A stretch of DNA of 41,134 nt from the NCBI GenBank assembly GCA_903856295.1, contig CAIOBP010000008.1, positions 1 through 41,134 on the forward strand, read 5' to 3'. The position numbers and the translations under genes were made by a program. This stretch comes from an uncultured Rhodospirillales bacterium (lineage in GTDB: Bacteria > Pseudomonadota > Alphaproteobacteria > Azospirillales > Azospirillaceae). The number at the start of each line of letters is the position of its first letter. Position 1 is the first letter of the stretch. The notes under the pieces were generated by a model. That model saw only the letters and a list, made by a program, of their open reading frames with translations. It did no database searches and had not been told where the DNA came from. Positions 1 to 41,134 of the stretch are shown piece after piece.

Positions 1-134
1 GGGCATCAACAGCTTGGTCCAGGCAGCCAAGGCCAAGGCACGGGGATACCGCTCTACCCGCAACCTGGCCGCGATAATCTACCTCGTCGCCGGAAAGCTA
101 GAACTCAAGCTACCCACGTGAAACAGCGAAGAGC
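1..134 (+). mobile_element. 3' end of an ISL3-family insertion sequence
   Basis: The window opens inside the last part of an ISL3-like transposase gene. Just after its stop codon comes GAAGAGCC, which read on the other strand begins GGCTCTTCGCTG, the kind of terminal inverted repeat seen in ISL3 elements. The right end is therefore placed near base 134. The left end lies outside the window, so the inverted repeat and any target duplication cannot be confirmed. The element sits directly upstream of the chemotaxis operon. Confidence 0.5.
2..121 (+). CDS. ISL3-family transposase, C-terminal fragment
   Basis: Thirty-nine codons are read before a TGA. The peptide starts GINSLVQAAKAKARGYRSTR and continues with a hydrophobic stretch ending in GKLELKLPT. 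The pattern 'N-x-L-(I/V)-Q-x-A-K-x-(K/R)-A-R-G-Y-R' followed by a short hydrophobic tail is the characteristic C-terminus of ISL3 (IS204/IS1001/IS1165) DDE transposases. These proteins cut and join the element's ends. The 5' part is cut off by the window edge, so whether the gene is intact cannot be judged. Confidence 0.75.
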   Translation, partial: GINSLVQAAKAKARGYRSTRNLAAIIYLVAGKLELKLPT

Positions 135-391
135 CAAAAATTTGCCGAATAAACCTTGCCGTGACACACAATTGACGCAGACAAAACAGGGTTAGCTCAG
201 GACGGTACTTTCAAACGCTGTGCCATGCACCCCAAAACCACTACAACATCATGTATAATAATTATTATTACAAGACAGACAACCGCAGCATATAGTGAAT
301 CTACTTTCCGTGACCGCGCGATGCACAAAAAACGCGAAAAACACCATACAATGCCGCAGGGAACGTTACAGGCAACACCGGAGGCTGATTC
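135..391. other. AT-rich intergenic region upstream of the chemotaxis operon
   Basis: About 257 bases with no convincing gene separate the IS end from the STAS gene. The region is much richer in A+T than its surroundings, with a run around 250-270 that includes TATAAT at 254-259. TTGACG occurs at 172-177 but has no good -10 at 16-18 bp. The operon promoter probably lies here, but no complete promoter can be assigned. A good ribosome binding site, GGAGG at 380-384, sits 7 bp before the ATG at 392. Confidence 0.4.
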
Positions 392-757
392 ATGGGTGAA
401 GCTGTTGCTGGGGGCACCGGGCCGGGAAGCACCGAAGCCCAGGATGGGGCGCTGGCACTGTCCGGACGCCTGACCATCGTCGAGGCCGAAACGATGCGCG
501 ACGAGCTGGCGCGGGCGCTGACCGGCTGCCGGTGCCTGAGCCTCGACACCACCGACCTTGAAACGGTTGACGTGGCGGGTATTCAGCTCATTATTTCAGC
601 ACGGCACAGTGCGGGACGGGCCGGCAAGTCCGTGCGGCTGGCGCCGGCGCCCGGCGCCGGGCTGCTGGCGGCGCTGGTCGCCGCCGGCTTCCGAACCGAG
701 GGCGACGGCGCCCGGCCCGATGCGAGTCAGGATGGTTTCTGGTGGGGAAGGAGCTGA
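392..757 (+). CDS. STAS-domain protein, first gene of the che operon
   Basis: The protein is 121 residues, the size of a single STAS (anti-sigma-factor antagonist) domain. The first ~18 residues are a Gly/Ala-rich leader. The domain then runs from 'LALSGRLTIVEAE' through the 'SLDTTDLETVD' strand to the final helices. STAS proteins usually carry a phosphorylatable serine in a D-S-(S/A)-G motif. Here the motif is D60-V61-A62-G63, so the serine is replaced by valine. Stand-alone STAS genes at the head of che operons are common in proteobacteria and are thought to tune CheA or receptor signalling; that role is inferred here. The ATG has a strong GGAGG site, and cheY follows after only 6 bases, so the two are surely co-transcribed. 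Confidence 0.8.
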   Translation: MGEAVAGGTGPGSTEAQDGALALSGRLTIVEAETMRDELARALTGCRCLSLDTTDLETVDVAGIQLIISARHSAGRAGKSVRLAPAPGAGLLAALVAAGFRTEGDGARPDASQDGFWWGRS

Positions 758-763
758 CAGGGA

Positions 764-1129
764 ATGGCGAAAAAGATTCTCAGTGTCGATGATTCGGCGA
801 GCGTGCGCCAAATGGTGACGTTCGCGCTCGAGACGGCGGGCTACGCCACCGTCCAGGCGTCGGATGGCAAGGAGGCGCTGGCGCTGCTCAAGACGACGCC
901 GGTCGACATGATCGTCACCGATCTCAACATGCCGAACCTCAACGGCATCGAGCTGATCAAGCAGGTGCGGGCGCTGCCGGCCTTCAAATTCGTGCCGATC
1001 GTGCTGCTGACCACCGAGTCGGAGGACAGCAAGAAGGCCGAGGGCAAGGCGGCGGGCGCCACCGGCTGGATCGTCAAGCCGTTCAACCAGGATCAATTGC
1101 TGGCGGTGGTCAAGAAACTGCTGGGCTAG
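764..1129 (+). CDS. cheY: CheY response regulator
   Basis: This is a 121-residue single receiver domain. All the conserved receiver residues are present: acidic pocket D9/D10, phospho-acceptor D53 (in IVTDLNMPN), switch T83 and invariant K105 (in VKPFN). CheA phosphorylates CheY, and CheY-P then acts on the flagellar switch or another output. The protein has no effector domain, which fits CheY. The sequence pattern ([21 protein letters not shown]) is typical of alphaproteobacterial CheY encoded next to cheA. The gene is 6 bases after the STAS gene and 73 bases before cheA. Confidence 0.92.
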   Translation: MAKKILSVDDSASVRQMVTFALETAGYATVQASDGKEALALLKTTPVDMIVTDLNMPNLNGIELIKQVRALPAFKFVPIVLLTTESEDSKKAEGKAAGATGWIVKPFNQDQLLAVVKKLLG

Positions 1130-1202
1130 ACGGGGATCGCGCGGGAACGCACCAGTTCCGTGGCGGGCATCCTCTCAACGGCCATTCTTTGGAGGATACA
1201 GC

Positions 1203-3296
1203 ATGGCGACGGCGGTCAATCCGGCAGATGTGTTCAGACAGGAGGCCGCCGAACTGCTGGCCACCCTGGAGACGACCCTGCTCGACCTCGAGGCGTCGCC
1301 CGAGGATTCGGCTCTGGTCGATCAGGCCTTCCGGTCGCTGCACACCCTCAAGGGCTCGGGGGCGATGTTCGGCTGGGAGGCGCTGGCCGACTTCACCCAT
1401 CACGTCGAGTCGGCGTTTCAGAAGGTGCGCGACGGCGTCCTGAAAGCCAGTCACGACCTGATCTCGCTGACCCTGGCCTCGCTCGACCAGATGCGGGTTC
1501 TGCTCGAACAGCCGGAACAGGCCGACCGGGTGCGCGGCGAGGCGCTGCTCGCCGGCTTCGCCGATCTCGCCGGGCCGGGCGGGCACAGTGCTAAGCCCGC
1601 GGGCGGGCACGGCAAGGCCGACCGCGCCGCTCCCCCCGATGAAACCAGGGTGTTCCGCATTCGCTGGCGGCCGGCGCGCGACATGATGGCGTTCGGCGGC
1701 AACCCCTTGCTGCTGCTGGGCGAGCTTCGTGACCTCGGCGCCTGCACGCTGACGCCGCTCGCCGACCGGGTGCCGGCGCTCGAAGAGCTGGACCCCGCCG
1801 GCTGCTATCTCGGCTGGGACATCATGCTGACCACGACCAAGTCGCGCTCGGCGATCGACGATGTTTTCATCTTCGTGGCCAGCGACTCCGAGCTGGCCAT
1901 CGACGAGATCCCGGTCGAGGAGGCGGAGAGCCCGCCCCGGCTGGGTGAAATTCTGGTCAAGCGCGGCGACATTGCCCCCGGCGGCGTCGAGGAGGAGTTG
2001 GGCCACCAGCCGCGGCTCGGCGCCCTGCTGGTGCAGTCGGGCAAGGTCTCCGGCGACCGGGTCGCCTCGGCGCTCAGCGAGCAGAAGCATCTGCGCGAGG
2101 CGGCCAAGGCCAAGGAAAGCAGCTCGGCGGGCAACACCATCCGGGTGCCGGCCGAGCGGCTCGACAATCTGATGGATCAGGTCGGCGAACTGGTGATCGC
2201 CCAGGCCCGGCTGATGCAGGTCGCCGGCGAAGGCGGGGCGCTGCTGAAATCGATCGCCGAGGACATCGAACGGCTGGCCGGCGAGTTGCGCGACACCACC
2301 ATGAGTGTGCGCATGCTGCCGATCGGCACCCTCTTCAGCCGCTTCCGCCGGGTGGTCCACGATCTTTCGCGCGAGCTGGGCAAATCGGTAAACCTGACCA
2401 TGTCGGGCGAGGAGACCGAACTCGACAAGACGGTGATCGAGTCGCTCAACGATCCGATGATCCACCTGATCCGCAACGCCATGGATCACGGCCTCAGCAC
2501 CCCCGAGGAACGGCGGACGCAGAAGAAGCCCGAAACCGGCACCCTGCACCTGTCGGCGGTGCATTCCGGGGCCAGCGTGCTGATCACCATCAGGGACGAC
2601 GGCAAGGGCCTGGACCGCGCCCGCATCCGCGCCAAAGCCGAGGAAAAGGGCATGCTCCAGCCGGGGCAGGAAGTCACCGACACCGAGCTGTTCGGCTGCA
2701 TCTTCTTGCCCGGCTTCTCGACCGCGGCCGAGGTCACCAGCCTATCCGGGCGCGGCGTCGGCATGGACGTGGTCAAACGCGCGATCGACAATCTGCGCGG
2801 CAGCATCGAGGTCGGCAGCGAACCCGGCCAGGGCACCGCGATCACCCTCAAGCTGCCGCTGACCCTGGCGATCATCGACGGCCTGCTGGTCAAGATGGCC
2901 GACGAGCGCTACATCGTGCCGCTATCGGCGGTCGAGGAATGCGTCGAGCTGACCCGCAAGGATGACAACCGCTCCGACGGCCGCTCCTTCCTCAACATTC
3001 GCGGCGAAATCGTCGCCTTCGTCCGGCTGCGGCGGCTGTTCGAAGTCGCGGGCGAGGCCCCCGAGATTCAGAAGGTGGTGATCGTCGGCCTGGGCGAATC
3101 CCGCATCGGACTGGTGGTCGATCAGGTGCTCGGTCAGCACCAGACGGTGATCAAGTCGCTGTCGCGCCTGCACGACGACCAGGAAGGCTTTTCCGGCGCG
3201 ACCATCCTCGGCGATGGCTCGGTGGCACTGATCCTCGACGTTCCCCACCTCGTCAAATTCGCGCGCGAGCGCGAAACCGCACAAAGAGCAGCGTAA
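1203..3296 (+). CDS. cheA: CheA histidine kinase
   Basis: This 697-residue protein has the CheA domain order. The N-terminal Hpt (P1) domain carries the phosphorylatable H47 in SLHTLKGSG. Residues ~149-238 form the globular domain often found in the P2 position (FRIRWRPARDMM). A linker of about 65 residues follows, then the dimerisation helices (IRVPAERLDNLMDQVGELVI). The HATPase domain has an N box near 421 (HLIRNAMDHG), DDGKG near 464 and GRGVGMD near 516. A C-terminal CheW-like (P5) domain starts at about 550. CheA couples receptor state to autophosphorylation and passes phosphate to CheY and CheB. The ATG at 1203 has GGAGGA at 1191-1196. No frame disruption is visible. Confidence 0.95.
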   Translation: MATAVNPADVFRQEAAELLATLETTLLDLEASPEDSALVDQAFRSLHTLKGSGAMFGWEALADFTHHVESAFQKVRDGVLKASHDLISLTLASLDQMRVLLEQPEQADRVRGEALLAGFADLAGPGGHSAKPAGGHGKADRAAPPDETRVFRIRWRPARDMMAFGGNPLLLLGELRDLGACTLTPLADRVPALEELDPAGCYLGWDIMLTTTKSRSAIDDVFIFVASDSELAIDEIPVEEAESPPRLGEILVKRGDIAPGGVEEELGHQPRLGALLVQSGKVSGDRVASALSEQKHLREAAKAKESSSAGNTIRVPAERLDNLMDQVGELVIAQARLMQVAGEGGALLKSIAEDIERLAGELRDTTMSVRMLPIGTLFSRFRRVVHDLSRELGKSVNLTMSGEETELDKTVIESLNDPMIHLIRNAMDHGLSTPEERRTQKKPETGTLHLSAVHSGASVLITIRDDGKGLDRARIRAKAEEKGMLQPGQEVTDTELFGCIFLPGFSTAAEVTSLSGRGVGMDVVKRAIDNLRGSIEVGSEPGQGTAITLKLPLTLAIIDGLLVKMADERYIVPLSAVEECVELTRKDDNRSDGRSFLNIRGEIVAFVRLRRLFEVAGEAPEIQKVVIVGLGESRIGLVVDQVLGQHQTVIKSLSRLHDDQEGFSGATILGDGSVALILDVPHLVKFARERETAQRAA

Positions 3297-3335
3297 CCCG
3301 CCCGCTACCCAATCGACTTAACGGAGGTCAAACCC

Positions 3336-5489
3336 ATGCGTTTTACCATCAAGGCCCGGCTGGCGGCAGCCTTCGGAGCGATTTTGATCCTGAGCGCGGT
3401 TTCGGCGTATCTGGGCGTCGGCAGCCTCGGCTCGGTCAACGACGAGGTCCGGGCGATCGTCAACGGCCCGGCGACCAGGACCACGACAACGCTGAAGATG
3501 GCGAACACGCTGTCGCTGATCGCGCGCACCGAGAAGAACCTGATTCTCGAAAATGACGAGACCGCCCAGAAAGGCTACGTGGAACGCCTCAAGGGTGAAC
3601 GGAAGAATTTTCAGGAGCTTTTCGAGCAGCGCCGGCAGGCCGCCAATGAAGAGGGCAAAAAGCAGCTCGACGGCCTGCATGCCGTGTATAGCGAGTATGT
3701 CAAATCCCAGGACGAACTGGTCCAGCTCGCCCTGCTGAATTCGGACACCAAGGCGAACGAGCTGTCCGAGGGCGCGGCCAAAACAGCCTTCGACAACGCC
3801 CTGCAAATCGCCACGGAGATCAACGAAAAGAAGTCCGACGGCGTCGATGCCCAGGCCTCCGCCGACCTCTCCGCGATTTCCTACGTCATGCTGCGAATCA
3901 ACCGGAATGAAAAAGAGGTGATTCTCGCAGGCACCGAAGAAAAGAAGCGCGAAAAGATCAAGCACAATCCGCCCCGGTTCCAGGAAATCCAGAACAGGCT
4001 GGCGTCATTGCGGGATCATGGCGCGCCGGCCATCCGCCCCGACATCCAGCGCCTCACCGCGGCCTGGAACGCTTATCTGCCCCTGCATCAGCAGGTCGAG
4101 ACCCTGGCACTGGAAAACGGCAACAACCGGGCGACCGCCATTTCCTTCGGCAAGAACCGCGAACTGCTCAAGAAGATCGACGGCACTTTCGAAGAGCTGA
4201 TCGCCTCCGACAAGGAGCGGATGAAGGCGCGGATCACCGAGAGCGAACAGCTCTATGAGCAGTCCCGCACCACTCTGATCATCATGGTTTCGCTCTCTCT
4301 GGCCATCGGCTTCGGCGCGGCCTTGTGGATTTCGCTGATGATCAGCCGCGGCCTGTCCCGGGCCGGCACTCTGGCTCAAGCGGTGGCCGGGGGCGATCTC
4401 AGCCAGACCGTCGACTACACCGGCCGGGAGGAGATCGGCGACCTGATCGGCCACCTGAACACCATGGTCCAGCGCCTGCGCGAGGTGGTGCAGGACGTGT
4501 CCTCGGCGGCGGAGAACGTCTCAGCCGGCAGCGAGGAGCTGAGCGCCAGCGCCGAAACCCTGTCTCAGGGCGTCTCGGAACAGGCGGCCTCCAGCGAGGA
4601 AGCCTCCAGCTCGATGGAAGAGATGGCGGCCAACATCCGCCAGAACGCCGACAACGCCAGCGAAACCGAAAAGATCGCCCGCCAGTCCTCGGTCGACGCC
4701 GCCAAGAGCGGCGAGGCGGTGAGCAAGGCGGTGACCGCCATGCGCACGATCGCCGAGAAAATCTCGATCGTCCAGGAAATCGCCCGTCAGACCGACCTGC
4801 TCGCCCTCAACGCCGCCATCGAAGCGGCGCGGGCCGGCGAACACGGCAAGGGCTTCGCGGTGGTGGCCTCGGAGGTGCGCAAGCTCGCCGAACGCAGCCA
4901 GCTCGCCGCGGCCGAAATCAGCACCCTCTCCGGCCAGACTCTGACCATCTCCGAGGAAGCCGGCCAGATGCTGACCAAGCTGGTCCCCGACATCCAGCGC
5001 ACCGCCAGCCTGGTTACCGAGATCACCTCGGCCTCGCGCGAGCAGAACACCGGCGCCGAGCAGATCAACACCGCGATCCAGCAACTCGATCAGGTGACCC
5101 AGCAGAACGCCAGCGCCGCCGAGGAAATGTCCTCGACCTCGGAGGAGCTGTCGAGTCAGGCCCAGCAATTGCAGCAGACCGTCTCGTTCTTCTCGCTCGG
5201 GAACGGCGGCTCCCATGCCGGACACGGCGGTGGTTCTCATGCCGGACACGGCAGCGGTTCTCATGCCGGACACGGCAATGGTCACGAGTATGAAGCGGGT
5301 GCCGCCAAACCCAAGCGCCGGCCGGCTCCGGTCGCGGCTCCGGCGGCGGCCCGGCGTCCGGCACCGGCGGCGAAACGCCCGGCCGCCGGAGGCGGTGCGG
5401 CGGCCAGCGGCAAGGGCTATGCCCTGAAACTCGACGATCATCACCACGGGCATGGGGACGCCGACGATGCGGGATTCGAGCGCTATTGA
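3336..5489 (+). CDS. Methyl-accepting chemotaxis protein with His/Gly-rich C-terminal tail
   Basis: This is a 717-residue receptor. Transmembrane helix 1 lies at ~9-31. A ~280-residue periplasmic region follows, predicted all-helical, with two similar modules ([11 protein letters not shown] near 63 and [11 protein letters not shown] near 189), which suggests a helical bimodular-type sensor. Transmembrane helix 2 is at ~312-335, followed by a HAMP domain. The cytoplasmic hairpin contains the conserved tip [21 protein letters not shown] near 481-501. After the signalling domain the protein does not end as usual. It has three HAGHG repeats (~623-647), an Ala/Pro/Lys-rich linker and a final HHHGHG segment. 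The tail could bind metal or contact other proteins; this is inference. There is no CheR-docking pentapeptide of the NWETF type. The gene overlaps the start of cheW by up to 38 bases. Confidence 0.93.
5205..5276 (+). repeat. Three 24-bp tandem repeats in the MCP tail
   Basis: Three adjacent 24-bp units begin at 5205, 5229 and 5253. Each codes for (G/S)-G-S-H-A-G-H-G. The last 16 bases (CTCATGCCGGACACGGC type) are almost identical between units, and the first 8 vary. The repeat length keeps the reading frame. This looks like recent tandem expansion. Confidence 0.9.
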
Positions 5490-5955
5490 GGCGAAGGCCA
5501 ACGGCCTGGACGCGGTCCAGGTCCTGACCCTGGGGCTCGGCGGCGAAATCTTCGCCATCGAGACCGAGCGGGTGCGGGAGGTGCTGGATCTCATCCCGAT
5601 CACCCGCATTCCCAACAGCCGGCCGTTCATCAAGGGGCTGATCAATGTCCGGGGCAAGGTGATCACGGTCACCGACCTTCGGGTCAAGTTCGGCATGCCG
5701 CCGGCCGCCCAGACCGCCGACACCCGGATCGTGGTCACGGAAATTCAGGTGGCGGGCGAACCGACCCTGGTCGGGGCGCTGGCCGACCGGGTGTTCGAAG
5801 CCACCGAACTGCCGGCCGCCTCCATGGAGGATGTGCCCAGGCTCGGCATGCGCTGGCGCACCGAGTTCATCCGGGCGATCGGCAAGCGCGGCGACGACTT
5901 CATCATCATCGCCGACATCGATCAGGTCTTCGCCGCCGACGACGCCACGCACTGA
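5467..5955 (+). CDS. cheW: CheW coupling protein (first copy)
   Basis: About 162 residues form a single CheW-like domain ([62 protein letters not shown]). CheW bridges receptors and CheA in the signalling array. Two starts are possible, ATG at 5452 and ATG at 5467. The later one is preferred because GGGGAC at 5454-5459 lies 7 bases before it; the earlier would add five residues. Either start overlaps the end of the MCP gene, so translation is probably coupled to the receptor. A second, clearly related cheW follows 25 bases downstream. Confidence 0.93.
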
Positions 5956-5980
5956 CCGAGTGCCAAGCGAGGAAGCCCCC

Positions 5981-6568
5981 ATGCAGACAGCCCCTCAATC
6001 CTCGTCCCAGTTGGCCTCGTCCCAGCCGGCCTCGTCCCAGCCGACCTCGTCCCAGTTGGCCGGCCGGCGCCAGCGCCACCCCGAGCGCCGGGCGCTGGAC
6101 GAGGGCACCCAGTACCTGACCTGCGGCGTCGGCGATGAAACCTTCGCGCTCAACGTTGCCCAGGTGCGCGAAGTGCTGGATTTGTGCCCGTTCAGCAAGG
6201 TGCCCAACATGCCGCCCTATGTCCGGGGCATGATCGATGTCCGGGGCCAGACGGTGCCGGTGATCGATCTCCGGGTCAAATTCGGCATGGCGCCGGTCCA
6301 GCCCACCGACACCACCCGCATCATGGTGCTGGAGGTGGTCAGCGGCAGCCGGCCGCTGGTGATTGGGGCGCTGACCGACCGGGTGATCGAGGTGACCGAG
6401 CTGGATTCCGGCGAGGTCGGCCCACCGCCCGAGATCGGCATCCGCTGGCGCTCCGAGATCATTCGCGGTATTGGACGGCGTCACGGCAAGTTCGTGATCG
6501 TGCTCAATCTCAACAAGGTGTTCGCCATCGACGATCTGGCGTCGGATGAGGGCGAACGGTATGTCTGA
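5981..6568 (+). CDS. cheW: CheW coupling protein (second copy) with Ser/Gln-rich N-terminal repeats
   Basis: The protein is 195 residues. Its C-terminal ~150 residues are a CheW domain closely parallel to the preceding copy (VGDETFALNVAQVREVLDL, YVRGMIDVRGQTVPVIDLRVKFG, IGALTDRVIEVTEL). The N-terminal ~30 residues are low complexity, built from four pentapeptides of the type SSQ-(L/P)-(A/T), followed by an Arg-rich patch. The ATG at 5981 has AGCGAGGA just upstream. The two copies probably arose by duplication. Having two CheW proteins in one cluster suggests different receptor affinities or array positions (inference). The gene overlaps the start of cheR by 8 bases. Confidence 0.92.
   Translation: MQTAPQSSSQLASSQPASSQPTSSQLAGRRQRHPERRALDEGTQYLTCGVGDETFALNVAQVREVLDLCPFSKVPNMPPYVRGMIDVRGQTVPVIDLRVKFGMAPVQPTDTTRIMVLEVVSGSRPLVIGALTDRVIEVTELDSGEVGPPPEIGIRWRSEIIRGIGRRHGKFVIVLNLNKVFAIDDLASDEGERYV
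6000..6059 (+). repeat. Four 15-bp tandem repeats in the second cheW
   Basis: The unit CCTCGTCCCAGYYGR is repeated four times without gaps (starts 6000, 6015, 6030, 6045). Differences are confined to the last bases of each unit. It codes for SSQLA, SSQPA, SSQPT and SSQLA. The period is a multiple of three, so copy-number changes would not break the gene. Confidence 0.9.
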
Positions 6569-7412
6569 GTCCGCCCTCGACGGCCCCCGGCTTTCCGACA
6601 GCGAGTTCAGGCATCTGGCCCAACTCGTCGAGAGTCAGGCCGGCATCCGCATGCCGCCGGGCAAGCGCACCATGCTCGAGGGACGCTTGCGCCGCCGGTT
6701 GCGCGAGCGGGGCATGAACGATTTCGCCCAGTATTGCAGCTTTCTCGACAGCGAAGGCGGCCTGGAGGAAGAACTCAGCGACCTGATCGACGTCGTCACC
6801 ACCAACAAGACCGATTTCTTCCGTGAGCCCAAACATTTCGAGATTCTGACCGGAACCGTGCTGCCGCCCCTGCTCAAACAGGGGATCGGCATTGACCGTC
6901 CACTGTGGGTCTGGAGCGCCGGCAGTTCGATCGGCGCCGAGGCCTACACCCTCGCCATGGTGCTGGCCGATTACGCGGCCACCCGCCCCGGCTTCGACTT
7001 CCGCATTCTCGGCACCGACATCTGCACCACCGTGCTCCGAACCGCCAGCAAGGCGATTTATCCCGAAGAAATGGCCGAGCCGATCGCCCTCGATCTCAGG
7101 CGCCGCCATCTCATGCGCAGTCGCGACCGCAAGGCGCAACTGGTCAGAATCGTGCCGGAACTGCGGGCACGGGTGTCCTTCCGGCAATTGAATTTCATGA
7201 AACCGGAATATCGTCTGCGCGGAACCCAGGATATTGTGTTTTGCCGCAACGTCATCATTTACTTTGATAATGAAGTGCGTTTCGCCGTGCTGAGCCGGAT
7301 TTGCGCCTGTATCGCCACCGGCGGCTACCTTTTCATGGGGCATTCCGAGACGATTTCAAATCTCGATTTGCCGTTACGCCAGATTGCGCCGACAGTATAT
7401 GTCCGGATATAG
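6561..7412 (+). CDS. cheR: CheR chemoreceptor glutamate methyltransferase
   Basis: The protein is 283 residues from the ATG at 6561; an upstream GTG at 6546 would add five. The N-terminal helical domain (LSDSEFRHLAQLVESQAGIRM, then KRTMLEGRLRRRLRERG) and the SAM-binding domain are both complete: TTNKTDFFREPKHFE, WVWSAGSSIGAEAYTLAM, ILGTDI, FRQLNFM, DIVFCRNVIIYFD and GGYLFMGHSE. CheR uses SAM to methylate receptor glutamates during adaptation. One oddity is that the usual G-E-E-P-Y segment of the SAM loop reads G-A-E-A-Y. The gene starts inside the last codons of cheW, so translation is likely coupled. Confidence 0.93.
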   Translation: MSESALDGPRLSDSEFRHLAQLVESQAGIRMPPGKRTMLEGRLRRRLRERGMNDFAQYCSFLDSEGGLEEELSDLIDVVTTNKTDFFREPKHFEILTGTVLPPLLKQGIGIDRPLWVWSAGSSIGAEAYTLAMVLADYAATRPGFDFRILGTDICTTVLRTASKAIYPEEMAEPIALDLRRRHLMRSRDRKAQLVRIVPELRARVSFRQLNFMKPEYRLRGTQDIVFCRNVIIYFDNEVRFAVLSRICACIATGGYLFMGHSETISNLDLPLRQIAPTVYVRI

Positions 7413-7442
7413 TCCCGGCAGGACCCGATTGGAAGCGGCTCA

Positions 7443-8102
7443 ATGAGTCACGATCAGCACGACATGTTCCGGGATGGCTTGAACGCCCTGCCGCTCAGCG
7501 CGGGCCGTCGGGGCATCGCTGCCATGGTGCTGGTTGAAATCGTGCGCTGGATGCCCGAAAAAGGGTCTTACTGCACCATGACGCCCGAGGAATTGGGCGC
7601 CCTGCTCAATCTCCAGCCCGAAGAGATCCACTCCGCGATGGAGACCCTGGAATCGCTGGGCGTGGTCGAACAGGCCGGACAGGGAGCCTCGGCGCAGATA
7701 CTGCTCAAACCGATGAAAACAGGAAAGTCGGGCGAAGAACTGCGCAAGGAAATCTCCGCCGCGATCCACAGCCACACCGCCTGGAAACGGCGGCTGCGCC
7801 ACGCCATCGATACCGGCGCCATCGAGGCCAGAGTCGAGGATGTGGCGCGGGACGACCTCTGCCCGTTCGGCAAATGGCTTCGCGGCCCGACCTTCAGCGA
7901 TGCCGCCCGCAGCGACCACTACGAAACCATCCACCACTTGCACGTCCAGTTTCACCGGGTCGCCGCCGCCACCCTCCAACTGGCGCTGAACGGAAGAAAG
8001 GACGAGGCGGAGCAATCGATGAGTGTCACCGGCATGTACGCCCAGGCATCGACCCGCCTGACCTGGGCCCTGTCGTCCTGGCGGAGGACGATCTCGTCAT
8101 GA
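7443..8102 (+). CDS. Winged-helix / CZB (chemoreceptor zinc-binding) domain protein
   Basis: This is a 219-residue soluble protein with two parts. Residues ~25-90 look like a winged helix-turn-helix ([20 protein letters not shown], then [12 protein letters not shown]). Residues ~103-190 match the CZB domain: H111 in HTAWKRRL, C140 in CPFGKWL, and H167/H171 in the final helix (LHVQFHRVA), the expected three-His, one-Cys zinc site. CZB domains bind zinc and in some receptors or diguanylate cyclases report zinc or oxidant levels. A CZB domain joined to a DNA-binding-type fold, encoded inside a che operon, is unusual. The winged helix may bind protein rather than DNA. The gene lies 30 bases after cheR and overlaps cheB by 4 bases (ATGA). 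The start has GGAAG at 7431-7435. Confidence 0.75.
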
Positions 8103-9256
8103 GCATCCTGCCCCGGCCCAAGCTCCGCGTTCTGATCGTCGACGACTCGGCTTCGGTGCGCGAAACCCTGAAGGATGTCATCAGCTCCGACCCCGACCTT
8201 GAGGTGATGGGCGCGGCGCAAGACCCCTATGTCGCCGCCAAGATGATCGCCGAGGAAGTCCCCGACGTCATCGTGCTCGACGTCGAGATGCCGCGAATGG
8301 ACGGCATCACCTTTCTGCGCAAGATCATGCAGCAGCGGCCGATTCCGGTGGTGATGTGCTCGTCGCTGACCCTTGAGGGCACCGAGACCCTGTTCGAGGC
8401 CATGGATGCCGGCGCGGTCGACATCATTCCCAAGCCCAAGGTCGGCTCCCGCGAATTCCTGATGGACTCGCGCATCTGGGTCTGCGACTCGATCAAGGCG
8501 GCGGCGCGCGCCAGACTGCGCCAGCCCTCCTCCTCCCTGCCGCTGCCGCCCCCGCCCCGCCCCGCCGCTGCCCCGCGCCCGCAGGACAAGCGGCAACTGG
8601 GCGCGGCCAAGCTGACCGCCGACGTCATGCTGCCGCCGCCGGTTCAGCGCAAGAGCGCGGCCATGACCAGAACCACCGAGGCGGTGGTGTGCATCGGCGC
8701 CTCGACCGGCGGCACGGAATCCCTGCGGGTGCTGCTGGAAAGCTTCCCGGCCGACATGCCGGGAACGGTGATCGTCCAGCACATGCCCGAGAAATTCACC
8801 GAGGCGTTCGCCCGGCGGCTCGACGGGCTGTGCGCCGTCAACGTCCGGGAAGCACGGGATAACGACACCATCCTGCGCGGACAGGTGCTGATCGCCCCCG
8901 GCAACAAGCACACCCTGGTCCGGCGCAGCGGCGCCCGCTATTACGTCGAGGTCAAGGACGGCCCGCTGGTCTGCCGCCACCGGCCCTCGGTCGATGTGCT
9001 GTTCCGCTCGGCCGCCCAATATGCCGGCGCCAACGCCATCGGCATCCTGATGACCGGCATGGGCGACGACGGCGCGCGCGGCCTGCTGGAAATGATGCAG
9101 GCCGGCGCCCATACCGTGGCCGAGGACGAATCCAGCTGCGTGGTCTTCGGCATGCCGAAAGAAGCGATCAAGCTGGGCGCGGCGCGCAGCGTGCTGCCGC
9201 TCGACCGTTTGCGGGACGAAATCCTGCGCACCTGCGCCGGACGGGGGACCAGTTGA
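8099..9256 (+). CDS. cheB: CheB receptor methylesterase/deamidase
   Basis: The protein is 385 residues from the ATG at 8099, which overlaps the previous stop (ATGA) and has GGAGG upstream. An N-terminal receiver domain carries the acidic pair D15/D16 and phospho-acceptor D61 ([13 protein letters not shown]). A Pro/Ala-rich linker (~143-190) joins it to the esterase domain with catalytic S202 (GASTGGTES), H228 (VQHMP) and D324 (GMGDDGARG). CheB removes methyl groups from receptor glutamates and is activated by CheA phosphorylation. Both domains are full length. Confidence 0.95.
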
Positions 9257-9930
9257 TGCCCCGCCGCCCGCCGCCCTCCAAGCAGCTCCAACCCACCCGG
9301 ACCCTGATGCCCGGCGACCTGTACTGCGACCGCTCCCCCCAATGTCTGGGCACCGTGCTTGGGTCCTGCGTCGCGGTCTGCCTGTGGGATTCGCAGTTGC
9401 GCTTCGGCGGCATGAACCATTTTCTGCTGCCCAACCGACCCTCGAACAGCGAATTCTCGCCCAAGTTCGGCGATGTCGCGGTGCCGCAACTGATCGAGGC
9501 CATGCTCGAGCTGGGCAGTTCGCTGCGCCATCTTCAGGCCAAGCTGTTCGGCGGCGCCTATGTCCTGCACGCTGGCGACCCCGCCTTCGCGGTCGGACGG
9601 CGCAATGTCGAGATCGCGGTCGCCGAACTGCGGCGCCAGAGAATTCCCATTGTGGCCAGCCGGCTCTCGGGCACACAGGGGCTGGTGATCCGCCAATGCA
9701 CCGAATGCGGCGACGTCTGGGTGCGCCCGACCGGCGCCAGGGAGCGGATGCCCCCACCGCCGCCGATCGAGACTCTCGGCTTGACCTGTTCGGCCAACGA
9801 CATCACCACCGCGATGGTCATTCAGGGCGAGGACGGCCTGCCGGTCCCCGTTCGCACCCGCTCCACCACCGCCGCGAGTGGAGAGTGCCAAACCTGTGCA
9901 GCGTCACACCCCGGCTGGCGGCGGGCATGA
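9256..9930 (+). CDS. cheD: CheD receptor glutamine deamidase
   Basis: The protein is 224 residues from the ATG at 9256; a TTG at 9253 would add one. The CheD core is present, with catalytic Cys in GTVLGSCVAVCLWD, catalytic His in GGMNHFLLP, and the strand AKLFGGAYVL. CheD deamidates receptor glutamines. The start codon overlaps the cheB stop (TGATG). After the CheD core (~residue 160) there is an extra ~60-residue tail with several cysteines (RQCTECGDVW, SGECQTC). The tail is not part of the minimal CheD fold, and its CxxC pairs look metal-binding (inference). No cheC is present, so CheD probably acts on receptors directly. Confidence 0.9.
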   Translation: MPRRPPPSKQLQPTRTLMPGDLYCDRSPQCLGTVLGSCVAVCLWDSQLRFGGMNHFLLPNRPSNSEFSPKFGDVAVPQLIEAMLELGSSLRHLQAKLFGGAYVLHAGDPAFAVGRRNVEIAVAELRRQRIPIVASRLSGTQGLVIRQCTECGDVWVRPTGARERMPPPPPIETLGLTCSANDITTAMVIQGEDGLPVPVRTRSTTAASGECQTCAASHPGWRRA

Positions 9931-9961
9931 TTATGGCGAACATGATGATCAGGAGCGTTTC

Positions 9962-11737
9962 ATGGCGTTGAGCGGCGGCACAGACACCTCGTCCTGGACA
10001 GGCCGCTTGCGAGCGATGACCGGCCGGCTCGACAGCTTTTTCCTGCCCCTGGAGTCGGTGTTCCTCTCCACCGGCTCGCGGCTGCGCACCCTGCACGGCA
10101 CGGTGGCCCGGCTCTCGGAGAATATCGGCACCGCCGGCGCCCTGTTTTCCTCGGACGAAATGGCCGAGATGCTGGGCGAAATGGCCGAGGCCACCCGGCA
10201 CATCGACGTCATGCGCCGGCAGCGGGGCGGAGCCGCCGCCACCCTGCAGGAGATGATCGTCACCACCGACGCCATCCTCAAAGCGCTGAGCGCCCTGCAC
10301 CGGATCATGGTCCAGGTCCAGGTGCTGGCGATCAACGCCAAGGTCGAGGCGTCGCAGCTGGTGCGCACCGGCATCGATTTCTCGGTGTTCACCCGCGACA
10401 TCTCCCGCCTCGCCAAAAGCGGCGAGGGCACGATCGCCGAGGTCCGCCAGGAGTTGGACACCCTGCGCAGCGCCGCCATCCGGGCACGGACCATTCAGCT
10501 CGAATTCGAGACCCGGGAGTTGCCGGAACTCGACACGGTGGCCGAACGGCTGGTGGTGTCGGTGCAGGCGCTGCGGGAATCCCGCGACCGGGCGGAACGC
10601 GGGGCACGGGAAATTCCCGGACGGCTGACCACCCTGTTCGGGCATATTTCGCGCTTGGTGTCGGTCATGCAAGTCTACGACACCACCCGCCAGCGCCTGG
10701 AGCATGTCGAACACGCGCTCGCCCTCACCGCCGACATGATCGAGGCCGACGACGCCTCGGGCATGGACGCCCAGCAGCAACGGGTGTTCGTCAACGGTAT
10801 CGCCGATCTGCAATCGCTGCAATTGGTCCATGCCGGCGACCACTACCACGAGGCGGTGTCCGATGTCGGACGCAGCGTCGCCGAAATGGCCCGGGGCGTA
10901 CCGGAGGTGGCCACGCACTGCCAGCAGGCGTTCGGCGGCGGCGATGCCGGCTCGCTGCTCGACATCGACAGCAATCTTGAGAAGGCCAGTCAGGTCTTCG
11001 CCAACTTCATCGCCACCCGCCAGCAGGCGGCGAGCAGTCTCGATCAGGTGGTGAAGGCCGCCAGCCGGGCCCAGGCGCTGTTGCGCGCCCTCAACTCGGT
11101 CAACGGCGACATGCGACTGATGGGTCTGAACGCCGCCATCAAATGCGGCAACATGGGCACCGTCGGGCGCTCCCTCAGCGTCATCGCCCAGGCGCTGCAA
11201 GGCTACGCCAACCTGACCCGCGAACACGTCCAGGGGGTGGGGGCGCATCTCGGCCAGATCACCGACGCGGCCCAATCCATCGTCAGCGCCGACGACAGCC
11301 GCTCGGGCGAGATCGATGCCGAGGCCCTGAAACGGGATATCGATCGGGTGGTGTTCCGGTTGCAGAAAACCGGCAAGGGCCTGTCCCAACTGCTGGACGA
11401 CATCACCACCTTCAGCGCCTCGGTGGTCTCGCAGACCCGGGACCTCGACGCCGGCTTTTCCGGCAAGGCCGAATGCCGGCAGGCGCTGGCCGACGGCGTG
11501 CGTGAACTGAAGGCGCTGGCCGTCGACAGCGATCCCGGACTGAGCGGGGCCGAGCTTGAGGCGGCCCGGCGCGACGTTCTCGCCTTCACCGAAAGCCACT
11601 ACACCATGGCCAGCGAACGCTCGGTCCACGGCGTCGCCATCGACGGCCGGCACGCGGTCGATCTGCTCACCGGCGCCGACGTTTCGGCACCGGCAACCGG
11701 CGGCGGCGAACCGAACATCGACGATCTGCTGTTCTAA
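9962..11737 (+). CDS. Soluble helical protein with two degenerate MCP-like hairpins
   Basis: The protein is 591 residues from the ATG at 9962, preceded by CAGGAGCG. It has no transmembrane segment and is predicted to be almost entirely alpha-helical, with coiled-coil-like patterns. Two segments resemble the receptor signalling tip [12 protein letters not shown]: residues ~119-132 (VQVLAINAKVEASQ) and ~383-395 (MRLMGLNAAIKCG, followed by GRSLSVIAQALQGY). It therefore looks like a tandem or divergent cytoplasmic receptor-like protein. It ends in a flexible Gly-rich tail and the acidic/hydrophobic motif NIDDLLF, which could be a docking tag. As last gene of the che operon it probably works in the array or adaptation (inference). 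An in-frame extension into cheD exists upstream but lacks a better start. Confidence 0.6.
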   Translation: MALSGGTDTSSWTGRLRAMTGRLDSFFLPLESVFLSTGSRLRTLHGTVARLSENIGTAGALFSSDEMAEMLGEMAEATRHIDVMRRQRGGAAATLQEMIVTTDAILKALSALHRIMVQVQVLAINAKVEASQLVRTGIDFSVFTRDISRLAKSGEGTIAEVRQELDTLRSAAIRARTIQLEFETRELPELDTVAERLVVSVQALRESRDRAERGAREIPGRLTTLFGHISRLVSVMQVYDTTRQRLEHVEHALALTADMIEADDASGMDAQQQRVFVNGIADLQSLQLVHAGDHYHEAVSDVGRSVAEMARGVPEVATHCQQAFGGGDAGSLLDIDSNLEKASQVFANFIATRQQAASSLDQVVKAASRAQALLRALNSVNGDMRLMGLNAAIKCGNMGTVGRSLSVIAQALQGYANLTREHVQGVGAHLGQITDAAQSIVSADDSRSGEIDAEALKRDIDRVVFRLQKTGKGLSQLLDDITTFSASVVSQTRDLDAGFSGKAECRQALADGVRELKALAVDSDPGLSGAELEAARRDVLAFTESHYTMASERSVHGVAIDGRHAVDLLTGADVSAPATGGGEPNIDDLLF

Positions 11738-11852
11738 CCGGGGTCTGGGGCTGCCGGCCCCAGTGGGGTTCCAAGGGGCAAAGCCCCTTGGTCGCCGAAG
11801 GCCAGGGCTCCGCCCTGGACCCGCCAAAGGCCGGCGGCCTTTGGAAACCGTT
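11738..11852. repeat. Intergenic cluster of four perfect hairpins (locus 1)
   Basis: The gap between two converging genes is filled by four consecutive inverted repeats: 11747-11761 (5-bp stem), 11771-11791 (9 bp, loop AAA), 11802-11818 (7 bp, loop TCC) and 11824-11844 (9 bp, loop GGC). The last is followed by TTTT at 11851-11854. The last two stems and the spacer GGTCGCCGAAGGC recur almost unchanged at 20588-20680. The cluster probably ends transcription of the che operon and/or the converging kinase gene. Confidence 0.85.
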
Positions 11853-13562
11853 TTAGCCGCGCATGGCCAGGACCGCGCACAACGCCAGCGCCAGACACAG
11901 CGACACCCCCTGCCAAAAGCGCTCGGGGTGACGCTGGTAGAGCGGCGTGTGACGGGCCGGACTCCGGGCATGGCCGGCAAGCCCCTGCTCCAATTGCAGC
12001 GCGAATTCCAGCACGTCGCCGAAACGCTCGCCGGGATCGATGGCGATGGCGCGGGCGATCAACGCCTCCAGCCAAGCCGGCAGGTCGCGACGGCGCGTCG
12101 TCAACGGCACCGGCTTGCCGAAACGCGGCCGGGAAAACGGCTCGACCTCACCATAGGGATAGGCGCCGGTAAAGGCGCGGTAGACCGTGACCCCGAGCGC
12201 GAACAAGTCCGATGCCTCGTCGGCGGCGCGGCCGGCGAACAGCTCGGGCGCCATGAAACTGGGCGTGCCTGGCGTCTCGGTCTCGGGCGCCTCCTCCAGA
12301 CGCGGCAGGCGTACGACGCCGAGATCGATCAGCCGCAGGCCACCATCGGTGGTGAGGATGACATTGTCGGGCTTGATGTCCCGGTGAATGATGCCGGCCC
12401 GGTGCAGACTGGCCACCGCCTTGGCCAGCCGGACCGCGATGGCCACCCCTTCGGCCAAGCTCGGCGACGGCGCCCGGTTCAGCCGCTGTTCCAGAGTTTC
12501 CCCCGGGTAATAGGGCATCACCGAGTACAGCCGGGTCTGGCGGCCGGGCGCAAGGTCGATCACCTCGCCGAGCCAGGGACTGCGCACCCGCCCCGCCACC
12601 CAGGCCTCGCGCAGAAAGGCGCGGCGGCAGATTTCGGCTTCCGACGCCTCGGGCTGGGGAAATTTCAGCGCCACGGCGCGGGTGCCGGCCCCATCGGCCG
12701 CTTTGAACAGACGGCTGTAGCGGCCGTTGGACAGGTCCGCCTCGAGCAGAAAGCCATCAACGGTGTCGCCGACCTTGGGCATCGCCCCGGACGGCAACTC
12801 GGCCAGGGCCAGAGCCAGTTCGGCATGCTCGACCGCCGGCACCGCCAGCACGTCGATCACGATGGCGCTGATGTTGTCGGAACTGCCGGCGGCAGTGGCG
12901 GCGGCGGCGACCGCCCGCGCCACCGTCTCGGGAGCCGAGCCTTCCAGCAGCAGCGCCCGGATGCGCTTGTCGCTCAGCGCGCCATGGACGCCATCCGAAC
13001 AGAGCAAAAAACGATCACCCGGCTGAATCGGCTGCATGACGTGATCGAGCCGCACCGTCGCCTCGATCCCGACCGCCCGGTAGAGGACGTGGGACAGCCC
13101 GCCGCGATTGAGCGTGTGGTCCTCGGTCAGGCAGGCCAGATGGCCTTTGCTCAAACGATAGGCACGAGAATCGCCGACATGGAGGACGTGCGCGGTTCTT
13201 CCGCGCAAAATTAGGGCAGTAAATGTCGTTGCACAATTTTCGAGCATCGGATCGCTGCGCCCTTGAGCATTCAGCCAGCGATTGATGCCCTCGATCGAGC
13301 GCGCCGCCGCCTGCGACACCCCGATGGTCGAAGAAATGGCATAATAGGTCTCGATGAAATCACGGACGCTCAGTTCCGCCGCCACACGCCCGCCCTTGCT
13401 GCCGCCAACGCCATCGGCGACCGCCGCGACGATGCCATGACTGGCCCGCCGCCCGACGCCGGGCAGGCAAAGCCCAAGGCAATCCTGATTGTCCGGGCGG
13501 CGACCCGTTTCGCTGACCTGACCGCAAGCGATTTCGAGGTGAGAGGACGGCACGGCGGACAC
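11853..13562 (-). CDS. PP2C phosphatase / Ser-Thr protein kinase fusion, membrane-anchored
   Basis: The protein is 569 residues. Residues ~10-240 are a PP2C-type phosphatase with the metal-binding aspartates in RPDNQD, AVAD50-GVGG, HVGD131-SRAY, CSD190-GVHG and SSD229-N. Residues ~265-530 are a Hanks-type kinase: glycine-loop region near 272-286, K300 (VALK), catalytic HRD395-IKPDN400, D413 in IDLG in place of DFG, and APE in FMAPELF. A hydrophobic segment at ~547-567 would anchor it in the membrane with the enzymes in the cytoplasm. Such fusions are known beside assimilatory nitrate genes (for example the PA1779-PA1783 region of Pseudomonas aeruginosa, from memory). It is divergent from narK here, so it may tune nitrate uptake or reduction. 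The start is a GTG with a weak ribosome site; a second GTG lies three codons in. Confidence 0.88.
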   Translation of the reverse strand: MSAVPSSHLEIACGQVSETGRRPDNQDCLGLCLPGVGRRASHGIVAAVADGVGGSKGGRVAAELSVRDFIETYYAISSTIGVSQAAARSIEGINRWLNAQGRSDPMLENCATTFTALILRGRTAHVLHVGDSRAYRLSKGHLACLTEDHTLNRGGLSHVLYRAVGIEATVRLDHVMQPIQPGDRFLLCSDGVHGALSDKRIRALLLEGSAPETVARAVAAAATAAGSSDNISAIVIDVLAVPAVEHAELALALAELPSGAMPKVGDTVDGFLLEADLSNGRYSRLFKAADGAGTRAVALKFPQPEASEAEICRRAFLREAWVAGRVRSPWLGEVIDLAPGRQTRLYSVMPYYPGETLEQRLNRAPSPSLAEGVAIAVRLAKAVASLHRAGIIHRDIKPDNVILTTDGGLRLIDLGVVRLPRLEEAPETETPGTPSFMAPELFAGRAADEASDLFALGVTVYRAFTGAYPYGEVEPFSRPRFGKPVPLTTRRRDLPAWLEALIARAIAIDPGERFGDVLEFALQLEQGLAGHARSPARHTPLYQRHPERFWQGVSLCLALALCAVLAMRG

Positions 13563-13604
13563 TCTGAGGTAATGATTATGAAAGCGGCGCGGTGGTCGTT
13601 ATGC

Positions 13605-13621
13605 TGCACTGCAACAAGGCA
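13605..13621. promoter_or_regulatory. Possible NtrC-type enhancer site
   Basis: TGCACTGCAACAAGGCA spans 17 bp and agrees well with the left half (TGCAC) and the outer right bases (GCA) of the NtrC consensus TGCACC-N4-TGGTGCA. It lies about 90 bp upstream of the -24 element, a usual distance for a sigma-54 enhancer. The right half is weak, so this is only a candidate. Confidence 0.35.
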
Positions 13622-13707
13622 AAATGCCGCCACCACCCCGAGCGAATGTCCCAGCAAGCGCGATGCCACGCAAGGAAAACCCGAGGGACGCGGCGCATTC
13701 CAGCGAC

Positions 13708-13722
13708 TGGCACGAGGCTTGC
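13708..13722 (+). promoter_or_regulatory. Sigma-54 (RpoN) promoter of the nitrate assimilation operon
   Basis: TGGCACGAGGCTTGC fits the sigma-54 consensus TGGCAC-N5-TTGC exactly. The -24 GG is at 13709-13710 and the -12 GC at 13721-13722. Transcription would begin near 13733, giving a leader of about 65 bases before narK. RpoN control, normally through phosphorylated NtrC, is the expected nitrogen-limitation control for nitrate assimilation. Confidence 0.8.
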
Positions 13723-13798
13723 TTACATTTGAAGGCATCGCGATTAACGCGGAGTCCAGTCGCCCCCGCGCCGCACCGCACTCGTTTCCGGAGGTCAT

Positions 13799-15007
13799 AT
13801 GAACAAGGGATTTCTCAAGGCCGGGCACCTCCCGACCCTGTTCGCAGCCTTTCTCTATTTCGATCTGAGCTTCATGGTCTGGGTGGTCCTGGGACCGCTC
13901 GGCGTCCAGATCGCCCGCGATCTCGGCCTCAGCCCGGCCGAGAAGGGCCTGATGGTCGCGACGCCGGTGCTGGCCGGGGCGATTTTGCGCATGATCAACG
14001 GCGTGCTGGTCGATCACCTCAAGCCGAAGCTGGCCGGCGCGATCTGTCAGGTGCTGGTGATCGTCGGCCTGTCGGCGGCGTGGTATTTCGGGGTTCACAA
14101 TTTTCATCAGGTGCTGGCGCTGGGCATCGTGCTCGGGGTGGCCGGCGCCTCGTTCGCGGTGGCGCTGCCGCTGGCCTCGCGCTGGTATCCGCCCGAGCAC
14201 CAGGGGACCGCCCTCGGCATCGCCGGCGCCGGCAATTCGGGCACCGTGCTCGCCGCCTTGTTCGCGCCCGGTCTGGCCGTGGCCTTCGGCTGGAACAACG
14301 TCCTCGGACTGGCGGTGATCCCGCTGGTGCTGACCTTCGCCATCTACCTGGTTATGGCCAAGAATGCTCCCGACTGCCCGGCGCCCAAAACCTTCCTTGA
14401 ATACCTCACCGTCTTCAAGATCGGCGATGCCTGGTGGTTCATGTTCTTCTATAGCGTGACCTTCGGCGGCTTCGTCGGCCTCGCCTCCTCCCTGACCATC
14501 TACTTCGCCGACCAGTACGGTCTCAGCCCGGTGGTGGCCGGATACTTCACCGCCGCCTGCGTCTTCGCCGGTTCGCTGGTGCGGCCGATGGGCGGGGCGC
14601 TGGCCGACCGCATCGGCGGCATTCGCACCCTGACCGTGGTCTACATCGTCGCCGCCATCGCCTTGTGCGTGGTCAGCGTCGGGTTGTCGCAGTCCTGGAT
14701 GGCGCTCTCCGGCTTCGTGGTGGCCATGCTGGCGCTGGGGGCCGGCAACGGCGCGATCTTCCAGCTGGTGCCCCAGCGTTTCCGCAGGGAAATCGGCGTC
14801 ATGACCGGTCTCGTGGGCATGACCGGCGGCATCGGCGGCTTCTATCTCGCCTCCAGCCTTGGTTTTTCGAAGCAGTTGACAGGCAGTTACCAGACGGGTT
14901 TCTTGATCTTCGCCGGACTCGCCATCCTGGCGCTGGTCGGGCTGACCAGCGTCAAGCGGCGCTGGCGCACCACCTGGGGCGCGGCGCTCCAGGGGGCGCG
15001 CATCTGA
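13799..15007 (+). CDS. narK: Nitrate/nitrite transporter (MFS, NNP family)
   Basis: This is a 402-residue integral membrane protein with the twelve-helix pattern of the major facilitator superfamily. The family's nitrate-binding arginines are recognisable: R64 in TM2 (ILRMINGVLVD) and R262 in TM8 (LVRPMGGALADR). Both glycine-rich nitrate signatures are present (GAGNSGTVLAALFAPG and GAGNGAIFQLVP). It brings nitrate in and may export nitrite. It starts the operon narK-nirB-nirD-nasA, which makes an assimilatory role (NasA/NarK1 type) likely. The ATG has GGAGG at 13790-13794. nirB follows after about 50 bases. Confidence 0.92.
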   Translation: MNKGFLKAGHLPTLFAAFLYFDLSFMVWVVLGPLGVQIARDLGLSPAEKGLMVATPVLAGAILRMINGVLVDHLKPKLAGAICQVLVIVGLSAAWYFGVHNFHQVLALGIVLGVAGASFAVALPLASRWYPPEHQGTALGIAGAGNSGTVLAALFAPGLAVAFGWNNVLGLAVIPLVLTFAIYLVMAKNAPDCPAPKTFLEYLTVFKIGDAWWFMFFYSVTFGGFVGLASSLTIYFADQYGLSPVVAGYFTAACVFAGSLVRPMGGALADRIGGIRTLTVVYIVAAIALCVVSVGLSQSWMALSGFVVAMLALGAGNGAIFQLVPQRFRREIGVMTGLVGMTGGIGGFYLASSLGFSKQLTGSYQTGFLIFAGLAILALVGLTSVKRRWRTTWGAALQGARI

Positions 15008-15055
15008 GACGACAGCCCAAACCCAACTCCACCTTCGAGAGTGCGGAACAGTCCC

Positions 15056-17617
15056 ATGAACAGTAAAGAACGCCTGATCCTGGTCGGCAACGGTATGGCC
15101 GGTATCCGCACCCTCGAAGAGTTGCTGGCCCGCGCGCCGGACCGCTACGACATCACGGTGTTCGGCGCCGAGCCTCATCCCAACTACAACCGGATCATGC
15201 TCTCGCCGGTGCTGGCCGGAGAGAAGACCTTCGACCAGATCATTCTCAACGATCTCGACTGGTACGCCAAACACGGCATCACCCTCCATGCCGGCGACAA
15301 GGTCGAGGGCATCGATCTCGCCGCCCGCACCGTCACCGCCGCCTCGGGCCGGGTCGAGCCTTACGACAAGCTGCTGCTGGCCACCGGCTCGGCGCCGTTC
15401 ATTCTGCCGGTGCCGGGACGCGATTTGCCGGGCGTGGTCGGCTTCCGCGATCTCTCCGACGTTCAGGCCATGGTGGCCGCGGCCAAGACCGGCAGCCACG
15501 CCGTGGTCATCGGCGGCGGCCTGCTCGGCCTGGAAGCCGCCAACGGCCTCGCCGTCAACGGCATGGACGTCACGGTCATCCACCTCATGCCGACGCTGAT
15601 GGAGCGCCAACTCGACGAGGCCGCCGGCTTCCTGCTGCAACAGGAACTGGAGCGCCGGGGCATCCGCATCGTCACCCGCGCCCAGACCGAAGCCATTCTC
15701 GGGCGAGCCGAAGGGCGGGACTCGAAACGAGCCGAAGGGCGGGACTCGAAACGAGCCGAAGGGCGGGACTCGAAACGAGCCGAAGGGCGGGACTCGAAAC
15801 GAGCCGAAGGGCGGGACTCGAAAGAAGACCGGGTGCGCGCGGTCAAGCTCGCCGACGGCCGCGAGTTGCAAGCCGATCTGGTGGTGATGGCGGTGGGCAT
15901 CCGGCCCGAAACCACCCTGGGCAAGGCCTCGGGTCTCACGGTCAATCGCGGCATCGTCGTCGATGACGGCATGGCCTGCTCCGATCCCGCCGTTTACGCG
16001 GTCGGCGAGTGCGTCGAGCACCGGGGCCAGACCTACGGGCTGGTGGCGCCGCTGTGGGACATGGCCAAGGTTTGCGCCGCCCGGCTGACCGGCGACGAGA
16101 GCGCCGCCTACACCCCGACCGTCACCGCCACCCGGCTGAAAGTCACCGGGGTCGAGCTGTTCTCCGCCGGCAGTTTCGGCGAGGCCGGCAGCGAGGACAT
16201 CGTGTTCCGCGACGCCGCGCGCGGCGTCTACAAGCGGCTGATCCTCAGCGAAAGCCGGCTGGTCGGCTCGGTGCTCTACGGCGATACCAAGGACGGCGCC
16301 TGGTACTTCCAGCTGATGCGCGACAATGCCGACATCGCCACCCTGCGCGACACCATCATCTTCGGCCAGGGCGTCGGTGCCACCGATGCCGACCCCTTCG
16401 CCGCCGTCGCCGCCCTGCCCGACAATGCCGATATCTGCGGCTGCAACGGCGTCAACAAGGCGAGCATCGTCGCCGCGATCAAGACCAAGGGCTGCTGCTC
16501 GGTCGACGACATCCGCACCCACACCAAGGCCTCGGCCTCCTGCGGCGGTTGCACCGGCCTCGTGGAAAAGCTGCTGGCCGCGACCCTAGGCGACCAGTAC
16601 AGCGGCGAAACCGCCGCCAAGCCGATGTGCAAATGCACCAGCATGACCCACGAGGACGTGCGCCGGCTGATCCAGGTCGACAAGCTGAACTCGATCCCGG
16701 CGGTGATGCAGGCGCTGGAATGGAAGACCCCCGAAGGCTGCGCCTCGTGCCGCCCCGCCCTCAATTATTACCTGCTCTGCGCTTGGCCGGGCGAATACAA
16801 GGACGATCAGCAGTCGCGCTTCGTCAATGAGCGCCTGCACGCCAATATCCAGAAGGACGGCACCTTCTCGGTGATCCCGCGCATGTGGGGCGGCCTGACC
16901 AACCCAGCCGAGCTGCGCGCCATCGCCGACGTCGCCGACAAATTCAAGATTCCCACCGTCAAGGTCACCGGCGGCCAGCGCATCGACCTGCTGGGCGTGC
17001 GCCGCGAAGATTTGCGCGCGGTGTGGGCCGATCTCAACAAGGCCGGCATGGTCTCGGGCCATGCCTATGGCAAGTCCTTGCGCACGGTCAAGACCTGCGT
17101 CGGCTCCGAATGGTGCCGCTTCGGCACCCAAGCCAGCATGGCCATGGGCGTCAAGCTGGAAAAGATGACCTGGGGCTCCTGGACGCCCCACAAGGTCAAG
17201 CTGGCGGTCTCCGGCTGCCCGCGCAATTGCGCCGAGGCGACGATCAAGGATTTCGGCGTGGTCGCGGTCGATAGCGGCTGGGAATTGCATGTCGGCGGCA
17301 ATGGCGGCCTCAAGGTCCGGGCCTGCGACCTGCTGTGCAAGGTCGACACCGAAGAAGAGGTGCTAGAATATTGCGGCGCCTTCCTCCAGCTCTACCGGGA
17401 AGAGGCGCGCTATCTCGACCGCACCGCCGCCTGGATCGAACGGGTCGGGCTCGATTACATTCACGCCCGCATCGTCGTCGATCCCGAACACCGGGAATTG
17501 CTCTATCACCGTTTCAAGCTCTCGCAGAAATACGAGCAAGTCGATCCCTGGGCCGAGCGCGCGGCCTATGGCGTCGATGCCAATGATTTCGCCCCTCTCG
17601 CCAAGATCGGATACTGA
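15056..17617 (+). CDS. nirB: NADH-dependent nitrite reductase, large subunit
   Basis: The protein is 853 residues from the ATG at 15056; a GTG at 15041 would add five. Domain order: FAD domain (LVGNGMAGIRTLEEL), NAD-binding domain (VVIGGGLLGLEAANGLA), a BFD-like [2Fe-2S] domain with cysteines in CGCNGVNKAS and CGGCTG (~460-510), then the nitrite/sulfite reductase half-domains with the siroheme/[4Fe-4S] cysteines in TCVGSEWC and SGCPRNCAEA. It reduces nitrite to ammonium in the cytoplasm. A 120-bp in-frame insertion of five RAEGRDSK repeats interrupts the flavoprotein part between 'AILG' and 'EDRVRAVKL'. The flanking sequence joins smoothly if the insert is removed, so the enzyme is probably functional with a long charged loop. 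Confidence 0.95.
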   Translation: MNSKERLILVGNGMAGIRTLEELLARAPDRYDITVFGAEPHPNYNRIMLSPVLAGEKTFDQIILNDLDWYAKHGITLHAGDKVEGIDLAARTVTAASGRVEPYDKLLLATGSAPFILPVPGRDLPGVVGFRDLSDVQAMVAAAKTGSHAVVIGGGLLGLEAANGLAVNGMDVTVIHLMPTLMERQLDEAAGFLLQQELERRGIRIVTRAQTEAILGRAEGRDSKRAEGRDSKRAEGRDSKRAEGRDSKRAEGRDSKEDRVRAVKLADGRELQADLVVMAVGIRPETTLGKASGLTVNRGIVVDDGMACSDPAVYAVGECVEHRGQTYGLVAPLWDMAKVCAARLTGDESAAYTPTVTATRLKVTGVELFSAGSFGEAGSEDIVFRDAARGVYKRLILSESRLVGSVLYGDTKDGAWYFQLMRDNADIATLRDTIIFGQGVGATDADPFAAVAALPDNADICGCNGVNKASIVAAIKTKGCCSVDDIRTHTKASASCGGCTGLVEKLLAATLGDQYSGETAAKPMCKCTSMTHEDVRRLIQVDKLNSIPAVMQALEWKTPEGCASCRPALNYYLLCAWPGEYKDDQQSRFVNERLHANIQKDGTFSVIPRMWGGLTNPAELRAIADVADKFKIPTVKVTGGQRIDLLGVRREDLRAVWADLNKAGMVSGHAYGKSLRTVKTCVGSEWCRFGTQASMAMGVKLEKMTWGSWTPHKVKLAVSGCPRNCAEATIKDFGVVAVDSGWELHVGGNGGLKVRACDLLCKVDTEEEVLEYCGAFLQLYREEARYLDRTAAWIERVGLDYIHARIVVDPEHRELLYHRFKLSQKYEQVDPWAERAAYGVDANDFAPLAKIGY
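15704..15823 (+). repeat. Five exact 24-bp tandem repeats inside nirB
   Basis: The 24-bp unit CGAGCCGAAGGGCGGGACTCGAAA occurs five times in a row with no mismatch (15704, 15728, 15752, 15776, 15800). It codes for RAEGRDSK each time. Exact identity points to recent expansion or gene conversion. There are no spacers, so it is not a CRISPR. Copy number probably varies between strains. Confidence 0.95.
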
Positions 17618-17622
17618 TCATC

Positions 17623-17934
17623 ATGCCCTGGATCGACATCGGGTCACTTTCCGACATTCCGCGCCGGGGCGCGCGGGTGGTCAAGACGCCGAAAGGCGAC
17701 ATCGCGGTCTTTCGCACCGGCAATGACGAGGTTTACGCCCTCCACGACCGGTGCCCGCACAAGGGCGGGCCGCTGTCGGTGGGCATCGTCCACGACCGCC
17801 GGGTGACCTGCCCGCTGCACGGCCTGGCGGTGGATTTGCGCACCGGTCAGGCCGTCGCCCCCGACGAGGGCTGCACCCCGACCGTGAAGATCGAGGTGAT
17901 CAACGGCACGTTGCGTCTCGCCGTCGATGACTAA
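17623..17934 (+). CDS. nirD: Nitrite reductase small subunit (Rieske type)
   Basis: The protein is 103 residues, a single Rieske-like domain as in NirD. Cluster ligands are intact: C44-P-H46 and C63-P-L-H66, so this copy can bind a [2Fe-2S] cluster (some NirD proteins cannot). It partners NirB in NADH-nitrite reductase. It starts 5 bases after nirB and its stop overlaps the nasA start (ATGACTAA), so all three genes are translated as one operon. Confidence 0.93.
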   Translation: MPWIDIGSLSDIPRRGARVVKTPKGDIAVFRTGNDEVYALHDRCPHKGGPLSVGIVHDRRVTCPLHGLAVDLRTGQAVAPDEGCTPTVKIEVINGTLRLAVDD

Positions 17935-20587
17935 CGGCCGCCCGATCCGCTCGGCCTGCCCCTATTGCGGCACCGGCTGCGGCGTGCTGGCGCGGCCGGC
18001 GAACGGCGGCTCCGGTTGGAGCGTCACCGGGGATTCCGCCCATCCGGCCAATGCCGGACGCTTGTGCAGCAAGGGCAACACCCTGGCCGAAACCCTGGGG
18101 CTCGACGGCCGGCTGCTGACGCCCGAAATCGGCGGCAAGCGCGCCGGCTGGGACGAGGCGCTGGAACTGGTGGCCCGGCGGTTTCGCGAGACCATCGCCG
18201 AGCACGGACCGGATTCGGTGGCGTTCTACGTCTCAGGGCAGTTGCTGACCGAGGATTATTACGCCGCCAACAAGCTGATGAAGGGCTTCATCGGCTCGGG
18301 CAACATCGACACCAACTCGCGGCTGTGCATGGCGTCGACGGTGGCCGGTCACCGCCGGGCCTTTGGCGAAGATCTGGTCCCCGGCTGCTACAAGGACCTG
18401 GAAAGCTGCGATCTCGCGGTGCTGGTCGGCTCCAACGCCGCGTGGTGTCATCCGATCCTTTATCAGCGGCTCAACCGGGCGCGCAGCGAGCGCGGCACCC
18501 GGCTGGTGGTGATCGACCCCCGGCGCACCGCCAGTTGCGACGGCGCCGAGTTGCATCTGGCGCTCAAGCCGGGCAGCGATGTGCTGCTGTTCAACGGCCT
18601 GCTGGCCCACCTCGCCCATAGCGGCGCGATCGACAGCGCGTTCCTCGCCGCCCACACCGAAGGCTATGACGAGGCCCTAGCCACCGCCCTGGCCGACGCG
18701 CCCTCGGTCGGCGAGGTCGCCACCGGCTGCGGCCTGAAGGCCGAGCAGGTGGCGCGCTTCTATCACTGGTTCGGCCAGACCCGCCGGGTGGTGACGCTGT
18801 TTTCCCAGGGCGTCAACCAGTCGAGCCAGGGCACCGACAAGGTCAACGCCATCCTCAACGTCCATCTGGCCACCGGCCGCATCGGCCGGCCGGGCATGGG
18901 GCCGCTCTCCCTCACCGGCCAGCCCAACGCCATGGGCGGACGCGAGGTCGGGGGCCTGGCCAACCAACTGGCCGCCCACATGGATTTCACCCCCGAATCC
19001 GTGGACCGGGTGCGCCGTTTTTGGCGGGCGCCGAACATCGCCGAGCGGCCGGGGCTGAAGGCGGTCGAGCTGTTCCGCGCCGTCGGCGAGGGCAAGATCA
19101 AGGCACTGTGGATCATCGGCACCAATCCGGCGGTCAGCCTGCCCGAGGCCGATGGCGTCGCCGCCGCCCTCGCCGCCTGCCCGTTCGTGGTGGTCTCCGA
19201 TTGCGTGCGCGACACCGACACCACCGCTTTCGCCCACGTCCTGCTGCCGGCGGCGGCCTGGGGCGAGAAGGATGGCACGGTAACCAATTCCGAGCGCCGC
19301 GTCTCGCGCCAGCGCGCCTTCCTGCCTCCGCCCGGCGAGGCCCGGCCCGACTGGTGGATCATCGGCCGGGTGGCGACCCGGCTGGGCTGGGGCGAGGCCT
19401 TCGCCTGGGACTCCCCGGCCGCGATCTTCCGCGAACACGCCGCGCTGTCGGCCTTCGAGAATGACGGCGGCCGCGTCTTCACCCTCGGGCCGCTGGCGCG
19501 CCTGTCCGACGAGGACTACCGCGATCTCGACCCCGTGCAATGGCCGGTGCGCCCCGATGGCCAGGGCACGGCGCGGCTGGGCGCCGACGGCTGCTTTCCC
19601 ACCGCCGGCGGCCGGGCGCGCTTGATCGCGGTCACCGGCAAGACGCCCGCCCGCCTGCCCGACGACACCCTGCCGCTGGTGCTCAACACCGGCCGTCTGC
19701 GCGACCAGTGGCACACCATGACCCGAACCGGCGTCGTGCCCCGGCTGGCCTCCCACACCAACGAGCCGTTCATCGCCATCCATCCCGACGACGCCGCAAT
19801 TGATGGCGTGGTCGATGGCGGCATCGCGCGGGTGGAAAATCCCAGCGGCAGCGCCCTGCTGCGGGTGCGAATCAGCCCCGACCAGCCGCGCGGCGCCGTC
19901 TTCGCGCCCATTCACTGGAACCGCCGCTTCGCCGCGGCCGGCGGCGTCGGACCGCTGGCCTCGGCGGTCACCGACCCGGTCTCCGGCCAGCCCGAACTCA
20001 AGCACAGCCCGGTGTGCGTCGCGCCCTGGCAACCGGTCTGGGCCGGCTTTCTGGTCAGCCGCCACCGCCTGACGCCCCGGGCCGAATACTGGGTACGGAC
20101 GGCGGCCGAACAGTGCTGGGTCTACACCCTGAGCGGTCTGGCCCTGCCCGCCGATCTCGGGGAGTGGGCGGGCGAACTGGTCGGCCCCGCCGACGGCCGG
20201 CTGGAGTTCCATGATTCCCGGCGCGCCGTCCACCGCTGGGCGCGGCTGGAAGGCGGGCGGCTGGATGCCTGCCTCTATGTCGCGCCGGCCGGACCGAACG
20301 TGCTGACCGCGCCGCCGCCCTGGCTGGTCGAACGCTTCGCCCTCGACGAAGTGCCGGAAGCCGAACGCCCGTGGCTGCTGTGCGAACGCCCCGGCCCGGC
20401 CAGCGCCGCCCCCGCCGGCCGCACCGTCTGCGCCTGCATGAATGTCAGCGAGGTGACCATCCTCACCACCATCCGCTCCCAAGGCTTGAGCAGCGTCGAC
20501 GCGGTGGCCAAAGCCACCAAGGCCGGCACCAATTGCGGCTCCTGCCGCTCCGAGATCGGCGACCTGCTCACCCGCGCGGCACCGTAA
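17927..20587 (+). CDS. nasA: Assimilatory nitrate reductase catalytic subunit
   Basis: This 886-residue protein is a molybdopterin oxidoreductase of the NasA/NapA type. The N-terminal [4Fe-4S] ligands are C11, C14, C18 and C47 (CPYCGTGC, RLCSKG). The expected molybdenum-ligand cysteine is C134 in NSRLCMASTVAG. The MPT-binding regions (HPILYQRLNRAR, GTNPAVSLPEADG, TGRLRDQWHTMTRTG) are present. The last ~55 residues add a BFD-like [2Fe-2S] domain (VCACMNVSEVT, NCGSCRSEIG), which lets the protein take electrons directly. No separate NADH-reductase subunit (NasB/NasC small) is encoded here, so an external donor such as ferredoxin or flavodoxin is likely. It reduces nitrate to nitrite for NirBD. 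Confidence 0.94.
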   Translation: MTNGRPIRSACPYCGTGCGVLARPANGGSGWSVTGDSAHPANAGRLCSKGNTLAETLGLDGRLLTPEIGGKRAGWDEALELVARRFRETIAEHGPDSVAFYVSGQLLTEDYYAANKLMKGFIGSGNIDTNSRLCMASTVAGHRRAFGEDLVPGCYKDLESCDLAVLVGSNAAWCHPILYQRLNRARSERGTRLVVIDPRRTASCDGAELHLALKPGSDVLLFNGLLAHLAHSGAIDSAFLAAHTEGYDEALATALADAPSVGEVATGCGLKAEQVARFYHWFGQTRRVVTLFSQGVNQSSQGTDKVNAILNVHLATGRIGRPGMGPLSLTGQPNAMGGREVGGLANQLAAHMDFTPESVDRVRRFWRAPNIAERPGLKAVELFRAVGEGKIKALWIIGTNPAVSLPEADGVAAALAACPFVVVSDCVRDTDTTAFAHVLLPAAAWGEKDGTVTNSERRVSRQRAFLPPPGEARPDWWIIGRVATRLGWGEAFAWDSPAAIFREHAALSAFENDGGRVFTLGPLARLSDEDYRDLDPVQWPVRPDGQGTARLGADGCFPTAGGRARLIAVTGKTPARLPDDTLPLVLNTGRLRDQWHTMTRTGVVPRLASHTNEPFIAIHPDDAAIDGVVDGGIARVENPSGSALLRVRISPDQPRGAVFAPIHWNRRFAAAGGVGPLASAVTDPVSGQPELKHSPVCVAPWQPVWAGFLVSRHRLTPRAEYWVRTAAEQCWVYTLSGLALPADLGEWAGELVGPADGRLEFHDSRRAVHRWARLEGGRLDACLYVAPAGPNVLTAPPPWLVERFALDEVPEAERPWLLCERPGPASAAPAGRTVCACMNVSEVTILTTIRSQGLSSVDAVAKATKAGTNCGSCRSEIGDLLTRAAP

Positions 20588-20680
20588 CAGGGTCTGGGGA
20601 GAAGCCCTGGTCGCCGAAGGCAAGGCCAGGGCTCTGCCCTGGACCCGCCAAAGGCCGGGGGGCCTTTGGAAACCGGGACG
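20588..20680. repeat. Intergenic hairpin cluster (locus 2), copy of locus 1
   Basis: Between the converging nasA and slt genes lies a near copy of the element at 11738-11852: GGTCTGGGG, GGTCGCCGAAGG, then the hairpins 20626-20642 (7-bp stem, loop TCT) and 20648-20669 (9-bp stem, loop GGGG). It probably acts as a two-way end-of-operon signal, although no long T-tract follows. Confidence 0.85.
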
Positions 20681-22618
20681 TTACCGGGCCAAGTCCTGCT
20701 TCAGGGTGTGGCCGGTCTGGCCGAGGCGGGTCCGGTAGACCTGAAGCGCCTCCAGCACCCGCTGGACGTAGTTGCGGGTTTCGGCGATCGGAATCGCCTC
20801 CATCCAGTCGAGCGGATCGACGCCGTGACCGCGCGGATCGCCATACTTGCTCAGCCAGCTGGCCACCCGCCCCGAACCGGCGTTGTAAGCGGCGATGGCC
20901 AGCATATAGGAGCCGCCATAGCCATCGATCAGCTCGCGAATATAGCTGGTGCCGAGCTGGATATTATAGTCGGTGTCGGTGATCAACCGGGCGTCGGTGT
21001 GCTGGAGTTTGAGCTTCTGCGCCACCAACCGCGCGGTCGCCGGCATCAGCTGCATCAAGCCGCGCGCGCCGGCGGAGCTGATGGTGTTGGTGTTGAACGT
21101 GCTCTCCTGGCGGATCAGCGACAGCACCAGCCCCGGCTCGACCCCCGCGGTGTGGCGCAACGCCATGCTCGGATAGCCCGACCCGATCAGCACCACGCCG
21201 TTGGGAAAAGCCTGCTTGGCGGCGAAGATCGCTTCCTCGGGCTGGTGCAGTTCGGTGGCCAGCCGTCCGAGCAGCACCCAGTCCGAGGGCGTCGAGGCGT
21301 CGCGGATCATCCGGCGCAAGAACAGCCCGACCCGGTCGGCATTGTCGCGGGCGTCGATCTCGTGCAGCAGGCGCGCCACCCGCACCAGTTCGCGCCGGTC
21401 GAAGCGGGCGCTCTCGTCCTGGGAGACCGCCGGTTCCGGCGGCAGGGCCAGTGCCCGCTCGCTCCCCAGCGCCTGCGCCGCCAGCTGACCGTAAAACATG
21501 GTCGGAAAAGCCGCCGCCTTGACATACCACTCCTGGGCCTGCTCGCGGTCCCCCGCGGCGTCGGCGGCCCTGGCGCACCAATAGGCGCCGCGCGCCCGGC
21601 TCATCGGCGAACTCACCGCTTGCAACATGGCCTGAAAATGCTCGAGCGCCTTGGCCGGCTGGTGCAAATGACGCAGCGCCAGCCAGCCCGACAGGAACTC
21701 GGCCTCGGCCAGCGGCTGGCCCTCGGTCAGACCGTGGTTGGAAGCCAGGGCATAGGCGCCCTGGGCGTCGTGCTTTTCCAGCAACCGCCGGGCGAGAACA
21801 TTGCGCTCCGCCCACCACAGCGCCGGCCGGCCCAGCTCGGGCGGCGGATTGTTCAGCACGTCGAGCGCGCCGAAATCATTGTCCTTGCGCCGCCGCCAGC
21901 GCAGCCGCTCATAGGCGAGCCCCGGCTCGTTCTGAAGCCCGGCGGGCACCCGGCGCAGCGCCTCTTCCAAACCGGAGGAGTCATCGGCCAGGGCGATCCG
22001 CGCCGCCGCCACCGCCCGATGGGGCTCATCGACCAGGGACAGCAGCCGCTGGGCCGCCGGGGTGCGATGCTCCCACAGCACGCGCTCGAGCCGGGCCTGA
22101 TCGTCCTTCACTTGCAGCAGAGGCGCGAAGCGGCGGCGGAAGGCGGTTTCATCCTCGGTGTTGGCGAAATTGGTCTCGAGCCAGAATTTGCGCACCAGCG
22201 CCGTCACCTTGGCGCTCTCGCCGCGCTGAATCAGGGCCTCGGCGAAACGCCCGACTCCGAGGGCGCTGATCGGCGCATGGGCCTCGAACCAGCCGGCCAC
22301 CTGGGATGCCGACAGATCGGCCGGCATGGTCTCCTCGGCCTGACGCAGCAGACCGGTCTGGTTCGGCCAGGTCGGATTGGCGCGAACGAAGCTGGCGATG
22401 TCGACAAAACTGTTGCCGCTTCTGGGCCGCGCGAGATCCATCCAGCGCAGCACCTTGGCCGGCAACCGCTCGTGGGCTCCGGCGGCGCGCACCTGCGCCT
22501 CGCTCCATTTCTCCTGCTGGGCGAGGCGGAAGGCGGCGCGGTAACTCTCCAGGTCGCCCTCGGACAGCCCTTGCGCCCCCGCCATCGACGGCGCCGCGAA
22601 CAGCAGCCCCGCGAGCAT
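20681..22618 (-). CDS. slt: Soluble lytic murein transglycosylase
   Basis: The protein is about 645 residues. The C-terminal ~150 residues are a lysozyme-like SLT domain with catalytic Glu near 503 (LSLIRQESTF), the motif SSAGARGLMQLMPATA, and a late AIAAYNAGSGRV. The long N-terminal part is helical and Ala/Leu/Arg-rich, like the superhelical ring of Slt70. It cleaves peptidoglycan in the periplasm to form 1,6-anhydro-muropeptides. The start is uncertain. The only in-frame ATG near the signal-peptide core is at 22618 (MLAGLLFAAPSMAGAQG), which lacks the usual basic N-region. The upstream in-frame codons GKSGRLALAA look like the missing part but offer no ATG, GTG or TTG. The true start may be non-standard. 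Confidence 0.88.
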   Translation of the reverse strand: MLAGLLFAAPSMAGAQGLSEGDLESYRAAFRLAQQEKWSEAQVRAAGAHERLPAKVLRWMDLARPRSGNSFVDIASFVRANPTWPNQTGLLRQAEETMPADLSASQVAGWFEAHAPISALGVGRFAEALIQRGESAKVTALVRKFWLETNFANTEDETAFRRRFAPLLQVKDDQARLERVLWEHRTPAAQRLLSLVDEPHRAVAAARIALADDSSGLEEALRRVPAGLQNEPGLAYERLRWRRRKDNDFGALDVLNNPPPELGRPALWWAERNVLARRLLEKHDAQGAYALASNHGLTEGQPLAEAEFLSGWLALRHLHQPAKALEHFQAMLQAVSSPMSRARGAYWCARAADAAGDREQAQEWYVKAAAFPTMFYGQLAAQALGSERALALPPEPAVSQDESARFDRRELVRVARLLHEIDARDNADRVGLFLRRMIRDASTPSDWVLLGRLATELHQPEEAIFAAKQAFPNGVVLIGSGYPSMALRHTAGVEPGLVLSLIRQESTFNTNTISSAGARGLMQLMPATARLVAQKLKLQHTDARLITDTDYNIQLGTSYIRELIDGYGGSYMLAIAAYNAGSGRVASWLSKYGDPRGHGVDPLDWMEAIPIAETRNYVQRVLEALQVYRTRLGQTGHTLKQDLAR

Positions 22619-22643
22619 CGCGGCCAGCGCGAGGCGCCCGGAC

Positions 22644-22672
22644 TTGCCGCGCGCGTTCGTCGGGGGTAAGCT
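22644..22672 (+). promoter_or_regulatory. dapA: Possible sigma-70 promoter of dapA
   Basis: TTGCCG at 22644-22649 and TAAGCT at 22667-22672 are separated by 17 bp, about 37 bases before the dapA ATG. The element overlaps the N-terminal region of slt on the opposite strand. The match is moderate. Confidence 0.35.
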
Positions 22673-22708
22673 GTCCGGCTCAAACGAGATGTCGCAAGGG
22701 AGTTCGGT

Positions 22709-23584
22709 ATGTTTACGGGATCGCTCGTCGCACTGGTGACGCCGTTCAGGAACGACGCGGTGGACGAGGCCGCCTTTCAGGCTTTCGTCGACTGGCAGAT
22801 CAGCCAGGGGACCCATGGCATCGTGCCCTGCGGAACCACCGGAGAGTCTCCGACCCTCACGCACACCGAACACAAACGGGTGGTCGAGCTGGCCATCGAG
22901 GCCGCCGCCCGCCGAATTCCGGTGATCGCCGGCACCGGCTCGAACTCGACCGCCGAGGCGATCGAGCTGACGCGCCACGCCAAGGAAGCGGGCGCCGATG
23001 CCGCGCTGGTGGTCACGCCCTATTACAACAAGCCGACGCAGGAAGGTCTTTATCAACATTTCAAGGCGATCCACGATTCGGCGGAGTTGCCGATCATCAT
23101 TTACAACATTCCGGGACGGAGCGTCATCGACATGTCGGTGGCGACCATGGCCCGGTTGGCAAAGCTGCCTAACATCGTCGGTGTAAAGGACGCCACCGCC
23201 AATTTGCAACGGCCGCTCGATGTCCGGCGCGAGATTGGTCCCGACTTCTGCCAGCTCTCGGGCGAGGACGCGACGATTGTCGCTTTTCTGGCCCAGGGCG
23301 GAGTCGGCTGCATTTCGGTGACCGCCAATGTCGCGCCCTCGCTCTGCGCCCGGCTTCACAACGCCTGGCGGGCGGGGGACTACCAGACGGTGTTCCGCAT
23401 TCGCGATCAGCTGGGGCCGCTGCACAACGCCATGTTCCTCGAGACCAATCCCGCGCCGGCCAAGTATGGCGTCAGCCTGCTCGGCCGCTGCGAGAACTCG
23501 GTGCGGTTGCCGCTGGTCGCCGTGACCGCCGAGACCCAGGCCAAGGTCAAGGCCGAAATGAGCAAACTCAGCCTGATCGGCTGA
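22709..23584 (+). CDS. dapA: 4-Hydroxy-tetrahydrodipicolinate synthase
   Basis: The protein is 291 residues, the normal DapA length. The TIM-barrel motifs are intact: substrate loop [10 protein letters not shown] (T43/T44), [10 protein letters not shown] (Y106), Y132 in IIYNIPGR, and Schiff-base lysine K160 in GVKDAT. DapA condenses pyruvate with aspartate semialdehyde in the first committed step of diaminopimelate/lysine synthesis, which also supplies peptidoglycan. The ATG is preceded by AAGGGAG. smpB follows after 11 bases on the same strand, so they are likely co-transcribed. Next to slt, the pair reflects cell-wall metabolism. Confidence 0.96.
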
Positions 23585-23595
23585 CCCGGGGCGAG

Positions 23596-24078
23596 ATGGC
23601 TCAGAACAAGGACACCGACGAGAACGGACGCACGGTGGCGCAAAACCGCCGTGCCCGTTTCGACTATTTCATCGACGAGACCCTCGAGGCCGGCCTGGTT
23701 TTGGCCGGCACCGAGGTCAAGTCGCTGCGCTCGGGCCGGGCCAGCATCAACGAATCCTACGCCGCCGAGCAGGCGGGCGAACTGTTTCTGCTCAACGCCT
23801 TCATCCCGGAATATCTCCAGGCCGGGCGCTGGCTTCAGCACGAGACCAAACGGCCGCGCAAGCTGCTGGTCAAGCGCCGCGAACTGGCCAAGCTGCTGAG
23901 CGCCATCCGCCGCGACGGTGTGACCATCGTGCCGCTGGCGGTCTATTTCACGGAACGCGGCATCGCCAAGGTCCGCCTCGGCCTCGCGCGCGGCAAGCGC
24001 ATGGCCGACAAACGCGAAACCCAGAAGGACCGCGACTGGCAGCGCGACAAGGCGCGGCTGATGCGCAACCGGGGGTGA
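23596..24078 (+). CDS. smpB: SsrA-binding protein SmpB
   Basis: The protein is 160 residues, full-length for SmpB. Recognisable segments are the N-terminus [52 protein letters not shown] and the basic C-terminal tail ([13 protein letters not shown]). SmpB binds tmRNA (SsrA) and brings it to stalled ribosomes for trans-translation. The gene lies 11 bases downstream of dapA, a common alphaproteobacterial order. The ssrA gene itself is not in the window. Confidence 0.96.
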
Positions 24079-24093
24079 GAGAGGCTTCCGAAA

Positions 24094-24123
24094 TTGACCG
24101 GCATTACCAATTTGTGGTAACAT
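24094..24123 (+). promoter_or_regulatory. Promoter with palindromic operator for the toxin-antitoxin-like pair
   Basis: TTGACC (24094-24099) and TAACAT (24118-24123) form a promoter with an 18-bp spacer. A perfect inverted repeat, TTACCA-ATTTG-TGGTAA (24104-24120), lies within the spacer and touches the -10. This is a typical place for a small helix-turn-helix repressor to bind, most simply the antitoxin encoded just downstream. Transcription would begin at about the ATG (24130), so the first gene may be translated from a leaderless message. Confidence 0.6.
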
Positions 24124-24129
24124 TTCGCC

Positions 24130-24513
24130 ATGAAACGGAAGCGCCCCCTCGCCTTCATCGGCAATGACGTCACCGCGGAAATCGCGGCTCTCGGCTACGA
24201 TGACGCAGTCTGGGTCGTGTCATGCCTCGGAAGCCTTGCCAGCGATCCGGAAACTTTGTCCCGATGGGCTCCGGTCACAATCGTGCCGATGCCGGAGGCG
24301 GGAGCGCATTGCGTTCGCATTGAGATGCGTGACGAGTTTAGCGGCTGGTCAGCGGTTGCCGCGATCAAAAACGGGGAACTGGTCGTCCTTCTGGTCAAGG
24401 CCGGCATAAGCATTTCCGAACAGGACGCCGTTACGGTCCGGCACCGCTACGCCAAACTGCATCACCGGGAGATAACCGAGCCGTGGCCCGACCACAAGGG
24501 AGGAAGCCGATGA
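24130..24513 (+). CDS. Putative toxin of a HigB/RelE-like pair
   Basis: This 127-residue small protein of unknown family is followed with a 4-base overlap by an XRE-type regulator. Its middle (CVRIEMRDEFSGWSAVAAI, then NGELVVLLVKAGISI) and end (DAVTVRHRYAKLH) follow the strand-strand-strand-helix pattern of RelE/HigB-like ribonuclease toxins, but the similarity is weak. Gene order (toxin first, antitoxin second) is that of higBA. It has no clear Shine-Dalgarno site. The assignment rests mainly on context, the operator and fold-like pattern. Confidence 0.5.
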   Translation: MKRKRPLAFIGNDVTAEIAALGYDDAVWVVSCLGSLASDPETLSRWAPVTIVPMPEAGAHCVRIEMRDEFSGWSAVAAIKNGELVVLLVKAGISISEQDAVTVRHRYAKLHHREITEPWPDHKGGSR

Positions 24514-24782
24514 TCAAGACTACAAATCCATTTCTGGCCGCAGGCCTTCCGGACGCCGACAGTCTGCTGATCAAACAGGAGGCTGTCGAATATCTGCGCC
24601 AACGCCTGACGGAATCGGAAATGTCGCAAGCTGAGTTGGCGCGGCGTGCCGAGCTTGAGCCCTCCCATATTTCGGAAATGCTCGCCGGCAAACTGACCCG
24701 CTTCAGCATCGAGCGCATGAACCGCGCGCTCGCTGTTTTCGGCGCGACGATTGAAGTGGCCTATCGTCTCAAGGCGGCATAG
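24510..24782 (+). CDS. XRE-family helix-turn-helix protein, putative antitoxin
   Basis: The protein is 90 residues from the ATG at 24510, with a strong GGGAGGA site at 24498-24504. The helix-turn-helix spans about residues 31-55 (ESEMSQAELARRAELEPSH, then ISEMLAGKL). The C-terminal segment (RFSIERMNRALAVFGATIEV) is typical of HigA-like small antitoxins. It probably neutralises the upstream protein and represses the promoter through the TTACCA-N5-TGGTAA palindrome. The stop lies 16 bases from the converging mutS stop. Confidence 0.75.
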   Translation: MIKTTNPFLAAGLPDADSLLIKQEAVEYLRQRLTESEMSQAELARRAELEPSHISEMLAGKLTRFSIERMNRALAVFGATIEVAYRLKAA

Positions 24783-24798
24783 CCGGTCCTGAACGCCG

Positions 24799-27531
24799 TT
24801 ACAGCATCCCCCGCAACCGGTACAGGGTCTCCAGGGCGGCGCGGGGGGTGAGGTCGTCGGGGTTGACGGTACGGAGGGCGTCTTCGACCGCCGAGGGTTT
24901 CGGAGACCCGGACTCGGGCTCCGGAGAGGGGGCGGCGGCCGGAGGATCGGGGCGGCGGGCGGCGAGGCTGAACAGCGGCAGGTCGTCGACCAGTTTGGTG
25001 ATCGCGGTGCCATGGTCGCCGGATTCGAGGATTTTCAGCACCTCCTCGGCGCGCTTGATCACCATCTTGGGCAGGCCGGCCAACCGGGCGACGTGGATGC
25101 CATAGGAGCGGTCGGCGGCGCCGGGGGCGACCTCGTGGAGAAACACCACGTCGCCCTGCCACTCCTTGATGCGCATGGTATGACATGACAGACGCGGCAG
25201 CTTGGCCGCCAATTGCACCAGCTCGTGATAGTGGGTGGCAAACAGGGCGCGGCAGCGCGTCACCTGATGGAGATGCTCGACGCAGGCCCAGGCGATCGAC
25301 AGCCCGTCGAAGGTGGCGGTGCCGCGCCCGATCTCGTCGAGAATCACCAGGGCGCGCGGTCCGGCCTGATTGAGGATCGCCGCCGTCTCGACCATCTCGA
25401 CCATGAAGGTCGAGCGCCCGCGCGCCAGATCGTCGGCGGCGCCGACCCGGCTGAAGAGACGGTCGACGGTGCCGAAACGCGCCCGCTCGGCGGGAACGAA
25501 ACTCCCGGCCTGCCCGAGAATCGCGATCAGGGCGTTCTGGCGCAGGAAGGTGCTCTTGCCCGCCATGTTGGGGCCGGTGAGCAGCCACAACCGCTTTTCC
25601 GGCGCGAGATCGCAGTCGTTGGCCACGAAGGCGGTGCCGCCGGCCTTCTCCAGCGCCGCCTCGACCACCGGATGACGGCCACCGCGTATGTCGAAAGACG
25701 TACCGTCGTCTGCCACGGGCCGGCACCAGTTCTTCTCGGCCGCCAGCGCCGCCAGGGCGGTCGCGACATCGAGCGCGGCCAGCGCCCGCGCGAGAGTCGT
25801 GAGACTGTCGACCCGGCCCAGGACTTCGCCGACCAGATCGGCGAACAGGCTCTGTTCGAGGGCCAGCGCCCGGTCGCCGGCCTCGGAGAGCTTGCGCTCC
25901 AGGTCGCTCAGCTCGACGGTGCCGAAGCGTACGGCGGTGGCCATGGTCTGGCGATGAATGAAGGTCTCGCGCGCCCGGCCGCTCATCAGCTTGTCGGCGT
26001 GGGTGGCGGTGACCTCGATGTGATAGCCGAGCACGTTGTTGTGCTTGATCTTCAGCCCCGCCACCCCGCTCAGATCGGCATAGCGCGACTGAAGCCCGGC
26101 GATCACCCGCTTGCCCTCGTCGCGCATCACCAGCAACTCATCGAGAGCGTCGGAATAGCCCCGGGCGATGAAACCGCCATCGCGAATCAGCACCGGCAGC
26201 TCCGGCGCCAGCGCGGTGACGAGGCGCCGGGCCAGCACGGTGTTTTCGTCGCCGGGCAGGCCCATGTCGCGGATCACGCCCTCGATCCCCACCGGCCGGG
26301 GCGACAGGCTGGGACGGACCAGGATGGCGCGTATGTCGGCCGCACGGCCAAGCGCGTCGCGGATGCCGGCCAGATCGCGCGGACCGCCGCGCCCGAGGGC
26401 GAGCCGCGACAGCGCGCGTTCGAGATCGGGCACGGCTTTGAGCAACTCGCGGATGTCACCGCGCGCCGCCTCCTCGGTCAGGCAGAATTCCACCATGTCG
26501 AGCCGGTGGTCGATGGCCGCCGGCGCGGTCAATGGCGCCGCGAGGTGGGAGGCCAGCAGCCGTGCCCCCGGCCCGGTGACCGTGCGGTCGATGGTGTGGA
26601 GCAGGCTGCCCCGCCGCTCGCCCGACAGCGTGTATGTCAGCTCGAGATTGCGCCGGGTCGAGGCGTCGATCTCCATCAGCGAGCCGGGCGGAATCCGCGC
26701 CGGCCGCCGCAGCGCCGGCATCTTGCCCTTCTGGGTCAGGTCGACATACACGACCAGCGCCCCGGCCGCCGCCACCTCGGCGCGGCTGTACGTGCCGAAG
26801 GCCTCGAGAGTGCCGACCTTGTACAGCTCCAGCAGGCGCTTGCGGCCGTTCTCGCTGTCGAACCGGGCGTCGGGCTGAATCGACAGCCGCGACTTCCACT
26901 CGGCCCAGAGTTCGAAGAATTCGGGACGCTGGGACAGGCGTTCGGGCACCAGCAATTCGCGGGCGTCGATCCGCGCCAGCGCCGCGCCCAAACCGGCCTT
27001 GTCAACCGGTTGCACCGCCACCTCGCCGGTCGACAGGTCCAGCCAGGCCAGACCCAGCCCACCGCCCTGCCCGCCCCCCACCTCGGCCACCGCCGCCAGC
27101 AGATTGGCGGCCCGAGCCTCCAGCAAACTGTCCTCGGTGATCGTGCCGGGGGTGACGATGCGGGTGACACCGCGCCGGACCACCGCCTTGTAGCCGCGCT
27201 TCTTGGCCTCGGCCGGGTCTTCGAGTTGCTCGCAGATCGCCACCTGGACGCCCTGGCGGATCAGCCGCAGCAGGTACGATTCGTGACTGTGCACCGGCAC
27301 CCCGCACATCGGGATGTCCTCGCCCTCGTGCTTGCCGCGCTTGGTCAGGGTGATGTCGAGCAGCGCCGCCGCCCGCACGGCGTCCTCGAAAAACATCTCG
27401 AAGAAATCGCCCATGCGGTAGAACAGCAGGCTGTCGGGATGCGCCCGCTTGATCTCGAGAAACTGGGCCATCACCGGCGTCGCGCCGGCGGTCTCGGTCG
27501 GGGGCGGAGTCTGGGGGAGGTCGTCGGCCAT
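24799..27531 (-). CDS. mutS: DNA mismatch repair protein MutS
   Basis: The protein is 910 residues from the ATG at 27531. The mismatch-recognition domain carries the Phe-x-Glu motif at F43-F44-E45 (GDFFEMFF). Connector, lever and clamp regions follow, then the ABC-type ATPase with Walker A near 650 ([13 protein letters not shown]), Walker B near 730 ([15 protein letters not shown]) and the C-terminal helix-turn-helix. MutS binds mismatches and recruits MutL. The C-terminus has a Pro/Ser/Glu-rich stretch ([15 protein letters not shown]) before a short conserved end. The reading frame stays open well upstream of 27531, but that extension is not MutS-like and overlaps the pirin gene. No strong ribosome site is seen. 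Confidence 0.96.
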
Positions 27532-27627
27532 GACGCCAGCTATAGCCGGCCCGTACGGTTCTGCCAAGGCTTGCCGGGCGCGACAAATCCAGCCATACCT
27601 GATGGGCTGACCATCGGAGCCCCGCCC

Positions 27628-28332
27628 ATGATCGACCTCGTGCCGTTTCGCAGCCTCGGCCGCTTTGAGAACGACTGGCTGAGCGCCCGCTACCATTTCA
27701 GTTTCGCCGACTATCACAACCCCGACCGCATGGGCTTCGGGCCGCTGCGGGTGTGGAACGACGACACCATCCAGCCCAACACCGGCTTTCCGCCCCACGG
27801 CCACCGGGACATGGAGATCGTCACTTATGTCCGCTCGGGCGCGATCACCCATGGCGATCATCTCGGCAATCATGGCCGCACCGAGGCCGGCAATGTCCAG
27901 GTGATGTCGGCGGGCACCGGCATCACCCACTCGGAATACAATCGCGAGACCGTGCCCTCCGACCTTTTCCAAATCTGGATTCAGCCCGACGCCCGCGGCC
28001 ACGCGCCGCGCTGGGAGAGCCGCGCCTTCCCCCGCGAGGACGGCAACGGCCGGCTGACCGTGCTGGCCTCGGGCCGTCCCGAGGATGCCAGCTCCGGCGC
28101 CCTGCTGATCCATCAGAACGCGGCGATCCTCGGGGCGACGCTCACCGCCGGCCAGCGCCTCGAACACCGCCTGGCCCCCGGACGCCGGGTCTATCTGGTG
28201 GCGGCGCGCGGCCGGTTCCTGATCGAAGGCTGCGAACTCGGCCCCCGCGACGGCGCCGAAATCACCGACAGCGAAACCCTGCTCATCGAAGCGCTGGAAG
28301 AGGGCGAGATCGTGCTCGCCGATCTGCCATGA
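27628..28332 (+). CDS. Pirin-family protein (YhaK-like)
   Basis: This is a 234-residue bicupin. The N-terminal cupin carries the metal ligands H57, H59, H101 and E103 ([24 protein letters not shown]). The C-terminal cupin is shorter and lacks obvious ligands, as in E. coli YhaK. Members of this family can act as quercetin 2,3-dioxygenases in vitro, but their cell role is generally redox- or transcription-linked and unclear. The start at 27628 has CGGAG upstream and gives the standard pirin N-terminus ([12 protein letters not shown]). It overlaps the next gene by 4 bases (ATGA). Confidence 0.9.
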
Positions 28333-28670
28333 CCCGCCTGCCCGCCATCCTGCTGCTCGCCGCCGCCCTGTGCACCCCGCTCCGCCCAGCCGTGGCCCAG
28401 ACCCAGGCCCAACCGCACGTCGTCCAGCAATTCACTCCCGAGGAATTGGAGACGCTGCGCCGGGACAAGAACCAACTGGCGCTCTATCATTACGGCAGCC
28501 GCTACACCTTCGACGTGCTGCTGAGCGGCATCGTCGGCGGCATGGCCGGCGCGATCTTCCGGGGCGGCCCGATGGCCACCATCACCGGTTCGACCATCGG
28601 CTCACTGCTGGGAATCCTGTGGTTCCTCGACCACTACGCCGAAACCATGATCGACAAGCACGGCTGGTGA
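28329..28670 (+). CDS. Small exported glycine-zipper protein
   Basis: The protein is 113 residues. An N-terminal signal peptide ([17 protein letters not shown], cleavage near AVAQT) is followed by a Gln/Thr-rich stretch. A hydrophobic region ([18 protein letters not shown], then [15 protein letters not shown]) has Gly spaced as in glycine zippers. It probably associates with a membrane or with itself in the periplasm. It is translationally coupled to the pirin gene by ATGA. No family is recognised and function is unknown. Confidence 0.7.
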
Positions 28671-28722
28671 CGGGGTTTGGGGCCTCAAGGCCCCAACGGG
28701 GTGCAGAGGCAGGCCCCTGCCC
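28671..28722. repeat. Short intergenic hairpin element (locus 3)
   Basis: The gap between two converging genes holds a perfect hairpin at 28677-28696 (stem TTGGGGCC/GGCCCCAA, loop TCAA), followed by a smaller imperfect one (GGCAGGCCCCTGCC). The opening GGGGTTTGGGGC resembles the starts of loci 1, 2 and 4. It could terminate either transcript. Confidence 0.7.
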
Positions 28723-31131
28723 TCAAGCGCGCAGCACTCCCCCCGTCGCCTTCTCCACCGCGACCTTGATCTTCCCCGCCACCGCCTCGATCTCCGCCTC
28801 GGTCAGCGTCTTGTCGAGCGGTTGCAAGGTGACGGTGAAGGCCAGCGACTTCTTGCCCGGCTCCACCCCCGGCCCCTGGTAGCGGTCGAACACCGCGACC
28901 TCGCGCACCAGCGCCTTGTCGGCCCCTCGGGCGGCGCGAATCACCTTGTCGGCCTCGACGCTCTGGTCGACCACGAAGGCGAAGTCGCGGCGAATCGGCT
29001 GGAACGCCGAGAGCTTGAGCAGCGCCCGCGCGGTGCCGGCCTTCTTCTTGGACTGAGGCACAGCATCGAGAAAGACCTCGAAGCCGACCAGCGGCCCCTT
29101 GACCCCCAGCGCCTCTAGCACCCCCGGATGAATCTCGCCGAAGCGCCCGAGCATGGCGGCGCCGAGGCGCAGCACGCCCGAGCGGCCGGGGTGATACCAA
29201 CCGGGCGCGTCGGTGGTGATCTGGAGATTGCCGCCCGGCGCGCCCACCGCCTCCAGCACCGCCAGGGCATCGGCCTTGGCGTCGAAAACATCGACCGGCC
29301 GGGCCGGCACCGCCCAATGACGCGGCACCATCGCCCCGGCACGGACACCGCCGGCCACGATATCCTGACCCTCGGGCGTGCCATCGCGGAAGGCCGGGCC
29401 AACCTCGAACAACCCGACATCGGCCCAGCCGCGATCGGCGTTGCGGCCGGATGCTGCGATCAGGTTGGGCAGCAGCGACGGCCGCATGACGTCGAGATCG
29501 GCGCTGATCGGATTGAGCAGCCGCAATTCGTCGGGCACGCCGCCGAAATGAACCGCGGTGGCCGCCGACAGGAATGACCAGGTTACCGCCTCGTTGAGCC
29601 CGCGCGCCGCCAGCGTCCGCCGGGCAAAACCGAGTCGGCGCTGCCGGGGGGTGACCGCCGGACGGGTGATGGCATGGGGCCGGGCCATCGGCGTGACCGG
29701 AATCTTGTCGTAACCGTGGACGCGCAGCACCTCCTCGACAAGGTCGGCCTCGCCCTCGACGTCGCCGCGCCAGGACGGCACCGGCACCGTGATGTGGCCA
29801 TCCTCGTGAACCGCCGGCGCGAAGCCAAGCACGGTGAGAATGCGCTTCTGCTCGGCCACCGGGACGTCGACGCCGCCCAGTTGCGCCACCCGCGCGGTGC
29901 GCAGAGTGATCTGGCGCTGCCATTTCGGTTCGGCGCCGGCCACCACCAAGTCGGAGGGCGTGCCGCCGCACATCTCGACAATCAAGCGGGTGGTGCGCTC
30001 GATGCTCTCGAACACCGCGCCAGGATCGACACCGCGCTCGAAGCGATAGCGGGCGTCGCTGTCGATGCCGAGTTTACGCCCGGTGGCCGCCGTGCGCACC
30101 GGATCGAAGAGGGCGCACTCGATGAAAACATTCACCGTCTCCTCGGTGCAACCCGAAGGCTCGCCGCCGATCACCCCGGCAAGGCCGAGCACGCCATCGC
30201 GGTCGGCGATCACGGTCATGGCGTCGTCGAGGGTGTAGTCCTTGCCGTTGAGCGCCTTCAGGGTCTCGCCGGCCTGGGAGATGCGGGCGACGATGCCGCC
30301 GGCCAGCGTATCGGCATCAAAGACATGGAGCGGCCGGGCGATATCGAGGCAGAGATAGTTGGTAACATCGACCAGCGCCGAGATCGGCCTGAGGCCGACC
30401 GCGCTCAGCTTGTCCTGAAGCCAGCGCGGGCTCGAACCGTTCTTGACGCCCGAGATATAGCGGCCGACGAACAGCGGACAGGCGGCCAGATCCTCGATGG
30501 TCACCCCGACCGGGCTGGCCATCGCGCCCTTGACCGGGGCCGACTCGATGTGACCGCCGCTGAGCGGCTTCAGGCTGCCCACCCCAGCCGCCGCCAGATC
30601 GCGGGCAATGCCGCGCACCCCGGCGCAATCGGCGCGATCGGGGGTCAGCGCGATCTCGATCACCGGATCGTCGAGCCCCATCAGCTTGGCGTAAGAGGTG
30701 CCGAGCGGGGCATCGTCCGGCAGTTCGATAATGCCGTGATGCTCATCCGACAGCCCGAGTTCGCGCTCGGAGACCAGCATGCCGTTGGACTCGACGCCGC
30801 GGATCACGCCCTTTTTGATCGTCAGTTCGCCGTCGGGCATGGTGGTGCCGACTGGCGCCAGCACCACTTTCAACCCGGCCCGCGCGTTGGGCGCCCCGCA
30901 CACGACTTGAATCGTGCCAGCCCCGGTATCGACCATGCAGACCTGAAGCTTGTCGGCATTCGGGTGCCGCTCGGCACTCACCACATGGGCAACGGCGAAC
31001 GGCGCCAGCGCCTTGGCCCGATCCTCGACCCCCTCGACCTCAAGGCCAAGCGCAGTCAGGGTGTCGCAGATGCGATCGAGGGCGGCATCGGTCTCAAGGT
31101 GATCCTTGAGCCAGGAGAGGGAGAATTTCAT
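28723..31131 (-). CDS. pheT: Phenylalanyl-tRNA synthetase beta subunit
   Basis: The protein is 802 residues, full-length bacterial PheT. It has the N-terminal EMAP-like tRNA-binding domain (~40-150: CMVDTGAGTIQVVCGAPNARAG region), the B3/B4 editing domain, the B5 domain (GGVDVPVAEQKRILTVLGF), the synthetase-like core and the C-terminal ferredoxin-fold anticodon-binding domain (LSAFQPIRRDFAFVVD onward). With PheS it charges tRNA-Phe and edits Tyr-tRNA-Phe. Normally it lies directly behind pheS. Here two unrelated genes separate them by more than 1.1 kb. The upstream 55 bases have only a weak ribosome site. Confidence 0.96.
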   Translation of the reverse strand: MKFSLSWLKDHLETDAALDRICDTLTALGLEVEGVEDRAKALAPFAVAHVVSAERHPNADKLQVCMVDTGAGTIQVVCGAPNARAGLKVVLAPVGTTMPDGELTIKKGVIRGVESNGMLVSERELGLSDEHHGIIELPDDAPLGTSYAKLMGLDDPVIEIALTPDRADCAGVRGIARDLAAAGVGSLKPLSGGHIESAPVKGAMASPVGVTIEDLAACPLFVGRYISGVKNGSSPRWLQDKLSAVGLRPISALVDVTNYLCLDIARPLHVFDADTLAGGIVARISQAGETLKALNGKDYTLDDAMTVIADRDGVLGLAGVIGGEPSGCTEETVNVFIECALFDPVRTAATGRKLGIDSDARYRFERGVDPGAVFESIERTTRLIVEMCGGTPSDLVVAGAEPKWQRQITLRTARVAQLGGVDVPVAEQKRILTVLGFAPAVHEDGHITVPVPSWRGDVEGEADLVEEVLRVHGYDKIPVTPMARPHAITRPAVTPRQRRLGFARRTLAARGLNEAVTWSFLSAATAVHFGGVPDELRLLNPISADLDVMRPSLLPNLIAASGRNADRGWADVGLFEVGPAFRDGTPEGQDIVAGGVRAGAMVPRHWAVPARPVDVFDAKADALAVLEAVGAPGGNLQITTDAPGWYHPGRSGVLRLGAAMLGRFGEIHPGVLEALGVKGPLVGFEVFLDAVPQSKKKAGTARALLKLSAFQPIRRDFAFVVDQSVEADKVIRAARGADKALVREVAVFDRYQGPGVEPGKKSLAFTVTLQPLDKTLTEAEIEAVAGKIKVAVEKATGGVLRA

Positions 31132-31186
31132 CGGTCTGGTATCCAGTCAAGGTTCAAGCGGTCGCAGTCGACAGAAGACGTCTGTT

Positions 31187-31519
31187 TCAGACATCGGATG
31201 ATGTTGTGTCGATGGATATTCTGTCGATGATCGGCTTATCGCCTTCGATGTGGCCCCAGAAACTCCCAGGATATTCTCCTGTAAATGATAGTGGCTCATC
31301 TTCACCATCAAAATTAAGTCTTATATATATGTTGGCCCCGCATTCAAAAACATCATCATTCCATATGACGATATCTTCAAGAACATCGATTTCCTTAAAT
31401 TCCGTTCTGGATGAAAGGGCAACCACCCTATCCCACCCGGGAAGTTTGGTGATGTCCGTATCGTACATGGCATCGGCGATCGCCTTTGACATGCTTTTGT
31501 CTCGTTCTTTCTGGCCCAT
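31187..31519 (-). CDS. Small acidic protein of unknown function, partner of the FRG-domain gene
   Basis: The protein is 110 residues, with roughly twice as many Asp/Glu as Lys/Arg. Visible features are a short charged N-terminus, a Trp-containing core (LPGWDRVVAL, DIVIWNDDVFECGANIYI) and a beta-rich end (SFWGHIEGDKPIIDRIS). It has no transmembrane segment and no recognised family. The ATG at 31519 has an excellent AGGAGG 7 bases upstream; ATG at 31492 is a weaker alternative. It begins 11 bases after the FRG gene. The base composition is clearly AT-richer than its surroundings (for example, 31321-31380 is about one-third G+C). It may be an antidote or accessory subunit for the FRG protein (inference only). 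Confidence 0.65.
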   Translation of the reverse strand: MGQKERDKSMSKAIADAMYDTDITKLPGWDRVVALSSRTEFKEIDVLEDIVIWNDDVFECGANIYIRLNFDGEDEPLSFTGEYPGSFWGHIEGDKPIIDRISIDTTSSDV

Positions 31520-31530
31520 AGGATAGCCTC

Positions 31531-32250
31531 CTAATAGTTTACATCACCAACGGCGATGCCGCGGCGATATTGCCAAGCCAAGCTTTGGCACAGACCATCG
31601 AGATCAGGCATAATATGCGCGTAGTCCACACCAAGATAAAACAGCTTCCTGCGAAAATAGGGTGCGGCATTAGCGGGAATGTGGAACGTGTTGTCCTCTA
31701 CCCCGCTCGGCATCCAGTCAACGTTTGGTGGCGCATGGATTGTGAAGAACCCTTTCTGAGAAGCTTGCCGGGCAACTGTCACAACAGGAACAACAAATCT
31801 GACTCCATCGATCGCAAATGGATCAATCTCTGCCGTCGTGTCAACAAGCAGTCTGCTCATTATCTTCACCGAGTAAATTGCCGCTTCGCTGTCAACCTGA
31901 TTTGCAACAGCGAAAAAAGCCGCGACCAGAGGATTGCTTGTCCAGTCGAGAAGTCGTGTGGGCAAGCCGTAGTGTTGAGCAAGGGCCAACCACTCCCAGT
32001 CTCGGTCCGATTCTCCTTGTGATGCGAGGTAAATACGTGCGCGGCGTTTAAAATTGTTAAATATTCGGCGTTCACGCTTCGCGTCGTAGCCGTTGGGAGA
32101 TACACAGTTTTCGCGTCCAGCTTTAGGCCGCAACTTATGAGACGAATCTCCGACCCCACGAAACATCCAGGGTGTCGCCTCTCGATTTGCCACGAAAGCC
32201 AGAAACGCGTCCCACGTCTCTACGCCAGCCCTGATGCTCTGTTTTACCAT
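31531..32250 (-). CDS. FRG-domain protein inserted between pheS and pheT
   Basis: The protein is 239 residues. It has the FRG-domain signature: F30-R31-G32 in TPWMFRGVGDSSHKLRPKAG, then an acidic/basic helix (KRERRIFNNFKRRARIYL), then AQHYGLPTRLLDWTSNPLVA at 91-110. FRG domains are widespread in mobile and defence-like neighbourhoods, but their activity is not settled to my knowledge. The start codon is 10 bases after the pheS stop and uses a GGGAGGGGGG ribosome site lying in that gap. The gene is AT-richer than its neighbours, a sign of horizontal transfer. It has no room for its own promoter between pheS and itself, so it must be read from the rpmI-rplT-pheS transcript. Confidence 0.82.
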   Translation of the reverse strand: MVKQSIRAGVETWDAFLAFVANREATPWMFRGVGDSSHKLRPKAGRENCVSPNGYDAKRERRIFNNFKRRARIYLASQGESDRDWEWLALAQHYGLPTRLLDWTSNPLVAAFFAVANQVDSEAAIYSVKIMSRLLVDTTAEIDPFAIDGVRFVVPVVTVARQASQKGFFTIHAPPNVDWMPSGVEDNTFHIPANAAPYFRRKLFYLGVDYAHIMPDLDGLCQSLAWQYRRGIAVGDVNY

Positions 32251-32260
32251 TCCCCCCTCC

Positions 32261-33331
32261 CTACCGCGCCAGCCCCTGAGCCAAGCTCGGCATGTCCAGC
32301 GGCAGGAAGCCGTAGTGTTTCAGCCAGCGGAGATCGGCTTCGAAGAAGGTGCGGAGGTCGGGGATGCCGTATTTCAGCATGGCGATGCGCTCGATGCCCA
32401 TGCCGAAGGCGTAGCCCTGGTATTTAGCGGGATCGATGCCGCAATTGGCCAGCACCTTGGGGTGAACCATGCCGCAGCCCATGATTTCCAGCCAGTCGCC
32501 GTAATTGCCGAGCTTGAGTTCGCCGCCCTTGCGCGAACAGCCGATATCGACCTCGGCCGACGGCTCGGTGAACGGGAAGAAGCTGGGACGGAAACGCACC
32601 GGCAGATCGTCGACATCGAAGAAGGCGCGGCAGAACTCGATGATCGCGCCCTTGAGATGGCCCATATGAGTCGCCTCGTCGATCACCAGGGCTTCGACCT
32701 GATGGAACATCGGCGTGTGGGTCATATCATAGTCGGAGCGATAGGTCCGACCGGGCGCGATGATCCGGATCGGCGGCTTGTTGGCCAGCATCGTGCGGAT
32801 CTGCACCGGCGAGGTGTGGGTGCGGAGCACGCGCTTGGCGCCATCCGGGGCGTCGGGCAGATAGAACGTGTCGTGCATCTGCCGCGCCGGATGTTCGGGC
32901 GGAATGTTCAGGGCGGTGAAATTGTAGAAATCGCCCTCGACGTCCGGCCCCTCGGCGACGGTGAAGCCCATGTCGGCGAAGATGGCGGTGATTTCGTCGA
33001 TGGTCTGGGTGATCGGATGAATCCGCCCCTCGGTCTCGGGACGGGCCGGCAGGGTGACGTCGAGCCGCTCGGATTCCAGCCGGGCCGCCAGGGCCGCGCC
33101 CTGAAGCTCGGCCTTGCGCTGATTGAGCGCCGCCGCGATCTCGTCCTTGAGCACATTGAGCGCGGCACCGCGCGCCTTGCGCGCCTCCGGGTCCAACCCG
33201 CCAAGGTCCTTCATCAGGGCGGTGACCCGCCCCTTCTTGCCCAGCGCCGCGACCCGCACCTCTTCCAGCGCTGCCGGATCGGTGGTGGCACCAATGGCAC
33301 CGAGGATTTCCGCCTTCAGGGAGTCAACCAT
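32261..33331 (-). CDS. pheS: Phenylalanyl-tRNA synthetase alpha subunit
   Basis: The protein is 356 residues, full length. It has an N-terminal coiled-coil arm (~1-90) and the class II catalytic core: [53 protein letters not shown] and the motif 3 region [10 protein letters not shown]. It forms the (alpha-beta)2 enzyme with PheT. The C-terminus ([14 protein letters not shown]) ends normally, so the downstream insertion did not truncate it. Upstream, a 103-base gap with strong hairpins separates it from rplT. Confidence 0.96.
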
Positions 33332-33434
33332 TGCCTTGGTCCCGGGGTCTGGGGCCGCCGGCCCCGGCAGGGGGTCAATTTTTGTTTGACCCCAAAGGGG
33401 TCAAGGGGGGCGGCGCCCCCCTTGGTTCTTACCC
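33332..33434. repeat. Intergenic hairpin cluster between rplT and pheS (locus 4)
   Basis: Three perfect inverted repeats lie inside an operon: 33351-33365 (GGGGC/GCCCC), 33371-33393 (GGGGTCAA/TTGACCCC, T-rich loop) and 33402-33424 (10-bp stem CAAGGGGGGC/GCCCCCCTTG, loop GGC). An alternative pairing GACCCC-AAA-GGGGTC (33388-33402) overlaps the second and third. Mutually exclusive stems could partly terminate transcription or stabilise the upstream mRNA, lowering pheS relative to rplT. The start (GGGGTCTGGGGCCGCCGGCCCC) matches locus 1. Confidence 0.8.
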
Positions 33435-33794
33435 TCACGCGGCCAGCGCCGCCTGAGACTGCTTGACCAGCGCCGCGAAGGCTTCCGGATCGCGGGCGGC
33501 GATGTCGGCGAGCACCTTGCGGTCGAGATCGATCCCGGCCCGCTTCAGGCCATGGATGAACTTGGAGTAGGTGATGCCGTTCTCGCGCGCCCCGGCGTTG
33601 ATGCGCTGAATCCACAGGCCGCGGAAATCACGCTTCTTGTTGCGCCGATCGCGATAGGCGTAGCGAAGCGCCTTCTCGACCTTTTCGATGGCGATGCGGA
33701 AACAGGTGCTGTTCCGACCCCGAAAGCCCTTGGCGAGCTTGAGGATTTTGCGATGACGGGCGTGCGTGGTGACGCCCCGCTTAACTCGTGCCAT
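33435..33794 (-). CDS. rplT: 50S ribosomal protein L20
   Basis: The protein is 119 residues, standard L20 length. It is highly basic and conserved throughout: [60 protein letters not shown]20 binds 23S rRNA early in 50S assembly and in many bacteria represses its own operon. It follows rpmI after 16 bases. Confidence 0.97.
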
Positions 33795-33810
33795 GGTGAC
33801 GCCTCCTCTA

Positions 33811-34011
33811 TCACGCGTTGCGCAGGAAGTTCTTGAGAACGATGCGCGCGTCCGAATCGTTCAGCACCATGGTGCCGCGCGCCTTCCGCTTCATCTTCTG
33901 GGTGCGCTTGACCATGCCGTGGCGCTTGCCGGCGGCCTGGGCCTTGACGTGACCGCTACCGGTCACCTTGAAGCGCTTTTTGGCGCCGCTCTTGGTTTTC
34001 AGCTTGGGCAT
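33811..34011 (-). CDS. rpmI: 50S ribosomal protein L35
   Basis: The protein is 66 residues, standard for L35: [38 protein letters not shown], ending in VLKNFLRNA. It is first in the operon rpmI-rplT-pheS-(cassette)-pheT. AAGGA lies 7 bases before the ATG. The infC gene, often just upstream of rpmI, is not here. Confidence 0.97.
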
Positions 34012-34104
34012 TTCCGGTTCCTTCGAAATGAGGTTGCCGATCAGAGCGGTTGGGCATGCCCCAGGGGTCCACCGACCCGGCCTCGCCGCTCATGGAGAGC
34101 GCGG

Positions 34105-34133
34105 GTTATAGGGGAAGCGGCCAGCCGGCGCAA
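34105..34133 (-). promoter_or_regulatory. rpmI: Promoter of the rpmI-rplT-pheS operon
   Basis: Read on the minus strand, TTGCGC (34133-34128) and TATAAC (34110-34105) are separated by exactly 17 bp. Transcription would begin near 34098, leaving a leader of about 87 bases before rpmI, long enough for ribosomal-protein autoregulation. This is the only good promoter seen for the operon, including the inserted FRG cassette. Confidence 0.6.
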
Positions 34134-34184
34134 GCGTCGTGAGAGCAAGTCCGGCGGCGGCGATGTGAAATCGCCTGACGGCGG

Positions 34185-34592
34185 TCAGCGCTTTTTGGCC
34201 GCTTTCCCCGACGCCGGCGAATGCGGGTGGAGATGGCTGGAGGTCCGGGTCACATGCTCCGTCAGCTTTTTGTCGAACGCCGGAGAGGGCGGCGTGAACT
34301 GCGCCACCAGCCCCTCCTTGTCGTTGAGCGCACGGACCACGCCGCGCCCGATGGTCCTGAGTTCCTCACCATCGATATTCAAGATCATGGTGAAGCCGAA
34401 ACTCTGCCTGACAATCAGATCGCCATCATAGGGAAGTATCCGGAAAGAGCGCGTCGCAAGCTCGGCAACCGGATACTCCCGGTTGTCAATAGCGATGCGC
34501 ATATATGACTCCTTAGTACCAGCATCCTTGCCTACAGATGCCTTCTTATCAGGCTCTTTGCCGCCGCCGATGATATTCGATAACCACGACAT
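34185..34592 (-). CDS. Small basic protein with a PilZ-like middle region
   Basis: The protein is 135 residues. The central part (REYPVAELATRSFRILPYDG, GFTMILNIDGEELRTIGRGV, ALNDKEGLVAQF) follows the beta-strand pattern of PilZ domains, but lacks a clear N-terminal RxxxR c-di-GMP motif. The last ~30 residues are Ser/His/Lys-rich and disordered-looking. The N-terminus (MSWLSNIIGGGKEPDKK) looks like a short amphipathic segment. Function is unknown. The start is 34592; GAGGGG lies about 14 bases upstream, and an internal ATG at 34502 (MRIAIDNREYP) with a nearby AAGGAG is a good alternative. Confidence 0.55.
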   Translation of the reverse strand: MSWLSNIIGGGKEPDKKASVGKDAGTKESYMRIAIDNREYPVAELATRSFRILPYDGDLIVRQSFGFTMILNIDGEELRTIGRGVVRALNDKEGLVAQFTPPSPAFDKKLTEHVTRTSSHLHPHSPASGKAAKKR

Positions 34593-34884
34593 TGCAGGAG
34601 CTACCCCTCAGCATCCGGAGGCCATGAAAATGCCCAGGCCGGCAAAATACCCACTCTCACTGAGAGGGGATCATATCTCTGAGCACCAGCCAGATGAAAA
34701 GGGATATGGTGTAGAATGCGCCCCTTGCACGACGATTATTCAAGAACCGCTGCAAACTGGTAACAGCGCGCCAGCCGGGGAACGCGCGAACCGGCTTTTC
34801 CGCGCCCCTGTACGACTTGCCGGTGGCGTTCCGCCGCCGGACCGGGCACCATCCGGGATCGCTCCCCCTCCAGCTGCCGCCATC
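34593..34884. other. Intergenic region with no recognised gene
   Basis: Nearly 300 bases separate the divergent PilZ-like and glycerophosphodiesterase genes. The part nearest the PilZ-like gene (34620-34750) is AT-richer. A short imperfect inverted repeat, GAGAGGGGATCATATCTCT, lies at about 34661-34680. The rest is GC-rich without a convincing promoter, RNA or open frame of known type. Both promoters are presumably here. Confidence 0.4.
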
Positions 34885-35631
34885 ATGATGCCCGCCCTGT
34901 CCCTGCCCGCCATCATCGGCCACCGCTGCGCGCGCGCCGAGGCACCCGAAAACACCCTGGCTGGGTTGCGCCGGGCGGCGGCGCTCGGCGCGCGCTGGGT
35001 CGAGGTCGATGTCCGCCTGACCGCCGACGGCGTGCCGGTGCTGCTCCACGACGACACGCTGGAGCGCACCACCACCGGCCGGGGCGCCCTCGCCGCGACC
35101 ACCCTCGCCGACCTGGCGCGCTGCGATGCCGGCGGCGGCGAACCGGTGCCGACGCTGGAGGCGTTTCTGGGCGCGGCGCTGGGCTTCGGCATCGGCGTCA
35201 ACCTCGAGCTGAAGGGCGAGCCGGGCGACCCGGAGGCGCTGGCGAAAGCGGCGCTGACCACCGCACAGCGCCTGTGGCCCGCGACCGCTCCGCCGCCGCT
35301 GATCTCCAGCTTCGAGCCGGCCTGCCTCGCGGCGGCGGCCCGCCACGCCCCCGGTTGGCCGCGCGGCCTGCTGCTCGACGAGATCGCGCCGGGCTGGCCG
35401 GAAACGGCGGCGGCGGTGGGCGCCGTCGCGATCATCGTCAACCACCTCTGCTTGGCCTCCCCCGCAGCCGTGGCGGCGCTGGCCGCGAACGGGCGGACGG
35501 TGGCGGTCTACACCGTCAACGACCCGGCGCGGGCGCGAGCGCTGCTGTCATGGGGCGTCGCGGCGATAATTTCCGACCATCCCGATATTTTTTCAAAGTC
35601 TGGCGATCGGGATTCGTCTATGCAAAAATAG
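34885..35631 (+). CDS. Glycerophosphodiester phosphodiesterase
   Basis: The protein is 248 residues from the first of two adjacent ATGs (34885, 34888). GDPD TIM-barrel motifs are clear: GHRCARAEAPENT (H13, E22, N23), ARWVEVDVRLTADGVPVLLHDD (E40, D42, H55), NLELKGE and the end AAIISDHPDIF. The enzyme hydrolyses glycerophosphodiesters to glycerol-3-phosphate plus an alcohol, a UgpQ-like role. No signal peptide is seen, so it is cytoplasmic. No clear ribosome site precedes either ATG; the frame stays open upstream but that part is not GDPD-like. The last residues after DHPDIF are extra. Confidence 0.88.
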   Translation: MMPALSLPAIIGHRCARAEAPENTLAGLRRAAALGARWVEVDVRLTADGVPVLLHDDTLERTTTGRGALAATTLADLARCDAGGGEPVPTLEAFLGAALGFGIGVNLELKGEPGDPEALAKAALTTAQRLWPATAPPPLISSFEPACLAAAARHAPGWPRGLLLDEIAPGWPETAAAVGAVAIIVNHLCLASPAAVAALAANGRTVAVYTVNDPARARALLSWGVAAIISDHPDIFSKSGDRDSSMQK

Positions 35632-35758
35632 TTTCATATATGGATCGATGGTGACATCACCCATCGGGGCGGGTATGACGGGACTCCCGAAGCCGCTGGC
35701 CGCAGGGAGCCGTCGCCGTCGTAGCCGGCCGAACGAACGAATTGATCTGGAGGGTTCC

Positions 35759-37156
35759 TTGAAGGCGCTGAGGCCGTTGATGATTTCCGGTCGGGAAGTG
35801 CTGCCGTTGGTCGAGGGTGGCAAAGGGATTTCGGTGTCGACCGGCGCAAGCTCGGGCGCCTTCGCGGCGGCCGGAGGCGTCGGCACGTTTTCCGGCGTCA
35901 ACGCCGATAGCTTCGACGAAAGCGGAAACCTGATCCCCCAACTCTATCATGGCAAAACCCGGCGCGAGCGCCATGAGGAGCTGATCGCCCATTCGATCCG
36001 GGGCGGCATCCAGCAGGCCCGCATCGCCCATGAGACCTCGAACGGCCAGGGCCGCATTCACATGAATGTGCTGTGGGAGATGGGCGCCTGCGAGCGCATT
36101 CTCCACGGCGTGCTCGAGGGCTCCAAGGGGCTGGTTCACGGCATCACCTGCGGCGCCGGCATGCCCTACAAGGTCGCCGAAATCTCCGCCCATTACGGCT
36201 GCTACTACTACCCGATCGTGTCCTCGGCCCGCGCCTTCCGGGCGCTGTGGCTGCGCGCCTTCAACAAGTTCCCCCATCTGCTCGGCGGCGTGGTCTACGA
36301 GGACCCGTGGCTGGCCGGCGGGCACAACGGCCTGTCCAACAGCGAAGACCCCCAGAAGCCCGAGGACCCGCTGCCCCGAATCAAGGCCCTGCGCGAAACC
36401 ATGAAGGGGTTCGGTCTCGGTGAGACTCCGATCATCATGGCCGGCGGCGTCTGGTACCTGCGCGACTGGGACGAGTGGCTGGACAATCCCGAGGTCGGCC
36501 CGATCGCCTTCCAGTTCGGCACCCGCCCCCTGCTGACCCAGGAAAGCCCGATCTCCACCGAGTGGAAGCGCCGGTTGCTGACCCTGAAAGAGGGCGACGT
36601 CTTCCTCAACCGCTTCTCGCCCACCGGGTTCTATTCCTCGGCGGTCAACAACGGCTTCATCCAGGAGCTGCGCGCCCGCTCCGACCGGCAGGTCGCCTTC
36701 CAGACCAAGCCGGTGGGCGATCACGAGGCCGCGTTCCCGGTCGGGCCGCGCGGCCGTCCGGTCTATCTCACGCCCCACGAGAAGCAGCTCGCCGAAGCCT
36801 GGACCAGCCAGGGCTTCACCACCGCGCTGAAGACCCCCGACAACACCCTGATCTTCGTCACCCCCGACAAGTCCGATGAAATCCTCGAAACCCAGATCGC
36901 GTGCATGGGCTGCCTCTCGGCCTGCCTGTTCTCGAACTGGGCGCAGAACGAGGACGGCACCACCGGCAAGAAGGCCGATCCGCGCTCCTACTGCATCCAG
37001 AAGACCTTGCAGGCTGTGGCCCACACCACCGACTGCGAACATCAGCTGATGTTCGCCGGGCACAATGCCTTCAAGTTCGCCACCGATCCGTTCTACGCCA
37101 ACGGCTTCATCCCGACGGTGAAACAGTTGATCGAGCGCATCTGCAGCGGGGATTGA
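35759..37156 (+). CDS. Nitronate monooxygenase-like flavoprotein with C-terminal cysteine cluster
   Basis: The protein is 465 residues from a TTG start at 35759, chosen because GGAGGG (35749-35754) lies 5 bases upstream and the protein then begins with the family's conserved LRPLMISGREVLPLVEGGKG. An ATG at 35648 would add 37 unlike residues. The body matches FMN-dependent 2-nitropropane dioxygenase-type barrels (GASSGAFAAAGGVGTFSGV, GITCGAGMPYKV, PIIMAGGVWYLRDW, AFQFGTRPLLT). It is longer than classical enzymes. Near the end C382-x2-C385-x3-C389, plus C412 and C426, could bind an Fe-S cluster or zinc (inference). Substrate is unknown; nitroalkane oxidation is the family default. Confidence 0.85.
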   Translation: MKALRPLMISGREVLPLVEGGKGISVSTGASSGAFAAAGGVGTFSGVNADSFDESGNLIPQLYHGKTRRERHEELIAHSIRGGIQQARIAHETSNGQGRIHMNVLWEMGACERILHGVLEGSKGLVHGITCGAGMPYKVAEISAHYGCYYYPIVSSARAFRALWLRAFNKFPHLLGGVVYEDPWLAGGHNGLSNSEDPQKPEDPLPRIKALRETMKGFGLGETPIIMAGGVWYLRDWDEWLDNPEVGPIAFQFGTRPLLTQESPISTEWKRRLLTLKEGDVFLNRFSPTGFYSSAVNNGFIQELRARSDRQVAFQTKPVGDHEAAFPVGPRGRPVYLTPHEKQLAEAWTSQGFTTALKTPDNTLIFVTPDKSDEILETQIACMGCLSACLFSNWAQNEDGTTGKKADPRSYCIQKTLQAVAHTTDCEHQLMFAGHNAFKFATDPFYANGFIPTVKQLIERICSGD

Positions 37157-37350
37157 GGGCGCGCCGATTCGGGGGGAGCGCTGCTCCCCCCACCCCCTCG
37201 CCAAGGACCACAGGTCCTTGGAACCTGGGACTTTTTTTCCGTTCCCCCATCCGGGATGGGATGGGGGAACGGAAAAAACACGCGAGGGGTTCGGGGAGCC
37301 CGCAGGGTTCCTCGGGCTGGGGGCTCGGGGGAACCGCGTTCCCCCCGAAA
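37157..37350. repeat. Large intergenic hairpin cluster (locus 5)
   Basis: The 194-base gap between converging genes holds at least five inverted repeats: 37171-37191 (9 bp, loop GCT), 37201-37221 (9 bp, loop ACA), 37233-37278 (20 bp, listed separately), AGCCCG/CGGGCT around 37297-37318, and 37327-37345 (8 bp, GGGGGAAC/GTTCCCCC, loop CGC). The style (perfect short stems, 3-nt loops) is that of loci 1-4, though the sequences differ. Confidence 0.85.
37233..37278. repeat. Perfect 20-bp inverted repeat with T-run first and A-run last
   Basis: The left arm TTTTTTCCGTTCCCCCATCC (37233-37252) and right arm (37259-37278) are exact complements around the 6-base loop GGGATG. On both strands the RNA would read U-run, stem, A-run. 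That is the reverse of an intrinsic terminator, which needs U after the stem. It may instead be a mobile-element-like palindrome or an mRNA-stabilising structure. Confidence 0.9.
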
Positions 37351-38538
37351 CTACTGCCGCTCTGCCATCATCCCGACGAAGCGTTCGAACAGGTAGTGGC
37401 TGTCCTGAGGACCGGGTGAGGCTTCGGGGTGGTACTGGACCGAGAACACCGGCCGGTCCTTGAGGCGGATGCCTTCGTTGCTGCCGTCGAACAGCGAAAC
37501 GTGGCTGACCTCGACTCCGGCGGGCAGACTTTCGGGGATCACCATGAAGCCATGATTCTGGCTGGTGATCTCGACCTTGCCGGTGGCGAGGTCCTTCACC
37601 GGATGATTGGCGCCGCGATGACCGCGCGCCATCTTGCCGGTGGTGCCGCCCAAAGCCAGGGCGAGCATCTGGTGGCCGAGACAGATGCCGAACAGCGGCA
37701 GCCCGCTGTCCAGCACGCCCCGGATCGCCGGCACGGCATAACCCCCGGTGGCCGCCGGATCGCCGGGGCCGTTGGAGAGGAACACGCCGTCGGGCCGATG
37801 GCTCAGAATGTCGGCGGCGCTTGAGGTCGCCGGCACCACCGTCACCTTGCAGCCGGCGGCGGCGAGACAGCGCAGAATGTTGCGCTTGGCGCCGAAATCC
37901 ACCGCCACCACATGGAAGCGCGGCGCCTGCTGCCGGCCAAACCCGTTTCCGAGTCGCCACACGCTCTCGTCCCAGGAATAGCTCTGGCGGCACGAGACAT
38001 CAAGCGCCAGGTCCATGCCGTTCAGCCCCGGCCACGCGGCGGCGCGGGCCTTGAGGGCATCGAGATCGAAACGACCGTCGGGGTCATGGGCGATCACGCC
38101 GTTGGGCGCGCCGCCGTCGCGGATGCGGCGAGTGAGCTTGCGGGTATCGAGCCCGGAGATGCCGACCAGCTGGTGGTTCTTCAGCCAGACGTCGAGATGC
38201 TGGGCCGAACGCCAGTTGCTCGGCGTGGTGATGTCGGCGCGGATGACCAGACCGCGCGCCGCCGGGGTCGTGGTCTCGACGTCCTCGGCATTGGTCCCGA
38301 CATTGCCGATATGGGGAAAGGTGAAGGTGATGATCTGGCCGGCATAGCTGGGATCGGTGAGGATTTCCTGATAGCCGGTCATCGAGGTGTTGAAACACAC
38401 CTCGCCCACCGCGGAGCCGATGGCGCCGATACCATGGCCCCAGAGCACGCTGCCATCATGCAGCACCAGCACAGCGGTCGCGCCAACGGGCCTGACCGTC
38501 GCGCGGGCGGCGGCGGGAGCGGAATGGGTCTCGGTCAT
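37351..38538 (-). CDS. carA: Carbamoyl-phosphate synthase small (glutaminase) subunit
   Basis: The protein is 395 residues from the ATG at 38538 (AAGG 8 bases upstream). The N-terminal CarA domain (LVLHDGSVLWGHGIGA, VGEVCFNTSMTGYQEILTDP) is followed by the class I glutaminase with the triad C286 (GICLGHQM), H370 and E372 (QYHPEASPGP). It feeds ammonia from glutamine to CarB for carbamoyl phosphate used in arginine and pyrimidine synthesis. A short ~15-residue Ala-rich N-terminal extension precedes the conserved part. carB is not adjacent downstream. Confidence 0.96.
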   Translation of the reverse strand: MTETHSAPAAARATVRPVGATAVLVLHDGSVLWGHGIGAIGSAVGEVCFNTSMTGYQEILTDPSYAGQIITFTFPHIGNVGTNAEDVETTTPAARGLVIRADITTPSNWRSAQHLDVWLKNHQLVGISGLDTRKLTRRIRDGGAPNGVIAHDPDGRFDLDALKARAAAWPGLNGMDLALDVSCRQSYSWDESVWRLGNGFGRQQAPRFHVVAVDFGAKRNILRCLAAAGCKVTVVPATSSAADILSHRPDGVFLSNGPGDPAATGGYAVPAIRGVLDSGLPLFGICLGHQMLALALGGTTGKMARGHRGANHPVKDLATGKVEITSQNHGFMVIPESLPAGVEVSHVSLFDGSNEGIRLKDRPVFSVQYHPEASPGPQDSHYLFERFVGMMAERQ

Positions 38539-38595
38539 GGGCGGAACCTTGCTGCGCCGGAAGCGGACTCGCGGCGTTTTCGGAGCGACAGCGGA

Positions 38596-38624
38596 TCGAT
38601 AGTCGGCCCCGGTCGCGGGGTCAA
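38596..38624 (-). promoter_or_regulatory. carA: Possible carA promoter
   Basis: On the minus strand TTGACC (38624-38619) and TATCGA (38601-38596) are 17 bp apart. The start would be near 38589, about 50 bases before the carA ATG. The -35 is good and the -10 is weak. Confidence 0.4.
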
Positions 38625-38715
38625 GGAGTATGTCGCGATCGGGACGACCGGCTGGCCTTCCCCCCCGCAAATCGGGTAAGCACTCTCCGGTCACGACCAT
38701 CAGGAGGAAGCCGCC

Positions 38716-39171
38716 ATGCTGCGCGAACGGTTCAACGAGGTTCTCAAGGAGGCGATGCGCGCCAAGGATCAGGCCAAGGTCGGCACGATCCGGATGATTC
38801 TGGCCGGAATCAAGGATCGCGATATCGCCGCCCGGCCCCAGGGCAACGCCAGCGGCATCGACGATGGCGCCATCCTCACCCTGCTGCGCTCGATGATCAA
38901 GCAGCGCCAGGAATCGGTCGAGATGTACCGCCAGGGCGCGCGCCAGGACCTGGTCGACAAGGAGAACGCCGAGATCGCGGTGATCGAGAGCTTCATGCCC
39001 CAGCAAATGAGCGAGGACGAGACCCGCGCCGCCGTGACGGCGGTGATCGCCGAGACCGGTGCCACCACGATCAAGGACATGGGCAAGGTGATGGCCGAGT
39101 TGCGCGCCCGCCATGCCGGGGTGATGGATTTCGCCAAGGCCGGACCGCTGGTCAAGGCCGCGCTCGGCTGA
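38716..39171 (+). CDS. GatB/YqeY domain protein
   Basis: The protein is 151 residues, the usual YqeY length. It is all-helical with the family's conserved stretches: MLRERFNEVLKEAMRAKDQ, RMILAGIKDRDIA, MIKQRQESVEMYRQGARQDL, FMPQQMSEDE and KDMGKVMAELR. It resembles the tail domain of GatB, which contacts tRNA in the amidotransferase. A role in tRNA-linked amidation is suspected but unproven. AGGAGGAAG precedes the ATG. The position upstream of dnaG and divergent from carA is common in alphaproteobacteria. Confidence 0.93.
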   Translation: MLRERFNEVLKEAMRAKDQAKVGTIRMILAGIKDRDIAARPQGNASGIDDGAILTLLRSMIKQRQESVEMYRQGARQDLVDKENAEIAVIESFMPQQMSEDETRAAVTAVIAETGATTIKDMGKVMAELRARHAGVMDFAKAGPLVKAALG

Positions 39172-39185
39172 GGAGCGGCTGCCCC

Positions 39186-39662
39186 GTGCCCCTTTTCCGG
39201 CTGACCGCCCTGCTCGCCCTGCTCGCCGCCGCCGCGCCGGCCGGGGCCGCGGGCCTCTCGCCCTTCGGCGTCTGGTTCACCCAGGACCATGACGGCGCCT
39301 TCGAGATTTATCCCTGCCGGGATGGCCTGCTGTGCGGCCGGCTGGTCTGGATGGCCGACGAAAGCCCCCGTCCCGGCACCACCGGCCCCCAGCGCGACAT
39401 CCACAATCCCGACCCGGCCCGGCGCGACCGGACGATCTGCGGCCTGGAGATGATGACCGGCTTCCGCCCCGACGCCGACGGCGTCTGGAGCGGCGGCCGA
39501 ATCTACAATCCCGAGGACGGCGAGGACTATCGCTCGACGGTCACGGTCAAGGGACCGAACACCCTGGCTCTGCGCGGCTACATCATGGTGCCACTGCTCG
39601 GTCAGACCCAAATCTGGACCCGGGTGCCACCCAGCTTCAGCGAACGGTGCGGACAGAAATAA
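39186..39662 (+). CDS. DUF2147 secreted protein
   Basis: The protein is 158 residues from a GTG at 39186, preceded by GAGGAG. It has a signal peptide (LFRLTALLALLAAAAPAGA, cleavage near residue 22), then the DUF2147 fold: PFGVWFTQDHDGAFEIYPC, GLLCGRLVWM, ICGLEMMTGFRPD, GGRIYNPEDGEDYRSTV, LALRGYIMVPLLGQTQIWTR. Members are periplasmic beta-barrel-like proteins of unknown function. Paired cysteines (C44 and C51 region, plus two later) may form disulfides. It starts 14 bases after the yqeY-like gene, so likely shares its transcript. Confidence 0.85.
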   Translation: MPLFRLTALLALLAAAAPAGAAGLSPFGVWFTQDHDGAFEIYPCRDGLLCGRLVWMADESPRPGTTGPQRDIHNPDPARRDRTICGLEMMTGFRPDADGVWSGGRIYNPEDGEDYRSTVTVKGPNTLALRGYIMVPLLGQTQIWTRVPPSFSERCGQK

Positions 39663-39717
39663 TCGCTGGCGGTAATAAGTTATGGCGGTCCGGCCGGCCG
39701 CTGTCGGATAATGCTCC

Positions 39718-41134
39718 ATGTCCTTCCCCCCCGCCTTTCTCGAAGAATTGCGCGCCCGCCTGCCATTGTCGGAGGTGGTGGGCAAGCGGCTGCGGCTGGT
39801 TCGGGCCGGGCGGGAGTTCCAGGCGCCCTGCCCGTTTCATAACGAAAAGACGCCGTCCTTCACGGTCAACGACGCCAAGGGATTCTTCCACTGTTTCGGT
39901 TGCGGCGCCCATGGCGACGTCATCGGCTTCACCATGCGTCACGACCACCTGACCTTTCCCGAGGCGGTGGAGGCGCTGGCCGGGCTGGCCAATCTGCCGG
40001 TGCCGCGCACCGCCCCCGAGGAGCGTCAGCGCTACGAGCGCCAGAAGAGCCTGCACGAAGTGGTGGAGGCGGCCACCCGCTGGTTCGAGCAGCAATTGCG
40101 CCAGCCGGGCGGAGCGGCGGCGCTGGCCTATCTGCGCCGCCGCGGGCTGGATGACGAGGCCCTGGCCGCCTTCCGGCTCGGCTACGCCCCACCCGAGGGC
40201 GGCGGCCTGCGCGCGGCGCTGGAGCGCGAGGGCTTCGCGGTCAAGGACATGCTCGAAGCCGGGCTGGTCAAGCAACCGGCCGAGGGCGGGCGGGCGCCGT
40301 TCAGCTTCTTCCGCCACCGGGTGATGTTCCCGGTCGCCGACCGCCGGGGCCGGATCGTGGCCTTCGGCGGCCGGCTGGTCGAAGGCGAGGGACCCGGCAG
40401 GGCAGCGGTTGCGGGTACCGCAGAGCGACCGCAACCAAAATACATCAACACCGGCGAGACGCCGCTCTTCCACAAGGGCCAGTTGCTCTACGGCCTGTCG
40501 CGGGCGCGGCAGGCGGCGGCCGAGGGCAAGCCGGTGATCGTGGTCGAGGGCTACATGGATGTCATCGCCCTGGTCCGGGCCGGCTATCCGGGCGCGGTGG
40601 CGCCGCTGGGCACCGCCATGACCGAAACCCAGATCGAAACCGCCTGGAAGCTCTATCCCGGCCGCGAGCGCTTCCCGGTGCTGTGCTTCGATGGCGACAA
40701 CGCCGGTAAGCGCGCCGCCTTCCGGGCGGTGGAACGGGTGCTGCCGCTGCTGCAACCCGACCAGTCGGTGCGGGTGGCCTTTCTCCCGGCCGGCGAGGAC
40801 CCGGACAGCCTGATCCGCGGGCGCGGCGCCGCCGCCTTCGAGAGCGTGCTCATGGCGGCGAAGTCGCTGGTCGACGTGGTCTGGGAGATGGAGACCGAGG
40901 GCCGCGCCTTCGACACGCCCGAGAGCAAGGCCGGGCTGGAAGCCGCACTCAATGGCCGGGTCGACCACATCGCCGAGCGCGCCGTGCAAACGTTCTACCG
41001 CGAGGAAATGCGCCGCCGGCTCAAGGAAGCGTTCTGGAGCCGGCCCCAACGCACCTTCACTCCCAACAAGCCGAACGCCGCCGCCGGCCCGCGCCCGGCC
41101 GCGCGGCCGCCCTGGCCCGGCGCGCCGCGTCCGA
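39718..41134 (+). CDS. dnaG: DNA primase DnaG, 5' part (runs off the window)
   Basis: 472 codons are visible with no stop. The CHC2 zinc domain has C38, H41, C59 and C62 (APCPFHNEKTPSF, FHCFGCGAHGDV). The primase core includes FRHRVMFPVADRRGRIVAFGGR and the TOPRIM motif VIVVEGYMDVIAL (Glu near 276) with CFDGDNAG. The primase makes RNA primers for replication. Between 'LVEGEGP' and 'KYINTGETPLF', which normally adjoin, there is a 14-residue insert encoded by a palindromic 42-bp segment. The C-terminal DnaB-interacting domain is outside the window. The ATG at 39718 follows GATAAT closely, with no clear ribosome site. Confidence 0.95.
   Translation, partial: MSFPPAFLEELRARLPLSEVVGKRLRLVRAGREFQAPCPFHNEKTPSFTVNDAKGFFHCFGCGAHGDVIGFTMRHDHLTFPEAVEALAGLANLPVPRTAPEERQRYERQKSLHEVVEAATRWFEQQLRQPGGAAALAYLRRRGLDDEALAAFRLGYAPPEGGGLRAALEREGFAVKDMLEAGLVKQPAEGGRAPFSFFRHRVMFPVADRRGRIVAFGGRLVEGEGPGRAAVAGTAERPQPKYINTGETPLFHKGQLLYGLSRARQAAAEGKPVIVVEGYMDVIALVRAGYPGAVAPLGTAMTETQIETAWKLYPGRERFPVLCFDGDNAGKRAAFRAVERVLPLLQPDQSVRVAFLPAGEDPDSLIRGRGAAAFESVLMAAKSLVDVVWEMETEGRAFDTPESKAGLEAALNGRVDHIAERAVQTFYREEMRRRLKEAFWSRPQRTFTPNKPNAAAGPRPAARPPWPGAPRP
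40396..40437 (+). repeat. 42-bp palindromic insert in dnaG
   Basis: The segment carries inverted repeats GGTTGCGG (40407-40414) and CCGCAACC (40429-40436), with an overlapping GCGG-GTA-CCGC hairpin (40411-40421). It codes for GRAAVAGTAERPQP. Removing it restores the usual DnaG sequence, so it looks like an in-frame palindromic element. Confidence 0.7.

Follow-up and report, generated by a model that had tools for sequence, protein, structure and literature searches.

Three of five hairpin-rich intergenic loci in a 41,134-nucleotide stretch of DNA from an uncultured Rhodospirillales bacterium (hereafter the window) are copies of one dispersed non-coding repeat of about 110 nt. The explanation that we favor, with moderate confidence, is that the core of this repeat descends from a miniature inverted-repeat transposable element (MITE) and now serves at gene ends as a two-way 3′-end module. 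We compared the window's own genome, G000 (4,018,820 bases in 255 contigs), with four sister species of the same genus, G001 to G004.

Re-reading of the sequence found all five hairpin loci at the coordinates given by a first-pass annotation (Table 1). Its account of their surroundings also held, with a converging gene pair flanking loci 1, 2, 3 and 5, each gap wholly filled, and with locus 4 filling the rplT-pheS gap. The near-identity it had seen between loci 1 and 2 resides in a common 50-nt stretch with 88% identity. Stems of 7-10 bp with 3-nt loops, as it described, are often present; the exceptions are the 4-nt loops of locus 3 and a 20-bp stem in locus 5. Similarly, locus 4 does have the start GGGGTCTGGGGCCGCCGGCCCC in common, but it is no plain copy, and the orthologous rplT-pheS gap of three sister species has hairpins too. 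A covariance model (CM), R1, built from 18 G000 copies with locus 1 among them, ranks all five loci within the window, where the best place elsewhere reaches E 0.05. Measured against 200 dinucleotide shuffles, fold z scores on the + strand are -4.1, -5.1, -0.8, -2.0 and -8.4 for loci 1 to 5, so that the fold of locus 3, taken alone, does not reach significance. In its first part, locus 5 is similar to a diverged D module (CCAAGGACC..GGTCCTTGGAACCTGGGACTTTTTTT; CM E 0.004), and the orthologous gap in G003 contains a family copy (L046), whereas the hairpins clustered here in the window are different, with a single module that can be recognized. Locus 5 is probably a degenerate copy of the repeat, and locus 4 is a mosaic on what may be a conserved rplT-pheS leader.

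Table 1. Hairpin loci of the window, parts of locus 1 and flanking genes.
Feature	Position	Strand	Evidence or remarks
Locus 1, full element copy	11738..11852	.	CM E 1.5e-21 (copy is part of the model)
Locus 1 neighbors			Gene ending 11737 (+), MCP-signal match below curated cut-off; PP2C/protein-kinase gene 11853-13562 (-); convergent
Locus 1 modules A, B, GCC-GAA-GGC mini-hairpin, C, D	11740-11850		
Hairpin A, locus 1	11745..11763	+	Sequence, aligned structure
Hairpin B, locus 1: CCAAGGGGC AAA GCCCCTTGG	11771..11791	+	Sequence, fold
Mini-hairpin linker, locus 1: GCC GAA GGC	11794..11802	+	Sequence
Hairpin C, locus 1: CCAGGGC TCC GCCCTGG	11802..11818	+	Sequence, fold
Hairpin D, locus 1: CCAAAGGCC GGC GGCCTTTGG, then AAACCGTTTT	11824..11844	+	Sequence, fold
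Locus 2, copy with shortened A-B half	20588..20680	.	CM E 3.7e-10
Locus 2 neighbors			Molybdopterin oxidoreductase gene ending 20587 (+); SLT-domain gene 20681-23425 (-); convergent
Locus 3, A-B half copy	28671..28722	.	CM E 4.6e-5
Locus 3 neighbors			Gene ending 28670 (+); pheT 28723-31131 (-); convergent
Locus 4, rplT-pheS intergenic hairpins, one module like hairpin A	33332..33434	.	CM E 1.8e-4
Locus 5, hairpin-rich convergent gap, NMO-family gene / carbamoyl-phosphate synthase small chain	37157..37350	.	

The middle of locus 5 (37232-37278) is a long stem preceded by T7 and followed by A6, opposite to the arrangement in a terminator. At the rplT-pheS gap, GC-rich hairpins also occur in G001, G002 and G004 (gaps of 84-86 nt), and in the window the hairpin adjoining pheS bears the A-module sequence of the repeat; these hairpins are possibly a conserved leader or attenuator of the pheS-pheT genes.

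The family is abundant in its own genome. With R1, G000 yields 145 matches at E ≤ 0.01 among the best 150 of 4710 candidates, which amount to at least 142 distinct places once three both-strand pairs are removed, and the repeat is thus not unique to the five sites of the window. BLAST of G000 with locus 1 gives at least 45 matches (best 40 of 251 candidates scored), and the best non-self match covers the whole length at E 2.6e-39 and 91% identity. As expected of a repeat that breaks the assembly, at least 19 of the 142 places start within 200 nt of a contig's first base. BLAST matches are present in all four other species of the genus, which bears out the proposal of a repeat family typical of this lineage. 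Beyond the genus, BLAST found one weak match (E 6.6e-4) in one of 34 genomes, and R1 at E ≤ 1e-6 found none in 95 other genomes of the class under strict filters on at most the best 40 candidates per genome. A pattern of the C-D half with 30 specified bases, however, matches in Methylobacterium, Acetobacter, Asaia, Acidiphilium, Limobrevibacterium and uncultured Rhodospirillales records, so the half-unit is not confined to the window's genus, and the distribution of the element appears patchy. Searches of PLSDB and INPHARED for plasmids and phages (distant blastn with the low-complexity filter on) gave no match, the exact pattern is absent from IMG/VR, and Rfam gave no match at gathering score for the window and 14 loci. 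Our search of titles, abstracts and sequence strings found no title or abstract describing the element's sequence; among Alphaproteobacteria, PMC2267715 covers Brucella and Rickettsia in its available part. Several C-D half copies in the uncultured Rhodospirillales Umea2_bin-1848 (L128-L171) are followed by a similar flank, cattcatttgtg.ggtggttgatcggttgg, and this common flank indicates that the repeat there is longer and differently bounded.

The hairpins themselves are maintained. Covariation was counted on 38 distinct forward-only rows and 32 pairs, where standard pairs make up 98.4% of cells (shuffled mean 95.3) and both sides have changed at 12 pairs and in 28 cells (shuffle means 2.6 and 3.4, maxima 6 and 8), in an alignment that leans towards structure, having been fitted to the model with its 18 training copies included. 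The hairpins are therefore kept with compensatory changes, which could instead mirror subfamilies of the parent element. Gaps with the element also fold more strongly against single-base shuffles: the median z is -5.8 in convergent gaps with it (n=11) and -2.0 in those without (n=23), and -3.7 (n=5) and -0.2 (n=133) in the corresponding tandem gaps. Within the element, the mini-hairpin linker has a variant, GTC GGA GAC, in L010, L025, L027 and L030.

For both the locus 1 query and R1, some places are hit on each of the two strands, most clearly in Methylobacterium dankookense, where L164 scores 84 bits on one strand and 68 on the other. The element there reads CCGGGATCCCAAAGGG...CCCTTTGG ... 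CCAGGGC...GCCCTGGACCCGCCAAAGGCC...GGCCTTTGGAAACCCGG. When A-B was scored against reversed C-D, the Methylobacterium copies gave 41 and 54 (shuffled 9 and 11); the G000 score is a modest 23.3 versus 12.2 (sd 4.4), with a quarter of shuffled controls reaching the lowest observed score. Single halves occur alone in the sister species. Together, the both-strand matches and the lone halves indicate that the unit is a two-hairpin half and that the full element is an inverted pairing of A-B and C-D about a small linker, the two halves having diverged in G000.

The sister species reveal what the core may once have been part of. In G001 and G003 it is enclosed by a longer inverted repeat, whose termini are CTAGTGGGCC.CGTCAGC...GGCCCACTAG, with flanking TA; the terminal inverted repeats read TAGTGGGCC.. 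/ TAGTGGGCCRCGTCAGC..., and the length between paired termini with core is about 104-194 nt, apart from two N-containing copies. The terminal pattern TAGTGGGCCRCGTCAGYTAAATTGC, at up to three mismatches, occurs 21 times in G001, 9 in G002, 16 in G003 and once in G004, with no match to the reversed control in any of the five genomes and no match at this threshold in G000. Stop codons at the termini were examined in 19 distinct copies from G001 and G003, of which 12 lie in convergent and 5 in tandem gaps, 1 in a divergent gap and 1 at an edge. This set leaves out L190, L191, L192, L195, L197 and L204 (no anchor sequence), the duplicates L193 and L194, and L189, which has the core of L188; it keeps L033, L042 and the left side of L046, which are without recognizable terminal repeats. 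Counted by eye, the facing gene's stop is the element's own terminal TAG at 11 of 28 facing gene ends (L032L, L041L, L186R, L188R, L050L with TTAG, L054R, L046R, L196L, L198L, L200L and L200R), and in L200 the terminal TAG serves as stop on both sides. Several copies have TA on both sides, the copies informative for target duplication being few. The flanks of L198 (CTAG left, CTAA right) and L050 (TTAG, CTAA) suggest that the duplicated part is TA, the terminal G and C being the element's own.

Orthologous gaps were sought by joining an element's flanks and searching related genomes. Three sites are empty in the other species: L198 of G003 against G000 (L222); L054 of G003 against G000 (L230), which lacks the element but has the right gene's stop in the same alignment position; and L026 of G000, whose 115-nt gap and TAA correspond in G003 (L251) to a short gap with a TGA stop. 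The first two come from a set of nine joined sites, of which four were aligned (two empty, one filled in both, one decayed). Two more from this set were inspected, namely L046, which faces the other hairpins of locus 5, and L199, which faces a longer unrelated gap. From a second set of 13 joined sites, four were likewise aligned: L026, empty; L027, filled in both; and L087 and L021, which have no recognizable element and flanks that are partly unaligned. Inspection of the L009 gap in G003 and G002 and of the L027 gap in G001 found no recognizable copy. A simple gain or loss does not explain every gap. L196 and L234 carry the element at the same gene end in both species, the G000 copy lacking the outer repeat and abutting TAA. 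L027 and L275 are both filled, and each copy is of the type characteristic of its species; the same stop codon may have been hit more than once, or the copies may have changed in concert. In a further case, the TAG stop next to L041 of G001 has a decayed half beside it in G002.

These observations divide the features of a MITE between the species: multi-copy, short and non-coding in G000, and terminal inverted repeats and empty sites in the sister species. We consider a mobile origin very likely for the sister-species element and likely for the G000 copies as well. Since G000 has no terminal-repeat matches, its copies look like cores that have outlived their transposon ends, and the shared core and inner flanks suggest that they descend from a G003-type element. 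The ancestor was probably a MITE, the complete form of which survives in the sister species, and was presumably spread by a TA/YTAR-targeting transposase through insertion at TA in a Y-TA-R context. YTAR read on either strand is TAA or TAG, and the element's ends would rebuild a TAG stop at the insertion point, so that insertions would spare genes; from the sister-species sequences, the stop codon of one gene, or of two converging genes, could be hit without harm by such transposition. In the G000 sample described below, stop codons make up 10% of YTAR and 13% of CTAG sites, and 38% of YTAR and 34% of CTAG sites lie inside coding sequence as against 71% of all TA sites. CTAG is rare in this sample, with 130 found and about 1480 expected by composition.

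On its sequence, the element appears to work like a TA-targeting MITE such as Correia or RUP. As the available part of PMC2229807 describes them, Correia/NEMIS and RUP have in common with it a length of roughly 100-200 nt, a non-coding nature, terminal inverted repeats, 5′-TA termini, high copy number and a mostly intergenic location. The element differs from what is described there in its sequence, in being built of two two-hairpin halves and in its ability to land in stop codons; the G000 form, moreover, keeps the core without detectable terminal repeats, and a partner transposase was not found. RUP has been proposed, in the same part of that source, to be moved by IS630-Spn1. MITEPsy1 of Pseudomonas syringae, 100 nt long, inserts after CTAG or YTAA, which is duplicated, a target preference that the element shares; the 4-nt duplication and the handful of copies given for it in the available text of PMC3189936 contrast with the TA (or YTAR) and the other terminal repeats of our element. 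An IS630/Tc1-type partner would fit the TA target. A search for DDE_3 transposases gave 16 loci in four of the five genomes, none of them with the element's ends, and these loci were rejected as its partner. No longer element was recognized as an autonomous partner within 1.5 kb on each side of 30 of the 47 terminal-pattern matches (L287-L316), an absence that carries little weight in draft genomes. The core is present at 27 of these 30 terminal-repeat loci, L288 and L310 being without it and L308 stopping at a contig end. At L288 (G004:C113), a terminal-repeat-like pair encloses about 100 nt of other hairpin sequence, which suggests other cargo between the same ends. L310 (G001:C35:171999-172023) has a good terminal repeat and inner flank and no recognized partner end. 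Separately, a DDE_3 match at L205 (G000:C123) is enclosed by perfect 16-nt inverted repeats adjoining TA (GTACCTCGGCACAGTG), apparently an IS630-type element unrelated to the repeat's ends.

The placement of the G000 copies was measured on an unselected sample of 558,596 bases, comprising at most the first 20 kb of contigs C1-C61 except C8, plus the window, which is C8. Gene ends came from a home-made ORF caller, whose starts are less reliable than its stops. At E ≤ 0.01 the sample has 21 copies, three of them in the window: 11 are convergent, 5 tandem, 5 at contig edges and none divergent, against a background of 33 convergent, 158 tandem and 53 divergent gaps of at least 60 nt. Adding the 30 best BLAST copies and removing duplicates gave a set of 48, in both orientations, of which 46 lie no more than 13 nt from a called stop codon (9% when 50-nt half-elements are placed at random in gaps of at least 60 nt). 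Among the placeable copies of this set, 24 of 41 are convergent (14% expected by gap length), 17 are tandem and none is divergent. TAA is the stop next to the element in 20 of 29 and 21 of 33 cases (background 89 of 457). Seen from the gaps, the element is present in 11 of the 34 convergent gaps of 40-250 nt in the sample. Placement in relatives is looser than in G000: 23 sister-species loci divide into 8 convergent, 13 tandem, 1 divergent and 1 genic, and 45 loci in other named genomes into 14 convergent, 12 tandem, 4 divergent, 6 apparently genic and 9 at contig edges, the latter with gene calls trained on few loci.

Bidirectional intrinsic terminators lie between convergent genes and have hairpins readable on both strands. 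The element has this position and these both-strand hairpins in common with them, and is T-rich at about a quarter of its ends; it differs in being a multi-copy, mobile-type sequence that usually has no U-tail and abuts stop codons. T-rich ends (at least 5 T in 8 nt) directly outside the element occur in 13 of 48 and 11 of 47 cases (27% and 23%), compared with 20 of 457 (4%) in a stop-matched control. About three quarters of element ends are thus without a T-tract, and a U-tailed hairpin is present in 2 of the 11 convergent gaps with the element. In addition, a terminating ribosome may unfold hairpins so close to a stop codon. The one direct hint that the element occupies sites in need of a terminator is the L009 gap, in which G003 instead has one plain GC hairpin with TTTTT a few nucleotides later; G002 has neither. 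Taken together, position, fold and T-tracts make a two-way role at mRNA 3′ ends plausible, and to a host function there we give tentative, slightly less than even credence. In G000, where the terminal repeats are not detectable, the hairpin core stays a few nucleotides from stops, often filling convergent gaps. We hypothesize that its stacked GC hairpins there make RNA polymerase stall or dissociate, whichever of the two strands is being read. The same hairpins could also block 3′ exonucleases, giving mRNA 3′ ends in both directions.

Several other explanations bear on the same observations. The repeat could be selfish or dead, a set of palindromic MITE remnants tolerated at gene ends, with insertion elsewhere harmful and no function for the host. 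The MITE ends and the empty sites in relatives suit such a reading, as do the tandem and the few divergent or genic copies there, and the share of sites outside coding interiors is 66% for CTAG and 62% for YTAR versus 29% for TA, so target choice and purifying selection could give much of the distribution. We nevertheless regard it as rather doubtful, given that G000 has no terminal-repeat match and yet retains 98.4% pairing with double changes, and that T-tracts are enriched at both ends. An element of chromosome structure, BIME-like, whose hairpins or cruciforms absorb supercoils or bind a nucleoid protein or gyrase, would account for strong palindromes on DNA and for the convergent-gap preference in G000. 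We judge this improbable, since 12 of the 27 placeable top copies occupy tandem gaps, at most 12 nt from the upstream gene's stop.

The proposal of a REP-like family in the first-pass annotation is supported as far as it concerns a modular family at gene ends, and is not supported if taken in the strict sense of a REP/REPIN family mobilized by a RAYT. The element's layout does recall the inverted dimer of REPINs. REP, GTAG and CGTC repeats are likewise extragenic palindromes in high copy, and CGTC families are found mostly in Alphaproteobacteria, but in the available part of PMC3733652 they are palindromes of 20-40 bp with a terminal GTAG or CGTC tag, whereas the element has four hairpins and no such tag, CGTC occurring only inside a linker variant. 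The suggested check for a REP-associated transposase gave no Y1 transposase (PF01797) match, and so no RAYT, in G000, although the same search was positive in 5 of 14 control genomes, and the terminal inverted repeats and TA target of the sister species are not of RAYT type. RAYT mobilization is therefore rejected for G000, and as a general reading we find it highly improbable. Least credible of all is that the loci are unrelated ordinary terminators or leader hairpins, alike through GC-rich composition. The weak similarity of loci 4 and 5 to the family and the other hairpins in orthologous rplT-pheS gaps are in its favor, but whole-length BLAST matches within G000, the 142 places found by the covariance model and the 30 C-D bases matched in other genera refute it for loci 1-3, though not for locus 4.

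Returning to a MITE-derived gene-end module, we can also picture a bolder version, speculative and rather unlikely to hold in full: a miniature transposon with a target (Y-TA-R) amounting to a double-stranded stop codon, and with ends that restore a stop, carried gene-end hairpins across a genus, after which one species lost the transposition ends and adopted the element as its standard two-way punctuation between convergent genes, in about a third of the sampled convergent gaps. If descent and role are as we propose, a mobile element would have seeded gene-end structures genome-wide at small cost, the stop codon being itself the site that it targets. Complete elements in the sister species, cores lacking those ends in G000 and empty sites would then form a natural series for directly testing the recruitment of a transposon as a terminator. 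More than 140 alike hairpin repeats at gene ends probably also help to break draft assemblies of these bacteria, and could mislead predictions of terminators and small RNAs in them.

The window has further features of a different kind. An FRG-domain ORF (PF08867; 31531-32250, - strand) lies inside a stretch of about 1.1 kb separating pheS and pheT, whose spacing in G001, G002 and G004 is only 11-36 nt. A 24-nt tandem repeat, CGAGCCGAAGGGCGGGACTCGAAA, of about 5-6 units runs from 15680 to 15871 within a called gene (15056-17617), and shorter 24-nt repeats are present at 5206-5282.
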